Assembly (NCBI GenBank): GCA_001563875.1
Contig: LKMN01000005.1
Location: 1 to 38,680, forward strand
Source: Nanohaloarchaea archaeon B1-Br10_U2g1
GTDB taxonomy: Archaea; Nanohalarchaeota; Nanosalinia; Nanosalinales; Nanosalinaceae
Direction: 5' to 3'
DNA: 38,680 bases
Shown here: piece after piece, positions 1 to 38,680 of the stretch
How the letters are laid out: each line of letters starts with the position of its first letter
How positions within the stretch are numbered: the first letter of the stretch is position 1
Notes under the pieces: model-generated
Databases searched by the model: none
The model's input: the letters and a program-made list of their open reading frames with translations, nothing else
Told to the model about the DNA's origin: nothing
Translations under genes and position numbers: made by a program

Positions 1-1280
1 AAGTAGGCCGCAACATGACCGCTGTTGAAGTCCACGGCGAGACTGTTATATTCGATATGGGCTTCGAAATGGAAGAGGTTATCAACGCCGACGGCGAAGT
101 CGACCAGATGACCACAAATCAAACCCTAGAAACAGGAGCAATCCCGATAGACGAGTCCATAATGGACAAAAACGTCAAAGCAATCATAATCGGGCACGGA
201 CATATGGACCACGTTGGAGCAATCCCGAAACTAGCGGGAGCATACGACTGTCCGATTCTATGCACCCCTTACACAAAGAAGGTTATCCAGAGAGTTCTTG
301 ACGGAGACAGAAAGAACATCGACAACCCTGTAAGAGAGGTCGAGAAAGGACAGAACTATGTAATCTCCGATAAACTGGAGCTTGAGTTCATGCACGTCAA
401 CCACTCAATCCCGCAGGCAACTTTAAGTCTTCTGAAGACGCCTGAAGGAAACGTTGTCTACGGAAACGACATGAAAATCGATTACTCTCCAGTAATAGAG
501 GAAACAACTGATATAGAGCGTTTAAAGAAGGCAGGAAACGAAGGGGTCAAGCTTATGATTCCGGGAACGACAACGGTTGACAAACCTGGAAGGGTACGGT
601 CCGAAAAATCTGTTGAGATAGAACTACAGGACACGCTTAACTCCTGTTATGAAGCTGGAGGAGCAGTAGTTGTCACAACGTTCTCGAGCCAGATCTCCCG
701 TCTCAACACGATTCTTGACGCTAACAACGGTAGAAGAAAGGTGGCATTCCTAGGAAGAAGCCTCAAAGAGTACACCAAGTCAGCTGAAGAGCTAGGGCTA
801 ATAGATCTCTCAAATGTTGAAGTAGCCTCATACTTCGACGAATGTGAGAAACTGGTCTCAAAGATATCAGAAGAGAAAGACCAGTGGCTGATTGTAGCAA
901 CAGGAAACCAAGGAGAGCCAGGGGCACAGATGGACAAACTGGCCTCGGGGACATACCCGTTCAACTTTAGGAAAGGAGATCACGTGGTCTTCTCATCAAG
1001 AACAATTCCTACTCCTATAACACGGTCGAACCGTTACAGCCTAGAGAAAAAACTGAAAGAGAAAGGTGTCAGACTCTACAAGAACGTTCACACTTCAGGA
1101 CACGCAAAGAAAGAAGATCACAGAGACTTCATCAAGTATCTTGATCCAGACAACATAGTTCCTTCGCACGGGAACATCCAGAAGCTTGGAAGCTATGTTG
1201 AATTAGCAAGAGAAGAAGGATACAGTCTTGAAGAAGACGTCTTTATAGGAGAGAACGGTAGAGTAATAGAAATCCACTGA
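1..1280 (+). CDS. rnj: Archaeal RNase J (beta-CASP metallo-beta-lactamase nuclease), 5' end cut by the window
   Basis: Predicted 5'-3' exonuclease of RNA decay and processing. The metallo-beta-lactamase signature GHGHMDHVGA (about residues 60-69 counted from the internal Met at position 15) supplies the metal-binding His/Asp set. Later motifs TTFSSQISR and SGHAKKEDH with the C-terminal VPSHG are beta-CASP and family features. The Met at position 15 is not the true start: the frame is open to the window edge and reads VGRN directly before it, which matches the N-terminal VGRNM of archaeal RNase J, so about 10-20 residues lie upstream. No KH domain is present, which argues against the CPSF/FttA branch. 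A pyrimidine-rich, T-rich tract follows the stop. Confidence 0.9.
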   Translation, partial: VGRNMTAVEVHGETVIFDMGFEMEEVINADGEVDQMTTNQTLETGAIPIDESIMDKNVKAIIIGHGHMDHVGAIPKLAGAYDCPILCTPYTKKVIQRVLDGDRKNIDNPVREVEKGQNYVISDKLELEFMHVNHSIPQATLSLLKTPEGNVVYGNDMKIDYSPVIEETTDIERLKKAGNEGVKLMIPGTTTVDKPGRVRSEKSVEIELQDTLNSCYEAGGAVVVTTFSSQISRLNTILDANNGRRKVAFLGRSLKEYTKSAEELGLIDLSNVEVASYFDECEKLVSKISEEKDQWLIVATGNQGEPGAQMDKLASGTYPFNFRKGDHVVFSSRTIPTPITRSNRYSLEKKLKEKGVRLYKNVHTSGHAKKEDHRDFIKYLDPDNIVPSHGNIQKLGSYVELAREEGYSLEEDVFIGENGRVIEIH

Positions 1281-1282
1281 TA

Positions 1283-1330
1283 AGGAAATTTCTCTCTATT
1301 TCTCCCTTCAATTTTTCTTTACTCTTTTCA
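1283..1330 (+). terminator. T-rich tract after the RNase J gene
   Basis: The stretch after the stop codon is pyrimidine-rich with several runs of three to five T and no strong hairpin, as expected for intrinsic archaeal termination on U-rich RNA. It also lies 3' of the minus-strand tRNA, whose transcripts would end just beyond position 1384. Position is approximate. Confidence 0.4.
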
Positions 1331-1383
1331 AGATATCTTTTACGGGTAATCTACAACGCAAAGAATTAATTAGTTTACAGAGT

Positions 1384-1521
1384 TGGGAAAGCCGGGAATC
1401 GAACCCGGGACCTCTGCGTATCTCACAAAACCTTTATTTAATCATCAAGGTCTCTAAGACCTCTCATAGCTCATAATTCTTTGTTATGAGCGCAGCGCTC
1501 TAACCCCTGAGCTACTTTCCC
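1384..1521 (-). tRNA. tRNA with CAU anticodon, probably elongator tRNA-Met, containing a 65-nt intron
   Basis: The minus strand folds as a tRNA: acceptor GGGAAAG/CTTTCCC (1515-1521 with 1385-1391), D stem GCTC/GAGC, anticodon stem CTGCG/CGCAG (1491-1495 with 1414-1418), T arm CCGGG-TTCGATT-CCCGG, discriminator A at 1384, CCA not encoded. Anticodon CAT is at 1488-1486. The intron is 1484-1420, between positions 37 and 38, leaving a 73-nt mature tRNA. Elongator Met is most likely because introns at this site are common there. The C34-modified Ile2 tRNA has the same gene anticodon and cannot be excluded from sequence alone. An initiator is unlikely. Confidence 0.9.
1420..1484 (-). other. Archaeal tRNA intron with a canonical bulge-helix-bulge splice site
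   Basis: Both junctions form a complete bulge-helix-bulge. The anticodon stem is followed by a 3-nt bulge ATA, a 4-bp central helix CTCA/TGAG (1490-1487 with 1425-1422), the second 3-nt bulge TAA, and a CAAA/TTTG helix. Cutting each bulge after its second base gives exactly the exon ends required for a 7-nt anticodon loop. Inside the intron, AGGTCT (1448-1453) and AGACCT (1457-1462) form a 6-bp hairpin with a 3-nt loop. Splicing would need the archaeal tRNA endonuclease, which is not in this window. Confidence 0.88.
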
Positions 1522-1600
1522 TTCATCTCTGTAAGTTTATCTCTTTACTAAATCTTTTTATTACACAGCTCTAAAAAAGCTGTTCCGCTGACCGGAAATC

Positions 1601-1894
1601 TTAATTGAATCCGAAAAGATTGTCGTACTCTATCTTGTCTAAAGTCAGGTCTGTTAAACTGGTCAAGGTGTAGATGTCAAAAGCTTCCCGCTCGATATCT
1701 GAGTCGAGATCTCTGTAATCCGGATCCGGACCGTACTTTTCGGTAAAGTAATCCTCCAAGATCTCATGTACTTCCTGGCTTTCAAAATCTCTGTTTTCAT
1801 AGGTCTCTAGGACTGTTTCTAATGCTTCTTCTGAGTTATTCCCCCAGTACTTTTCGCAACTGGATTCAAGTTCAAACATGTTTTCTAGGCTCAT
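1601..1894 (-). CDS. Acidic hypothetical protein, 97 aa
   Basis: I do not recognise this protein. It is short, very acidic and predicted mostly alpha-helical, with no Cys cluster or membrane segment. I chose the ATG at 1894 over a TTG two codons upstream (1900). An AT-rich element around 1926-1940 could be its promoter. It lies alone between two minus-strand tRNA genes. The acidic composition is like that of the recognised genes in the window, which supports real coding, but its function is unknown. Confidence 0.6.
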   Translation of the reverse strand: MSLENMFELESSCEKYWGNNSEEALETVLETYENRDFESQEVHEILEDYFTEKYGPDPDYRDLDSDIEREAFDIYTLTSLTDLTLDKIEYDNLFGFN

Positions 1895-2216
1895 AGACAA
1901 CTCTAAGATTTAGAGTAATCCTTTGAATATTAAATAAACCAGCCACCAAAAATGTTCATTGCGGTTTTAAATCTCTATCCCCGCCAGATCCTTCTTGAAG
2001 GGGCGTGTCCTGATTTAGAAAGTGTGATCTGCGAGCCAAAAGCCATCTACGTATATCTATCCTGTTTTCATAGACCCAAGAAGATTTTTGTCAGACAAAA
2101 AGTCTCGAATACCTTATAGAAATGTTTAAAATATCTGCATCTTGCTGAGACATATTTTTAGGAAAGTCAGTAACCTCGGTTAAAAATCTATTTTAGGAGG
2201 AATAAGAGGGTCTCAA
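1895..2216. other. Gene-poor stretch between a small orphan gene and tRNA-Val
   Basis: About 320 nt without a recognised gene. It holds the probable promoter of the 97-aa orphan (AT-rich around 1926-1940) and the 3' flank of tRNA-Val. A plus-strand reading frame of 55 codons (ATG 1952 to TAG 2117-2119) is open but does not look like the acidic proteins of this genome. I found no convincing box C/D or other RNA fold. Confidence 0.5.
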
Positions 2217-2290
2217 TGGGTTCGCCCGGATTCGAACCGGGGATCTCCACCATGTCAAGGTGGTGTCATAACCAGCTAGACCACGAACCC
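2217..2290 (-). tRNA. tRNA-Val (anticodon GAC)
   Basis: Minus-strand cloverleaf: acceptor GGGTTCG/CGAACCC (2284-2290 with 2218-2224), anticodon arm CCACC-TTGACAT-GGTGG, T arm CCCGG-TTCGAAT-CCGGG, discriminator A at 2217, no encoded CCA and no intron. The loop TTGACAT reads anticodon GAC, for the GUC and GUU codons of valine. The overall sequence resembles archaeal tRNA-Val. A purine-flanked AT-rich element about 20-35 nt upstream (around 2310-2325) is the likely promoter. Confidence 0.95.
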
Positions 2291-2407
2291 TGTAACAAAC
2301 TTGTTGCTTTACTTTTTTGTATAGTTCGAACGGTTGTTGTACAGTATTCTTCTGTGGTTAGGCTTAAATAAATCCGTAACTAGTTATAGTTTCGAGGAAA
2401 TCATAAA

Positions 2408-2557
2408 ATGGTTAGCTGTGAGAACTGTAGTCGAGACCTGAATGTTGATCCTGTGGAAAAGCCTGATGTCGACTGGGTGAAAGTCGTCTGTAGTAGCTGT
2501 GGTGAAGTTAAGGAAGTCTCAATGGTAAGACTTGCCGCAAACAGTTATAGAAAGTAA
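2408..2557 (+). CDS. Small zinc-ribbon protein, 49 aa
   Basis: A 49-residue frame starting MVSCENC, with a second pair CSSC about 30 residues later. The two CxxC knuckles at this spacing form a probable zinc ribbon. The C-terminal tail is basic (SYRK), which would suit binding to RNA or protein. Function is unknown. The start is the first ATG, and an AT-rich element (AGGCTTAAATAAAT, about 2359-2372) lies roughly 40 nt upstream. It stands alone between tRNA-Val and the pyrophosphatase gene. Confidence 0.65.
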   Translation: MVSCENCSRDLNVDPVEKPDVDWVKVVCSSCGEVKEVSMVRLAANSYRK

Positions 2558-2627
2558 ACATTTTCCAACCGTTCCTTTTTACGAAGTAAATAAAAAGTTC
2601 TTCTGCACCGAGTTTTAACTGATAACT

Positions 2628-3161
2628 ATGGTTAACAAGTGGCAGGACTATGAAACAGGTCCAGACTCTCCAGAAGTAATAAACGCGGTAATCGAAAACC
2701 CGAAAGGAACAAAAAACAAGTACGAGTACGACAAACAAAAAGAATCAGTTGTTCTCGACAGAGTGCTACACTCCTCGGTACATTATCCGGGAGACTACGG
2801 CTTCATCCCTAAGGCTTACTACGAGGATGGAGACCCGATGGACATACTCGTTCTAACCACACACCCGACTTTCCCGGGATGCGTTATAGAAGTACGACCG
2901 GTCGGCATTCTCTACATGGACGACGGCGGCGAACAGGACGACAACGTCATCGCGGTGCCCGTAGAAGACCCTCGATGGGACGACGTCCAAAACCTTGACG
3001 ATGTAGACGAACATCAGAAGGAAGAGGTAGCAGAGTTCTTCAAGACCTATAAGAACCTAGAACCGAAAAAAGAGGTTGAAATCGAAGGCTGGGGCGGAAA
3101 GGAAGAAGCCTTCGAAGCTATCGAAAAGAGCCAAGAACTATACAAAGAAGAGTTCGAATAA
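2628..3161 (+). CDS. ppa: Inorganic pyrophosphatase (family I, soluble)
   Basis: Hydrolyses the pyrophosphate released by nucleotide polymerisation, tRNA charging and activation reactions. The sequence is a full-length family I enzyme of 177 aa, with GDYGFIPKAYY and the signature DGDPMDILVL carrying the metal-binding aspartates, followed by DPRWDDVQNL. It is strongly acidic, as expected for a salt-in halophile, and ends in a Glu-rich tail. It is monocistronic, and its 3' end faces the converging ABC transporter genes across 26 nt. Confidence 0.96.
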   Translation: MVNKWQDYETGPDSPEVINAVIENPKGTKNKYEYDKQKESVVLDRVLHSSVHYPGDYGFIPKAYYEDGDPMDILVLTTHPTFPGCVIEVRPVGILYMDDGGEQDDNVIAVPVEDPRWDDVQNLDDVDEHQKEEVAEFFKTYKNLEPKKEVEIEGWGGKEEAFEAIEKSQELYKEEFE

Positions 3162-3187
3162 ACTCTCCTCATATCTTTTTCTTCTTT
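3162..3187. terminator. Pyrimidine-rich terminator region between converging genes
   Basis: The 26 nt between the pyrophosphatase stop and the last codon of the minus-strand permease contain CTTTTTCTTCTTT on the plus strand. This would terminate ppa transcription. No comparable T tract is seen for the minus strand here. Confidence 0.4.
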
Positions 3188-3997
3188 CTAACTTCCTGTA
3201 CTCGAGTAGTTAGAAACCCCTATCTTCCAGAACCGGTAAGCAAGGATGTAAAATACAGGACCGATAACAAGAGTTAGTATCTGCCAGAACCGCCATTCTT
3301 CCATACCTAGGAAAAATGTGACAGGGAAGAATGATGCAAAAGCAATAGGTATAATAGTTACAAGCATCAGCTGTATAGAGCCTGAGTAGATGCCTAAAGG
3401 ATACTTCCTGAAATCGCTTACTCTGAAGAAAAGCCAGAAAACGGCTTTACTTCTACCTGTCCAGAAAGCAGTGGTTGAAAGTACTAAGAAAACGGCTCCA
3501 AGCACCATGACGCCGTTCAAAACAGCTACCAGTCCGTAAACCAAATTTACAGGTGTGACGAGGTGGGTACCTATCTGGCTTACAGCATAGACAATAACAG
3601 CAAAGTTGGTTAAAAGCTTTGAGATATTGTTGTCGGACACATAAGAGGCGTAGACCTGGAAAAGAGGGTTTAAAGGCCTCACAAGTACTCTGTCAAACCT
3701 TCCTGAAACGATATAGTCATCCCCAAGCGAGTAAAGCTTGAAGAAGAATATGTGATGAAGATTCAGTATAAGTCCTCCTACACCTGCCAATAGAAGCATC
3801 TCATTGAAACTCCAGCCCTGTAAAGACTCAACCTGTGTAAAGATCAGTGTAAGGAACGCAATAGAGAAAACCAGGTTAACAAGTTGGCTAAGAGTTCCTA
3901 AAACAAAATCTGTCCTATAGATAAGTCTAGACTTCATGTAAACCTTGAAAAACGATATATAGATACTCAAATGCTTCTTTATAGATTTTAGATTCAT
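3188..3997 (-). CDS. ABC-2 type transporter permease (COG3694-like), 269 aa
   Basis: Integral membrane subunit of an ABC-2 type exporter. About six hydrophobic segments are visible, starting with one around residues 30-55 after a short basic N-terminus, and the protein has no periplasmic binding domain. The features fit the COG3694 permease that accompanies COG4587 and COG4586. It is the last gene of the three-gene set, 4 nt after the preceding permease, so the two are surely cotranscribed and probably form a heterodimeric channel. Substrate is unknown. Family assignment is by resemblance of sequence and context. Confidence 0.82.
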   Translation of the reverse strand: MNLKSIKKHLSIYISFFKVYMKSRLIYRTDFVLGTLSQLVNLVFSIAFLTLIFTQVESLQGWSFNEMLLLAGVGGLILNLHHIFFFKLYSLGDDYIVSGRFDRVLVRPLNPLFQVYASYVSDNNISKLLTNFAVIVYAVSQIGTHLVTPVNLVYGLVAVLNGVMVLGAVFLVLSTTAFWTGRSKAVFWLFFRVSDFRKYPLGIYSGSIQLMLVTIIPIAFASFFPVTFFLGMEEWRFWQILTLVIGPVFYILAYRFWKIGVSNYSSTGS

Positions 3998-4001
3998 CCT
4001 T

Positions 4002-4787
4002 TTAACCTCCTTGAACTGTTATCTTTGTTTTAGCTTTTTTCCAGGCATAGAAAGATACTATATAAAGTATAAAGATCCAGATAACCTGTTTGCCCATTAT
4101 AAGATAGATTTCTGTTCCTGTGGCTGACATTGTAAATATCTGTACCGGCGCATCGATCATGACCTGGAACGGAAGCAGATTGAAGACAGTGTGAAGCGTT
4201 CCTGGAAGTAGGTAAAGAGGGAAAAGGGCTCCCGAAAAAAGGTTCTGGGCGGTGCTACGCATCATCTTGATGCTCCAGTCGATCTTAGTCCAGAATATAA
4301 GCATAGAGGTAATATAAGCGAACAGGAAGACAACATTAAACGCTAAGAACAGACTTAAAAGGAAAAACATTCCATTAAACAGCGAAGGAGTATCTATACC
4401 TATAAAAATTATTCCTATAGCTGCCACAGGCAATGATTTTGTGAAAAACCCGAATAAAGCGCCCCCAGCGTCGTAAAAGTATACCTGTCTCATAAACTCT
4501 ATAGGTCGTTTCAGCTCGTTGACAATAGTGCCTTTCCTGATCCTTTCTCCTATATATCTCTCAGTATCAACGAAAGCTGTATTAGCGACTATCTGTCCTG
4601 CAACAATATAGGTGATTGCGTGCTGGAAACCTCCTTCAATATCTCCTGACTGATCTATTGCCAGCCACACAAAGTAGTAAAGAACCAAGAAGAGTATAGA
4701 GGTCCCAAGACTCATTAAAGCGTCTAAACGGTAAACCATTGACTCTCTGAACGAGGTTTTCAGAATACTTAGATACTTGTTATTCAT
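4002..4787 (-). CDS. ABC-2 type transporter permease (COG4587-like), 261 aa
   Basis: Second membrane subunit of the same exporter, again with about six hydrophobic segments. The cytoplasmic stretch between the early segments contains ERYIGERIRKGTIVNELKRP, a conserved-looking basic coupling region of this family. The start ATG overlaps the 3' end of the ATPase gene by 8 nt, which implies translational coupling and stoichiometric production with it. Substrate cannot be inferred from the sequence. Confidence 0.83.
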   Translation of the reverse strand: MNNKYLSILKTSFRESMVYRLDALMSLGTSILFLVLYYFVWLAIDQSGDIEGGFQHAITYIVAGQIVANTAFVDTERYIGERIRKGTIVNELKRPIEFMRQVYFYDAGGALFGFFTKSLPVAAIGIIFIGIDTPSLFNGMFFLLSLFLAFNVVFLFAYITSMLIFWTKIDWSIKMMRSTAQNLFSGALFPLYLLPGTLHTVFNLLPFQVMIDAPVQIFTMSATGTEIYLIMGKQVIWIFILYIVSFYAWKKAKTKITVQGG

Positions 4788-5769
4788 TATCCAGACCTTC
4801 TCTGTAGATCTTCTTTACCACTTCCTCTATATCCGGCTCTCTAACCTTAAAGTCGTGTATCTCATAGTTGTTCAGGATTTTTTTCATTATCCGGGATGCA
4901 GAGATCTTATTTCTGTCAAATAGTATCTCCGCTTCAAGATCGTCCTGATTAATTTGTTCAATGCCTTCAAAATCTACTTTAAGCTCTTTCCTGTTCTTCA
5001 GGTCGATCAAAAGCCTTCTGGAAGAGAAACTGTTCACGAGCTTTTCCAGTCTGCCGTCGTATATCTTACGGCCTTTATCCAGAACCACTATTCTTTCACA
5101 CAGATCTTCTATATCTCCTATGTCATGCGTAGTAAGCATAACGGTTGTATCATCTTTCTGATTCTTCTCTTTGATGAACTCTCTAATCTTCTCCTTTACA
5201 GAGACATCCAGACCGATTGTAGGCTCGTCCAGATAGACTATAGGCGGATTATGTAGGAATGATGCTGCGAGCTCACATCTCATCTTCTGTCCAAGACTAA
5301 GCTTTCTTACAGGCTGGTCAAGAAACTCGTCAAGATCTAATACTTCTTTAAATTCTTCCATCCTCTTCTCATAGTCGTCATCAGAAACCTCGTAAATCTG
5401 TTTTAGAAGTTTGAACGATTCTCTAACCGGTAGATCCCACCATAACTGAGTCTTCTGACCGAACACAACGCCTATGTTCATAGCGTTCTTCTTCCGTTGT
5501 TTGTGAGGGTTCAGATTTCTTACTTCTATTGTGCCGGAGCTAGGTTCAAGTATTCCTGTAAGCATCTTTACTGTGGTGGACTTTCCTGCGCCGTTAGAGC
5601 CTATGTAACCTATTATTTCACCTTGCCCGATTTTCAAGTCCAAGTCTTTTACAGCTTCTACCTCTTTGTAATCTCGTGATACGAAGCTCTTTAGGTATCC
5701 TTTTACTCCCTCTCCTCTTTCATATATCTTAAACGTTTTAGACAGGCTTTCTGCACTAATCAGACTCAT
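4780..5769 (-). CDS. ABC transporter ATP-binding protein (COG4586-like), 329 aa
   Basis: ATPase that drives the two permeases encoded just downstream. Visible motifs: Walker A GSNGAGKST (about 57-65), signature LSLGQKMRCEL (about 157-167), Walker B with VYLDEPTIGLD (about 178-188), and the switch His in TTHD. The LSLGQ-MR-EL form of the signature is typical of COG4586. A C-terminal extension of about 90 residues beyond the core fold is present, as in that family. The gene leads the operon and begins 46 nt upstream of the 122-aa orphan's 3' end. Confidence 0.92.
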   Translation of the reverse strand: MSLISAESLSKTFKIYERGEGVKGYLKSFVSRDYKEVEAVKDLDLKIGQGEIIGYIGSNGAGKSTTVKMLTGILEPSSGTIEVRNLNPHKQRKKNAMNIGVVFGQKTQLWWDLPVRESFKLLKQIYEVSDDDYEKRMEEFKEVLDLDEFLDQPVRKLSLGQKMRCELAASFLHNPPIVYLDEPTIGLDVSVKEKIREFIKEKNQKDDTTVMLTTHDIGDIEDLCERIVVLDKGRKIYDGRLEKLVNSFSSRRLLIDLKNRKELKVDFEGIEQINQDDLEAEILFDRNKISASRIMKKILNNYEIHDFKVREPDIEEVVKKIYREGLDNE

Positions 5770-5815
5770 TGAACCATTTTGCGGTAGATAGTTTTAAGTC
5801 GTCTTTCAACATTCT

Positions 5816-6184
5816 TCAAGGAACTGTGTAGGTTGCGCAGGAATCTAAAGAAGGATACAAATCTGAAGCTATCTCGTCCTCTTCAAATAAGTATATTCCT
5901 GAAGGTCCAAAAGCTGTGTAAACAGTTTTCCCATCTAAATACTGGCGATTCAGAGCATCTAGACTTGTCCAGTCTTCTATAGTCGAATCTAAATACTTGG
6001 CCTCAATCATGTCTGTCGAGTTTGCATATAGATCTATAAACTCTGAAGGAGCGTTGGCAAAATCTGTTTCTATATATTCAATTTCACAGGTCTCTTCCTT
6101 TAACATGTCTAGCACATCTAGAAAAGATTTTGTCGTATCTGAACTTTCATCGTTGTAAAGGTAGAAATGTGCGGTCCAACTCAT
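5816..6184 (-). CDS. Hypothetical acidic protein, 122 aa, coupled to the helicase gene
   Basis: I do not recognise this protein. It is soluble, acidic and rich in Tyr and aromatic residues, with a mixed alpha/beta look and no Cys cluster or membrane segment. Its ATG is 1 nt after the stop codon of the XPB-like helicase, so it is cotranscribed and probably translationally coupled with it. The position suggests a role linked to the helicase, but this is inference only. Unlike the Bax1 nuclease that often accompanies archaeal XPB, it is far too small and has no visible nuclease motif. Confidence 0.65.
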   Translation of the reverse strand: MSWTAHFYLYNDESSDTTKSFLDVLDMLKEETCEIEYIETDFANAPSEFIDLYANSTDMIEAKYLDSTIEDWTSLDALNRQYLDGKTVYTAFGPSGIYLFEEDEIASDLYPSLDSCATYTVP

Positions 6185-6185
6185 T

Positions 6186-7838
6186 TTATTCCTCTATCTT
6201 CACAGGTACACCTTTTCCTTTCAAGTGTTCTACCTGTCTCTTAACAAAGTCTTCTTCGTTCGAGCCTTTTGTGGCAACAATGTAAACTTTGGCATCTCCG
6301 AAAGGACGCATAACTCTCCCTGCTCTTTGCGTTGCCTGTCTTCTAGATCCTCCTTGGCCTGAAGCTATGATACCGACTTCTGCATCCGGAAGATCTAGCC
6401 CTTCATCGCCTATCCGCGAAACAATTATTGTGGTAATTTCTCCTTCACGGAAATCATCGAAATAGTCTTCTCGTGCATCAAAATCTGTCTGGCCGGATAC
6501 AAAAGGTACTTCGAACTGTTCCGAGAGTTCTTCTCCTTGTTCTATCCAGTCACAGAAGATTACTGTCTTATCCTCTTGATGTTCGTCAAGAAGGCTGTCT
6601 ATAACCTGTTTTTTAGCAGGATTCTTCGAGGCTATAATAGCTTTCTTGAAGCCTGAGGCCTCGTGGTAACGGTTTCTGTGAAAGTCGCTTTCCCAGTCAA
6701 CGAGCTGTATCTTAACATCCGGCTTCAGAACATACTCTTGGTTGAAGAACCGGGCCCAGTCAGCACCTATCTCTTTACCTATTAGCGCAAAAATCTCTCT
6801 TTCCTTACGGTCTTCTCTTACAGGGCTTGCTGAAAGACCTATCCGTCTTGTGGACTGTAGAGAAGCTGTTTTTCTGAACAGTTTTGATGGTATGTGATGC
6901 ACCTCGTCGAAAATTATCAGACCCCAGTCTTTTCTGAATAACGAAGTTTTTCCTCCGGCCATGTGGTAGGTGGCGATTGTAACATCGTTCATCTCTTTTT
7001 CATCGCCGTGGTACTCTCCTATCTGGTCCTCTGTTAAAGTAGTTTTGTCTAGTATCTCCCTTTTCCACTGGCCGACAAGAGATCTCTGCGGTACAAGAAC
7101 TAGAGTCGGTGAATCAATTTTGGCCATCAGACCGATAGATGTAACTGTTTTGCCGGATCCTGCAGGGTTTGCAAGTACTGCGGCTCTTTCCTCATGTGCT
7201 CGTGCTACATACTCTTCCTGATAATCTCTTAAATCGATTTCAAGATCGCAGCCGATTTTCTTATCTACTTCACGGAATTTTGAGTTGTCTTCAACAGGAT
7301 AACCTTTCTTCAGTAGTTTTTCCTTTATCTCAGCTCTTGATTTAGCTCCCATAGCTATACGGGATGTTTTGTCGGAAAGGTCAACAACAAGATTATCTCT
7401 TACCTCATCGATGCTTCTAGCCCACTCCATTCGCTCTGTATCGGTAGATTCCAGGGTATGGTATGTTCCTTTGTGCTCTATAGAAAACACTTCTTGTTTT
7501 TGGTAGGTTCTTTCAAGCCAGCTTAGAAAGTTAGGATAGTTCCCTACTATACGGGTATACTTCTCTCTCATCTCTTCTAAGGAGAGGTCAGAGTTCCAGA
7601 TATCCATCTCTTTTACTTTGAACTTGTAATGGTTACCGCTTGATGTATCGAGATGAGCTATCTCCGACATCTCGTTCAGTACTTGGTCGGAAGGATTTGA
7701 CAGTATTATCTCACGTTGAGGTTCGAAAAACACAACCTCTGAACCTTCATTAACCTGTTTAAGCTCTTCTATAATCTCAACAAGCTCGTCCTTAGAGAGC
7801 TGTTTTAACTCCTTGACCTCGTCTTTTAACTCTGACAT
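6186..7838 (-). CDS. XPB-like superfamily 2 DNA helicase, 550 aa
   Basis: Predicted ATP-dependent DNA translocase of the XPB/SSL2 group (COG1061), acting in repair or at promoters. Motifs: Q-like region RDYQ at about 204, Walker A PAGSGKT (225-231), DEVHH (311-315), SAS (336-338), RED motif VREDRKE (340-346), and motif VI QATQRAGRVMRP (501-512). The RED motif and DEVH box separate XPB from other SF2 helicases. The first 200 residues form a poorly conserved N-terminal region where XPB carries its damage-recognition domain. The first 45 residues are a charged helix. A probable TATA element shared with the divergent methylase lies 24-35 nt upstream of the start. Confidence 0.88.
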   Translation of the reverse strand: MSELKDEVKELKQLSKDELVEIIEELKQVNEGSEVVFFEPQREIILSNPSDQVLNEMSEIAHLDTSSGNHYKFKVKEMDIWNSDLSLEEMREKYTRIVGNYPNFLSWLERTYQKQEVFSIEHKGTYHTLESTDTERMEWARSIDEVRDNLVVDLSDKTSRIAMGAKSRAEIKEKLLKKGYPVEDNSKFREVDKKIGCDLEIDLRDYQEEYVARAHEERAAVLANPAGSGKTVTSIGLMAKIDSPTLVLVPQRSLVGQWKREILDKTTLTEDQIGEYHGDEKEMNDVTIATYHMAGGKTSLFRKDWGLIIFDEVHHIPSKLFRKTASLQSTRRIGLSASPVREDRKEREIFALIGKEIGADWARFFNQEYVLKPDVKIQLVDWESDFHRNRYHEASGFKKAIIASKNPAKKQVIDSLLDEHQEDKTVIFCDWIEQGEELSEQFEVPFVSGQTDFDAREDYFDDFREGEITTIIVSRIGDEGLDLPDAEVGIIASGQGGSRRQATQRAGRVMRPFGDAKVYIVATKGSNEEDFVKRQVEHLKGKGVPVKIEE

Positions 7839-7860
7839 GGCCTATAAGGTGGATAGAAAC

Positions 7861-7874
7861 TCTTTTATCAGTAG
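7861..7874. promoter_or_regulatory. Shared AT-rich element between divergent helicase and methylase genes
   Basis: The sequence CTTTTATCAG (read GATAAAAG on the other strand) sits about 25-30 nt from both the minus-strand helicase ATG (7838) and the plus-strand methylase GTG (7892). That is the archaeal TATA-to-start spacing of a leaderless gene in both directions. Only 53 nt separate the two start codons, so the two promoters must overlap. Confidence 0.45.
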
Positions 7875-7891
7875 TCATCCACCTCAAAAAA

Positions 7892-8488
7892 GTGAAATCA
7901 GAGCTTACACGAACCCTTTCAAAGGTTGAGGGGTTTGAGAACCCAAAAATCTCCTTGGAACAGTATCTAACTCCTCCTGAGATGGCAGCAGATATACTAC
8001 ATACGGCATATATGAACCAGGATCTAGAGGGAAGAAAAGTAGCAGACTTCGGAACGGGCACGGGAATACTGGCCATAGGTGCGGCGCTTCTCGGAGCAGA
8101 AGTGAAAGCGTTCGATAAAGACAGTGATGCGCTTGAGAATGCAGAGAGAAACGCTGAAAAACTCGGTGTCAGACAGGAAATAGAGTTTGCTGAGGGAGAT
8201 GTTGAGAAGGTAAATGAAAGCTTTGACACTGTTGTGATGAACCCGCCTTTCTCCGTACACTCGGACTCGGGCATAGCATTCCTCCGTAAAGCCGTCAGCT
8301 GTTCTAACGCGGTCTACACTGTTTCACATCCGGGCTCCAGAGAAGTTATAAAAGATTTTGTAGAGAACTCGAACCATGTAATAACGGCTTTGGAAGAGTA
8401 CAGGATTTCTCTTCCCTCGACTTACGGCTTCCATACAGAGGAAGGCCGTGAGACGGAAGTCGATGTTATAATAACACAGAAAGGATGA
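7892..8488 (+). CDS. METTL5-like RNA adenine methyltransferase, 198 aa
   Basis: Predicted SAM-dependent N6-adenine methylase acting on ribosomal RNA (COG2263 group). Motif I is ADFGTGTGIL (51-60), an acidic residue follows strand 2 (AFDKDSD), and the catalytic motif is NPPFSVH (117-123). The N-terminal LEQYLTPPEMAADIL matches the substrate-entry motif of the METTL5 family. The start is GTG at 7892 because no upstream ATG exists within the divergent intergenic region. In eukaryotes the family modifies one adenine in the small-subunit decoding region. The archaeal target is inferred by analogy. RpoL follows 6 nt after the stop. Confidence 0.85.
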   Translation: MKSELTRTLSKVEGFENPKISLEQYLTPPEMAADILHTAYMNQDLEGRKVADFGTGTGILAIGAALLGAEVKAFDKDSDALENAERNAEKLGVRQEIEFAEGDVEKVNESFDTVVMNPPFSVHSDSGIAFLRKAVSCSNAVYTVSHPGSREVIKDFVENSNHVITALEEYRISLPSTYGFHTEEGRETEVDVIITQKG

Positions 8489-8494
8489 TTAAAA

Positions 8495-8737
8495 ATGGAG
8501 CTTGAAACGGTTGAGAAAGACGGAAGAATCATTATCGACATGGGTCAAAACCATACTTTAGGCAATCTTATTAGAAAAGCTATATGGGAAAACGGTGGGG
8601 AAGCGGCCTACGACAAAGGACACCCGTTAGGAGAGGACTCCAATCTTATAGTCGAGTCTGACAATCCTGAAGAAGTTCTTGAGGAAGCGGTTGAAACCGC
8701 GAGAGACTGGCTAGAACAAGTCGAAGACCAGTTTTAA
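8495..8737 (+). CDS. rpoL: RNA polymerase subunit L (Rpb11-like)
   Basis: Assembly subunit of archaeal RNA polymerase that pairs with subunit D to form the platform equivalent to the bacterial alpha dimer. The 80-aa sequence contains the family hallmark NHTLGNLIRKAI followed by AAYDKGHPL, and ends in the expected amphipathic helix. It starts 6 nt after the methylase gene, so the two are cotranscribed. It has full family length. Confidence 0.95.
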   Translation: MELETVEKDGRIIIDMGQNHTLGNLIRKAIWENGGEAAYDKGHPLGEDSNLIVESDNPEEVLEEAVETARDWLEQVEDQF

Positions 8738-8801
8738 ACTTTCTCTCTTTAATTCCTGTCTCAGTAGCAATAGGAAAGGGTCTCCAATCAGTAGTATAAG
8801 T

Positions 8802-8815
8802 TTAGCCGAGGCTAA
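8802..8815. repeat. Short perfect inverted repeat TTAGCC-GA-GGCTAA
   Basis: A 6-bp perfect inverted repeat with a 2-nt centre lies 65 nt after rpoL and is followed by TTTTAT. The very short centre fits a protein-binding operator better than an RNA hairpin, though a terminator for rpoL is possible. An AT-rich element (TTTTATCTATAC, 8816-8827) that could be the promoter for the downstream genes directly abuts it. Confidence 0.4.
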
Positions 8816-8857
8816 TTTTATCTATACGGTTCAAAGTTTGAAGATATATAGGAAGAT

Positions 8858-8983
8858 TTGGACAGATGTCTGGTCTGTAAAAGTGACCGGGTTGAGTTAA
8901 TATTAAAGAGCTCGATTCTGCACGAGTTAACATTGGGGTCCGAAAGGTCACTTGGTAAAAAGGGTAAACATCTAGAGGTATAA
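8858..8983 (+). CDS. Possible 41-aa CxxC protein with TTG start
   Basis: A short open frame starting TTG encodes MDRCLVCKSDRVELILK and ends GKKGKHLEV. Support: one CxxC pair near the start, a TATA-like element (about 8816-8827) at leaderless distance, and a stop only 3 nt before the signal peptidase ATG, which otherwise has no well-placed promoter. Against: no ATG, a length expected by chance, and a basic tail unlike most neighbours. The same DNA holds an inverted repeat (AAGTGACC 8881-8888 and GGTCACTT 8946-8953), so it might instead be structured leader RNA. Confidence 0.3.
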   Translation: MDRCLVCKSDRVELILKSSILHELTLGSERSLGKKGKHLEV

Positions 8984-8986
8984 AAA

Positions 8987-9502
8987 ATGGATTATGAAGG
9001 TATCTGGAACAAGATAGAGAATGATAGAGGGTTTCAGGAGTTCTACTTTTTTGCTATAGCTTTGATACTGGCGTTTGGAACTCTTGAAACAACAGGGACA
9101 GTTCTAGATACAGAAAAACCTGTTGTAACCGTTGTGTCATGTTCGATGTATCCGGAGCTTGATGTAGGAGATATACTGGTTGTTAGAGGAACAGACTTTG
9201 AAGATGTAGAGGAGGGAGATATCATAGTTTTTGATGTGGACGACCAGTACAGCGATATACCGATAATACACCGGGTTATAGAGACCGGAGACGGATACGT
9301 AGGTGCGAAGGGAGACAATACTGAAGCACAGCAAGAGTTTGAAGAAAGGATAGAGCCAGATCAGGTACATGGTAAGACGGTCCTCAGGGTGCCGAGAGTA
9401 GGACTGCTGAAGATTCTTGCGATCGACTTCACGGGCTACGGAGATCCTGGCAACCAGCCGTTCACTTTTGACACCACTCAGAGATGTACCATGCAGGTAT
9501 AG
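8987..9502 (+). CDS. Signal peptidase I, archaeal/ER (Sec11) type
   Basis: Membrane-bound serine protease that removes signal peptides from exported proteins. One hydrophobic segment is visible at about 19-38. The catalytic Ser is in SCSMYP (Ser53), the His that replaces bacterial Lys is in IIHRVIE (His95), and the conserved Asp is in GAKGDN (Asp110), which are the S26B family marks. A C-terminal hydrophobic stretch around 138-146 is short, so the protein is probably anchored once. The tail contains one Cys (RCTMQV). Start ATG follows 3 nt after the possible 41-aa frame. Confidence 0.92.
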   Translation: MDYEGIWNKIENDRGFQEFYFFAIALILAFGTLETTGTVLDTEKPVVTVVSCSMYPELDVGDILVVRGTDFEDVEEGDIIVFDVDDQYSDIPIIHRVIETGDGYVGAKGDNTEAQQEFEERIEPDQVHGKTVLRVPRVGLLKILAIDFTGYGDPGNQPFTFDTTQRCTMQV

Positions 9503-9510
9503 GCCCATGT

Positions 9511-9520
9511 TATTTAAAGC
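9511..9520 (+). promoter_or_regulatory. TATA-like element for the TFS gene
   Basis: TTATTTAAAG begins 33 nt before the TFS ATG at 9544. This is the spacing expected when transcription starts at or next to the start codon. Confidence 0.5.
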
Positions 9521-9543
9521 TACACCTGTAAACCACCTCAAGT

Positions 9544-9891
9544 ATGGAGTTCTGTGACGAATGCGGAGGAATGCTTGTATCTGAGAAACAGAACGGCGAC
9601 TCAGTGATGAAATGTCGTAACTGCGACCATGTACAGGACGTAGATGGCGGAGAGATGAAAATCACTGAAGAGAAGGAAGAAGATCCTATGGACCGTCTAA
9701 ACGTTTCCTCAGAAGACGAGCAAGAAACAACGAGACCAACAACGATGAAAGAGTGTCCGAAATGTTCGGAAGACTCTGAAGATGAGAAAGAACATGAGTG
9801 GTGGATGGAACAGACAAGGTCGTCCGATGAACCAGCAACGCGTTTTTACGAATGTGTAAACTGTGGGAACGTCCATAAAGAATACGATTAA
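9544..9891 (+). CDS. tfs: Transcription factor S (TFIIS-like RNA cleavage factor)
   Basis: Rescues stalled RNA polymerase by stimulating transcript cleavage. The N-terminal zinc ribbon uses C4, C7, C24 and C27, like Rpb9. The C-terminal ribbon uses C71, C74, C104 and C107. The catalytic Asp-Glu pair is in QTRSSDEPATRFYEC (D95-E96), so the protein should be an active TFS and not an inhibitory paralogue. The linker between the ribbons is long and highly acidic (about 36-68). Transcribed from its own promoter. It converges on the coiled-coil gene with a 2-nt gap. Confidence 0.95.
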   Translation: MEFCDECGGMLVSEKQNGDSVMKCRNCDHVQDVDGGEMKITEEKEEDPMDRLNVSSEDEQETTRPTTMKECPKCSEDSEDEKEHEWWMEQTRSSDEPATRFYECVNCGNVHKEYD

Positions 9892-9893
9892 GT

Positions 9894-10457
9894 TTAATCT
9901 ACTTCGATCTCATCTCTCTTACCAAGCTCATCGGCCAAGGCAATGACGGAAGCTCGAAGCTTCTTGATATCTTCAGTTAGTTCTTTTTCTTTACTCTCGA
10001 ACTCTCTTTTGTTAAGTTTCTTCTCAAAGTCGAAGTCCCGATTGTTTATCTCTACGAGAAACTCTGACTCTAGGTCATCAACCTTTTTCTCAAAACTGTC
10101 CATCCTCTGTCTGAAATCTCCCATCATCTTCCGACTTTTCTTAATCTCCTTCAATATGTCCACTAGAACTTCTTCGACTTCTATATCTTCTATTTTCTCG
10201 CTGTTTTCCTCGGTCTTTTCTTCGACTCTGTCGACCCTTTCCTTGATATCGGGAAGGGTGCCGGCAACATTCTCAATCTCTTTAAGCTCTTTCTTTTGGA
10301 ATTCAAGCTCCTCAAATATTATCTGTTGGTAGTTGTCTGTGAAGTCTTGTAAGGCAGAGTCTACGGCTTTTAGATGAGAGTTGATATCTTCAACTGATGA
10401 TTCAAGCCTTGATATGCGTTCGACAGCTTCCTCTCCCTTCTTTCCAAGAAGATCCAT
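9894..10457 (-). CDS. Long coiled-coil protein, 187 aa
   Basis: Almost the whole protein is predicted coiled coil, with heptad-like runs of Leu, Ile, Glu and Lys over residues 10-180 and a short polar N-terminus (MDLLGKKGEE). There is no membrane segment and no Cys. Function is not recognisable: structural, tethering or secretion-scaffold roles are all possible. The ATG lies 15 nt after the stop of the two-helix membrane protein, so they are probably one operon. Confidence 0.7.
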   Translation of the reverse strand: MDLLGKKGEEAVERISRLESSVEDINSHLKAVDSALQDFTDNYQQIIFEELEFQKKELKEIENVAGTLPDIKERVDRVEEKTEENSEKIEDIEVEEVLVDILKEIKKSRKMMGDFRQRMDSFEKKVDDLESEFLVEINNRDFDFEKKLNKREFESKEKELTEDIKKLRASVIALADELGKRDEIEVD

Positions 10458-10472
10458 GTAATTGTTTAGGTG

Positions 10473-10673
10473 CTAGTCTGTATTTGAAACCTTTCTCTTA
10501 CCTCTTCTGAAGATACCTATCCCGGTTATAAGCGGAAGTATCCCTCCGAGGGTAAGACCGACTGCTACTTCTATGTCCCAGAATGCCGAGCCTATTACAA
10601 ATCCTGTGAATATCCAGACCAGACCCAGTAGCATTAAGGTTCTACCTATCGATATCTCTTCTTCGGGATCCAT
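10473..10673 (-). CDS. Small membrane protein with two transmembrane helices, 66 aa
   Basis: Two hydrophobic segments (about 12-30 and 34-52) are joined by a short loop with an acidic residue. An acidic N-terminus (MDPEEE) and a basic C-terminus (RRGKRK) suggest both ends are in the cytoplasm. Unknown function. It precedes the coiled-coil gene on the same strand, so together they could make a membrane-anchored coiled-coil unit, but this is inference. Confidence 0.7.
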   Translation of the reverse strand: MDPEEEISIGRTLMLLGLVWIFTGFVIGSAFWDIEVAVGLTLGGILPLITGIGIFRRGKRKVSNTD

Positions 10674-10700
10674 GTACTAGTTTTTCTTTACAACCCGGTA

Positions 10701-10710
10701 CAGTTAAAAC
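10701..10710 (+). promoter_or_regulatory. TATA-like element for the OB-fold/PCNA operon
   Basis: CAGTTAAAAC lies 32-23 nt before the ATG of the OB-fold gene at 10733, the leaderless spacing seen for several first genes in this window. Confidence 0.5.
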
Positions 10711-10732
10711 ATTTGAAGGGAACCGGTTTCAC

Positions 10733-11062
10733 ATGGCTGAACAACAGAGAAGAGCGGCTGCAACACCGAAAGATATCGAAGAAATCGATCCTCAGACAGA
10801 TATAAGAGCAAGAATAGTTGGGACAGCTATATCGCTCGGAGAGGAATCATTAACGTTAGATGATGGTACGGGATCGACCGAAGTATTCATGAGAGAAGAA
10901 GAACTTGAAGATTTAGAGGAAAACAGTCGTATAAGGGTTCTCGGAAGGATTCTACCTACTCCAGACAGTTTCGAGGTTCAGGCGGAGGTAGTACATACGC
11001 TTGGAGACGAGGAAGCTGAACTCTACGACAGAGTTAAAAAAATTGTTAATACTAGTGAATAA
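10733..11062 (+). CDS. Single OB-fold nucleic-acid-binding protein, 109 aa
   Basis: Residues 20-95 form a single OB-fold: DIRARIVGTAISL, then LTLDDGTGSTEVFM, then SRIRVLGRILP, the strand pattern of RPA-type OB domains. The first 15 residues are a polar tail and the C-terminus is a short helix. It probably binds single-stranded DNA or RNA, or assists RPA. It starts an operon with PCNA 18 nt downstream, which favours a DNA replication role. It resembles the small RPA-associated OB proteins of halophiles, but I cannot name a specific orthologue. Confidence 0.8.
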   Translation: MAEQQRRAAATPKDIEEIDPQTDIRARIVGTAISLGEESLTLDDGTGSTEVFMREEELEDLEENSRIRVLGRILPTPDSFEVQAEVVHTLGDEEAELYDRVKKIVNTSE

Positions 11063-11080
11063 CACAAGGTGTATTGAGGA

Positions 11081-11833
11081 GTGTTCAAAGCAGAATTAGA
11101 AGAAGTAGGACTTATACAGGACTCTATGAAAACAGTTTCAGACTTAATCAGTGAAGGACTTTTCCAGCTAACAGATGACGGGGTAAAACTGATAGCCGCA
11201 GATCCAGCAATGGTAGCACTAGTCGATTTCAAGATAGAGAAAGACGTATTTGAAAACTATGAACTAGATGAGGAAGACAAGGTAGGACTAAACCTTGAGA
11301 ATTTCTATTCAATCCTTAGAAGAGCTAACAGCGACGATACTATAACCTTTGAAGTAAAGGAGGACGAGTCCAAGTTCTACATAAAAATGGAGAACTCCTC
11401 AACCAGAAACTTCTCACTACCAATCCTCAATCTGTCAGAGGACGACATCCCAAGTACAGACCAGCTAGACTTCACAGTGACAGCTGAACTCGAGACATCA
11501 GTTCTAGAAAGCGCTATCAAAGACGCGCTTGTTGTAGGAGACTCAGTAACAATTTCTGCAGACTCAGAAACACTGAATATTGAAGCAGAAGGGGACCAGA
11601 GCAACGTAGACTTCAGTATAAGTGGAGACTCCCCGGGAGTAATGGAGCTCGAAGGAGGAGAAGCACGTTCAATGTTCTCACTAGACTACCTCAACAATAT
11701 GACGGGAGCTAAGAAGCTGAGTGACAACGTAGAACTCAAACTTGGTGAAGACTTCCCTATGAGGCTCAACTTCACAGTGCCGGAACAGGCAAGACTAAGT
11801 TTCGTGCTGGCGCCTAGAATAGAAGAGGATTAA
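11081..11833 (+). CDS. pcn: DNA polymerase sliding clamp (PCNA)
   Basis: Ring-forming processivity factor that tethers polymerases, FEN1, ligase and repair proteins to DNA. The 250-aa sequence has full family length with two PCNA folds: MFKAELEEVGLIQDSMKTV at the N-terminus, VKLIAADPAMVALVDF, and the C-terminal LNFTVPEQARLSFVLAPRI. The interdomain connector near 118-130 and the acidic surface fit the family. Start is GTG at 11081 with GAGGA directly before it. It shares an operon with the OB-fold protein. A partner with a candidate PIP motif (Nre) is encoded at 24.0-25.2 kb. Confidence 0.96.
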   Translation: MFKAELEEVGLIQDSMKTVSDLISEGLFQLTDDGVKLIAADPAMVALVDFKIEKDVFENYELDEEDKVGLNLENFYSILRRANSDDTITFEVKEDESKFYIKMENSSTRNFSLPILNLSEDDIPSTDQLDFTVTAELETSVLESAIKDALVVGDSVTISADSETLNIEAEGDQSNVDFSISGDSPGVMELEGGEARSMFSLDYLNNMTGAKKLSDNVELKLGEDFPMRLNFTVPEQARLSFVLAPRIEED

Positions 11834-12019
11834 AATTCCTCGTATATTCTATTTAGTTCTTATCTACTTTCTCAACCTAGTAAATTTCTAGTAGACTTGG
11901 TTTCAAACTTGAGAAGCTGTGGATACTGATACCGGTTCACGTTTTTTGTCAAAAATATATTCTATACTTGTCTCCGGACAACAGTTAGAAACCTAAACTT
12001 GGGAATCTAAGAAATATCC

Positions 12020-12391
12020 ATGTCGGAAGAAAGATGGAAGCAGAAGCTTTCGGAGGAAGAGTACCAAGTCCTCAGAGAGAAAGGTACTGAACCGCCCGGA
12101 ACAGGGAATTATATCAATAAGGATGAAGAAGGGGTCTACAGATGTAAGGGATGTGGCCAAAAACTTTTTTCAAGTGATTCAAAGTTCTCGAGCAGTAAAT
12201 GGCCTTCGTTCTATGATGCTGTAGACGGATCTGTTGAATATAGAGAAGATAAGTCGCATGGAATGGTTAGAACAGAAGTAGTTTGTTCCCGATGTGAAAG
12301 CCATTTAGGACACGTATTTGATGACGGACCAAAGCCTACCGGAAAACGGTTCTGTATAAACTCCATTGCTCTTAACTTTGAGGAAGAATGA
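12020..12391 (+). CDS. msrB: Peptide-methionine (R)-S-oxide reductase MsrB
   Basis: Repairs oxidised methionine in proteins. The 123-aa MsrB fold has zinc-binding pairs CKGC (C42, C45) and CSRC (C89, C92), and the catalytic Cys112 in KRFCINS. A usual resolving Cys near FSSSKWPSFYDAV is replaced by Ser, so reduction may use the zinc-site-distal route or an outside thiol. The gene is monocistronic, ending 34 nt before the primase start. Confidence 0.95.
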   Translation: MSEERWKQKLSEEEYQVLREKGTEPPGTGNYINKDEEGVYRCKGCGQKLFSSDSKFSSSKWPSFYDAVDGSVEYREDKSHGMVRTEVVCSRCESHLGHVFDDGPKPTGKRFCINSIALNFEEE

Positions 12392-12425
12392 TCAGTCTTT
12401 TAGCTTTTCAGTATAACCAAACATT

Positions 12426-13781
12426 ATGGGGAAAGAAGGGGAAAAACCTCAGGACTGGAAAATAAGACAGTACTACGAACAGCAGCCGGTTATAGACCGT
12501 GTAGTCAGAGTATCCGAGTACCGTGAGATAGCTGCCACATACGATTCAGGGTACGGCAAGAGACCTGACGCAATAAACTTTCCGGGAGACTTCGAACAGT
12601 TTGTTGAGAACGGTGCCGTAGCTTTCCACGCATCGGTCGAGAAATGGCGTAACCCGCTTCTTATAGACCAAGTCAACAACTTAGATACGTTAAGAGAGGG
12701 CTGGGATCTTATAATAGACATTGACTGCGACCACAGCTTCGAGCTCTCAAAAGAAACCGCTAAACTGGTTATAGAAGAGCTTGAACAGCACGGTATCGAA
12801 AATATAGGTGTAAAGTTTTCAGGTAACAGAGGTTTCCATATATCCGTTATGAGTACTGCTTTACCGGAAAATGTTGAAGGCAAACATATCTCGGAGCTCT
12901 ATCCAAGGCTTCCCAGAGGCATCGTGAACTATCTAAGACGGAACCTTGAGCAGGAGCTTACTACAAAGGTGGAGGAGTACGGTTATGGTGAGGAGATGCA
13001 GGTTGAGTCCGGAGAAGACCCTTTCCAAGTAACAGATATAGAGAACGACTGGGGAAGAAGACATCTATTCAGAATGCCTTACTCTCTTCATGACGGAAGC
13101 TGGAGAGTTTCCCTGCCTATAGAGAAACATGAAGTAATGGATTTCGAGAAAGAAGACGCTGAAATAGAGAACGTAGACTTCGAAACCGACTTCTTCAAAG
13201 AACCAGAGGAAGGCGAGGCCACTAACTTGGTGGTACAGGCACTGGATTACTTAGAGCAACAAGAGGAAGATAGGGAAGAGAAAAGAAAAGAAAGAGCAAA
13301 CAAAGACTACGAAAGACCGGAAGACGCGATTCCAGAGAAATACTTCCCACCTACGATAAAAAATATTCTAGAAGGTCTTGAAGACGGTAGGAAACGTGCA
13401 CTGTTCATACTTATCAACTTTTACAGGGCGGTAGGATACTCATGGAACGAGATAGAGACAAAGATATGGAGCTGGAATGAGAGAAACAAAGAAGCGCTTT
13501 CCGACTCCTATGTCAAAGGACAGCTGGACTGGCACAGAAGACGGGATGAAGACGTACCTCCTCCAAACTACAACTCAAACGGATACTACAAAGACATGCA
13601 GGTGTACGAGGGAGATCCATTGGAAGAGAAGGTTCCAAACCCTGTAAGTTACGCTTTTAGGAAGGCAAAGAAAAGAGAAGACAATAATGAAGACAAAGAC
13701 ATCTATGAGTGTCCTTACTGTGGTAAAGAGTACAAAACTGAAGGCTACTACAAAAAACATGTGCAGCAGTGTTTTGGTTGA
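12426..13781 (+). CDS. Single-chain DNA primase: PriS catalytic domain fused to a PriL-like domain and a zinc finger
   Basis: Makes RNA or DNA primers for replication. Residues 1-250 are PriS: catalytic DID (D98, D100), SGNRGFH (132-138) and the third motif around RMPYSLHDGSWR (216-227). A charged linker (255-300) leads to residues 305-415, which match the PriL C-terminal domain (YFPPTIKNIL, then NFYRAVGYSWNE, then NPVSYAF). None of the four cysteines that hold the PriL [4Fe-4S] cluster is present. The end (C429, C432, H445, C449) is a C-x2-C-x12-H-x3-C zinc finger. PriS-PriL fusion is known in some DPANN archaea; the missing cluster and added finger are my observation. TATA-like CTTTTAGCTTTT lies about 30 nt upstream. 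Confidence 0.9.
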   Translation: MGKEGEKPQDWKIRQYYEQQPVIDRVVRVSEYREIAATYDSGYGKRPDAINFPGDFEQFVENGAVAFHASVEKWRNPLLIDQVNNLDTLREGWDLIIDIDCDHSFELSKETAKLVIEELEQHGIENIGVKFSGNRGFHISVMSTALPENVEGKHISELYPRLPRGIVNYLRRNLEQELTTKVEEYGYGEEMQVESGEDPFQVTDIENDWGRRHLFRMPYSLHDGSWRVSLPIEKHEVMDFEKEDAEIENVDFETDFFKEPEEGEATNLVVQALDYLEQQEEDREEKRKERANKDYERPEDAIPEKYFPPTIKNILEGLEDGRKRALFILINFYRAVGYSWNEIETKIWSWNERNKEALSDSYVKGQLDWHRRRDEDVPPPNYNSNGYYKDMQVYEGDPLEEKVPNPVSYAFRKAKKREDNNEDKDIYECPYCGKEYKTEGYYKKHVQQCFG

Positions 13782-13830
13782 GGCTGCACAGCGGAGATAA
13801 AAAGGTTTGACTGCGACTGATTTGATAGAT

Positions 13831-14421
13831 ATGACGGAGGAAGCACTGACCTTCAGCGAACTCAGAAAGATACAGAAGAAAGAAAAAAGACAGGAAAGAC
13901 TATCGGAACTTGACAATGGATTTCTACTGAATGTAAGACGTTACCTTGAAATGAAAGAAGGATCAGCAACTCCAAGAGAGTATAAAAATGCCAAAAGAGT
14001 TTTTGATAAGATACTGGAGCTGAGAAGAGAGAAGATAGTGAAAAACGCGCGTATAGCTGTTAAATCTGATCTGAATTCTTCCAAGCTTAATCTTCTGCCG
14101 CGTGAGAGAGAGCTGTTCCTAGATATCAAAGAAGTCTTCCAAAAGTACTCTGATGAGATAGATGATATAGTAGAAGGTGAGAAAGAAGTTGAACCTATTG
14201 AAGAGCCAGAGACCGCAACTGAAGAAGAAGAGGAAGAAATCGAAGACGATCAAGACACAGAAGATGGTTATGAGCAGGTAAAAATAGTATCTAGCGTTCC
14301 TGAGTTCATGGGGACCGACCTAGAGTCGTATGGACCGTTTGAAGAAGGCGAAAAGGCGGAGATACCTCAAGACAACGCTGAAATACTTGTAAACCGAGGT
14401 AATGCAGAGGTGGTTGAGTAA
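13831..14421 (+). CDS. GINS complex subunit (Gins51/Gins15 type), 196 aa
   Basis: Subunit of the GINS complex that activates the MCM helicase and links it to primase and polymerase. The helical A domain begins FSELRKIQKKEKRQ and runs to about residue 115. An acidic linker (Glu/Asp-rich, about 116-150) precedes the C-terminal B domain (VKIVSSVPEFMGTDLESYG, then NAEILVNRGNAEVVE), the order found in Gins51. I chose the ATG at 13831 because TATA-like GATAAAAAGG (about 13796-13805) is at leaderless distance. A TTG at 13807 would add 8 residues. Primase is upstream, as in many archaea, and UMP kinase overlaps the stop. Confidence 0.85.
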   Translation: MTEEALTFSELRKIQKKEKRQERLSELDNGFLLNVRRYLEMKEGSATPREYKNAKRVFDKILELRREKIVKNARIAVKSDLNSSKLNLLPRERELFLDIKEVFQKYSDEIDDIVEGEKEVEPIEEPETATEEEEEEIEDDQDTEDGYEQVKIVSSVPEFMGTDLESYGPFEEGEKAEIPQDNAEILVNRGNAEVVE

Positions 14422-15059
14422 TGGTAAAAGTGTTCGCAGTAAGCGGATCACTGATAACAGGAAACCTGAAAGATCTTAAAGAGCTTGCAGAGGCTCTCAG
14501 CTCACATGAAGAACAGGTCCTTGTTGTAACAGGAGCAGGCAACCTAAAATCGTATATTAAAGCGGCAGGAAAGTTTGGGAATCAAGGAGAACAGGATCTA
14601 GTAGGTATAACAGCTACAAGACTTAACGCAAAAACCTTGATGACAGCTATGAAAAATGTCTATCCTTCAATCCCTGAAACAGCATATGATATACGAGAAG
14701 CCGCATCAACAGGCAAGAATATCGTTATGGGCGGACTGACTCCAGGACACTCAACAGATGCCGTGGCAGCTATCGCCGCGGAACTGGTAGAAGCACACCT
14801 TTACATCGCAACAAGCGTCGACCACGTCTACGACCGAGACCCAGAGAATGAAGACGCTGAGAAGTATGAGGAGATAGATACCGACGAACTAAGAAAGGTT
14901 ATATCAGGAAACAACGAAGCAGGAGGCCACGAACTCATAGATGGGACTGCTGTAGATATAATTGACCGATCTACGGTTAAAACCCGGCTATTCAAAGGAA
15001 ACACGGAAAACATCAGAAACCCTGAAAGCTGTGAAGGAACAGATATCCTTCCCGAGTAA
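14421..15059 (+). CDS. pyrH: UMP kinase (archaeal type), 212 aa
   Basis: Phosphorylates UMP to UDP in pyrimidine nucleotide synthesis. It is an amino-acid-kinase fold with FAVSGSLI at the phosphate-binding N-terminus, LVVTGAGNL, the nucleotide region VDHVYDRDP and the archaeal UMPK C-terminal pattern GGHELIDGTAVDIIDRS. Position 5-8 reads SGSL where many family members have GGSL. The ATG overlaps the GINS stop by one base (TAATG), so translation is coupled. Confidence 0.92.
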   Translation: MVKVFAVSGSLITGNLKDLKELAEALSSHEEQVLVVTGAGNLKSYIKAAGKFGNQGEQDLVGITATRLNAKTLMTAMKNVYPSIPETAYDIREAASTGKNIVMGGLTPGHSTDAVAAIAAELVEAHLYIATSVDHVYDRDPENEDAEKYEEIDTDELRKVISGNNEAGGHELIDGTAVDIIDRSTVKTRLFKGNTENIRNPESCEGTDILPE

Positions 15060-15065
15060 TAGTAC

Positions 15066-15073
15066 TTTTAAAG
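15066..15073 (+). promoter_or_regulatory. TATA-like element for the L44e operon
   Basis: TTTTAAAG begins 29 nt before the L44e ATG at 15095. It is the likely promoter of the L44e-S27e pair. Confidence 0.5.
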
Positions 15074-15094
15074 TTTAACTTCAGTGATTTTGGT

Positions 15095-15397
15095 ATGGTC
15101 AAGATTCCAAAAGAACAGAGACGGTACTGTCCACACTGCGACGAACATACCGAGCAAACAGTTAAAGAACCTACAAACAGGAAGGACAGTCCTATGAGAA
15201 AGAAGTTCAGGAAGAGACAGAGAAAGATTGATCACGGCTACGGATCTTTCCCATACGAGAATCCGGCTATCAGAAGCAGAGGAGGTAAGAACCCGACTTC
15301 TGAGAAGAAAGACCTACAGTTCACATGTAAAGAGTGTGGAAAGAGCTACAAGCCGAAAAACCCTATCCGAACATCTAAACTAGAGATCGAAAGGTGA
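15095..15397 (+). CDS. rpl44e: Large ribosomal subunit protein eL42 (L44e)
   Basis: Structural protein near the E site of the 50S subunit. The 100-aa sequence has two zinc pairs, CPHC (about 12-15) and CKEC (about 80-83), separated by the basic RKKFRKRQRKIDHGYGSFP segment that is diagnostic of L44e. It is more basic than most proteins here, as is usual for ribosomal proteins even in halophiles. It is followed by S27e, as in most archaea. Confidence 0.97.
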   Translation: MVKIPKEQRRYCPHCDEHTEQTVKEPTNRKDSPMRKKFRKRQRKIDHGYGSFPYENPAIRSRGGKNPTSEKKDLQFTCKECGKSYKPKNPIRTSKLEIER

Positions 15398-15405
15398 ACA
15401 AACTA

Positions 15406-15579
15406 ATGGCAAGAGAGTTTCTAAAGGTAGAATGCGGAGAATGTGGGAACGAACAGAAGATATTCTCACATCCTTCAACAGACGTGAAATGTCTCGTATG
15501 TAACGAGGTAATCGCGAAGTCTACAGGCGGAAAAGCCGAACTACACGGCAACATTATCCAAGAACTAGAAGTTGAGTAA
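15406..15579 (+). CDS. rps27e: Small ribosomal subunit protein eS27 (S27e)
   Basis: Zinc-ribbon protein of the 30S subunit, 57 aa from the ATG at 15406. The four cysteines CGEC and CLVC are about 20 residues apart and are followed by the family end LHGNIIQELEVE. An in-frame GTG at 15394 would add 4 residues, but it lies inside the Shine-Dalgarno AGGTGA, whose spacing to the ATG is right. The preceding L44e stop codon is also in that motif. Confidence 0.95.
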   Translation: MAREFLKVECGECGNEQKIFSHPSTDVKCLVCNEVIAKSTGGKAELHGNIIQELEVE

Positions 15580-15620
15580 ATAGCTTTTTCTCAACCAACC
15601 GGTAGCAGGGAACAAAATTT

Positions 15621-15635
15621 CTTATACTTTTTAAG
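15621..15635 (+). promoter_or_regulatory. TATA-like element for the aIF2alpha operon
   Basis: CTTATACTTTTTAAG lies 23-37 nt before the aIF2alpha ATG at 15658. It probably drives aIF2alpha-Nop10-PAC2 and perhaps RpoK. Confidence 0.5.
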
Positions 15636-15657
15636 ATTAGCACTCCAACGATAGGCT

Positions 15658-16416
15658 ATGCGCTGGTACAAAGACCGTCCTGAAACCGGAGACATGGTTG
15701 TAGTAACGATAACTGATATAGACAAGAACTCTGCATACGCTGAACTCGATGAGTACGAAGACGTAAGCGGACTAATCCATATATCCGAGGTCTCCCGTTC
15801 ATGGCTACAAGACGTTAGAAAAGAACTTGATGAAGGAGAAAAGACCGTAGCACAAGTTATAGACTCTGAAGAAGAAGGAACAATAGATCTATCGCTGAAA
15901 CGTGTGAACGACAACCAGAAACGGGACGCAATGGCGCGGTGGAAAAAAGAACAGAAGGCCGAAGAGTTCGTCGAACAGCTGTCTGAAAGAACAGGTAAAG
16001 ACATGGAAGATCTATACGAAGAAGTAGTATTCCCATTACAGAAAGAACTAGGATCCTCCTTCCACGGATTTGAAATTGCTGTAGGCGAAGAAGAGAAACT
16101 AAAAGAAATACTTGAAGCAGACGTAGTAGAAGACATACAGGAGATAGCTAAAGACAACATCAACATGAAACAGGAGAAACTCGAAGGAGAGATAACACTC
16201 GAGTTCAGCCAAGGCGACGGCATAGAGAAGATAAAAGAGACGTTTTCAGAGGTTGGAGAAGGTGTAGAGGTAAACTATCTGTCAGCACCGAACTACTCGG
16301 TAACCGCCTGGGGAAGAAACTCCAAGCTAGCTAAGAAACGTATGGACAAGGCTATCAAAACTTTCCGTGAGAAAGCTGAGGAACTTGAAGGGAAGTTCGA
16401 GTTCTCAAGGGCCTGA
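15658..16416 (+). CDS. eif2a: Translation initiation factor aIF2 subunit alpha
   Basis: Part of the heterotrimer that brings initiator tRNA to the ribosome. The S1-type OB domain is at residues 1-85 (VVVTITDIDKNSAYAEL, then VSGLIHISEVSRSW, then GTIDLSLKRV). A helical middle domain and the C-terminal alpha-beta domain (about 175-250) that binds the gamma subunit follow. Residues VSRSW sit where eukaryotic eIF2alpha carries the regulatory Ser51 loop. Full length at 252 aa. The L44e-S27e-aIF2alpha-Nop10 order is a conserved archaeal block. Confidence 0.96.
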   Translation: MRWYKDRPETGDMVVVTITDIDKNSAYAELDEYEDVSGLIHISEVSRSWLQDVRKELDEGEKTVAQVIDSEEEGTIDLSLKRVNDNQKRDAMARWKKEQKAEEFVEQLSERTGKDMEDLYEEVVFPLQKELGSSFHGFEIAVGEEEKLKEILEADVVEDIQEIAKDNINMKQEKLEGEITLEFSQGDGIEKIKETFSEVGEGVEVNYLSAPNYSVTAWGRNSKLAKKRMDKAIKTFREKAEELEGKFEFSRA

Positions 16417-16422
16417 AATACA

Positions 16423-16566
16423 ATGATTAAAAAGTGTCCGAACTGCAATTCTTACACGTTGAAAGACACTCACTGTGAGGGACAGACAGTACAGGCTAGA
16501 CCGCCTAAGTTCTCATACCCTGACAAATACGGGAAATACCGTAGAAAAACTAAGAAAGGTGAATAA
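16423..16566 (+). CDS. nop10: H/ACA RNP protein Nop10
   Basis: Small component of the archaeal H/ACA particle that guides pseudouridylation by Cbf5. The 47-aa frame starts MIKKCPNCNSYTL and continues with PPKFSYPDKYGKYRR, which matches Nop10 at its usual length. One zinc knuckle CPNC is visible, and a third Cys follows (HCEG). It begins 6 nt after aIF2alpha and ends 4 nt before the PAC2 gene, so it is in the same operon. Confidence 0.95.
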   Translation: MIKKCPNCNSYTLKDTHCEGQTVQARPPKFSYPDKYGKYRRKTKKGE

Positions 16567-16570
16567 GTTA

Positions 16571-17332
16571 ATGACTACGAGACTGGAAATGGAAAAAGAA
16601 ATAGATGTTGAAAAACCTGTATTTATAGAAGGACTAGCAGGAATAGGGCATATAGGGAAAACCACTGTAAGCTATCTAGTACATCATCTAGATGTAGAAA
16701 AGGTAGGAGAGCTTTACTCGCATCATTTCCCGCCTTACACAATAATAAATGATGAAAAAACTGTTGACCTGTTGAAAAATAATATTTATCAGTACAGAAA
16801 CGAGGATGGACAGGATCTTGTGCTTATCGAAGGTAACGCTCAAGCATCCAATCCTCCTGGACACTACGAAGTTGCAGAAAAAATAATGAGCTTGGTAGAG
16901 AAAGCAGAAGCCTCAGAAGTAATAACAGTTGGAGGATACGGAACAGGAGACGTGGTGGAGGACCCTGATGTCTTCGGAGCAGTATCTAAAGAAGAGCTGA
17001 AAAAAGAGTACTCCGAACACGGAATAAAATTCGGCCACGATATAGGTCAGATAGTAGGTGCCTCAGGACTGATACTGGCAATGGCTGCCGAAAAAGACTA
17101 CAAAGGACTATGCATGCTGGGAGAGACACCGGGATTCCTTATGAGTGATCCAAAAGCAACAGAGGCAGCATTAGAATGTATAGAAAAAGTACTTGATATA
17201 GAGCTTGACTTCTCAGATCTAGATGAAAAAATCCAGGAATCACAAGAAGTACTTAAAAAACTTCAGAATCTACAGCAACAACAGGGCCAAGAACAGGACC
17301 CAAGCAATTCCGACCTTGGCTACATAGGATAA
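16571..17332 (+). CDS. PAC2-family proteasome assembly chaperone-like protein, 253 aa
   Basis: Homologue of the archaeal PAC2 (COG2047) chaperones that help assemble the 20S proteasome. Visible family features: [19 protein letters not shown] at the N-terminus, the region around [14 protein letters not shown], and a late [14 protein letters not shown]. The C-terminal 40 residues are a Gln-rich coiled coil ending GYIG. Archaeal partners often end in an HbYX motif; here Tyr is third from the end, so the match is incomplete. I start at the ATG at 16571. A longer frame from 16475 would run through nop10. GGTGA precedes the start. Confidence 0.85.
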
Positions 17333-17342
17333 AAGTGGTATA

Positions 17343-17507
17343 ATGACAGAGTACACAAGATACGAAAGAGCACGGATTCTAGGAGCAAGAAGCCTACAGA
17401 TAGCGATGGGAGCACCAGTATTCGTTGAATCAGATGAAGAAGAACCAATCGAACTAGCAAAGAAAGAGATGAACGAAGGAAAGCTTCCTATCACCGTAAA
17501 ACGGTAA
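17343..17507 (+). CDS. rpoK: RNA polymerase subunit K (Rpb6/omega-like)
   Basis: Small conserved subunit that stabilises the RNA polymerase clamp. The 54-aa frame contains [20 protein letters not shown] and ends GKLPITVKR, the invariant RpoK pattern. It lacks the long acidic N-terminal extension of eukaryotic Rpb6, as expected for archaea. The start lies 10 nt after the PAC2 stop, and it may be cotranscribed with it. Enolase and S2 follow, which is the usual archaeal order. Confidence 0.96.
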
Positions 17508-17526
17508 ACATTTCTTCTTTTTCCTT
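17508..17526 (+). terminator. T-rich tract after rpoK
   Basis: CATTTCTTCTTTTTCC directly follows the rpoK stop and could end the aIF2alpha-rpoK transcript before the enolase promoter element around 17530-17536 (GTATAAACC). Confidence 0.4.
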
Positions 17527-17560
17527 ACTGGTATAAACCAGTACAGCTTAATTATTCTGT

Positions 17561-18682
17561 ATGAAGATAGAGGATATAACTCTACGAGAAATTATAGACT
17601 CCCGTACAAAACCAACAGTAGAAGCCGAAATTAACGGTTCTATAGGCAAAGCGCCTTCAGGAGCATCAACAGGTAGACATGAGGCAGAGGCCTTCGTACC
17701 GGAGCACCTAGATTCTAAAGAGAAACTTCTAGAAGATCTTGAAGGACGTAACTTATCACAAGAGGAGTTTGACGAAGAGCTCAGAGATATCGATAGTACA
17801 GAAAAGTTCTCTGAACTTGGATCGGTTTCAATAGCCGCAAGTTTTGCATTTAAGAACGCAGAGGGGTTCAGTCATACAGACAAGTTCCCTCTACCTTTAA
17901 GCAATGTTATAGGAGGCGGCGAACACGGAGGTAACACGGCTATACAAGAGTTCCTGGTCTTACCTGTTAACGCTAAAACATTTCCTGAAGCTGTGAAAAC
18001 AAACACGAAGATCTATCAGGAGCTAAAAGAAAGATACAGCACTAAAATTAAGGGTATGAACGATGAAGGCGCGTTAATAACTTCTATGGATGATGAAAAA
18101 ACTCTTAAGGCATTGAAGAAAGTTGCGGACAAATATGAGGCTAGGATAGGTCTTGATGTTGCAGCATCTGAAATGTATGAAGATGGAAAGTACAATTTGT
18201 CTTCAATAGGCCAAAAATTCGATGCAAAACAACATATGAAGTTTCTACAGAAGCTTATCGATGAGTTCGATCTGGTATACGTTGAAGATCCTTTCCATGA
18301 GGACGACTTCGTTAACCATGCTAAACTGACCTCGAAAAATCCGGAGGTCATGATATGTGGAGACGACATCTTCGTCACACAAGAAGAACGTTTACAGGAA
18401 GGAATAGATAGTAGAGCATGTAACTCACTTATCGTTAAACCTAACCAGGTAGGAACGGTATCCGATGCTAGAAAGACGGTTGAGCTAGCAGAAGAAAACA
18501 GTTACACCTCCGTTATATCTCATAGGAGTGGAGAGACCTGCGATCACACTATCTCCGATCTTGCGCTTGAATGGGGGTGTCCTATGATTAAAGCAGGGAT
18601 ATCTGATATACGGATAGCGAAACTCAACAGACTTATCACTCTGTGGGATAAGTCAGAAAGCCCTGTTATCAATCGGTTCTAG
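17561..18682 (+). CDS. eno: Enolase, shortened and divergent (373 aa)
   Basis: Converts 2-phosphoglycerate to phosphoenolpyruvate in glycolysis or gluconeogenesis. Conserved marks: PSGASTG, GGGEHGGNTAIQEF, GLDVAASEMY, YVEDPF and CGDDIFVT (metal ligands), IVKPNQVGT (catalytic Lys), and SHRSGETCDHTISDLA. The acid loop usually reading GDEGGFAP is MNDEGALIT here: the Glu is kept and the Gly/Phe part is lost. At 373 residues it is some 45-60 shorter than typical enolases, with the loss spread through loops and the C-terminus. It is probably active, but kinetics may differ. It sits between rpoK and rps2 as in other archaea. Confidence 0.9.
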   Translation: MKIEDITLREIIDSRTKPTVEAEINGSIGKAPSGASTGRHEAEAFVPEHLDSKEKLLEDLEGRNLSQEEFDEELRDIDSTEKFSELGSVSIAASFAFKNAEGFSHTDKFPLPLSNVIGGGEHGGNTAIQEFLVLPVNAKTFPEAVKTNTKIYQELKERYSTKIKGMNDEGALITSMDDEKTLKALKKVADKYEARIGLDVAASEMYEDGKYNLSSIGQKFDAKQHMKFLQKLIDEFDLVYVEDPFHEDDFVNHAKLTSKNPEVMICGDDIFVTQEERLQEGIDSRACNSLIVKPNQVGTVSDARKTVELAEENSYTSVISHRSGETCDHTISDLALEWGCPMIKAGISDIRIAKLNRLITLWDKSESPVINRF

Positions 18683-18700
18683 GAGGGAAGGCTCAAATCC

Positions 18701-18708
18701 TTATTTAA
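18701..18708 (+). promoter_or_regulatory. TATA-like element for rps2
   Basis: TTATTTAA begins 32 nt before the rps2 ATG at 18733, giving a leaderless arrangement. It is followed by a T-rich tract that could at the same time end the enolase transcript. Confidence 0.5.
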
Positions 18709-18732
18709 CTTTTTTTCTTTAACAACCGTTGT

Positions 18733-19347
18733 ATGAGTGAAGAAGAACTTTTAGTCGACCGTGATGAGTATCTTGCCCACGGCGTACATATCGGTACAAA
18801 GGGCAAGAACAAGGATATGGAACCCTACATTTTCCACGTAAAGAAGAACCAGCTAGCAGTACTAAACCTCAACCAGACAGATGAAAGGATCAGGGAAGCA
18901 GCAGAGTTTCTGGCAGGGTATGATTCAGAAGATATTCTGGTAGTTGGGAGAAAGGATGCGGCTAAAAGACCATTGAAAGCTTTTGCAGATGCTTTAGGTA
19001 CAAAAATTATTCAAGGCAGGTTCATGCCTGGAACACTTACAAACCCTGCTTCAGACAGTTTCATGGAGCCAGAGGTAATATTAGTAACAGATCCTGAAGA
19101 AGACGCACAAGCAATTAATGAAGCAAAAGATGCAAAGATTCCGGTGATTTCTCTAGCAGACTCAGCCGACAGTCTTGACGATATAAGTGATGTAATACCA
19201 GCTAACAACAAGGCAGAGAACTCTATAGGACTAGTCTATTATCTCCTAGCAGAACAGATTGTAGAAGCCAGAGGAGAAGACAGAGATATAGATATAGACG
19301 AGTTCAGGACCGAGCCTGTAATAGAGGAAGACGAAGAAGAGGAATGA
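18733..19347 (+). CDS. rps2: Small ribosomal subunit protein uS2
   Basis: 30S subunit protein. The 204-aa sequence contains LAHGVHIGTKGKNKDMEPY, FHVKKNQLAVLNLNQT, then IQGRFMPGTLTNP, which are archaeal uS2 signatures. Both N-terminal and C-terminal ends carry acidic extensions (the C-terminal VIEEDEEEE), a halophile trait. The stop codon overlaps the ATG of the flavin reductase gene by 4 nt, so the two are translationally coupled. Confidence 0.97.
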   Translation: MSEEELLVDRDEYLAHGVHIGTKGKNKDMEPYIFHVKKNQLAVLNLNQTDERIREAAEFLAGYDSEDILVVGRKDAAKRPLKAFADALGTKIIQGRFMPGTLTNPASDSFMEPEVILVTDPEEDAQAINEAKDAKIPVISLADSADSLDDISDVIPANNKAENSIGLVYYLLAEQIVEARGEDRDIDIDEFRTEPVIEEDEEEE

Positions 19348-19883
19348 CAGACTTCCTCATTATCGTCGGCTCTACAAGAAAGGGAAGAAGAAGTATACAC
19401 GCGGCCGAGGAAGTAGACACAGTTCTACAGGAACAGGGCCATCAAACCACTCTGTTCGATCTCAAAGAGAAGGAGATACCGTTTCTAGGTAACAGGAGCT
19501 ATACTGATGAGGAGCCGGTACCGGAAGATATACAGGAACTTAGCCAGTTAGTTCAAGACTCGGACGGCATAATGATAATCTCTCCAGAGTACAACCACAG
19601 TATCCCCGGTGTTCTGAAGAACGCTTTAGACTACCTTTATCCTGAGTACAGCGACAAACCTTTCTCATACGTAACCACTTCCGCAGGCGGATTTGGAGGG
19701 GTAAGAGCTTTAGGACATCTACAAGACATAACCTTGGCCTTGGGCGGATTCCCTGGCCCTTCAGTACAGATATCCGATATAGGATCGGTATTTGAGGACG
19801 GAGAGCTTGTAGATAAGGAAACCAGAGAAAGAGTGGAACAGTTTGCAGACAAAGCCGACCAACATGTTCGAAAATTAAACTGA
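19344..19883 (+). CDS. NADPH-dependent FMN reductase-like flavoprotein, 179 aa
   Basis: Flavodoxin-fold oxidoreductase of the FMN-reductase family that reduces flavins or quinones with NAD(P)H. FMN-binding GSTRKGRRS (about 8-16), then SPEYNHSIPGVLKNALDYL (about 80-98) and TTSAGGFGGVRAL (about 112-124) fit the family. Substrate is not determinable. It is coupled to rps2 by a 4-nt overlap, an unusual partner, which suggests convenience of expression and not shared function. Confidence 0.88.
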   Translation: MTDFLIIVGSTRKGRRSIHAAEEVDTVLQEQGHQTTLFDLKEKEIPFLGNRSYTDEEPVPEDIQELSQLVQDSDGIMIISPEYNHSIPGVLKNALDYLYPEYSDKPFSYVTTSAGGFGGVRALGHLQDITLALGGFPGPSVQISDIGSVFEDGELVDKETRERVEQFADKADQHVRKLN

Positions 19884-19959
19884 GTATTTTGTTCTATTTT
19901 CTCGGGACTACCAACCGGAATATTTAAACTCTCGAAGACCGAAGGTTTGAAACAGGGCT

Positions 19960-20757
19960 ATGTTCGGGTTTCGAGACAAAGACAAGGAACAGTTGGAAGA
20001 GAATATGGAGGAAATTAAACAGCTTATTAACAAAGGTAAAGGTTCTGAATCGGAGGAAGGAGACTTTCCTAGCCAAGAAGAGCTAAGAGAAGACTTAGAA
20101 TCCTTTGAAAACGATTCAGAGAGCTTTGACCAGCCTGAAAATCAAAACCAAGACGGTTTTGATAAAACGTTTGAAGATGATTTCGCTGAAGATACTGACT
20201 CTGAAGAGCCTGAAGAAACACGTACCCAGACGACCAGCTTCGATGAACAGCCGCATGATCAGAATCAGCCTCAGCCGACAGAAGACGAGAACTTCGATAA
20301 CCAAACTGCAAAGAACGAACAACAGCCTCAAACCCAGCAAAGACATGAGGGACAAGGCTTTAACGACCAGCCTTCACAGAGCCAACAGAGAAGAAGATCT
20401 GATACAGACCCAAGACAGAGAAGTGCCAGTTCTGGAGAGAGAGGTAGATCAGGAAAGACGGAACAACTAAACAATCAAGTACCTGAGCCTCCAAAGACAC
20501 GTAAGATAGACGTCCCCGAGATCGATAAGGGCCCGCTTTTCATCAGAAGGAAAAAGTTCGAGAACGCTCAAGAACTAATACATGAGATGCGTTACATCTC
20601 CCAAGAGATTGAACAAGTTATGAACAGACTTGAGAAAGGAATAAAAGAAGATCATGATACTGAAAGAGAAGCTAAAGAGCTACTGAGCACTCTTGACGAT
20701 GATAGAGACACTGTTAGAAAAATTATAAGTCCTGGAAACGACAACAAACAGCAATAA
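19960..20757 (+). CDS. Low-complexity acidic and Gln-rich protein with a C-terminal helical domain, 265 aa
   Basis: I do not recognise this protein. Residues 1-30 form a charged amphipathic helix (MFGFRDKDKEQLEENMEEIK). Residues 35-180 are disordered, rich in Glu, Asp, Asn, Gln and Ser with repeated QPQ-like runs. Residues 185-255 form a compact helical region (KGPLFIRRKKFENAQELIHE onward) that looks conserved and may be the functional part. No membrane segment or Cys. It could be an adaptor between partners joined by a flexible linker. TATA-like ATATTTAAAC is about 40 nt upstream. Confidence 0.65.
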   Translation: MFGFRDKDKEQLEENMEEIKQLINKGKGSESEEGDFPSQEELREDLESFENDSESFDQPENQNQDGFDKTFEDDFAEDTDSEEPEETRTQTTSFDEQPHDQNQPQPTEDENFDNQTAKNEQQPQTQQRHEGQGFNDQPSQSQQRRRSDTDPRQRSASSGERGRSGKTEQLNNQVPEPPKTRKIDVPEIDKGPLFIRRKKFENAQELIHEMRYISQEIEQVMNRLEKGIKEDHDTEREAKELLSTLDDDRDTVRKIISPGNDNKQQ

Positions 20758-20843
20758 CTCTATAAAACTGTTTTAACCGGTACCCAGTATCCAATAAAGG
20801 CCTTTGAGTTTTCTTCCTTAACGGTCTTAACCAAGTCAGATGG

Positions 20844-20853
20844 TATAAAAAAG
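20844..20853 (+). promoter_or_regulatory. TATA-like element for the L7Ae operon
   Basis: TATAAAAAAG begins 71 nt before the L7Ae ATG, unlike the 25-33 nt seen for leaderless genes here. It predicts a transcript start near 20870-20876 and a true 5' leader of about 40 nt, in which the kink-turn candidate lies. Confidence 0.5.
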
Positions 20854-20874
20854 TTCTATCCCTTTTTTTAGTTA

Positions 20875-20905
20875 CGCCTTGATGATCCAAGGTTTGTGAA
20901 AGGTG
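20875..20905 (+). promoter_or_regulatory. Candidate kink-turn (L7Ae-binding) switch in the L7Ae mRNA leader
   Basis: The leader can fold as a kink-turn: outer stem CGCCTT (20875-20880) with AAGGTG (20900-20905), 3-nt bulge GAT (20881-20883), tandem G.A pairs from GA (20884-20885) and GA (20898-20899), then a U.U pair and a weak inner stem. The 3' strand of the outer stem is the Shine-Dalgarno AGGTG. An alternative hairpin pairs CCTTG (20877-20881) with CAAGG (20888-20892) and leaves the Shine-Dalgarno free. The two folds exclude each other. L7Ae binds kink-turns and represses its own translation in some archaea, so autoregulation is proposed. The inner stem is weak, so certainty is moderate. 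Confidence 0.5.
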
Positions 20906-20914
20906 AAACAATTA

Positions 20915-21286
20915 ATGGCATACCAAAAATTTGAACCAGGAGAATCACTATCAGAAAAAACCTACAATGCAGTGGAAAAAGCTGACGAAACCGGAAAAGT
21001 AGTAATTGGTACTAACGAAGTCACCAAAGCTATTGAGAGAAATGAAGCAGAACTTGTTGTAATCGCTTCAGACGTATCCCCGGAAGAAATCGTTATGCAT
21101 CTGCCAGCACTTTCAGAAGAAAGAGATATTGCATACACGTTTGTACCTGAAAGAGAAGAGCTAGGACTTGCAGCAGGAATCGGAGTACAGTCCGCAACAG
21201 TAGCAATAACATCTTCAGGACAGGCAGAAGACGACGTACAAGATATCGCTTCAAAATCCCGCGAACTACTTGAAAAAGAGGAATAA
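20915..21286 (+). CDS. rpl7ae: Ribosomal protein L7Ae (eL8), also box C/D and H/ACA RNP core
   Basis: Binds kink-turn RNA in the ribosome, in box C/D and H/ACA guide RNPs and in RNase P. The 123-aa protein has GKVVIGTNEVTKAIERNEA (the RNA-binding NEVTK region), VIASDVSPEEIVMHLP and LGLAAGIGVQSATVAI. I chose the ATG at 20915. An in-frame GTG at 20903 lies in the Shine-Dalgarno and would add 4 residues. Downstream are S28e and L24e, as in other archaea. Nop5 and fibrillarin, its partners, are at 34.5-36.4 kb. Confidence 0.96.
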   Translation: MAYQKFEPGESLSEKTYNAVEKADETGKVVIGTNEVTKAIERNEAELVVIASDVSPEEIVMHLPALSEERDIAYTFVPEREELGLAAGIGVQSATVAITSSGQAEDDVQDIASKSRELLEKEE

Positions 21287-21297
21287 AGTGAGTAAAA

Positions 21298-21474
21298 ATG
21301 GTAGCGGCAAAAGTAGTTGAAGTAATAGGAGACCAAGGACACAGAGGAGTCCGAAAAATCCGCTGCCGGATCCTCGAAGGTAATGAAGAGGGTAAGATTC
21401 TAGTAAGGAACGTTCGAGGACCTATCAGGGAAGACGACGTAGTTCACATAAAAGAGACACAGATGGAGGGATAA
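21298..21474 (+). CDS. rps28e: Small ribosomal subunit protein eS28 (S28e)
   Basis: 30S protein at the exit channel, 58 aa. The frame contains VIGDQGHRGVRKIRCRILEG and VRNVRGPIREDDVVHIKETQ, the S28e pattern. It starts 11 nt after L7Ae and ends 3 nt before L24e, so it is part of the same operon. Confidence 0.97.
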   Translation: MVAAKVVEVIGDQGHRGVRKIRCRILEGNEEGKILVRNVRGPIREDDVVHIKETQMEG

Positions 21475-21477
21475 ACA

Positions 21478-21630
21478 ATGGAATGTAACTACTGCGGAAA
21501 AGAGGTAGAAAAGTCAAAAGGCAAGATGCTGGTACAGTCAAGCGGAAAAAGACTGTTCTTCTGCTCAGGAAAGTGTCAGAAAAACTGGGAGAAAAACAGG
21601 AGCCACAGCTACCCTGACAAAGAGGAGTAA
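21478..21630 (+). CDS. rpl24e: Large ribosomal subunit protein eL24 (L24e)
   Basis: 50S protein, 50 aa, with the zinc pairs CNYC at the N-terminus and CSGKC in the middle, and KRLFFCSGKCQKNWEKNR typical of eL24. The L7Ae-S28e-L24e order is conserved in archaea. Nucleoside diphosphate kinase, which commonly follows before the IF2 gene, is absent here: the next gene is aIF5B, 72 nt downstream. Confidence 0.97.
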   Translation: MECNYCGKEVEKSKGKMLVQSSGKRLFFCSGKCQKNWEKNRSHSYPDKEE

Positions 21631-21702
21631 AATCCTCGCGTAACCTATTTTCTATCTTATTTTAAATCAAAAAACCGCTGAAAACAAGGAGAACAATCTA
21701 AA

Positions 21703-23460
21703 ATGCCTCGACAACCAATTCTATCAGTACTTGGACACGTAGATTCCGGAAAGACAACACTGCTTGACAGTATAAGAGAGTCACGTATAACTGAAGGAGA
21801 GTCTGGAGGCATAACACAGATGATAGGAGCTACAGAGGTTCCTATAGGAACTGTCCAAGATGTATGCGGTGATCTTCTGAACACTTTGGAGACAGACCTA
21901 ACTATTCCTGGCCTATTATTCATAGATACTCCGGGACATGCAGCTTTTTCCTCACTTAGAAAAAGAGGAGGCTCAATAAGCGATATAGCAGTTTTAGTCG
22001 TTGATGTAAATCAGGGAGTCCAGCCACAGACAGAAGAAGCGATAAACATACTAAAAGAGTCAGGTACGCCGTTTGTAATTGCTTTAAACAAAGTTGACAC
22101 CTTGAACGGTTGGATAACAGAGGACAAATGCTTCTCAAAAAATATACGGAACCAGAGCGACCGAGTAAAAGACATGCTCGACCAGAAAATATACGAGCTG
22201 ATGGCAGAGTTCAGCGAGCACAGCGTAACTGTCGACAGATTTGACAGGGTTGACAACTTCCAGAAAAAAGTCGCTGTTGTACCAATGTCCGCAGAGACAG
22301 ATGAAGGAATACCTGAACTACTGATGGTGGTAGCAGGTCTTTCACAACGCTATCTTGGCGACCAACTTGAAGTAGATGAGGGAATGGGTAAAGGAACCAT
22401 ATTAGAGGTCTCACAGGAACAGGGATTAGGCACCACCATAAACGTCATCCACTATGACGGAGTTATTGAAAAAGAAGAGACGCTTGTATACGGTACAGCA
22501 GACGGAGCTAAAACAACTGAGATAAGAGCGCTGCTTCAGCCACAGCCATTGAAAGAGATAAGACTTGATAGACAATATCAGAGAACAGAAAGGGTTGAAC
22601 CTGCTTCAGGTATTAAGATAACAGGAAGAGATCTAGAAGGAGTCATATCAGGAGCACCAATAAGAACAGCTAAAGATGACGAGGTTGAAAAAGCTATAGA
22701 AGAGGTCGAAGAAGAGCTCGAAACCACAGACTTTGAACCTGAAAACCAGGGAGTGGTTGTAAAAGCAGACTCACTAGGGTCTCTTGAGGCAGTTATGCGA
22801 GAGATAAAGGATGAAGATATACATGTACAGAAAGCAGAGGTAGGTTCCATAACAAAAGGAGATATAATAGAAGTACAGAATGAGGAACCAAGTCATAGAG
22901 CTGTTTTAGCGTTTAACGTTGACTTCACTGAACAAGGAAAAGAAAAAGCACTTCAAGAAGGGGTAGAGGTCTTCAGGAGCGATATAATCTACGAGATAGT
23001 TGAAAACTATCAGGACTGGCGTGAGAACTTGGAGAACAGACAGAAGGAAGAGGCATTAAACAATATATCTAGACCTGCTAGGATAGTTTCAATGCCAGAA
23101 CACGTTTTTAGGACTTCCAACCCGGCAGTACTAGGTTTTAAGGTTGTTGAAGGTGTTCTGACTCCAGGAAGCAGTTTGATGGATACAGATGGTAACGTTG
23201 TAGGAACCGTGAAAAGTATACAGGAACAGAATGATACGGTAGAGAAAGCAGAGAAAGGAGATCAGGTAGCTGTCTCAATCTCGAACGCTACAGTAGGTAG
23301 AGATTTTGAAGAAGGCGATGAACTTCTAGTAAACCTGACAGGTAGAGAGTACCAACAGCTAAAACATCTGGAAGAACTTCTAACAGCTGGAGAGAAGAAG
23401 GTTAGGGAAGAGATAGTTGATATAAAAGATAGAGAGAATCCTCACTGGAAAATTGTTTAA
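21703..23460 (+). CDS. infB: Translation initiation factor aIF5B (IF2 homologue)
   Basis: GTPase that promotes subunit joining and initiator-tRNA placement. It has G1 GHVDSGKT, the switch region RITEGESGGITQMIGA, G3 DTPGHAAF, G4 NKVD and four domains over 585 aa, close to the usual archaeal length without a long N-terminal extension. The C-terminal domain that binds the initiator tRNA end (about 480-585) is complete. It ends exactly 1 nt before the converging orphan gene. Confidence 0.96.
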   Translation: MPRQPILSVLGHVDSGKTTLLDSIRESRITEGESGGITQMIGATEVPIGTVQDVCGDLLNTLETDLTIPGLLFIDTPGHAAFSSLRKRGGSISDIAVLVVDVNQGVQPQTEEAINILKESGTPFVIALNKVDTLNGWITEDKCFSKNIRNQSDRVKDMLDQKIYELMAEFSEHSVTVDRFDRVDNFQKKVAVVPMSAETDEGIPELLMVVAGLSQRYLGDQLEVDEGMGKGTILEVSQEQGLGTTINVIHYDGVIEKEETLVYGTADGAKTTEIRALLQPQPLKEIRLDRQYQRTERVEPASGIKITGRDLEGVISGAPIRTAKDDEVEKAIEEVEEELETTDFEPENQGVVVKADSLGSLEAVMREIKDEDIHVQKAEVGSITKGDIIEVQNEEPSHRAVLAFNVDFTEQGKEKALQEGVEVFRSDIIYEIVENYQDWRENLENRQKEEALNNISRPARIVSMPEHVFRTSNPAVLGFKVVEGVLTPGSSLMDTDGNVVGTVKSIQEQNDTVEKAEKGDQVAVSISNATVGRDFEEGDELLVNLTGREYQQLKHLEELLTAGEKKVREEIVDIKDRENPHWKIV

Positions 23461-23982
23461 CTAACCGGTTGTGAGGTTATCGGTGTTTTCTAGAAAGTCT
23501 TTGATGTCATCAAGATACGTGTCAAGTTCGTCTCTAACATCTTCTTTGGGCTGGGTTATAACTCCAATACCTCTGTCTGAAGAAACTTCTATACCAAGCT
23601 CTTGGGAGATAGTTCCGTAAAACCTTAAGAGAAGAGAGTAATCTTTTTTACGGTAAACAGCGCCGTTGTTCATATTCAGGAACTCTTCTCCGGTCTCAAC
23701 AGCTCTTCGAGACTGGTTCTTCAGACTCAACTCTGTTTTCTGTTCTAGTTCATAGTCTGATATCATTTCTTCTGAAATGTTGTGTGAAAGCAGAAACGTC
23801 GATGCTATATACTCGTAGGAGCTGTGTTCGTAATGGCCTACTGAGTTCTTAGCAGAGGCGGATAGAGGGTGTTCAAGCCCTACTTCTCTGAAGTATTTAT
23901 CTAAAGTATCTTTGTCCACCAAGCTTTCGGATATACCCTCTACTGTTTCATACCGACTTACTATCTCATCTAGATGACCCAT
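23461..23982 (-). CDS. Hypothetical helical protein, 173 aa
   Basis: I do not recognise this protein. It is soluble, mostly helical and acidic, with alternating charged helices and no Cys or membrane segment. I start at ATG 23982 (MGHLDEIVSRYETV). An upstream in-frame start at 24099 would run across the 5' part of the divergent Nre gene and reads like chance coding. Its 3' end directly touches the aIF5B stop on the other strand. Its divergent neighbour is Nre. Confidence 0.6.
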   Translation of the reverse strand: MGHLDEIVSRYETVEGISESLVDKDTLDKYFREVGLEHPLSASAKNSVGHYEHSSYEYIASTFLLSHNISEEMISDYELEQKTELSLKNQSRRAVETGEEFLNMNNGAVYRKKDYSLLLRFYGTISQELGIEVSSDRGIGVITQPKEDVRDELDTYLDDIKDFLENTDNLTTG

Positions 23983-24039
23983 TGTATTATAACCGACAAC
24001 CCCTTTGTTACATATCTTTTGATTACTAAAGAGAAGTAT

Positions 24040-25215
24040 ATGGCTTACGGAAAACTCGCGAAAGGGATGTCCTCGGAGGAAGCTGCAAGAAGACTTCAAA
24101 AGGTCATGCCTAATCTAAAGAGAGAGAAAGAGTTCCGTGGAAACGCGCCAAGCGTTTTTATAGGAAGCCATTCTTACCCGAAAGTTAGTACGGGAATACT
24201 TTCTCCACAGCATCCTGGAGACTCTAGCCTGCTGGATAGTCCGGATAAATGGTACTCCGAAGGTTTCGGAGTTGAAAAGGTTGCGTCTCTAAGAACCTCG
24301 CTTATCAACTCCCGTCAGAGACTGAAGGTGGAGGAGACAGACAGCTTTCTGAGTAACACAAGAGAGATAGCGATGTCGAGAAAACCTGTAGATATAGAAG
24401 TAGCTCTGGAGAAAAAACCGTCTCAAGCTGTCTCCGGAGGTAGAGTAAAACCTGTTTCGGCAGCAGGAGACATAGAAAACTTTATACTGGGAGAAAATCC
24501 TTCGGTAGAAAGAAAAATTGAGAAGGCATTCTACGATACTGACCTGAAAGCAGAGACCGGTGTAAAAGAGCTTTACAGTAAAGGCGTTGACAACTACAAG
24601 ATACAGCAAAGTCTTTCGACAGGAATGCTTGGAGAAGAGGAGAACAGAAAGCTGGTGCCCACACGTTGGAGCATAACCGCTTCTGACGACATGATATCCA
24701 AAAACCTAAGGGAACAGGTTAAGGATTACCAGCAGCTTGGACAGATAGAGTACTACAAGAACAGTTATGTGGGTAACGACTTCCATATATTCCTGATTCC
24801 GGGAAGGTGGGAGTACGAGCTTTTCGAGTTGAAAAGATCCGGATCGGTATGGAACGCTGCAGAAAACACGTATATTGCCCATAACTATGAGCCTTACAAC
24901 GGCAGAACTGGTTATGCGGAGGAGACAGCTGGAGCATTTTATGCTACTAGATTAGGTATTGCAGAGCATCTGGTCAGGAGACGTAGACAAGCTAAAGCAC
25001 TTGTTATAAGAGAGGTTAAACCGGATTATTGGGCTCCTCTTGGCGTATGGGTTATAAGAGAAACTGTTAGAAACGGTTTTAAGGATAAGGAAGAGCTAGA
25101 AAGCTTTGAAAAGGTTAAATGGAGTATATCTAGAGACTTCAGGTTTCTGTATTCGCGTATCAAGAGTAAGAGTAAGATACTTGGGGGAAGACAGTTCAGT
25201 CTCAGAGACTTCTAG
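24040..25215 (+). CDS. nre: Nre-family DNA repair protein with a C-terminal PCNA-interaction motif
   Basis: Archaeal repair protein (DUF650/DUF651, NreA/B family) implicated in the response to DNA-damaging agents. Family features: NAPSVFIGSHSYPKVSTGIL near the N-terminus, VPTRWSITASDDMISKNLRE in the middle, and YEETAGAFYATRLGIAEHL-like sequence later. The last residues QFSLRDF fit the PIP box Q-x-x-L-x-x-F that binds PCNA. The zinc finger found at the N-terminus of some members is absent. Start at ATG 24040; the frame extends to 23974 but would overlap the divergent orphan gene's 5' end. Confidence 0.9.
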   Translation: MAYGKLAKGMSSEEAARRLQKVMPNLKREKEFRGNAPSVFIGSHSYPKVSTGILSPQHPGDSSLLDSPDKWYSEGFGVEKVASLRTSLINSRQRLKVEETDSFLSNTREIAMSRKPVDIEVALEKKPSQAVSGGRVKPVSAAGDIENFILGENPSVERKIEKAFYDTDLKAETGVKELYSKGVDNYKIQQSLSTGMLGEEENRKLVPTRWSITASDDMISKNLREQVKDYQQLGQIEYYKNSYVGNDFHIFLIPGRWEYELFELKRSGSVWNAAENTYIAHNYEPYNGRTGYAEETAGAFYATRLGIAEHLVRRRRQAKALVIREVKPDYWAPLGVWVIRETVRNGFKDKEELESFEKVKWSISRDFRFLYSRIKSKSKILGGRQFSLRDF

Positions 25216-25310
25216 CCTCTGTATTACATTTTAGAAAAATCTTCATAAATATAATACATAAAACCCTGTTCTTTATAAACAAGCCGCGTAAATTGTAGTA
25301 CAGAAATGGA

Positions 25311-25451
25311 ATGGCAACGGTTTCTGTAAGACTATCCGACAGACTGAACGAAGATCTCGACAGACTAGTCGAAGATGGGGTCTTCAAAGACAAAACCGAT
25401 GCCTTCCACGAAGCAGTAAGAAAACTGCTCCAAGATTACGAAGAACTTTAA
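25311..25451 (+). CDS. Ribbon-helix-helix (CopG-like) DNA-binding protein, 46 aa
   Basis: A 46-residue protein with the RHH pattern: beta strand ATVSVRLSDRL, helix LNEDLDRLVEDG, and second helix KTDAFHEAVRKLLQDYEE. It would dimerise and bind a small operator. The target is not evident. It could regulate itself or the XPD gene 88 nt downstream. TATA-like CTTTATAAAC (about 25270-25279) is about 35 nt upstream. A T- and C-rich tract (25460-25490) after the stop probably terminates it. Confidence 0.8.
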   Translation: MATVSVRLSDRLNEDLDRLVEDGVFKDKTDAFHEAVRKLLQDYEEL

Positions 25452-25455
25452 CTTT

Positions 25456-25492
25456 ATACTCCCCTCCCTTTTCCCCTCCTTTTTGCTTTCAC
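25456..25492 (+). terminator. Pyrimidine-rich tract between the RHH gene and the XPD gene
   Basis: This stretch of C and T with runs of three to five T follows the RHH stop codon. It is likely an intrinsic terminator or the 5' flank of the XPD promoter. Confidence 0.35.
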
Positions 25493-25539
25493 TCACTATC
25501 GGTGTCCTTTTATTGTTTCTCTGCTCGATTCAATACTAC

Positions 25540-27366
25540 ATGAACCTATTTCCTTTTCCTGAAGTAAGGGAGAAACAGGACCGGCTCATAGAAAAAGTTG
25601 AGGAGGCTGTAGAAGACAAAGGAAGTCTTGTAGCACACGCCCCAACCGGTTTAGGGAAGACAGCAGGATCGATAACACCGGCTTTAGAGTACGCTAAACA
25701 GAACGATAAGACTGTATTCTTCGTAACTCCAAGACACAGTCAACACCAGATAGCAGTAGAGACAGTCAGAAAAATAAACGAGAGACATAACGCGGGAATA
25801 AACTCCGTCGACATAATAGGTAAAAGCCATCTATGTGAAGGAGAAACAGGTATAAGAGGTTCAGAAGGTCCAGACTGCCCCAGACATGATAATACCTTTA
25901 CAGACTCACGTGAACTAACAGATAAAGCGAAACAAAGAATAGCACAGTTCAGTAATGAGGACCTGACCGCAGAACAGGTTAAAAAACGGTGTAAAGACGT
26001 ATGTCCCTACCAGATATTAATGTATATGGTCTCTTCCGCAGATTTAGTGGTTGCGGACTATTTCCATATATTCCATCCTGGAGTAAGAGATATCGTACTT
26101 GAGAAATCGGGTCTAGAGCTTGAGGATATAATCTTGATAGTTGATGAGGCTCATAACCTGCCTTCAAGAACACGTTCACTGTTCTCAAGCTCAATAACCG
26201 TCCCTACTCTTAGGAAAGCGAAAACTGAGGCTGAAACATTCGGATACTATCAAGAAGAACGGTATATAGAACAGCTACAGAGAAAGGTAAACAAGATAGC
26301 ACGAGATAAACTAGGGCAGACCAGTCACGAAGAAAAACTGGAGAAAAAAGAACTGAAAGAAGCTGTGAACTCTTTCCATGACTATGAAGACTTCGTTGTC
26401 GATCTAGAAAACATTGCTGAAGAAGTCGAAGAAGAACAAGAGAGAAGCTACTGTGCTAACCTAGCAGAGTTTCTTGACTTCTGGAACGGCGGAGATGAAG
26501 GTTTTGTAAGATGTATAAAGAGAACGAGAACAAGCGGTGGAAACAGAGAGATAAGGATAAACTACTCTTGTCTGGATCCACAGTTCTCAACAAAGGAGCC
26601 TCTTAACCAGAGCCATGCATCCGTCCTGATGTCTGGAACTCTGACGCCACAAAGCATGTATGTGGATTTAACAGGTCTTGACAGAGAAAAGACTGAAGAA
26701 ATAGCTTTCGGCTCTCCTTTCCCTGAAGAAAACGAGCTGAACCTTGTTATACCGACACTGACGACTAAGTACGAAAAAAGAGATAAATCGATGAGGCAAA
26801 AGTATGCATGGTATCTCGCTAAGTCTCTAGAAGAGGTTGAAGGCAATTGCGGAGTCTTCTTTCCTTCTTACGCTTTCATGCACCAGATAAAAGAGCTTCT
26901 TGAACAGAAAACAGATAGGAAGATCTTTACGGAAGACCGTGCGATGAACAAAGAGGAGAAACAAGAGGTACTGAACGACTTTGCCAGCCGTAAGGATCAG
27001 AAAGACTCGGTTCTTCTTGGAGTTGCTGCAGGATCATTTGGTGAAGGTGTAGACTATCCTGGAGAAGTTATGAAGGCTGTCTTCGTTGTAGGATTACCTC
27101 TACAGAAGCCAGATCTTGAGACAAAGGAGCTTATAGACTACTACGACAGTCTCTTCGGCAAAGGATGGGACTACGGATACTCTTATCCTGCGATGAACCG
27201 GGCTATACAGGCTGCAGGCCGTTGTATAAGAAGTAAAACTGATAGAGGGGTGGTCGTGTATATGGATGAGCGTTACGACTGGAGCAACTACAGAAAGGTA
27301 CTTCCTCCGGATAAAAGGCTGAGATCGACTCGTGCTCCTTGGAAAGAGATTAAGGAGTTTTTCTAA
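25540..27366 (+). CDS. XPD/Rad3-type iron-sulfur DNA helicase, 608 aa
   Basis: 5'-3' superfamily 2 DNA helicase in repair. Walker A is APTGLGKT (34-41) and the DEAH-type motif is VDEAHN, with a final motif AAGRCIRS. Four cysteines in the LCEG, DCPRHDN, RCKDVCPY order fit the XPD 4Fe-4S domain. The ORF upstream of MNLFPFPEVREKQ (MLSLTIGV...) is a chance extension because it begins in a T-rich non-coding stretch. I therefore start at ATG 25540. The SUF operon that would supply its cluster is at 28.1-33.5 kb. An alternative name is DinG-like, but the Cys pattern favours XPD. Confidence 0.88.
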   Translation: MNLFPFPEVREKQDRLIEKVEEAVEDKGSLVAHAPTGLGKTAGSITPALEYAKQNDKTVFFVTPRHSQHQIAVETVRKINERHNAGINSVDIIGKSHLCEGETGIRGSEGPDCPRHDNTFTDSRELTDKAKQRIAQFSNEDLTAEQVKKRCKDVCPYQILMYMVSSADLVVADYFHIFHPGVRDIVLEKSGLELEDIILIVDEAHNLPSRTRSLFSSSITVPTLRKAKTEAETFGYYQEERYIEQLQRKVNKIARDKLGQTSHEEKLEKKELKEAVNSFHDYEDFVVDLENIAEEVEEEQERSYCANLAEFLDFWNGGDEGFVRCIKRTRTSGGNREIRINYSCLDPQFSTKEPLNQSHASVLMSGTLTPQSMYVDLTGLDREKTEEIAFGSPFPEENELNLVIPTLTTKYEKRDKSMRQKYAWYLAKSLEEVEGNCGVFFPSYAFMHQIKELLEQKTDRKIFTEDRAMNKEEKQEVLNDFASRKDQKDSVLLGVAAGSFGEGVDYPGEVMKAVFVVGLPLQKPDLETKELIDYYDSLFGKGWDYGYSYPAMNRAIQAAGRCIRSKTDRGVVVYMDERYDWSNYRKVLPPDKRLRSTRAPWKEIKEFF

Positions 27367-27572
27367 GGTCTGTATGCTAGGAAGTATTTGTTCTCTTCAG
27401 GATACTCTCCAAGATCTTTAGCCTCTGTCTTATCTCCTATATCTGTAAGATCGTTCCATGAGAGTTTGTCGCCTTCGAGTTCGTAGATACGGGAGTTTTC
27501 TATCCTGTAAGTTTCTGCGACCTGTATATCTCTTTTTTCAAGTATTTCTGAGACTTCATCAAGTTTTTCCAT
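27363..27572 (-). CDS. Hypothetical acidic protein, 69 aa
   Basis: Short acidic protein with a helical N-terminus (MEKLDEVSEILEKRD) and a C-terminus rich in aromatic and charged residues. Its 3' end overlaps the XPD stop codon by 4 nt. A minus-strand AT-rich element CCATATTTATAG (about 27594-27605) at about -28 supports the ATG at 27572. The strand-opposite start of RibL is 86 nt away. Unknown function. Confidence 0.55.
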   Translation of the reverse strand: MEKLDEVSEILEKRDIQVAETYRIENSRIYELEGDKLSWNDLTDIGDKTEAKDLGEYPEENKYFLAYRP

Positions 27573-27657
27573 GGGATTATGGGATGCCGTACCAATCTAT
27601 AAATATGGGCTGTATCTCTCTGAAAAGAATAAAACTTTGAACCGGGCAGACTTGGTT

Positions 27658-28053
27658 ATGAAGACAGTGATGGCGCAGGGAACTTTCGATATACTTCATC
27701 CGGGACATCTACATTATCTGAAACAGTCGGCTCGGCACGGTGACAGACTGGTCGTAGTTATATCAAGGGACTCGCGTATGAGAAACAAGAAAGATCTATA
27801 CTTCTCTGAGGATAAGAGAAGGGAGATGGTTGGAGCTCTAGAAGTGGTTGATCGAGCGGTTCTCGGATCTGAAGGTGATATATACTCTACTGTAGAGAGG
27901 GCTGATCCTGATGTAATCACCCTTGGCTATGATCAGGGACATGATGAGGGAGAAGTTAAGTCGATGGCCGAGAAGGCTACAGGACACGAGGTCGAAGTTC
28001 TTAGAGTAGATGAAAGAGAAGGTTTCTCTTCGACCAGTATAAGGGATTTCTGA
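27658..28053 (+). CDS. ribL: FAD synthetase (RibL-like cytidylyltransferase-fold nucleotidyltransferase)
   Basis: Transfers AMP to FMN to make FAD in archaea. The 131-aa protein has the HIGH-like motif in GTFDILHPGHLHYL, the region VVVISRDSRMRNKKD and the C-terminal signature SSTSIRDF. Start at ATG 27658 fits the family N-terminus (MKTVMAQGTFD); the frame is open to 27571. TATA-like ATAAAAC (about 27629-27635) sits at leaderless distance. FAD could serve the flavin reductase at 19.3 kb and others. SUF genes follow 50 nt later. Confidence 0.9.
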   Translation: MKTVMAQGTFDILHPGHLHYLKQSARHGDRLVVVISRDSRMRNKKDLYFSEDKRREMVGALEVVDRAVLGSEGDIYSTVERADPDVITLGYDQGHDEGEVKSMAEKATGHEVEVLRVDEREGFSSTSIRDF

Positions 28054-28071
28054 AAAAGGTTCTGAAAGCTG

Positions 28072-28078
28072 TTTAAAG
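28072..28078 (+). promoter_or_regulatory. TATA-like element for the SUF operon
   Basis: TTTAAAG starts 31 nt before the sufB ATG at 28103. It probably drives the whole SUF block, whose genes are closely spaced or overlapping. Confidence 0.5.
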
Positions 28079-28102
28079 TTTTAGGCATACCTAAAATAAT
28101 GT

Positions 28103-29503
28103 ATGTCCGAAGAAAATATTGAGAAGAACCAAGAACGTTTCGAACACAAAGTAGAGACTGAGAAGGCTTTTGACGCAGGTAAAGGCCTTACAGAGGAGAC
28201 GATAAAAGCTATATCGGAAGATAAAGAAGAGCCTGAATGGATGAAAGAAAGACGCTTGAAGGCTTTCAGACACTTCAAGAAAAGACCTATGCCTGGATGG
28301 GGTCCAGATCTTTCTGAACTAGACTTTGAAGAGATCAGTCACTATGTAAGACCTGATGCAGAACAGAGCGATGACTGGGAAGAAGTCCCTGAAGAGATTA
28401 AGGAGACCTTCGACAAACTGGGAATTCCGGAAGCCGAGAAAGAAGCTTTGAGCGGTGTAGGTGCACAGTTCGAATCACAGGTAGTCTACCAGAATATGAA
28501 AGAGGAGTGGGAAGAGAAAGGAGTAATCTTCTGCGACATGGATAAAGCGGTTCAAGAACATCCGGAGCTGGTTAAAGAATACTTTATGACCAAATGTGTT
28601 CCTCCACAGGACAACAAGTTCGCGGCCCTACACGGAGCTGTATGGTCAGGAGGATCGTTTGTATACGTGCCTGAAGGTGTAGAGGTCGAGATACCTGTAC
28701 AGGCATACTTCAGGATGAACCAGAAAGGTATGGGACAGTTCGAACACACACTTATTATAGCGGAGGAAGATAGCCAGGTCCATTATATCGAAGGATGTTC
28801 CGCGCCACAGTACACAAGATCTAATTTACACGCAGGCTGCGTTGAAGTATTTGTAAAGGATGACGCACACGTACAGTACTCAACAGTCCAGAACTGGAGT
28901 AAGAACACTTACAACCTGAACACGAAAAGAGCTAAAGTAGACTCAGAAGGTGTAATGGAATGGATCTCAGGAAGCATGGGTTCAAAAGTTACAATGCTTT
29001 ATCCTTCCTCTCACTTGAACGGAGAAGGCGCAAGAGCCAACCATATAACAATCGGGTTTGCCGGAGAAGGACAGAACATCGATACTGGGGCTAAAGTAGT
29101 TCACAATGCTCCAAACACTAAATCAACGATTGAGTCAAAATCTATATCTCAAGGAGACGGAAGAACTAACTACCGGGGACTAGTGAGGGTGCCGAAAGGA
29201 AGTCATGGAAGCAGTGTGTCTATCGAGTGTGATGCACTGATGTTCAGCAAGGAGGCTACAAGCGATACAGAACCATACATAGAGATTAAAGAGGACGACG
29301 TTGAAATGGCGCACGAGGCAACCGTTGGCCGTATAGGCGACGAGGAAATCCACTACTTGATGAGTCGTGGGATCGAAGAGGAAGAAGCAAAAGAGATGAT
29401 TGTAAGAGGATTCATCGAACCGATCGCGAAAGAACTGCCTCTAGAGTATGCAGTAGAGTTAAACCGGTTAATAGAGCTAGAGATGGAAGGAAGCCTAGGG
29501 TGA
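28103..29503 (+). CDS. sufB: SUF iron-sulfur assembly scaffold SufB
   Basis: Core scaffold subunit of the SufBC2D complex that assembles iron-sulfur clusters. The 466-aa sequence is full length: DNKFAALHGAVWSGGSFVYV, then LIIAEEDSQVHYIEGCSAP, then HAGCVEVFV, FAGEGQNIDTGAKVVHNAP and the C-terminal EATVGRIGDEEIHYLMSRGI. The N-terminal ~110 residues are the SufB-specific extension absent from SufD. The conserved Cys in HAGC lies on the scaffold face. It is first in the operon, and SufD follows with a short overlap region. Confidence 0.95.
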   Translation: MSEENIEKNQERFEHKVETEKAFDAGKGLTEETIKAISEDKEEPEWMKERRLKAFRHFKKRPMPGWGPDLSELDFEEISHYVRPDAEQSDDWEEVPEEIKETFDKLGIPEAEKEALSGVGAQFESQVVYQNMKEEWEEKGVIFCDMDKAVQEHPELVKEYFMTKCVPPQDNKFAALHGAVWSGGSFVYVPEGVEVEIPVQAYFRMNQKGMGQFEHTLIIAEEDSQVHYIEGCSAPQYTRSNLHAGCVEVFVKDDAHVQYSTVQNWSKNTYNLNTKRAKVDSEGVMEWISGSMGSKVTMLYPSSHLNGEGARANHITIGFAGEGQNIDTGAKVVHNAPNTKSTIESKSISQGDGRTNYRGLVRVPKGSHGSSVSIECDALMFSKEATSDTEPYIEIKEDDVEMAHEATVGRIGDEEIHYLMSRGIEEEEAKEMIVRGFIEPIAKELPLEYAVELNRLIELEMEGSLG

Positions 29504-29511
29504 AACAAAAA

Positions 29512-30630
29512 ATGCAGATACACAAACTATACGAAGAGAAAGAAGAGTTCCAAGAACTCAGAGAAAGATCAGCAGAACTGTACAGCAAACTTGAGATGCC
29601 TGAAAGCATAAGAACACCAGGAAGGACATGGACAAGATATCCTGACATAGAAGACAAACTAGGCGATATAGAAGACTTCGAACCAGAGATAGATATAGAA
29701 GGAGAAGCAGAAGTATACACAGGATCTGAAGCAGCGGAAGAAGCAGGTAAAAAACTACTCGACTCCATTAAACCAGGAGAAAACAAGCTGAACGCTCTTC
29801 ACGCAATAAAGATTAACTCTGTAGTACTCATCAGAGTTAAGGGAGAAGCTGATATATCCGTAAAATACGAGACAGATTCAAACCTTTTCTCACATCTAGT
29901 GATAGAAACAGAAGATAGCACAGACCTTAAAATCACTGAAGATTTCAGAGGGGAAGCAGACGTTCAAACAAGTTTCACTGAGATCTACACAGGAAACAAC
30001 TCTCACGTAGACTACGGCGCAGTAGAGTCATTGGATGCTGAACTAAGCTACAGTCATAGAAAAGCTGTTGTGGGGAAAGACTCGACAATGAAATGGCTTA
30101 ACGGCCAGTTCGAATCAGAGCTGAACCGTACAAAGATTGAGACTGTCTTGAAAGGAGACAACTCCGAGACAGAGAATATAGGTGTCTGGTATCCTGTAAA
30201 CAACCAGCATTTCGATATATCGCTCCACGTATTCCATATAGGCCACAACACGAAATGTGATATGGACTCTCGAGCAGTAGTAGACGATAGATCCCGTTCA
30301 CTCTATGAAGGGTTACAGAAGGTTGAGGAATCTGCCGAAGACACCAAAAGCTTCCAAGATCAGGAGTCACTGCTTCTATCCGACAATGCAGAAGCAGACG
30401 CCTCGCCAAAACTGATGATCGAGAACCCTGATGTAGAGGCAAGCCACGCAGCAGCTGCAGGAAAGATAGCTGAAGAGAAACAGCACTACCTAGAGACAAG
30501 AGGACTTGACTCTGAAAAAAGCAGGAGACTGGTCGTAAAAGGCTACTTCGAACCGGTTATGCAGAAAATCGGTCTACCAGATCTAAAACAGAGTATAAGA
30601 CAGGAAGTAGATAAGAAGCTGAACCGGTAG
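29512..30630 (+). CDS. sufD: SUF scaffold partner SufD
   Basis: Second beta-helix scaffold that pairs with SufB in SufBC2D. The 372-aa protein has the expected SufD length, the beta-helix core (around 130-300), and the C-terminal EASHAAAAGKIAEEKQHYLE where the conserved His and Tyr of SufD lie. I start at ATG 29512, preceded by the Shine-Dalgarno GGGTGA spanning the sufB stop. A GTG at 29500 would add 4 residues and lies inside that motif. Codon use and acidity match SufB. Confidence 0.93.
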   Translation: MQIHKLYEEKEEFQELRERSAELYSKLEMPESIRTPGRTWTRYPDIEDKLGDIEDFEPEIDIEGEAEVYTGSEAAEEAGKKLLDSIKPGENKLNALHAIKINSVVLIRVKGEADISVKYETDSNLFSHLVIETEDSTDLKITEDFRGEADVQTSFTEIYTGNNSHVDYGAVESLDAELSYSHRKAVVGKDSTMKWLNGQFESELNRTKIETVLKGDNSETENIGVWYPVNNQHFDISLHVFHIGHNTKCDMDSRAVVDDRSRSLYEGLQKVEESAEDTKSFQDQESLLLSDNAEADASPKLMIENPDVEASHAAAAGKIAEEKQHYLETRGLDSEKSRRLVVKGYFEPVMQKIGLPDLKQSIRQEVDKKLNR

Positions 30631-30642
30631 ATACAGAGAATA

Positions 30643-31827
30643 ATGAGTCTGAAACCCTCCGAACTGAAGAAAGATTTTCCGGTATTCAAAGAACATCCTG
30701 ATCTTGTATACTTGGACAACGCTGCAACCGCTCAGAAGCCTTTACAGGTTATAAATGCTGTAGAAAAGTTCTATAGAGAACAGAACTCAAACATTGGCAG
30801 AGGACTATACGACCTAGCTGAGGAAGCAACTCTGAAATACAGAGAAGCTAGAAAAACGGTTTCAGAGTTTGTCAACGCTAACACAGATGAAATAGTCTTT
30901 GTTAGAAACAGTACAGAAGCACTGAACCTTGTTGCAGATTCTCTGGAGTTCGAAGGAGATATCGTCCTGTCGGAGATGGCTCATCACAGCGAGCAGCTAC
31001 CTTTTAGGAGGAGGGCTGAGAGAGATCACAGAGAGATCAGTTATCTTCCTACAGAGAACGGTAAGATATCAGTTGAAAAGGCAGAACAGATTATAGGTCC
31101 TGAGACAGGTCTGGTATCGTTAAGTCATGTGTCGAATGTATTCGGTAAAGAGAACCCTGTCAGAGATATAGTTGAACTGGCACGACAGAATGATGCATAT
31201 ATAGTACTGGATGGAGCACAGTCTGTCCCAAGCCAAGAAGTTGACGTTAAACAGCTTGATGTCGACTTCATGGTGTTTTCAGGCCACAAAATGCTTGGAC
31301 CGACAGGTATAGGAGCTCTATACGGGAGGAAACAGTTGCTGGAAGATATGAATCCTTACCAGGTAGGCGGCGGAATGATAAGATCTGTTAGGAAAGAGGA
31401 GGTCCGCTGGGAAGAGCCTCCGAAAAAGTTTGAGGCCGGAACACCTAATATAGCAGGAGCAGTTGGACTAGCAGAGGCTGTAAACTATCTAACAGATCTA
31501 GGAATGGAAGAAGTTGAGACGCACGAGGATGAACTAGCCCAAAAAATAGAGAACGGTTTAAACAGTTTGGAAGGGGTTGAAACAGTTACTGAGAATTCTA
31601 AATCGTTAGTGTCTTTTACAGCAAGCTTTGCACATCCGCATGATATTGCAGAGGTCTTAAACCAGGAAAATATTGCGGTCAGAGCGGGCAGCCACTGCGC
31701 ACAGCCTCAGATGGAGGAGCTTGATATATCTGGCACGGTAAGAGTATCTCCGTATATCTATAATACCGAGGAAGATGTAGAAAAGCTTATCGAATCCGTA
31801 AAAAAGGTTAAAGAGGTGTTCAGCTGA
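30643..31827 (+). CDS. sufS: Cysteine desulfurase SufS
   Basis: PLP enzyme that removes sulfur from cysteine for cluster assembly. The 394-aa sequence has the PLP-binding Lys216 in SGHKMLGPTG, the cofactor region DNAATAQKP, and the active-site Cys352 in AGSHCAQP. The short RAGSHCAQP loop is typical of group II (SufS) enzymes, which need a SufE or SufU partner; SufU is encoded next. Stop and start overlap (TGATG). Confidence 0.95.
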   Translation: MSLKPSELKKDFPVFKEHPDLVYLDNAATAQKPLQVINAVEKFYREQNSNIGRGLYDLAEEATLKYREARKTVSEFVNANTDEIVFVRNSTEALNLVADSLEFEGDIVLSEMAHHSEQLPFRRRAERDHREISYLPTENGKISVEKAEQIIGPETGLVSLSHVSNVFGKENPVRDIVELARQNDAYIVLDGAQSVPSQEVDVKQLDVDFMVFSGHKMLGPTGIGALYGRKQLLEDMNPYQVGGGMIRSVRKEEVRWEEPPKKFEAGTPNIAGAVGLAEAVNYLTDLGMEEVETHEDELAQKIENGLNSLEGVETVTENSKSLVSFTASFAHPHDIAEVLNQENIAVRAGSHCAQPQMEELDISGTVRVSPYIYNTEEDVEKLIESVKKVKEVFS

Positions 31828-32189
31828 TGTACAGGGATGAGATACTTGATCTGTATAAGAATCCTTTGAACGAAGGAAAACTTGAAGAAGGAATCAGTAG
31901 AGAAGGTGAAAACCCTTCATGTGGCGACCATACACATATCTACATACAGACAGAGAACAACAAGATAAAAGAGATTAGGCACAAGTCGGACGGATGCGCG
32001 ATCTCCACGGCAGCAATATCTATAGTTTCGGAAGAGCTGAAAGGAGAAAATATAGAAGATGTAATAGAGCTTGACAACGACTGGATAACCGGTAAACTAG
32101 GGATAGATATTTCACCTATGAGGTTGAAATGTGCTTTACTAGGACTGGATACGGTTCAGAAAGCTCTGAAGGATCATGAAGAACCTTAA
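31827..32189 (+). CDS. sufU: SufU-type scaffold or sulfur-transfer partner
   Basis: IscU/SufU-fold protein, 120 aa, that accepts sulfur from SufS. It has the three conserved cysteines in NPSCGD (C32), DGCAIS (C57) and LKCALL (C102), and the Asp in CGD. These ligand a zinc in SufU, which activates SufS through ligand swap in bacteria. Presence of SufU next to SufS in an archaeon is not usual, since many have SufBCD alone. Overlaps the Nudix ATG by 14 nt. Confidence 0.92.
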   Translation: MYRDEILDLYKNPLNEGKLEEGISREGENPSCGDHTHIYIQTENNKIKEIRHKSDGCAISTAAISIVSEELKGENIEDVIELDNDWITGKLGIDISPMRLKCALLGLDTVQKALKDHEEP

Positions 32190-32703
32190 CTACTGTTACC
32201 GGTGTGGAAGAGAACTTGTAAAGAGAACGGATGAAGGCCGTGAAAGATATTACTGTGAGAACTGTTCAGACTTTGTATACCGTAACTCTGTACCTGTAGC
32301 AGGAGTATTTGTTGTGAAAGATGATCAGGTGGTTCTGATTAAGAGAGGTGGAGAGCCCCACAAAGGAAAATGGAGCTATCCTGCAGGATACCTAGAGTAT
32401 GATGAGAAACCTGAAGACGGTGCAGTAAGAGAGCTGGAGGAGGAGACAGGTCTTAAAGCCGATGAAAACTGTCTCAAACTTGTGGCCACGATACAGTTAG
32501 AGCACCCGGACAAGTACGTCGTAGGAAATGCGTACGCTGTTCACCACCAAAATGTTGAAGGGAAGCTTGAACCTGGCGACGATGCTGTTGACGCGGATTT
32601 CTGGGAACTCGACAAGATGCGTTCAAGAGTAGAAGAGATGGAGTCTCCCAAGATTATAGATGCGGCAGAAGATGCTGTAAAGCTAGTTCATCGTTCAGGT
32701 TAA
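32176..32703 (+). CDS. Nudix hydrolase with an N-terminal zinc ribbon, 175 aa
   Basis: Nucleotide-diphosphate hydrolase of the NADH pyrophosphatase/ADP-ribose hydrolase style. A zinc ribbon uses C7, C10, C27 and C30. The Nudix box GYLEYDEKPEDGAVRELEEE (about 71-90) ends with TGL, so the metal-binding glutamates are complete. Substrate is unknown. It overlaps sufU by 14 nt and precedes sufC by 29 nt, so it is embedded in the SUF operon, which is unusual. It may clean up oxidised or excess nucleotides such as NADH or ADP-ribose under stress. That role is inference. Confidence 0.87.
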   Translation: MKNLNYCYRCGRELVKRTDEGRERYYCENCSDFVYRNSVPVAGVFVVKDDQVVLIKRGGEPHKGKWSYPAGYLEYDEKPEDGAVRELEEETGLKADENCLKLVATIQLEHPDKYVVGNAYAVHHQNVEGKLEPGDDAVDADFWELDKMRSRVEEMESPKIIDAAEDAVKLVHRSG

Positions 32704-32732
32704 GAAAGTTTAGGTACAACTAAACTAATATA

Positions 32733-33482
32733 ATGAGTCTGAAAGTTGAAGATCTAGAAGCATCTGTAGAAGACGAAAAAATCGTTAAAGGCGTATCCTT
32801 GGAAGTAAATCCTGGGGAAGTACACGCAATAATGGGTCCCAACGGTTCAGGGAAGTCAACACTGTGTAAAGCCCTTATGGGAAACCCTGAGTACAGTTTA
32901 GACGCAGGAAAGATAATCCTTGACGGAGAAGATGTAACTGACGAAGAAACAGATGAAAGAGCTCGAAAAGGACTTTTCTTGGGCTTCCAGTATCCAAGCG
33001 AGATCTCGGGTGTAAAGGTCTCAGAGTTCTTAAAGGAGGCTCTGAACGCTAAAAGAGAAGAACAGGGAGAAGAACCTATAGGGATGACAGAGTTCCGTGA
33101 ACTCGTAAGAGAGAAACTTGATCTACTTGATATGGAAGAAGAGTATGTAAGACGTTATCTCAACAAAGGGTTCTCCGGAGGAGAGAAGAAGAGAAATGAG
33201 ATACTTCAGATGGCGGTGCTTGACCCAAAATATGCTGTACTGGATGAAATCGACTCGGGTCTTGACATCGACGCACTGAAAGTAGTGGCTAAAGGAATCA
33301 AGACTCTGGCAGATGAGGAAAGAGGAGTACTGATGATAACACACTACCAGAGAATACTAGACCATATACAGCCGGATCATGTCCATATAATGGTCGACGG
33401 AAACATTGTGAAGTCTGGAGGATCAGAGCTGGCAAAGAAACTTGAGGCTGAAGGATACGACTGGATTAAGGAAGAGATCTAA
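32733..33482 (+). CDS. sufC: SUF ATPase SufC
   Basis: ABC-type ATPase that powers the SufB-SufD scaffold. Walker A is GPNGSGKST (about 34-42), signature motif GFSGGEKKRNEI, Walker B YAVLDEIDSGLD, and the switch ITHYQ. The SufC-specific KKRNE after the signature is present. Full length at 249 aa. It is last in the operon, and a TATA-like AGTTTAGGT about 25 nt upstream could give it an additional promoter. Its 3' end overlaps the converging orphan gene by 4 nt. Confidence 0.95.
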   Translation: MSLKVEDLEASVEDEKIVKGVSLEVNPGEVHAIMGPNGSGKSTLCKALMGNPEYSLDAGKIILDGEDVTDEETDERARKGLFLGFQYPSEISGVKVSEFLKEALNAKREEQGEEPIGMTEFRELVREKLDLLDMEEEYVRRYLNKGFSGGEKKRNEILQMAVLDPKYAVLDEIDSGLDIDALKVVAKGIKTLADEERGVLMITHYQRILDHIQPDHVHIMVDGNIVKSGGSELAKKLEAEGYDWIKEEI

Positions 33483-34012
33483 ATCAGTACGTGGCGAGGA
33501 CCGTCCTTTGGAGAGTCTTTTTTCTCCAGTTCACGGACTATCACCTGGAGCTCTGACGAGCCGGAGCTCTCTAGTTCTTTCTCAAGTTTTTCCTCCTTCT
33601 CCCGAACCTCTTCTCTACTGCTATCGACTGAAACGGTGTAAAGACCTTCAAGCCTATCATATACAGTTGAGTTGTGTCTCAGACGGTTCTCAAAACTTCT
33701 GATTTGTATTAGTTCTTTAGGTATGTTGAATACAGGTTTCTTCTCTCTACATGATACAGACTGGCCTATTATAAGTTCTCCGCTTTTGTAGGATCCGGTT
33801 ATAGCCCAGTCCTCTGTACGGTTCCAGCTGGCGGTATCTGAGTCTTCTTTGATTAGTCTTGTAGGGTTTCTAATGTTAAAAAAATCTTTGAACTCTTCAT
33901 ACTCGTTTATGTGGTTGTAAAGTGATGTTGATAAGGTGTCGTGTATGTTGTTGGCGTACTCCTCCTCTTTGATTTCAAGCTCAAACCTTCTGGTTGTTGA
34001 GAAGTAATCCAC
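33479..34012 (-). CDS. Hypothetical protein, 177 aa
   Basis: I do not recognise this protein. It is soluble and charged, with a beta-rich middle (EDWAITGSYKSGELIIGQSV) and a C-terminal charged coiled coil (EKEEKLEKELESS). A single Cys is present. It overlaps the sufC stop by 4 nt (convergent), and the zinc-ribbon gene lies 47 nt upstream on the same strand. Confidence 0.6.
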   Translation of the reverse strand: MDYFSTTRRFELEIKEEEYANNIHDTLSTSLYNHINEYEEFKDFFNIRNPTRLIKEDSDTASWNRTEDWAITGSYKSGELIIGQSVSCREKKPVFNIPKELIQIRSFENRLRHNSTVYDRLEGLYTVSVDSSREEVREKEEKLEKELESSGSSELQVIVRELEKKDSPKDGPRHVLI

Positions 34013-34059
34013 TGTATGAAAATCAGTCTGGTTATCTACTAATACTTTTCTGTCTTGGC

Positions 34060-34209
34060 TTAACTCTTTGAAAGATATTTTTCTATTATCTGTTCCAGCT
34101 TACTTTTTCTCTCTTTCTGCTCTATCTCTTCTGAGCCGCATGGACATTTCTCCGGTTTTATGCTTGATTCAAGCTCTCTTCCGCATCTTTCACACCGGTG
34201 AAACTCCAT
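34060..34209 (-). CDS. Small zinc-ribbon protein, 49 aa
   Basis: Protein of the form MEFHRCERCGREL, then KCPCGSEEI, with a highly charged C-terminal helix. Cysteines in CERC and KCPCG form a probable zinc knuckle. I chose ATG 34209 because the minus-strand AT-rich element GATATTTTAAC (about 34234-34244) lies 25-35 nt upstream, the leaderless spacing. The frame is open to 34278 (a 72-aa version), whose own start sits directly on another AT-rich element. Unknown function. Confidence 0.6.
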   Translation of the reverse strand: MEFHRCERCGRELESSIKPEKCPCGSEEIEQKERKSKLEQIIEKYLSKS

Positions 34210-34325
34210 AGACCGTTTTAAGGGTTGCAGAGTTAAAATATCTTTTCTACCGGAACTAACGGAAAACTCTTCACTCATTTATAAAGGCAGTATTGGTAAC
34301 TAGAAGTTAAGAGGAAAGAGGGGAG

Positions 34326-34529
34326 ATGATAACACTAAAATGTCGAAACTGTGGGACGGAGAAAACAAAAAATATTCTACCAGGTAAGCACGCGGTGTTC
34401 GGGGCTATAAACGCGTCAAACCGTGAAGCTGACTGCTGTACAAAACCAGACTACGCTGATTCCGCAGGCTTCAAACAAGAATCTGTAGACAAAGGTCTCC
34501 GGGAGCTGGTAACAGCTCTCAGAGCCTAG
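34326..34529 (+). CDS. Small Cys-rich protein, 67 aa
   Basis: The N-terminal half carries CRNC (6-9) and a CC pair (37-38), so it could bind a metal. The second half is a helix with LRELVTALRA. It has no membrane segment and I do not recognise the family. Its 3' end faces the converging fibrillarin gene with a 1-nt gap. A purine-rich GAGGGGAGATG precedes the ATG, with good Shine-Dalgarno content (GGGGAG) 3-8 nt upstream. Confidence 0.55.
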   Translation: MITLKCRNCGTEKTKNILPGKHAVFGAINASNREADCCTKPDYADSAGFKQESVDKGLRELVTALRA

Positions 34530-34530
34530 A

Positions 34531-35175
34531 CTATTTTTTCTTCATCTTCAGAAACAGGTGTTCCTTCTCATAAGGCTCTAACTCTGTTTCCTCAACTATC
34601 CTGAACTCTTCGCGCAGCTTGTCCTTTACTTCTTCAAATATATCGTTAAGGTCTCTGGAAGAGGATATCGACCGAGCTTTCACCGCTAAAAGTGCTGTAC
34701 CGTCGTCTTTTAGGAACTTTTCACAGTTCTTGATAAATATCTCCGCCTGATCTCTCTGTGATATATCCTGGAAGACTATATCTACCTCGGGGACTTTAGA
34801 GTAGTTCTCGGGTTTACGTGCGTTATCGAGGAAAGGCACGATATTCTCTCGCTGTTCAGCAAGCTTCAACAGACTTCTGAAGACGGTGTCTGAGTACTCA
34901 ACACCGTATACAAAGCCGTCTGACAGTATATCTGAGAAATGTGATACTGTTGTTCCTGAAGCAGCACCAAGATAGAGTACGTTGTCAGTTCTATTTATCT
35001 TTAGATCGATGCCGTTAAGCACTGCAGCTCCTGCTTTCGAACGTTCTGGAACCCACTGACGGTAATCTTTTCCTTCTACGTTTATGAACGGCTCCCCGTA
35101 AACTTTTTGATCTGATCCTGCCTCCGTATACAGTTTGCCTTTTCTTGTGTATATCCCGGGCTGTATCTCTTCCAT
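34531..35175 (-). CDS. flpA: Fibrillarin-like rRNA 2'-O-methyltransferase
   Basis: Catalytic subunit of the box C/D RNP that methylates rRNA and tRNA ribose. The SAM-binding region VLYLGAASGTTVSHFSDI (about 66-83) is diagnostic, followed by GVEYSDTVFRSLL and FQDISQRDQ. The N-terminal domain (1-55) that contacts the RNP is present. At 214 aa it is of usual length. Probable TATA element (minus strand AGGTTTATCA, about 35199-35208) is 25-34 nt upstream of the start. Nop5 is close by but separated by an opposite-strand gene, unlike the usual nop5-flpA pair. Confidence 0.94.
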   Translation of the reverse strand: MEEIQPGIYTRKGKLYTEAGSDQKVYGEPFINVEGKDYRQWVPERSKAGAAVLNGIDLKINRTDNVLYLGAASGTTVSHFSDILSDGFVYGVEYSDTVFRSLLKLAEQRENIVPFLDNARKPENYSKVPEVDIVFQDISQRDQAEIFIKNCEKFLKDDGTALLAVKARSISSSRDLNDIFEEVKDKLREEFRIVEETELEPYEKEHLFLKMKKK

Positions 35176-35257
35176 ACAGACTCATTGTTCGGTAAACATG
35201 ATAAACCTCTATAATATCTCTTTAAAACTGAACTAGTCGCAACCATATCACATAGAT

Positions 35258-35596
35258 ATGATAGATCGGGGACAGTATAAGAGAGGAAGGAGAGAAGACC
35301 AGAAAGAGGCTGAAAAAAAGGTTTTGGAGACGCTTGAAAAGTATCATAACCCCTTAGCACTGCCGCCAAGGATCGATGAAGTAATAGATGATATAGACGA
35401 TAAAGAAGTAAAGATTTATCTGGAAACTTACAGAGGTAGATCGGTAACGGTTTCAGAACTTATAAACGAGTTGGATGACTACAGTCCTAAGGAAGAGATA
35501 TACAAAGTTAAAGACGTCTATAACCCTGTTGAAAAGATTTCGGATCTGCTTGAACAACAGGAAGACAGCTTGAGAAGTTATCTTGAAAGATACTAG
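35258..35596 (+). CDS. Hypothetical protein between flpA and nop5, 112 aa
   Basis: Charged alpha-helical protein with a basic N-terminus (QYKRGRREDQKEAEKK) and an acidic helical remainder; no Cys. Unknown function. It is encoded opposite to both neighbours: it starts 83 nt from the fibrillarin gene start, divergently, and its stop overlaps the last codons of nop5 by 4 nt. AT-rich CTTTAAAAC (about 35219-35227) could be its promoter. Its composition resembles real halophilic proteins more than a chance frame. Confidence 0.6.
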   Translation: MIDRGQYKRGRREDQKEAEKKVLETLEKYHNPLALPPRIDEVIDDIDDKEVKIYLETYRGRSVTVSELINELDDYSPKEEIYKVKDVYNPVEKISDLLEQQEDSLRSYLERY

Positions 35597-36357
35597 TTCT
35601 TCAAATCTTCAAACCGTTCAAGACACTCCTGTCGAAGCTCCTCACCTTTTTCCTTATCTCCGTACTGGTCAAGTCTAGCGGCCATAACGGCTTTGTTCGC
35701 CAGGAAACGCGCCATCTTACCTCTCTTACTTTCAGGAAGGCTGTTTATGAAACGGTGTTGGAATATCACGCCGTGTTTAGGAGGTGTGCCCTCGCCGTGA
35801 AGGTAACGGAACAGTGCTTTCTCCGCACCCAGCATCTGGACCGTTGAGGCAGGCTTCTTTGCCAGGTCTTCAAGACTTCCCGCAAGCGCAACAATTCTCG
35901 CTGCAAGAAGAGGGCCTAAAACGGTTGAAAGGTTGGACATTTCCTCCTCTGCAACCTGTTCGATATACTTCTCAAGGTTTTCGCGGTGACTTCTCTTTTT
36001 TTCTATAACGTTTAAAGACTCCTCAAGAACCTCGATATCCTTATCTGTCAAGGTCATCCCTGTTGAAGATTCTGCAAGCTCCTCGAAGCCGGCAACTCTA
36101 TCCCTTTCTACAGTCTTTGAAAGTATTTTTACCAAGTGTTCGTCTTCCGATATCTCTTCCTCAAGCTCGGGGAAGTAAAGCGAGTACCAGTCTCTGAATC
36201 TCTCCATCTCTTTAGAAACATTGTTACCAAGCTCGTCGTACAGATTGACAGCTTTAACCATTAAACGGTCTCTCTCTGCCGACTCTTTAAGTTTCTCCCG
36301 AGCCTGTTTCAACGCTTCGTCTCGTAGATCGTTCACTGGTTTACCACCGGTCGACAT
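35593..36357 (-). CDS. nop5: Nop5 (Nop56/58), short form of 254 aa
   Basis: Scaffold of the box C/D RNP. The coiled coil (about 30-140, with MVKAVNLYDELGNNVSK and FRDWYSLYFPEL) and the Nop domain (STVLGPLLAARIVALAG, then STVQMLGAEKALFRYL, then GVIFQHRFI) are clear. The N-terminal domain that binds fibrillarin (about 110-120 residues in long forms) is missing: only about 30 charged residues precede the coiled coil. Some archaea have short Nop5, so this may be normal for the lineage. Starts 17 nt inside the Myb-like gene. Confidence 0.9.
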   Translation of the reverse strand: MSTGGKPVNDLRDEALKQAREKLKESAERDRLMVKAVNLYDELGNNVSKEMERFRDWYSLYFPELEEEISEDEHLVKILSKTVERDRVAGFEELAESSTGMTLTDKDIEVLEESLNVIEKKRSHRENLEKYIEQVAEEEMSNLSTVLGPLLAARIVALAGSLEDLAKKPASTVQMLGAEKALFRYLHGEGTPPKHGVIFQHRFINSLPESKRGKMARFLANKAVMAARLDQYGDKEKGEELRQECLERFEDLKN

Positions 36358-36784
36358 TTATTCCGAGCATATGCATCTTCAGTTTCACATGTTTTTCGTC
36401 TCTTCCAAGCTCTTCAGCGACTTTCCCAGGATCCATAGACGGGTTTTGAACCATAAACCGTTCCTCCCATCTGGAGAATCCTTTCCAGTCGGTTACGTCC
36501 TCTATCTCTTCTTGGAACTCTGACTCGTTTTTCAGGAACTTCTCGAGATCGCTGTTACTCATCTCCTTCCTGTTACGGGACAGGTACTCCACCTCTCTTG
36601 GATCCCAGGAGAACGGTATTTTGGAGGTCGAGTCGTTCTCAGCTTTCTCGTCCATAGAGTTTCTTTTCTTCCTCATCTCAGGCTTTTCTATCTTCTCTTC
36701 TTCTACGTTAGAAAGCTCTTCGTTAAGAAGCTCTTTTGCCTTGTCGACGAGATAGTCCTCGTACTGTTCCCGGTCCATAAACAT
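36341..36784 (-). CDS. Possible DNA-binding protein with two Myb/SANT-like helical modules, 147 aa
   Basis: Residues 1-60 are charged helices. The last 100 residues show two repeats: WDPREVEYLSRNRKEMSNSD with a downstream LEKFLK, and WEERFMVQNPSMDPGKVAEE with LGRDEKHVKLKMHMLGI. Each has a W at its start and three helices in the Myb/SANT-like style seen in archaeal and phage HTH proteins. The assignment is by pattern only. I chose ATG 36784 (MFMDREQYED), as AT-rich TTTAAA around 36804-36810 lies 20-26 nt upstream. It is upstream of nop5 and overlaps it by 17 nt. Confidence 0.65.
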   Translation of the reverse strand: MFMDREQYEDYLVDKAKELLNEELSNVEEEKIEKPEMRKKRNSMDEKAENDSTSKIPFSWDPREVEYLSRNRKEMSNSDLEKFLKNESEFQEEIEDVTDWKGFSRWEERFMVQNPSMDPGKVAEELGRDEKHVKLKMHMLGINVDRW

Positions 36785-36877
36785 TTGTTTATGGCCTGAA
36801 CCTTTAAACTGTTTCAAGGAAACACTGTGACTCTGTAAATAAATCTTTATGATTTGCCTTTTCGAACACATTTAAAT

Positions 36878-37372
36878 ATGTCAGAACGCTCTGAAAACGG
36901 TTTTGAATATGTGGAAGACTCTGAAACCGGTGAAAAAGTATTTGATATACCTTTAGACTCTGAAAACAGTGAATACCTTTCTTTGAGACTGCTTGACAGA
37001 GAGGAGAGGCCAGGTATACCCGGGGTCTACAGGGCGGAGATATCCTCTGATATCGACTCAGAGAGGTTTGAAAGACTCGTAGACCAGTATACCGGAAGAC
37101 TGTCGACAGGGGTAAGAACGATAGATATAGATACTGGAGAAGAGGTCAGGACCGCGGAGACAGACGAAGCCTACTACGTAGAGTTTCCATCAGGGGTCTA
37201 CCACAATATAACCTTGAAGGAGGATGAACAAAGCCTCAGCCTAGAGGTGAGAGACACAACAGTAAGGCCTTTGAAGAAATGGATGGAATCAACAGGAAAA
37301 GACAGTGAACAGGTCGAAGACGCTTTAAACGAAGCACGAACACTGATAGGAGAACATTTGGAAAAACAGTGA
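36878..37372 (+). CDS. Hypothetical beta-rich protein, 164 aa
   Basis: I do not recognise this protein. The middle (about 15-130) is beta-strand-rich and acidic (KVFDIPLDSENSEYLSLRL and similar), and the C-terminal 35 residues are helical (EDALNEARTLIGEHLEKQ). No Cys and no membrane segment. I start at ATG 36878; the frame extends to 36854 but the upstream portion is AT-rich promoter sequence. Divergently transcribed from the Myb-like gene across 93 nt. Confidence 0.65.
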   Translation: MSERSENGFEYVEDSETGEKVFDIPLDSENSEYLSLRLLDREERPGIPGVYRAEISSDIDSERFERLVDQYTGRLSTGVRTIDIDTGEEVRTAETDEAYYVEFPSGVYHNITLKEDEQSLSLEVRDTTVRPLKKWMESTGKDSEQVEDALNEARTLIGEHLEKQ

Positions 37373-37501
37373 CGAGTTAAAACTGTTCTATACTCTGAAA
37401 AACAGCGTCCTCTTTTTTAATCTGTCACATACTTTCACCATCAATCCAGTTTATTTAAGAAAATAACCATACAACCTAGTCTTACAGCTTAATAGTTTTG
37501 C

Positions 37502-37573
37502 GCGGCGTTGGTCCAGTGGCTAAGACTCCGGCCTTCCAAGCCGGCGACCCGGGTTCAAGTCCCGGACGCCGCA
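37502..37573 (+). tRNA. tRNA-Gly (anticodon TCC)
   Basis: Cloverleaf with acceptor GCGGCGT/ACGCCGC (37502-37508 with 37566-37572), anticodon arm CCGGC-CTTCCAA-GCCGG, T arm CCGGG-TTCAAGT-CCCGG, discriminator A at 37573, no encoded CCA and no intron. Anticodon TCC reads GGA and GGG glycine codons. The AT-rich GTTTATTTAAGAAAATAA around 37449-37466 is about 40-50 nt upstream and may be part of its promoter. Confidence 0.95.
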
Positions 37574-37703
37574 ATCTACTAACCTGTAGTAAACTCAAGA
37601 GCCAGGTTATCTCTTGACCTTTGAATTCTTTGTACTGGAGATTTCTGTTCTCTTTAGCACTTGTCTACAAATAAAAAGCTGGTAGAGCAATAACAGTACT
37701 GTT

Positions 37704-38216
37704 ATGATCAGAGAGTATGGTCCGATACTTCTTATTCCTGCGGCATGGATAATGAGCTTTCTAACAATGGTATATCCCGGGATAGATACGTACTGGATAG
37801 CACATATGCATTACTTCATAACAGGTTTTCTGGCGGTCTTCGCGTTGACGTCGTGGAAGAAGATGGATAAACCTGTTCTGAAAACATGGAGATTAGTTAT
37901 CTTATTAGGTATATTTGCGACAGCGGCAGGAGCATTAAGCTTCCATATAGAAGACTTTTCATCTATATTTGGAGGTATATCGGTCTTCTACTGGTTACTG
38001 GCTCCGGGACTAGCATCTTACTACACTAGTGAAAGCTTGGGGGAGTACAGTAAAGCGTTCAGGTTTACAGGTTACGGAGGCATAACAGCGTTCCTGCTTT
38101 TTCTTCAAGGAGTTGTTGTAGATAGCCAGATCTTCTTAGCAGCAGGGATTATTACAGCTATAGTTTCTCAGACTTCAAGCATTGTATTGGCCGCCAGAAT
38201 GGATGGAAACATCTAG
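37704..38216 (+). CDS. Integral membrane protein with about six transmembrane helices, 170 aa
   Basis: Hydrophobic segments lie at about 5-22, 35-50, 64-82, 88-106, 122-140 and 143-162. Charged residues in the loops are few. Two histidines (HMHYF) sit at the start of the second segment and could bind heme or metal, although a role is not supported. There is no recognised family. It precedes the convergent fragment at the window edge with no gap. Confidence 0.7.
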   Translation: MIREYGPILLIPAAWIMSFLTMVYPGIDTYWIAHMHYFITGFLAVFALTSWKKMDKPVLKTWRLVILLGIFATAAGALSFHIEDFSSIFGGISVFYWLLAPGLASYYTSESLGEYSKAFRFTGYGGITAFLLFLQGVVVDSQIFLAAGIITAIVSQTSSIVLAARMDGNI

Positions 38217-38680
38217 TTAAAGATCTTCATAGGTTGTGAAATCATTCTCTCTAAAGAAGCTTCTGTAGTCTTCCGAACTGTAGATTTTCTCGCCTTTAGA
38301 TGTCAGGAACGTTCCTCTTGAGCCCTCAGTATCTATAAGCTCCAGATCTTTCATCTCGTTCAGTAAAGGTCTTATATGATAGTCATGGAGATCCAGCTCA
38401 TTCTTAATCTCTCCCTGGTTGTAATCTTCCGCAACCATCTCGAAAACTGTTTCAGGCAGATCTTCAGCTGACTCAAAGCTGTAATCGTCGCTTCCAGGGC
38501 TGTAGGTCTCATCCACCCAGTCTATGTAGGCTTCTGAAACGAGATCTACTTCGTAGACAAATGCCTCTCCCTCTCTCACCAGCTTCAGAGGATCTTCAAG
38601 ATCCACGAAAAGAGCTTCTACTAACTCGTCTTCCCTCTCAGGATCTATAAAACCTCCGAACTCTTTTGCAAGGGTTCTGT
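38217..38680 (-). CDS. 3' part of an unidentified gene, truncated at the window edge
   Basis: The minus-strand frame is open to position 38680, so the visible coding is a C-terminal piece of at least 150 residues and the GTG at 38606 is internal. The upstream residues read RTLAKEFGGFIDPEREDELV. A helical winged-helix-like part is visible near the end (NELDLHDYHIRPLLNEMKDL). No catalytic motif is evident. Family not recognised. The stop codon abuts the stop of the membrane protein. Confidence 0.55.
   Translation of the reverse strand, partial: RTLAKEFGGFIDPEREDELVEALFVDLEDPLKLVREGEAFVYEVDLVSEAYIDWVDETYSPGSDDYSFESAEDLPETVFEMVAEDYNQGEIKNELDLHDYHIRPLLNEMKDLELIDTEGSRGTFLTSKGEKIYSSEDYRSFFRENDFTTYEDL

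Follow-up and report, generated by a model that had tools for sequence, protein, structure and literature searches.

A primase in which PriS and the C-terminal region of PriL are fused has long been known from Nanoarchaeum equitans (Berthon 2008, PMC2643942), and the fused enzyme has been described as a trait of the Undinarchaeota and of DPANN cluster 2 (Dombrowski 2020, PMC7414124). The C-terminal domain (CTD) of the N. equitans protein, PriX (the third primase subunit of the Sulfolobales, PF18689) and the CTD of pRN1 are structural orthologues (PMC11009956). In Sulfolobus solfataricus PriX, D70 and R72-K73-R74 hold the initiating nucleotide by its triphosphate; replacement of D70, R72 or R74 by Ala abolished or severely impaired initiation and spared elongation, and a PriX-PriL chimera without Fe-S domain primed normally, making the PriL Fe-S domain dispensable in Sulfolobus (Holzer 2017, PMC5700102). 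Whether the primase Fe-S cluster acts as a redox switch in DNA handling or merely braces the structure has been debated for years.

The primase described here resembles the fusion primases of DPANN cluster 2 and the Undinarchaeota (type: N. equitans NEQ395) in that it is a single chain, with PriS followed by the PriL C-terminal region, and the sole primase of its genome (PMC2643942, PMC7414124), but it lacks the four Cys found in 44 of the 55 that were scored and carries an additional C2HC finger. With PriX it appears to share a cluster-free helix bundle and a D-G-R-K-R initiating-NTP motif; PriX, however, is a separate subunit without the PPN..NPVSY tail, and no PF18689 match was found in the genome studied. 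Compared with the Fe-S domain of canonical archaeal and eukaryotic PriL (PF04104), the order of the tail (PP[NS]-x ... N/H-P-[VL]-x-Y) is kept, whereas the cluster ligands and the PriL N-terminal domain are missing and DGRKR stands in place of G.N..H..RF. A prim-pol domain joined to a PriL-CTD-like bundle is also seen in the PriCT-1/pRN1 helix-bundle primases and in PolpTN2 (PMC5862659, PMC3973330), but these are enzymes of plasmids and mobile elements, of which PolpTN2 has four Cys, whereas the present gene is chromosomal and lies in a replication gene cluster. The fusion, the PriX precedent and the equivalence of the helix bundles were thus already known. We found no report that nanohaloarchaea have lost the cluster ligands, or that fused primases have lost them stepwise, in a literature search that did not extend to the most relevant paper (PMC10250227).

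Gene neighbourhood and domain organisation

The window (the whole stretch of 38,680 nucleotides that was analysed) is one contig of a nanohaloarchaeal genome of 709,831 bases that is 96.75% complete. The named relatives with 64-78% identity over nearly the full length belong to the Nanohaloarchaea. The gene order is PCNA, MsrB, primase, GINS15, a gene of the amino-acid-kinase family and then L44e, S27e, aIF2-alpha and Nop10, with the following coordinates:

11081..11833, + strand: PCNA (PF00705/PF02747)
12426..13781, + strand: fused PriS-PriL(CTD) primase of 451 aa, most likely replicative (ORF call; Pfam; sole AEP and PriL match in its genome)
13807..14421, + strand: GINS15-type (Gins51) replication protein (PF22090, E 1.5e-15)
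15095..16566, + strand: L44e, S27e, aIF2-alpha and Nop10, the conserved LSIN cluster beside PCNA-primase-GINS (neighbourhood; PMC2643942)

The combination of PCNA-PriS-Gins15 and the LSIN genes was described before as a conserved cluster (PMC2643942), and because of its location inside this cluster the gene most likely encodes a replicative primase and not a mobile-element enzyme. Searches with PF01896, PF04104 and PF18689 yielded no second PriS, PriL or PriX gene in the genome (96.75% complete), including the separate PriL gene that a preliminary description of the locus had considered.

That description had proposed a fusion of PriS and PriL-like parts, which was confirmed: PF01896 matched residues 98-232 with 27.9 bits (cut-off 26.8), and the PriL-CTD was recognised by alignment, the PF04104 match (residues 269-343, 17.5 bits) being under the curated cut-off of 22.4. 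The weak alignment to the NCBIfam PriL model PRK02249 was confined to model positions 204-342 of 358, i.e. the C-terminal domain. Since the CTD of canonical archaeal PriL begins at residue 223 or later, the fusion consists of PriS and the PriL-CTD connected via a short linker, the PriL N-terminal domain being absent. The parts are:

12462..13193, + strand: PriS-like catalytic domain, about residues 13-256 (PF01896, 27.9 bits; TIGR00335, residues 13-177)
12717..12725, + strand: catalytic motif I, D98-I-D100 (invariant in alignment A1)
12819..12839, + strand: catalytic motif II, S132-G-N-R-G-F-H138 (S, G, R, G, F and H invariant in alignment A1)
13035..13079, + strand: motif III, D204-I-E...R-H-L-F-R-M-P218 (alignment A1; aligns with the motif III stretch of human PriS)
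13194..13316, + strand: short linker of about 40 residues where the PriL N-terminal domain would be (PRK02249 match 204-342 of 358)
13317..13688, + strand: PriL-CTD/helix-bundle domain, residues 298-421 (alignments; four helices in the model)

The catalytic motifs DxD, SGxRGxH and motif III are all present. In one relative (L023 in genome G001) an Asn (VTNPENNW) replaces the motif III Asp of most relatives in the phylum, and the Glu two residues further on is invariant in alignment A1. Canonical PriS has a zinc knuckle located between motifs I and II. No such knuckle was observed in any of the fused primases compared (L163 is unreadable there), and the fused primases thus seem to lack this metal site too.

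Structure prediction, which had been suggested for the C-terminal part, gave models of low confidence. The AlphaFold input was a shallow alignment of 12 close relatives, and the mean pLDDT was 57 for the whole chain and 59 for residues 257-451; the models show four helices in the CTD and a finger of beta-beta-alpha form, with a pLDDT below 50 in the old cluster region (residues ~375-425). A Foldseek search with the CTD model returned chance-level E-values, with PriX (4wyh, E 1.9) and zinc fingers among the top matches, and the whole-chain model had prim-pol domains on top, no fold match reaching an E-value of 0.001. Because of the low model confidence and the absence of a match at that level the fold assignment of the CTD rests on sequence; the models and the Foldseek results are consistent with the CTD and PriS assignments and do not prove them. 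PF08708 gave a weak match in the CTDs of 7 of the 39 relatives.

Several other arrangements were observed among related primases. An intein (PF14890, LAGLIDADG) directly precedes the catalytic DxD of a fused primase in G231 (L153:704-3607). In G042 (L163) one ORF contains two tandem copies of the PriL-CTD, neither of them with a complete Cys set, and a second ORF, overlapping its start, encodes the PriS part. In G020 (L022, matching L040, Nanosalina J07AB43) what looks like a frameshift divides the primase into ORFs of 308 and 183 aa; this could be an error of the assembly. In L146-L150 and L154 (families f78, f104 and f93) the linker between PriS and CTD measures 103-167 residues versus ~60 elsewhere over the same aligned span. 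Three nanohaloarchaeal genomes encode a second protein of the prim-pol type (260-284 aa) that has paired Cys motifs and matches PriS weakly (L165:1143-1982 in G002, L166:1157-1936 in G008 and L167:1289-2140 in G004). A PF04104 tail match in G003 (C4:13833-14003) was ruled out as PriL, as the protein is a coiled coil that carries a C2H2 finger.

Distribution and loss of the cluster cysteines

The only cysteines in the primase ORF are C101, C429, C432 and C449, so that the earlier observation that no Cys occurs between residues 102 and 428 holds. Where relatives read FPPC / PPNC / (V)C..D / C..IKNP, the window primase reads FPPT310 / PPNY382 / VY394 / E400..VPNPVSY. The solved PriL 9f26_B aligns with the fused primases across FPPC, PPNC and LCTPDKHC..VRNP, which ties the scored positions to the cluster ligands and, together with the relatives, places these in the window primase at:

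13353..13355, + strand: T310, lost ligand 1 (Cys of FPPC in relatives; alignment)
13569..13571, + strand: Y382, lost ligand 2 (Cys of PPNC in relatives; alignment)
13605..13607, + strand: Y394, lost ligand 3 (Cys in relatives; alignment)
13623..13625, + strand: E400, lost ligand 4 (Cys of C..IKNP in relatives; alignment)

The tail motifs PPN (379-381), GYYxD (386-390) and NPV (405-407) are kept (alignment A1), indicating that the CTD tail is still conserved after the loss of the ligands.

Our survey took in the fused primases of 28 genomes belonging to the phylum of the window and of 80 other archaeal genomes, and the four Cys positions were read in each. Outside the phylum, all four were kept in 44 of 55 fused primases (typically as FPPC ... 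PPNC ... VC.PD..C..IKNP), one to three in nine and none in two, and inside it 24 of 25 were without any cluster Cys (families f1 with 18 sequences, f3, f4 with 4, and f5). Given that the Cys are in register in the 44 and entirely absent in the 24, this pattern is not due to chance. The one family of the phylum with all four Cys is f2 (L023); its contig also encodes PCNA, GINS and aIF2-alpha (L168) and its primase falls inside the nanohaloarchaeal clade (support 100/98), making it a real member of the phylum. Since f2 and the 44 others keep all four Cys, their absence is, as read from the alignments, a derived loss that is repeated among fused primases, in agreement with the preliminary description, which had claimed a loss of the PriL cluster Cys. 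Three-Cys fused primases were observed as well, in f39 (L129 and L130, with Met-His near the fourth ligand) and in f33 (L136-L138, with a deletion at the third).

In a tree of fused primases only (without canonical primases), from which the Cys segments had been excluded, the nanohaloarchaeal primases formed a clade inside the fused set (100/98). On this tree, a switch between "at most one Cys" and "more" is needed four times; one single cluster loss in the phylum was not rejected (p 0.40). The f23 family forms a series with four (L140, L142, L145), two (L141, L143, L144) and one Cys (L151). With G162 (f59), L151 (f23) and G042 (f20, outside the tree) counted, the minimum number of complete or near-complete losses of the Cys comes to three to four.

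A metal (Zn, Fe or Mg) might still be held at the old site by other ligands, e.g. D390, E395, E400, H370 or Y394: D390 is invariant in alignment A1, conserved residues persist around the lost ligands and the f39 relatives have a His close to their three Cys. However, the residues now at the ligand positions (T/S/P, Y/F/W, Y/I/V and E) vary between f1, f3 and f4, which have no replacement set in common, and we regard a retained metal as unlikely; the CTD is presumably free of iron.

Genome reduction in a symbiont might also have removed Fe-S assembly from the cell, with the Cys lost as a consequence; f3, f4, G162 and G042 indeed have neither SufB/SufD matches nor the Cys. The window, however, encodes both assembly proteins:

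28709..30543, + strand: SufB and SufD, Fe-S assembly genes, at 28709-29413 and 29875-30543 (PF01458, E 4.2e-88 and 1.1e-58)

All f1 and f5 genomes that were searched have this pair as well and no primase Cys, whereas a profile search gave no SufB/SufD match in the Cys-keeping f2 genome, and many other DPANN keep four Cys without SufB/SufD. This distribution rules out loss of Fe-S assembly as the cause of the Cys loss, a scenario that we consider the most improbable of those weighed here.

The cluster may also have been given up as an adaptation to oxygen-rich brine, which would be a cause compatible with a cluster-free replicative primase rather than a different mechanism. Several named relatives come from brines, judging by their titles, and work on Asgard archaea suggests that shielding of the cluster protects against oxygen (PMC12770985). 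Haloferax, likewise an oxic halophile, nevertheless has a PriL over the PF04104 cut-off (a whole-profile score, not a reading of the Cys), and redox protection as the cause seems doubtful to us.

The C-terminal finger

The preliminary description had further noted a C-terminal C-x2-C-x12-H-x3-C finger and had seen in it a possible replacement for the lost metal site. The finger itself is clearly present:

13710..13772, + strand: C2HC finger, C429-x2-C-x12-H-x3-C449 (Pfam; beta-beta-alpha in the model, pLDDT ~71)

The zf-C2H2 match (residues 427-447) reached 20.1 bits and an E-value of 0.0008, versus a curated cut-off of 25.2. The spacing is the same in 16 of the 18 f1 rows and x13 in L067, so that the finger is conserved in 17 of the 18 members aligned, the last being cut by the contig end. 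It is also present in f5 (x13) and f2 (x12) and absent in f3 and f4.

That the finger would substitute for the Fe-S cluster, structurally or as an element contacting DNA, agrees with f1 and f5, which have the finger and no cluster Cys, and with its conservation, which shows that it is under selection. However, finger and Cys vary independently: finger and four Cys occur together in f2 (L023) and, in a C2H2 form, in L117 (f112) and L122 (f71), the latter two in a distant clade, and f3, f4, G162 and G042, which are without the Cys, have no finger either. Moreover, a single clade of finger-bearing nanohaloarchaea was rejected (AU p 0.008), indicating that finger and Cys have separate histories; probably the finger either arose early in the phylum and disappeared twice, or it was acquired on more than one occasion. 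In the chain it lies apart from the cluster site, behind an acidic linker that is variable (alignment A1). Its distribution thus rules out the finger as a cluster substitute, and we give that function very little credence; a contact with nucleic acid or with a replisome protein is more likely.

The initiation motif and the role of the cluster

Where the second helix of the bundle begins, canonical archaeal PriL has G.N..H..RF and the fused primases have D-G-[RK]-x-R, of which the D, the G and the last R were invariant in all 39 aligned CTDs, with or without Cys. In the alignment, the PriX genes identified in three of the genomes have GLQDGRKRF, GLPDCRKRF and GVPDGRSRL at this position. The corresponding feature of the window is:

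13383..13397, + strand: putative PriX-type initiating-NTP motif, D320-G-R-K-R324 (alignment with CTDs and PriX)

By analogy with PriX we infer that D320-R324 may be the initiation site. The PriX profile PF18689 itself had no match in the genome, the window primase not reaching the curated cut-off.

A further PriX-related arrangement was observed in L176-L182 (G163, G055, G223, G033, G240, G257 and G153) and further f11 genomes, where PriL-like ORFs of 304-352 aa have a C-terminal PriX domain (PF18689 over the cut-off, D-x-R-x-R) and not the Fe-S domain; PF04104 gave no match in these genomes. The f11 ORFs resemble a natural form of the engineered PriL-PriX chimera (PMC5700102).

The window gene is in our view quite probably a one-chain replicative primase in which a PriX-type helix bundle starts the primers and no cluster is involved. 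In this chromosomal enzyme, in which a short linker connects PriS with the PriL-CTD and the PriL N-terminal domain is missing, the helix bundle of the CTD would grip the triphosphate of the initiating NTP via D320-G-R-K-R324, as in PriX, and swing to PriS for formation of the first dinucleotide, elongation being carried out by the PriS part. The ancestral [4Fe-4S] of the CTD would have been lost within the phylum, having served as a scaffold of the CTD tail that is neither catalytic nor an essential redox switch, and the C2HC finger would have been acquired independently of this loss.

More generally, [4Fe-4S] appears to have been lost repeatedly in chromosomal replicative primases, once or twice in nanohaloarchaea, in G162 (f59) and G042 (f20), and stepwise (4, 2 and 1 Cys) in f23, with the initiating-NTP residues kept, and separately a PriX domain stands in place of the PriL Fe-S domain in small-genome archaea (f11, f30 and f75). 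On balance we favour the view that the cluster is a dispensable scaffold across archaeal primases. That the Cys are gone while the predicted nucleotide-gripping site stays argues that the cluster may be dispensable for starting DNA copies.

The preliminary description had suggested a bearing on the proposed role of the cluster in primer hand-off. For redox or hand-off models the finding is confirmatory and not the first of its kind, as cluster-free priming was already shown for Sulfolobus PriX (Holzer 2017, PMC5700102), although that system relies on a third subunit. The present primase consists of one chain and is the only one found in its genome; almost the whole phylum is without the ligands, which are kept in a sister family and partly lost in other lineages. 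This natural series of small enzymes with 0, 1, 2, 3 or 4 ligands offers a direct test of the redox-switch model.

Follow-up and report, generated by a model that had tools for sequence, protein, structure and literature searches.

A conserved kink-turn around the Shine-Dalgarno and a predicted competing hairpin in the l7ae leader of nanohaloarchaea

The window is the whole stretch of DNA that was analysed, 38,680 nt from a nanohaloarchaeon with a genome assembly of 0.71 Mb, and the phylum sample used for comparison comprised 28 genomes. The l7ae gene (20915-21286, plus strand) starts with the ATG at 20915. Its homologues were found in 28 of 28 genomes of the phylum, and the alignment runs from the same ATG. 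ORFs resembling S28e, L24e and IF-2 lie closely 3' of l7ae (20915-23460), and feedback on l7ae might also reach these downstream ORFs.

Transcription in archaea usually starts ~30 nt past the first T of the TATA box. Counted from that T, the TATA box of l7ae is 71 nt from the ATG, as an earlier sequence-only reading of this DNA had stated. The first nucleotide of the C-stem described below is 31 nt past the same T, and this distance is 29-35 nt in most phylum leaders. By this promoter geometry, the l7ae transcript would start at or just before the kink-turn stem. Most other long ORFs in the window are without an SD-like element near the start, which agrees with the earlier claim that the neighbouring first genes are leaderless. 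The l7ae ATG is preceded by AAGGTG, which we take to be the Shine-Dalgarno (SD). The 16S 3' end TGGATCACCTCC was searched in the host's own assembly and was not found there; GGATCACCTCC is present in 18 of the 28 phylum genomes.

Table 1. Features of the l7ae promoter and leader, in window positions
Feature	Position	Strand	Basis
TATA box of the l7ae promoter, TATAAAAA	20844..20851	+	Read from sequence; TATAAAAAA-like box kept in family leaders
Transcription start region, predicted	20870..20876	+	First T of TATA + ~30 nt; TATA-to-stem 29-35 nt in most leaders
CGCCTT, 5' strand of C-helix and anti-SD strand, common to both folds	20875..20880	+	CCTT invariant in 13 distinct family leaders
GAT, three-nt kink-turn bulge (L1-L3)	20881..20883	+	GAT in 22/27 leaders, strict grammar
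GA, bulged-strand half of tandem G.A pairs (1b, 2b)	20884..20885	+	Invariant in family leaders
TC, 3b and 4b; U.U with 20897, C-G with 20896	20886..20887	+	4b:4n C-G kept in CCAAGG leaders and L010
CAAGG, decoy strand for CCTTG 20877-20881, plus G20876.U20893	20888..20892	+	Kept in nine leaders of six genera; nascent fold -7.7 kcal/mol
GTGA, 4n, 3n and GA of non-bulged strand, box D-like	20896..20899	+	GA kept in grammar-matching leaders
AAGGTG, Shine-Dalgarno and 3' strand of C-helix	20900..20905	+	Ten nt before ATG; pairs with 20875-20880

Read as RNA, 20875-20905 is CGCCUU-GAU-GA-UCCAAGGUUUGU-GA-AAGGUG, with 12 nt between GA and GA. The C-helix has six pairs, one of them G.U, and is followed by the 3-nt bulge GAU and two sheared G.A pairs. 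By this layout the segment is a predicted box C/D-type kink-turn with the l7ae SD inside its outer stem. The letters and coordinates given by the sequence-only reading were all exact on re-check, including those of CCTTG and CAAGG, and so were its inner pairs U.U, C-G, C.U and A-U. That reading regarded the weak inner stem as its main doubt. It need not count as a doubt, since published l7ae leaders are also unable to fold without L7Ae (PMC6298567). Daume et al. reported that L7Ae binds its own 5' UTR and that a reporter is repressed, and described kink-turn strands in l7ae leaders across archaea (PMC5539422). Huang et al. showed that metal ions do not fold the A. fulgidus element, whereas L7Ae does, and that the folded element conceals the ribosome-binding site (PMC6298567). 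These two studies bear out the earlier statement that L7Ae autoregulation through a 5' UTR kink-turn is established in some archaea. Because the A. fulgidus element folds on L7Ae and not in metal ions (PMC6298567), a weak inner stem is what the mechanism would need here.

The kink-turn was then described by a grammar of at least three Watson-Crick pairs beside NNN-GA...GA with an SD-like 3' strand; the strict form has the GAU bulge. The loose grammar was matched by 23 of the 27 phylum l7ae leaders, against 0.37 expected from dinucleotide shuffles, and the strict GAU form by 22 of the 27, against 0.03 expected. Among 297 leaders of other ORFs in the compared DNA, three matched the loose grammar and none the GAU form. 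The SD-containing grammar appeared in none of 200 dinucleotide shuffles of the host leader. The pattern CCTTGATGA-N(5-18)-GARAGG had 21 matches in the 28 genomes, 16 of them before l7ae, and the reversed control had 2. Two more leaders, L020 and L024, share this layout, with stems of GCC/GGU. The homologous leaders thus strongly support the kink-turn proposed by the sequence-only reading. A covariance model put the l7ae leaders of the family first, these leaders being also its training set, and an Rfam search of the leader gave no match up to E 1. The grammar of opposite polarity was loose and its matches were left unused.

No kink-turn was found in the l7ae leaders L017 and L022. Both have TATA-like boxes near the start codon, which suggests a shortened or lost leader. 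L026 gave a kink-turn-like match that was discarded: its TATA is only 9 nt upstream, and the 5' strand may be untranscribed. In L016 (J07AB43), the first l7ae codons and the remainder of the gene stand in different frames (ATGGCTTACCAAGAAATTTG), probably by a sequencing or assembly error. From the motif and its conservation, and by analogy with the published homologues for binding and repression, kink-turn autoregulation of l7ae is very probable. Such a feedback element is in itself ordinary for archaea. Judged against the main text of PMC5539422, it would extend L7Ae kink-turn feedback to nanohaloarchaea as a candidate.

The leader has a second predicted fold. CCTTG pairs perfectly with CAAGG in the loop, and this pairing excludes the C-helix of the kink-turn. 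CCTTGATGAYCCAAGG is common to nine leaders from six genera (g1, g2, g3, g4, g7 and g10), with a 16-nt core that has one variable position. In this set of nine, the 4-fold degenerate sites of l7ae pool to 44% pairwise identity, and the upstream spacer has diverged. When the nascent leaders were folded with the SD left out, seven of the nine gave about -8 kcal/mol and two gave -5.2 and -5.5, and the anti-SD strand was paired in all of them. Most members of the family likewise have this strand base-paired in their nascent leader.

The strongest rival explanation is an ordinary L7Ae OFF switch, in which the free leader is unstructured or weakly and variously folded, and CCTTG/CAAGG is a by-product of an AAGG-containing loop without any role. 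A free leader of this kind has been described in A. fulgidus (PMC6298567). A by-product would sit poorly with hairpin arms that are nearly invariant though the silent sites are saturated, and with the p of ~0.007-0.022 obtained for the host-leader hairpin when the loop was shuffled and the kink-turn letters were kept fixed. It would also sit poorly with the replacement of the loop. Altered loops re-pair with the same anti-SD strand, by GAGGC in L010, by TCGAGG or TTGAGG in g11 and by TCAAG in g6, and the replacement loops of L010, L012, L013 and L018 all pair with this strand. The decoy of L010 alone is not significant (p 0.18-0.32). The ordinary OFF switch gains from the three genera-level lineages and the other families that lack or alter the hairpin. 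In genus g9 the decoy pairing is absent in L011 and weak in L014; most leaders with short outer stems are without a decoy hairpin; and in the other families of the phylum a second hairpin was not seen, except in one doubtful leader, L026. Fisher tests, which treat related leaders as independent and use representatives picked after the folds were seen, gave p 0.004 when each type was represented once, 0.023 when the CCAAGG class was dropped and 0.82 in the other families of the phylum. The statistical support for a decoy hairpin is thus moderate.

The covariation check that the sequence-only reading had proposed found no covariation beyond shuffles in either helix, which also fits the ordinary OFF switch. 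The SD is fixed by the 16S rRNA and CCTT is common to both folds. Only the decoy strand is free to vary, so this test cannot decide. The two-state overlap noted in the earlier reading held up moderately well, in that the exclusive hairpin is real at the sequence level and most of the family has retained or re-created it; the hairpin is missing in L011 and weak in L014. By these comparisons, the predicted second hairpin is a family-level trait. In a tree of IF-2, L7Ae and S28e, CCAAGG leaders are on several branches of the family, and g2 has both CCAAGG and GAGGC. The deep forks of the family tree are poorly supported and decoy changes were not counted on it; the pattern fits an old putative decoy that was replaced in some lineages. 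When the whole leader is folded, the SD is predicted to be fully open with a probability of 0.16 in the host and less than that in most relatives, since early codons offer it a further pairing partner. Weighing these points, we consider the ordinary OFF switch rather doubtful and still a serious contender.

The reading we prefer is a leader with two exclusive states. The 5' end of the l7ae mRNA would be close to the box C/D-type kink-turn. During transcription, the anti-SD CCTTG would pair first with the decoy CAAGG, which is transcribed earlier than the SD and so is available sooner. This would leave AAGGTG without a partner, and L7Ae would be translated. When L7Ae is in excess of its other RNA targets, it would capture the kink-turn fold (GAU bulge, tandem G.A, U.U and C-G), the anti-SD strand would leave the decoy and pair with the SD, and translation would drop. 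From the sequence, conservation and energies of the decoy hairpin we infer the switching and the folding order, and its role as a functional second state is somewhat probable. For kink-turn feedback and a decoy second state taken together, the balance also tips modestly in favour. A wider proposal is made tentatively: in a family of nanohaloarchaea the L7Ae leader may be a bistable protein-responsive switch, where a decoy copy of the SD core takes the anti-SD strand during transcription, possibly since, in molar salt, a strong kink-turn stem could otherwise shut off the SD with no L7Ae present. A working decoy would answer how a leader that needs an open state without protein copes with high salt and moderate temperature, both of which make RNA folds more stable. 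If true, the element would be a compact protein sensor of ~30 nt whose shared strand pairs either with a decoy or with the genuine ribosome-binding site.

The strengths of the two helices were compared across archaea. In 34 kink-turn leaders with near-duplicates removed, a stronger C-helix went with a stronger decoy (Spearman 0.68, and 0.59 against the shuffle-corrected p), a correlation that is largely driven by the host's family. Of the leaders outside the family whose C-helix is long, L130 carries a competing hairpin (p 0.01), and L157, L132 and L146 do not. L130 belongs to an archaeon outside the phylum; ~40 nt upstream of its l7ae are an eight-pair C-helix, AAATCACT/GGTGGTTT, and a hairpin CTGAT-GAAA-ATCAG. 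It may be an independent instance of this design. The haloarchaeal comparison consisted of two divergent plasmid-borne copies and was uninformative. For kink-turns, U:U at 3b:3n is intermediate and C:G at 4b:4n favours ion-induced folding (PMC5689011). The host leader has U:U at 3b:3n and C:G at 4b:4n, together with the predicted competing hairpin. At the salt level of such a cell, a strong C-helix with a 4b:4n C:G might sequester the SD even when no protein is bound, and the decoy might prevent this closure.

Two further rivals fare worse. CCTTG-N6-CAAGG could be a transcription-factor operator in the DNA around the start site, as it is a perfect inverted repeat near the predicted start with both arms conserved. 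The host's own genome has a single copy of the repeat, the one at l7ae, and in the other genomes its frequency is close to that of the reversed control; without enrichment of other CCTTG-N6-CAAGG sites this reading is unsupported, and the pairing in L010 and g11 uses G.U, which is kept only by RNA. An operator is very improbable. Least probable of all, and rejected, is a guide RNA of the box C/D type that lies within the leader or is cut from it. UGAUGA and UGA look like boxes C and D, and an L7Ae-bound small-RNA data set is rich in the 5' UTR of S. acidocaldarius l7ae (PMC5539422), but the leader reads with one C-like and one D-like element and no second C'/D' pair, its inter-box loop is 5-17 nt in the family with the SD inside the stem, and Rfam gave no match.

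A separate observation concerns a tRNA gene in the window. This intron-containing gene with anticodon CAT (1384-1521, minus strand) was found by Rfam match and is not listed by ARAGORN. Its intron has a kink-turn-like GACC-TTGATGA...GTGA, which is the second-best match of the l7ae-leader model in the host's own genome (E 0.02), and carries TTATGAGC, complementary to the tRNA's own GCTCATAA, followed by ATGA. Box D places guided 2'-O-methylation, and by this rule the intron could guide 2'-O-methylation of C34 of its own tRNA.

Translational riboswitches and the autoregulatory leaders of ribosomal proteins are familiar systems of a related kind. As in these, two exclusive helices of the host leader would share the anti-SD strand, with the ligand selecting the closed one. 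The host leader would differ in that the encoded protein itself acts as the ligand, with one small kink-turn serving both for binding and for sequestering the SD. S15 has been named as an autoregulatory ribosomal-protein case (PMC6298567). The host leader resembles the kink-turn of archaeal box C/D sRNA in its UGAUGA and UGA boxes and in U:U at 3b:3n. In contrast to box C/D, where a G:C at 4b:4n is conserved (PMC5689011), it has C:G at this position, lies in an mRNA leader, holds the SD in its C-helix and has no guide. It is closest to the l7ae leaders of S. acidocaldarius (PMC5539422) and A. fulgidus (PMC6298567), with the same gene, 5' UTR position, GAU bulge and tandem G.A, the SD in or beside the kink-turn stem and a weak protein-free fold expected. 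The free A. fulgidus leader RNA is largely single-stranded (PMC6298567), whereas the host leader has a conserved predicted hairpin on the anti-SD strand. Relative to the l7ae leader descriptions in PMC5539422 and PMC6298567, this competing hairpin looks new.
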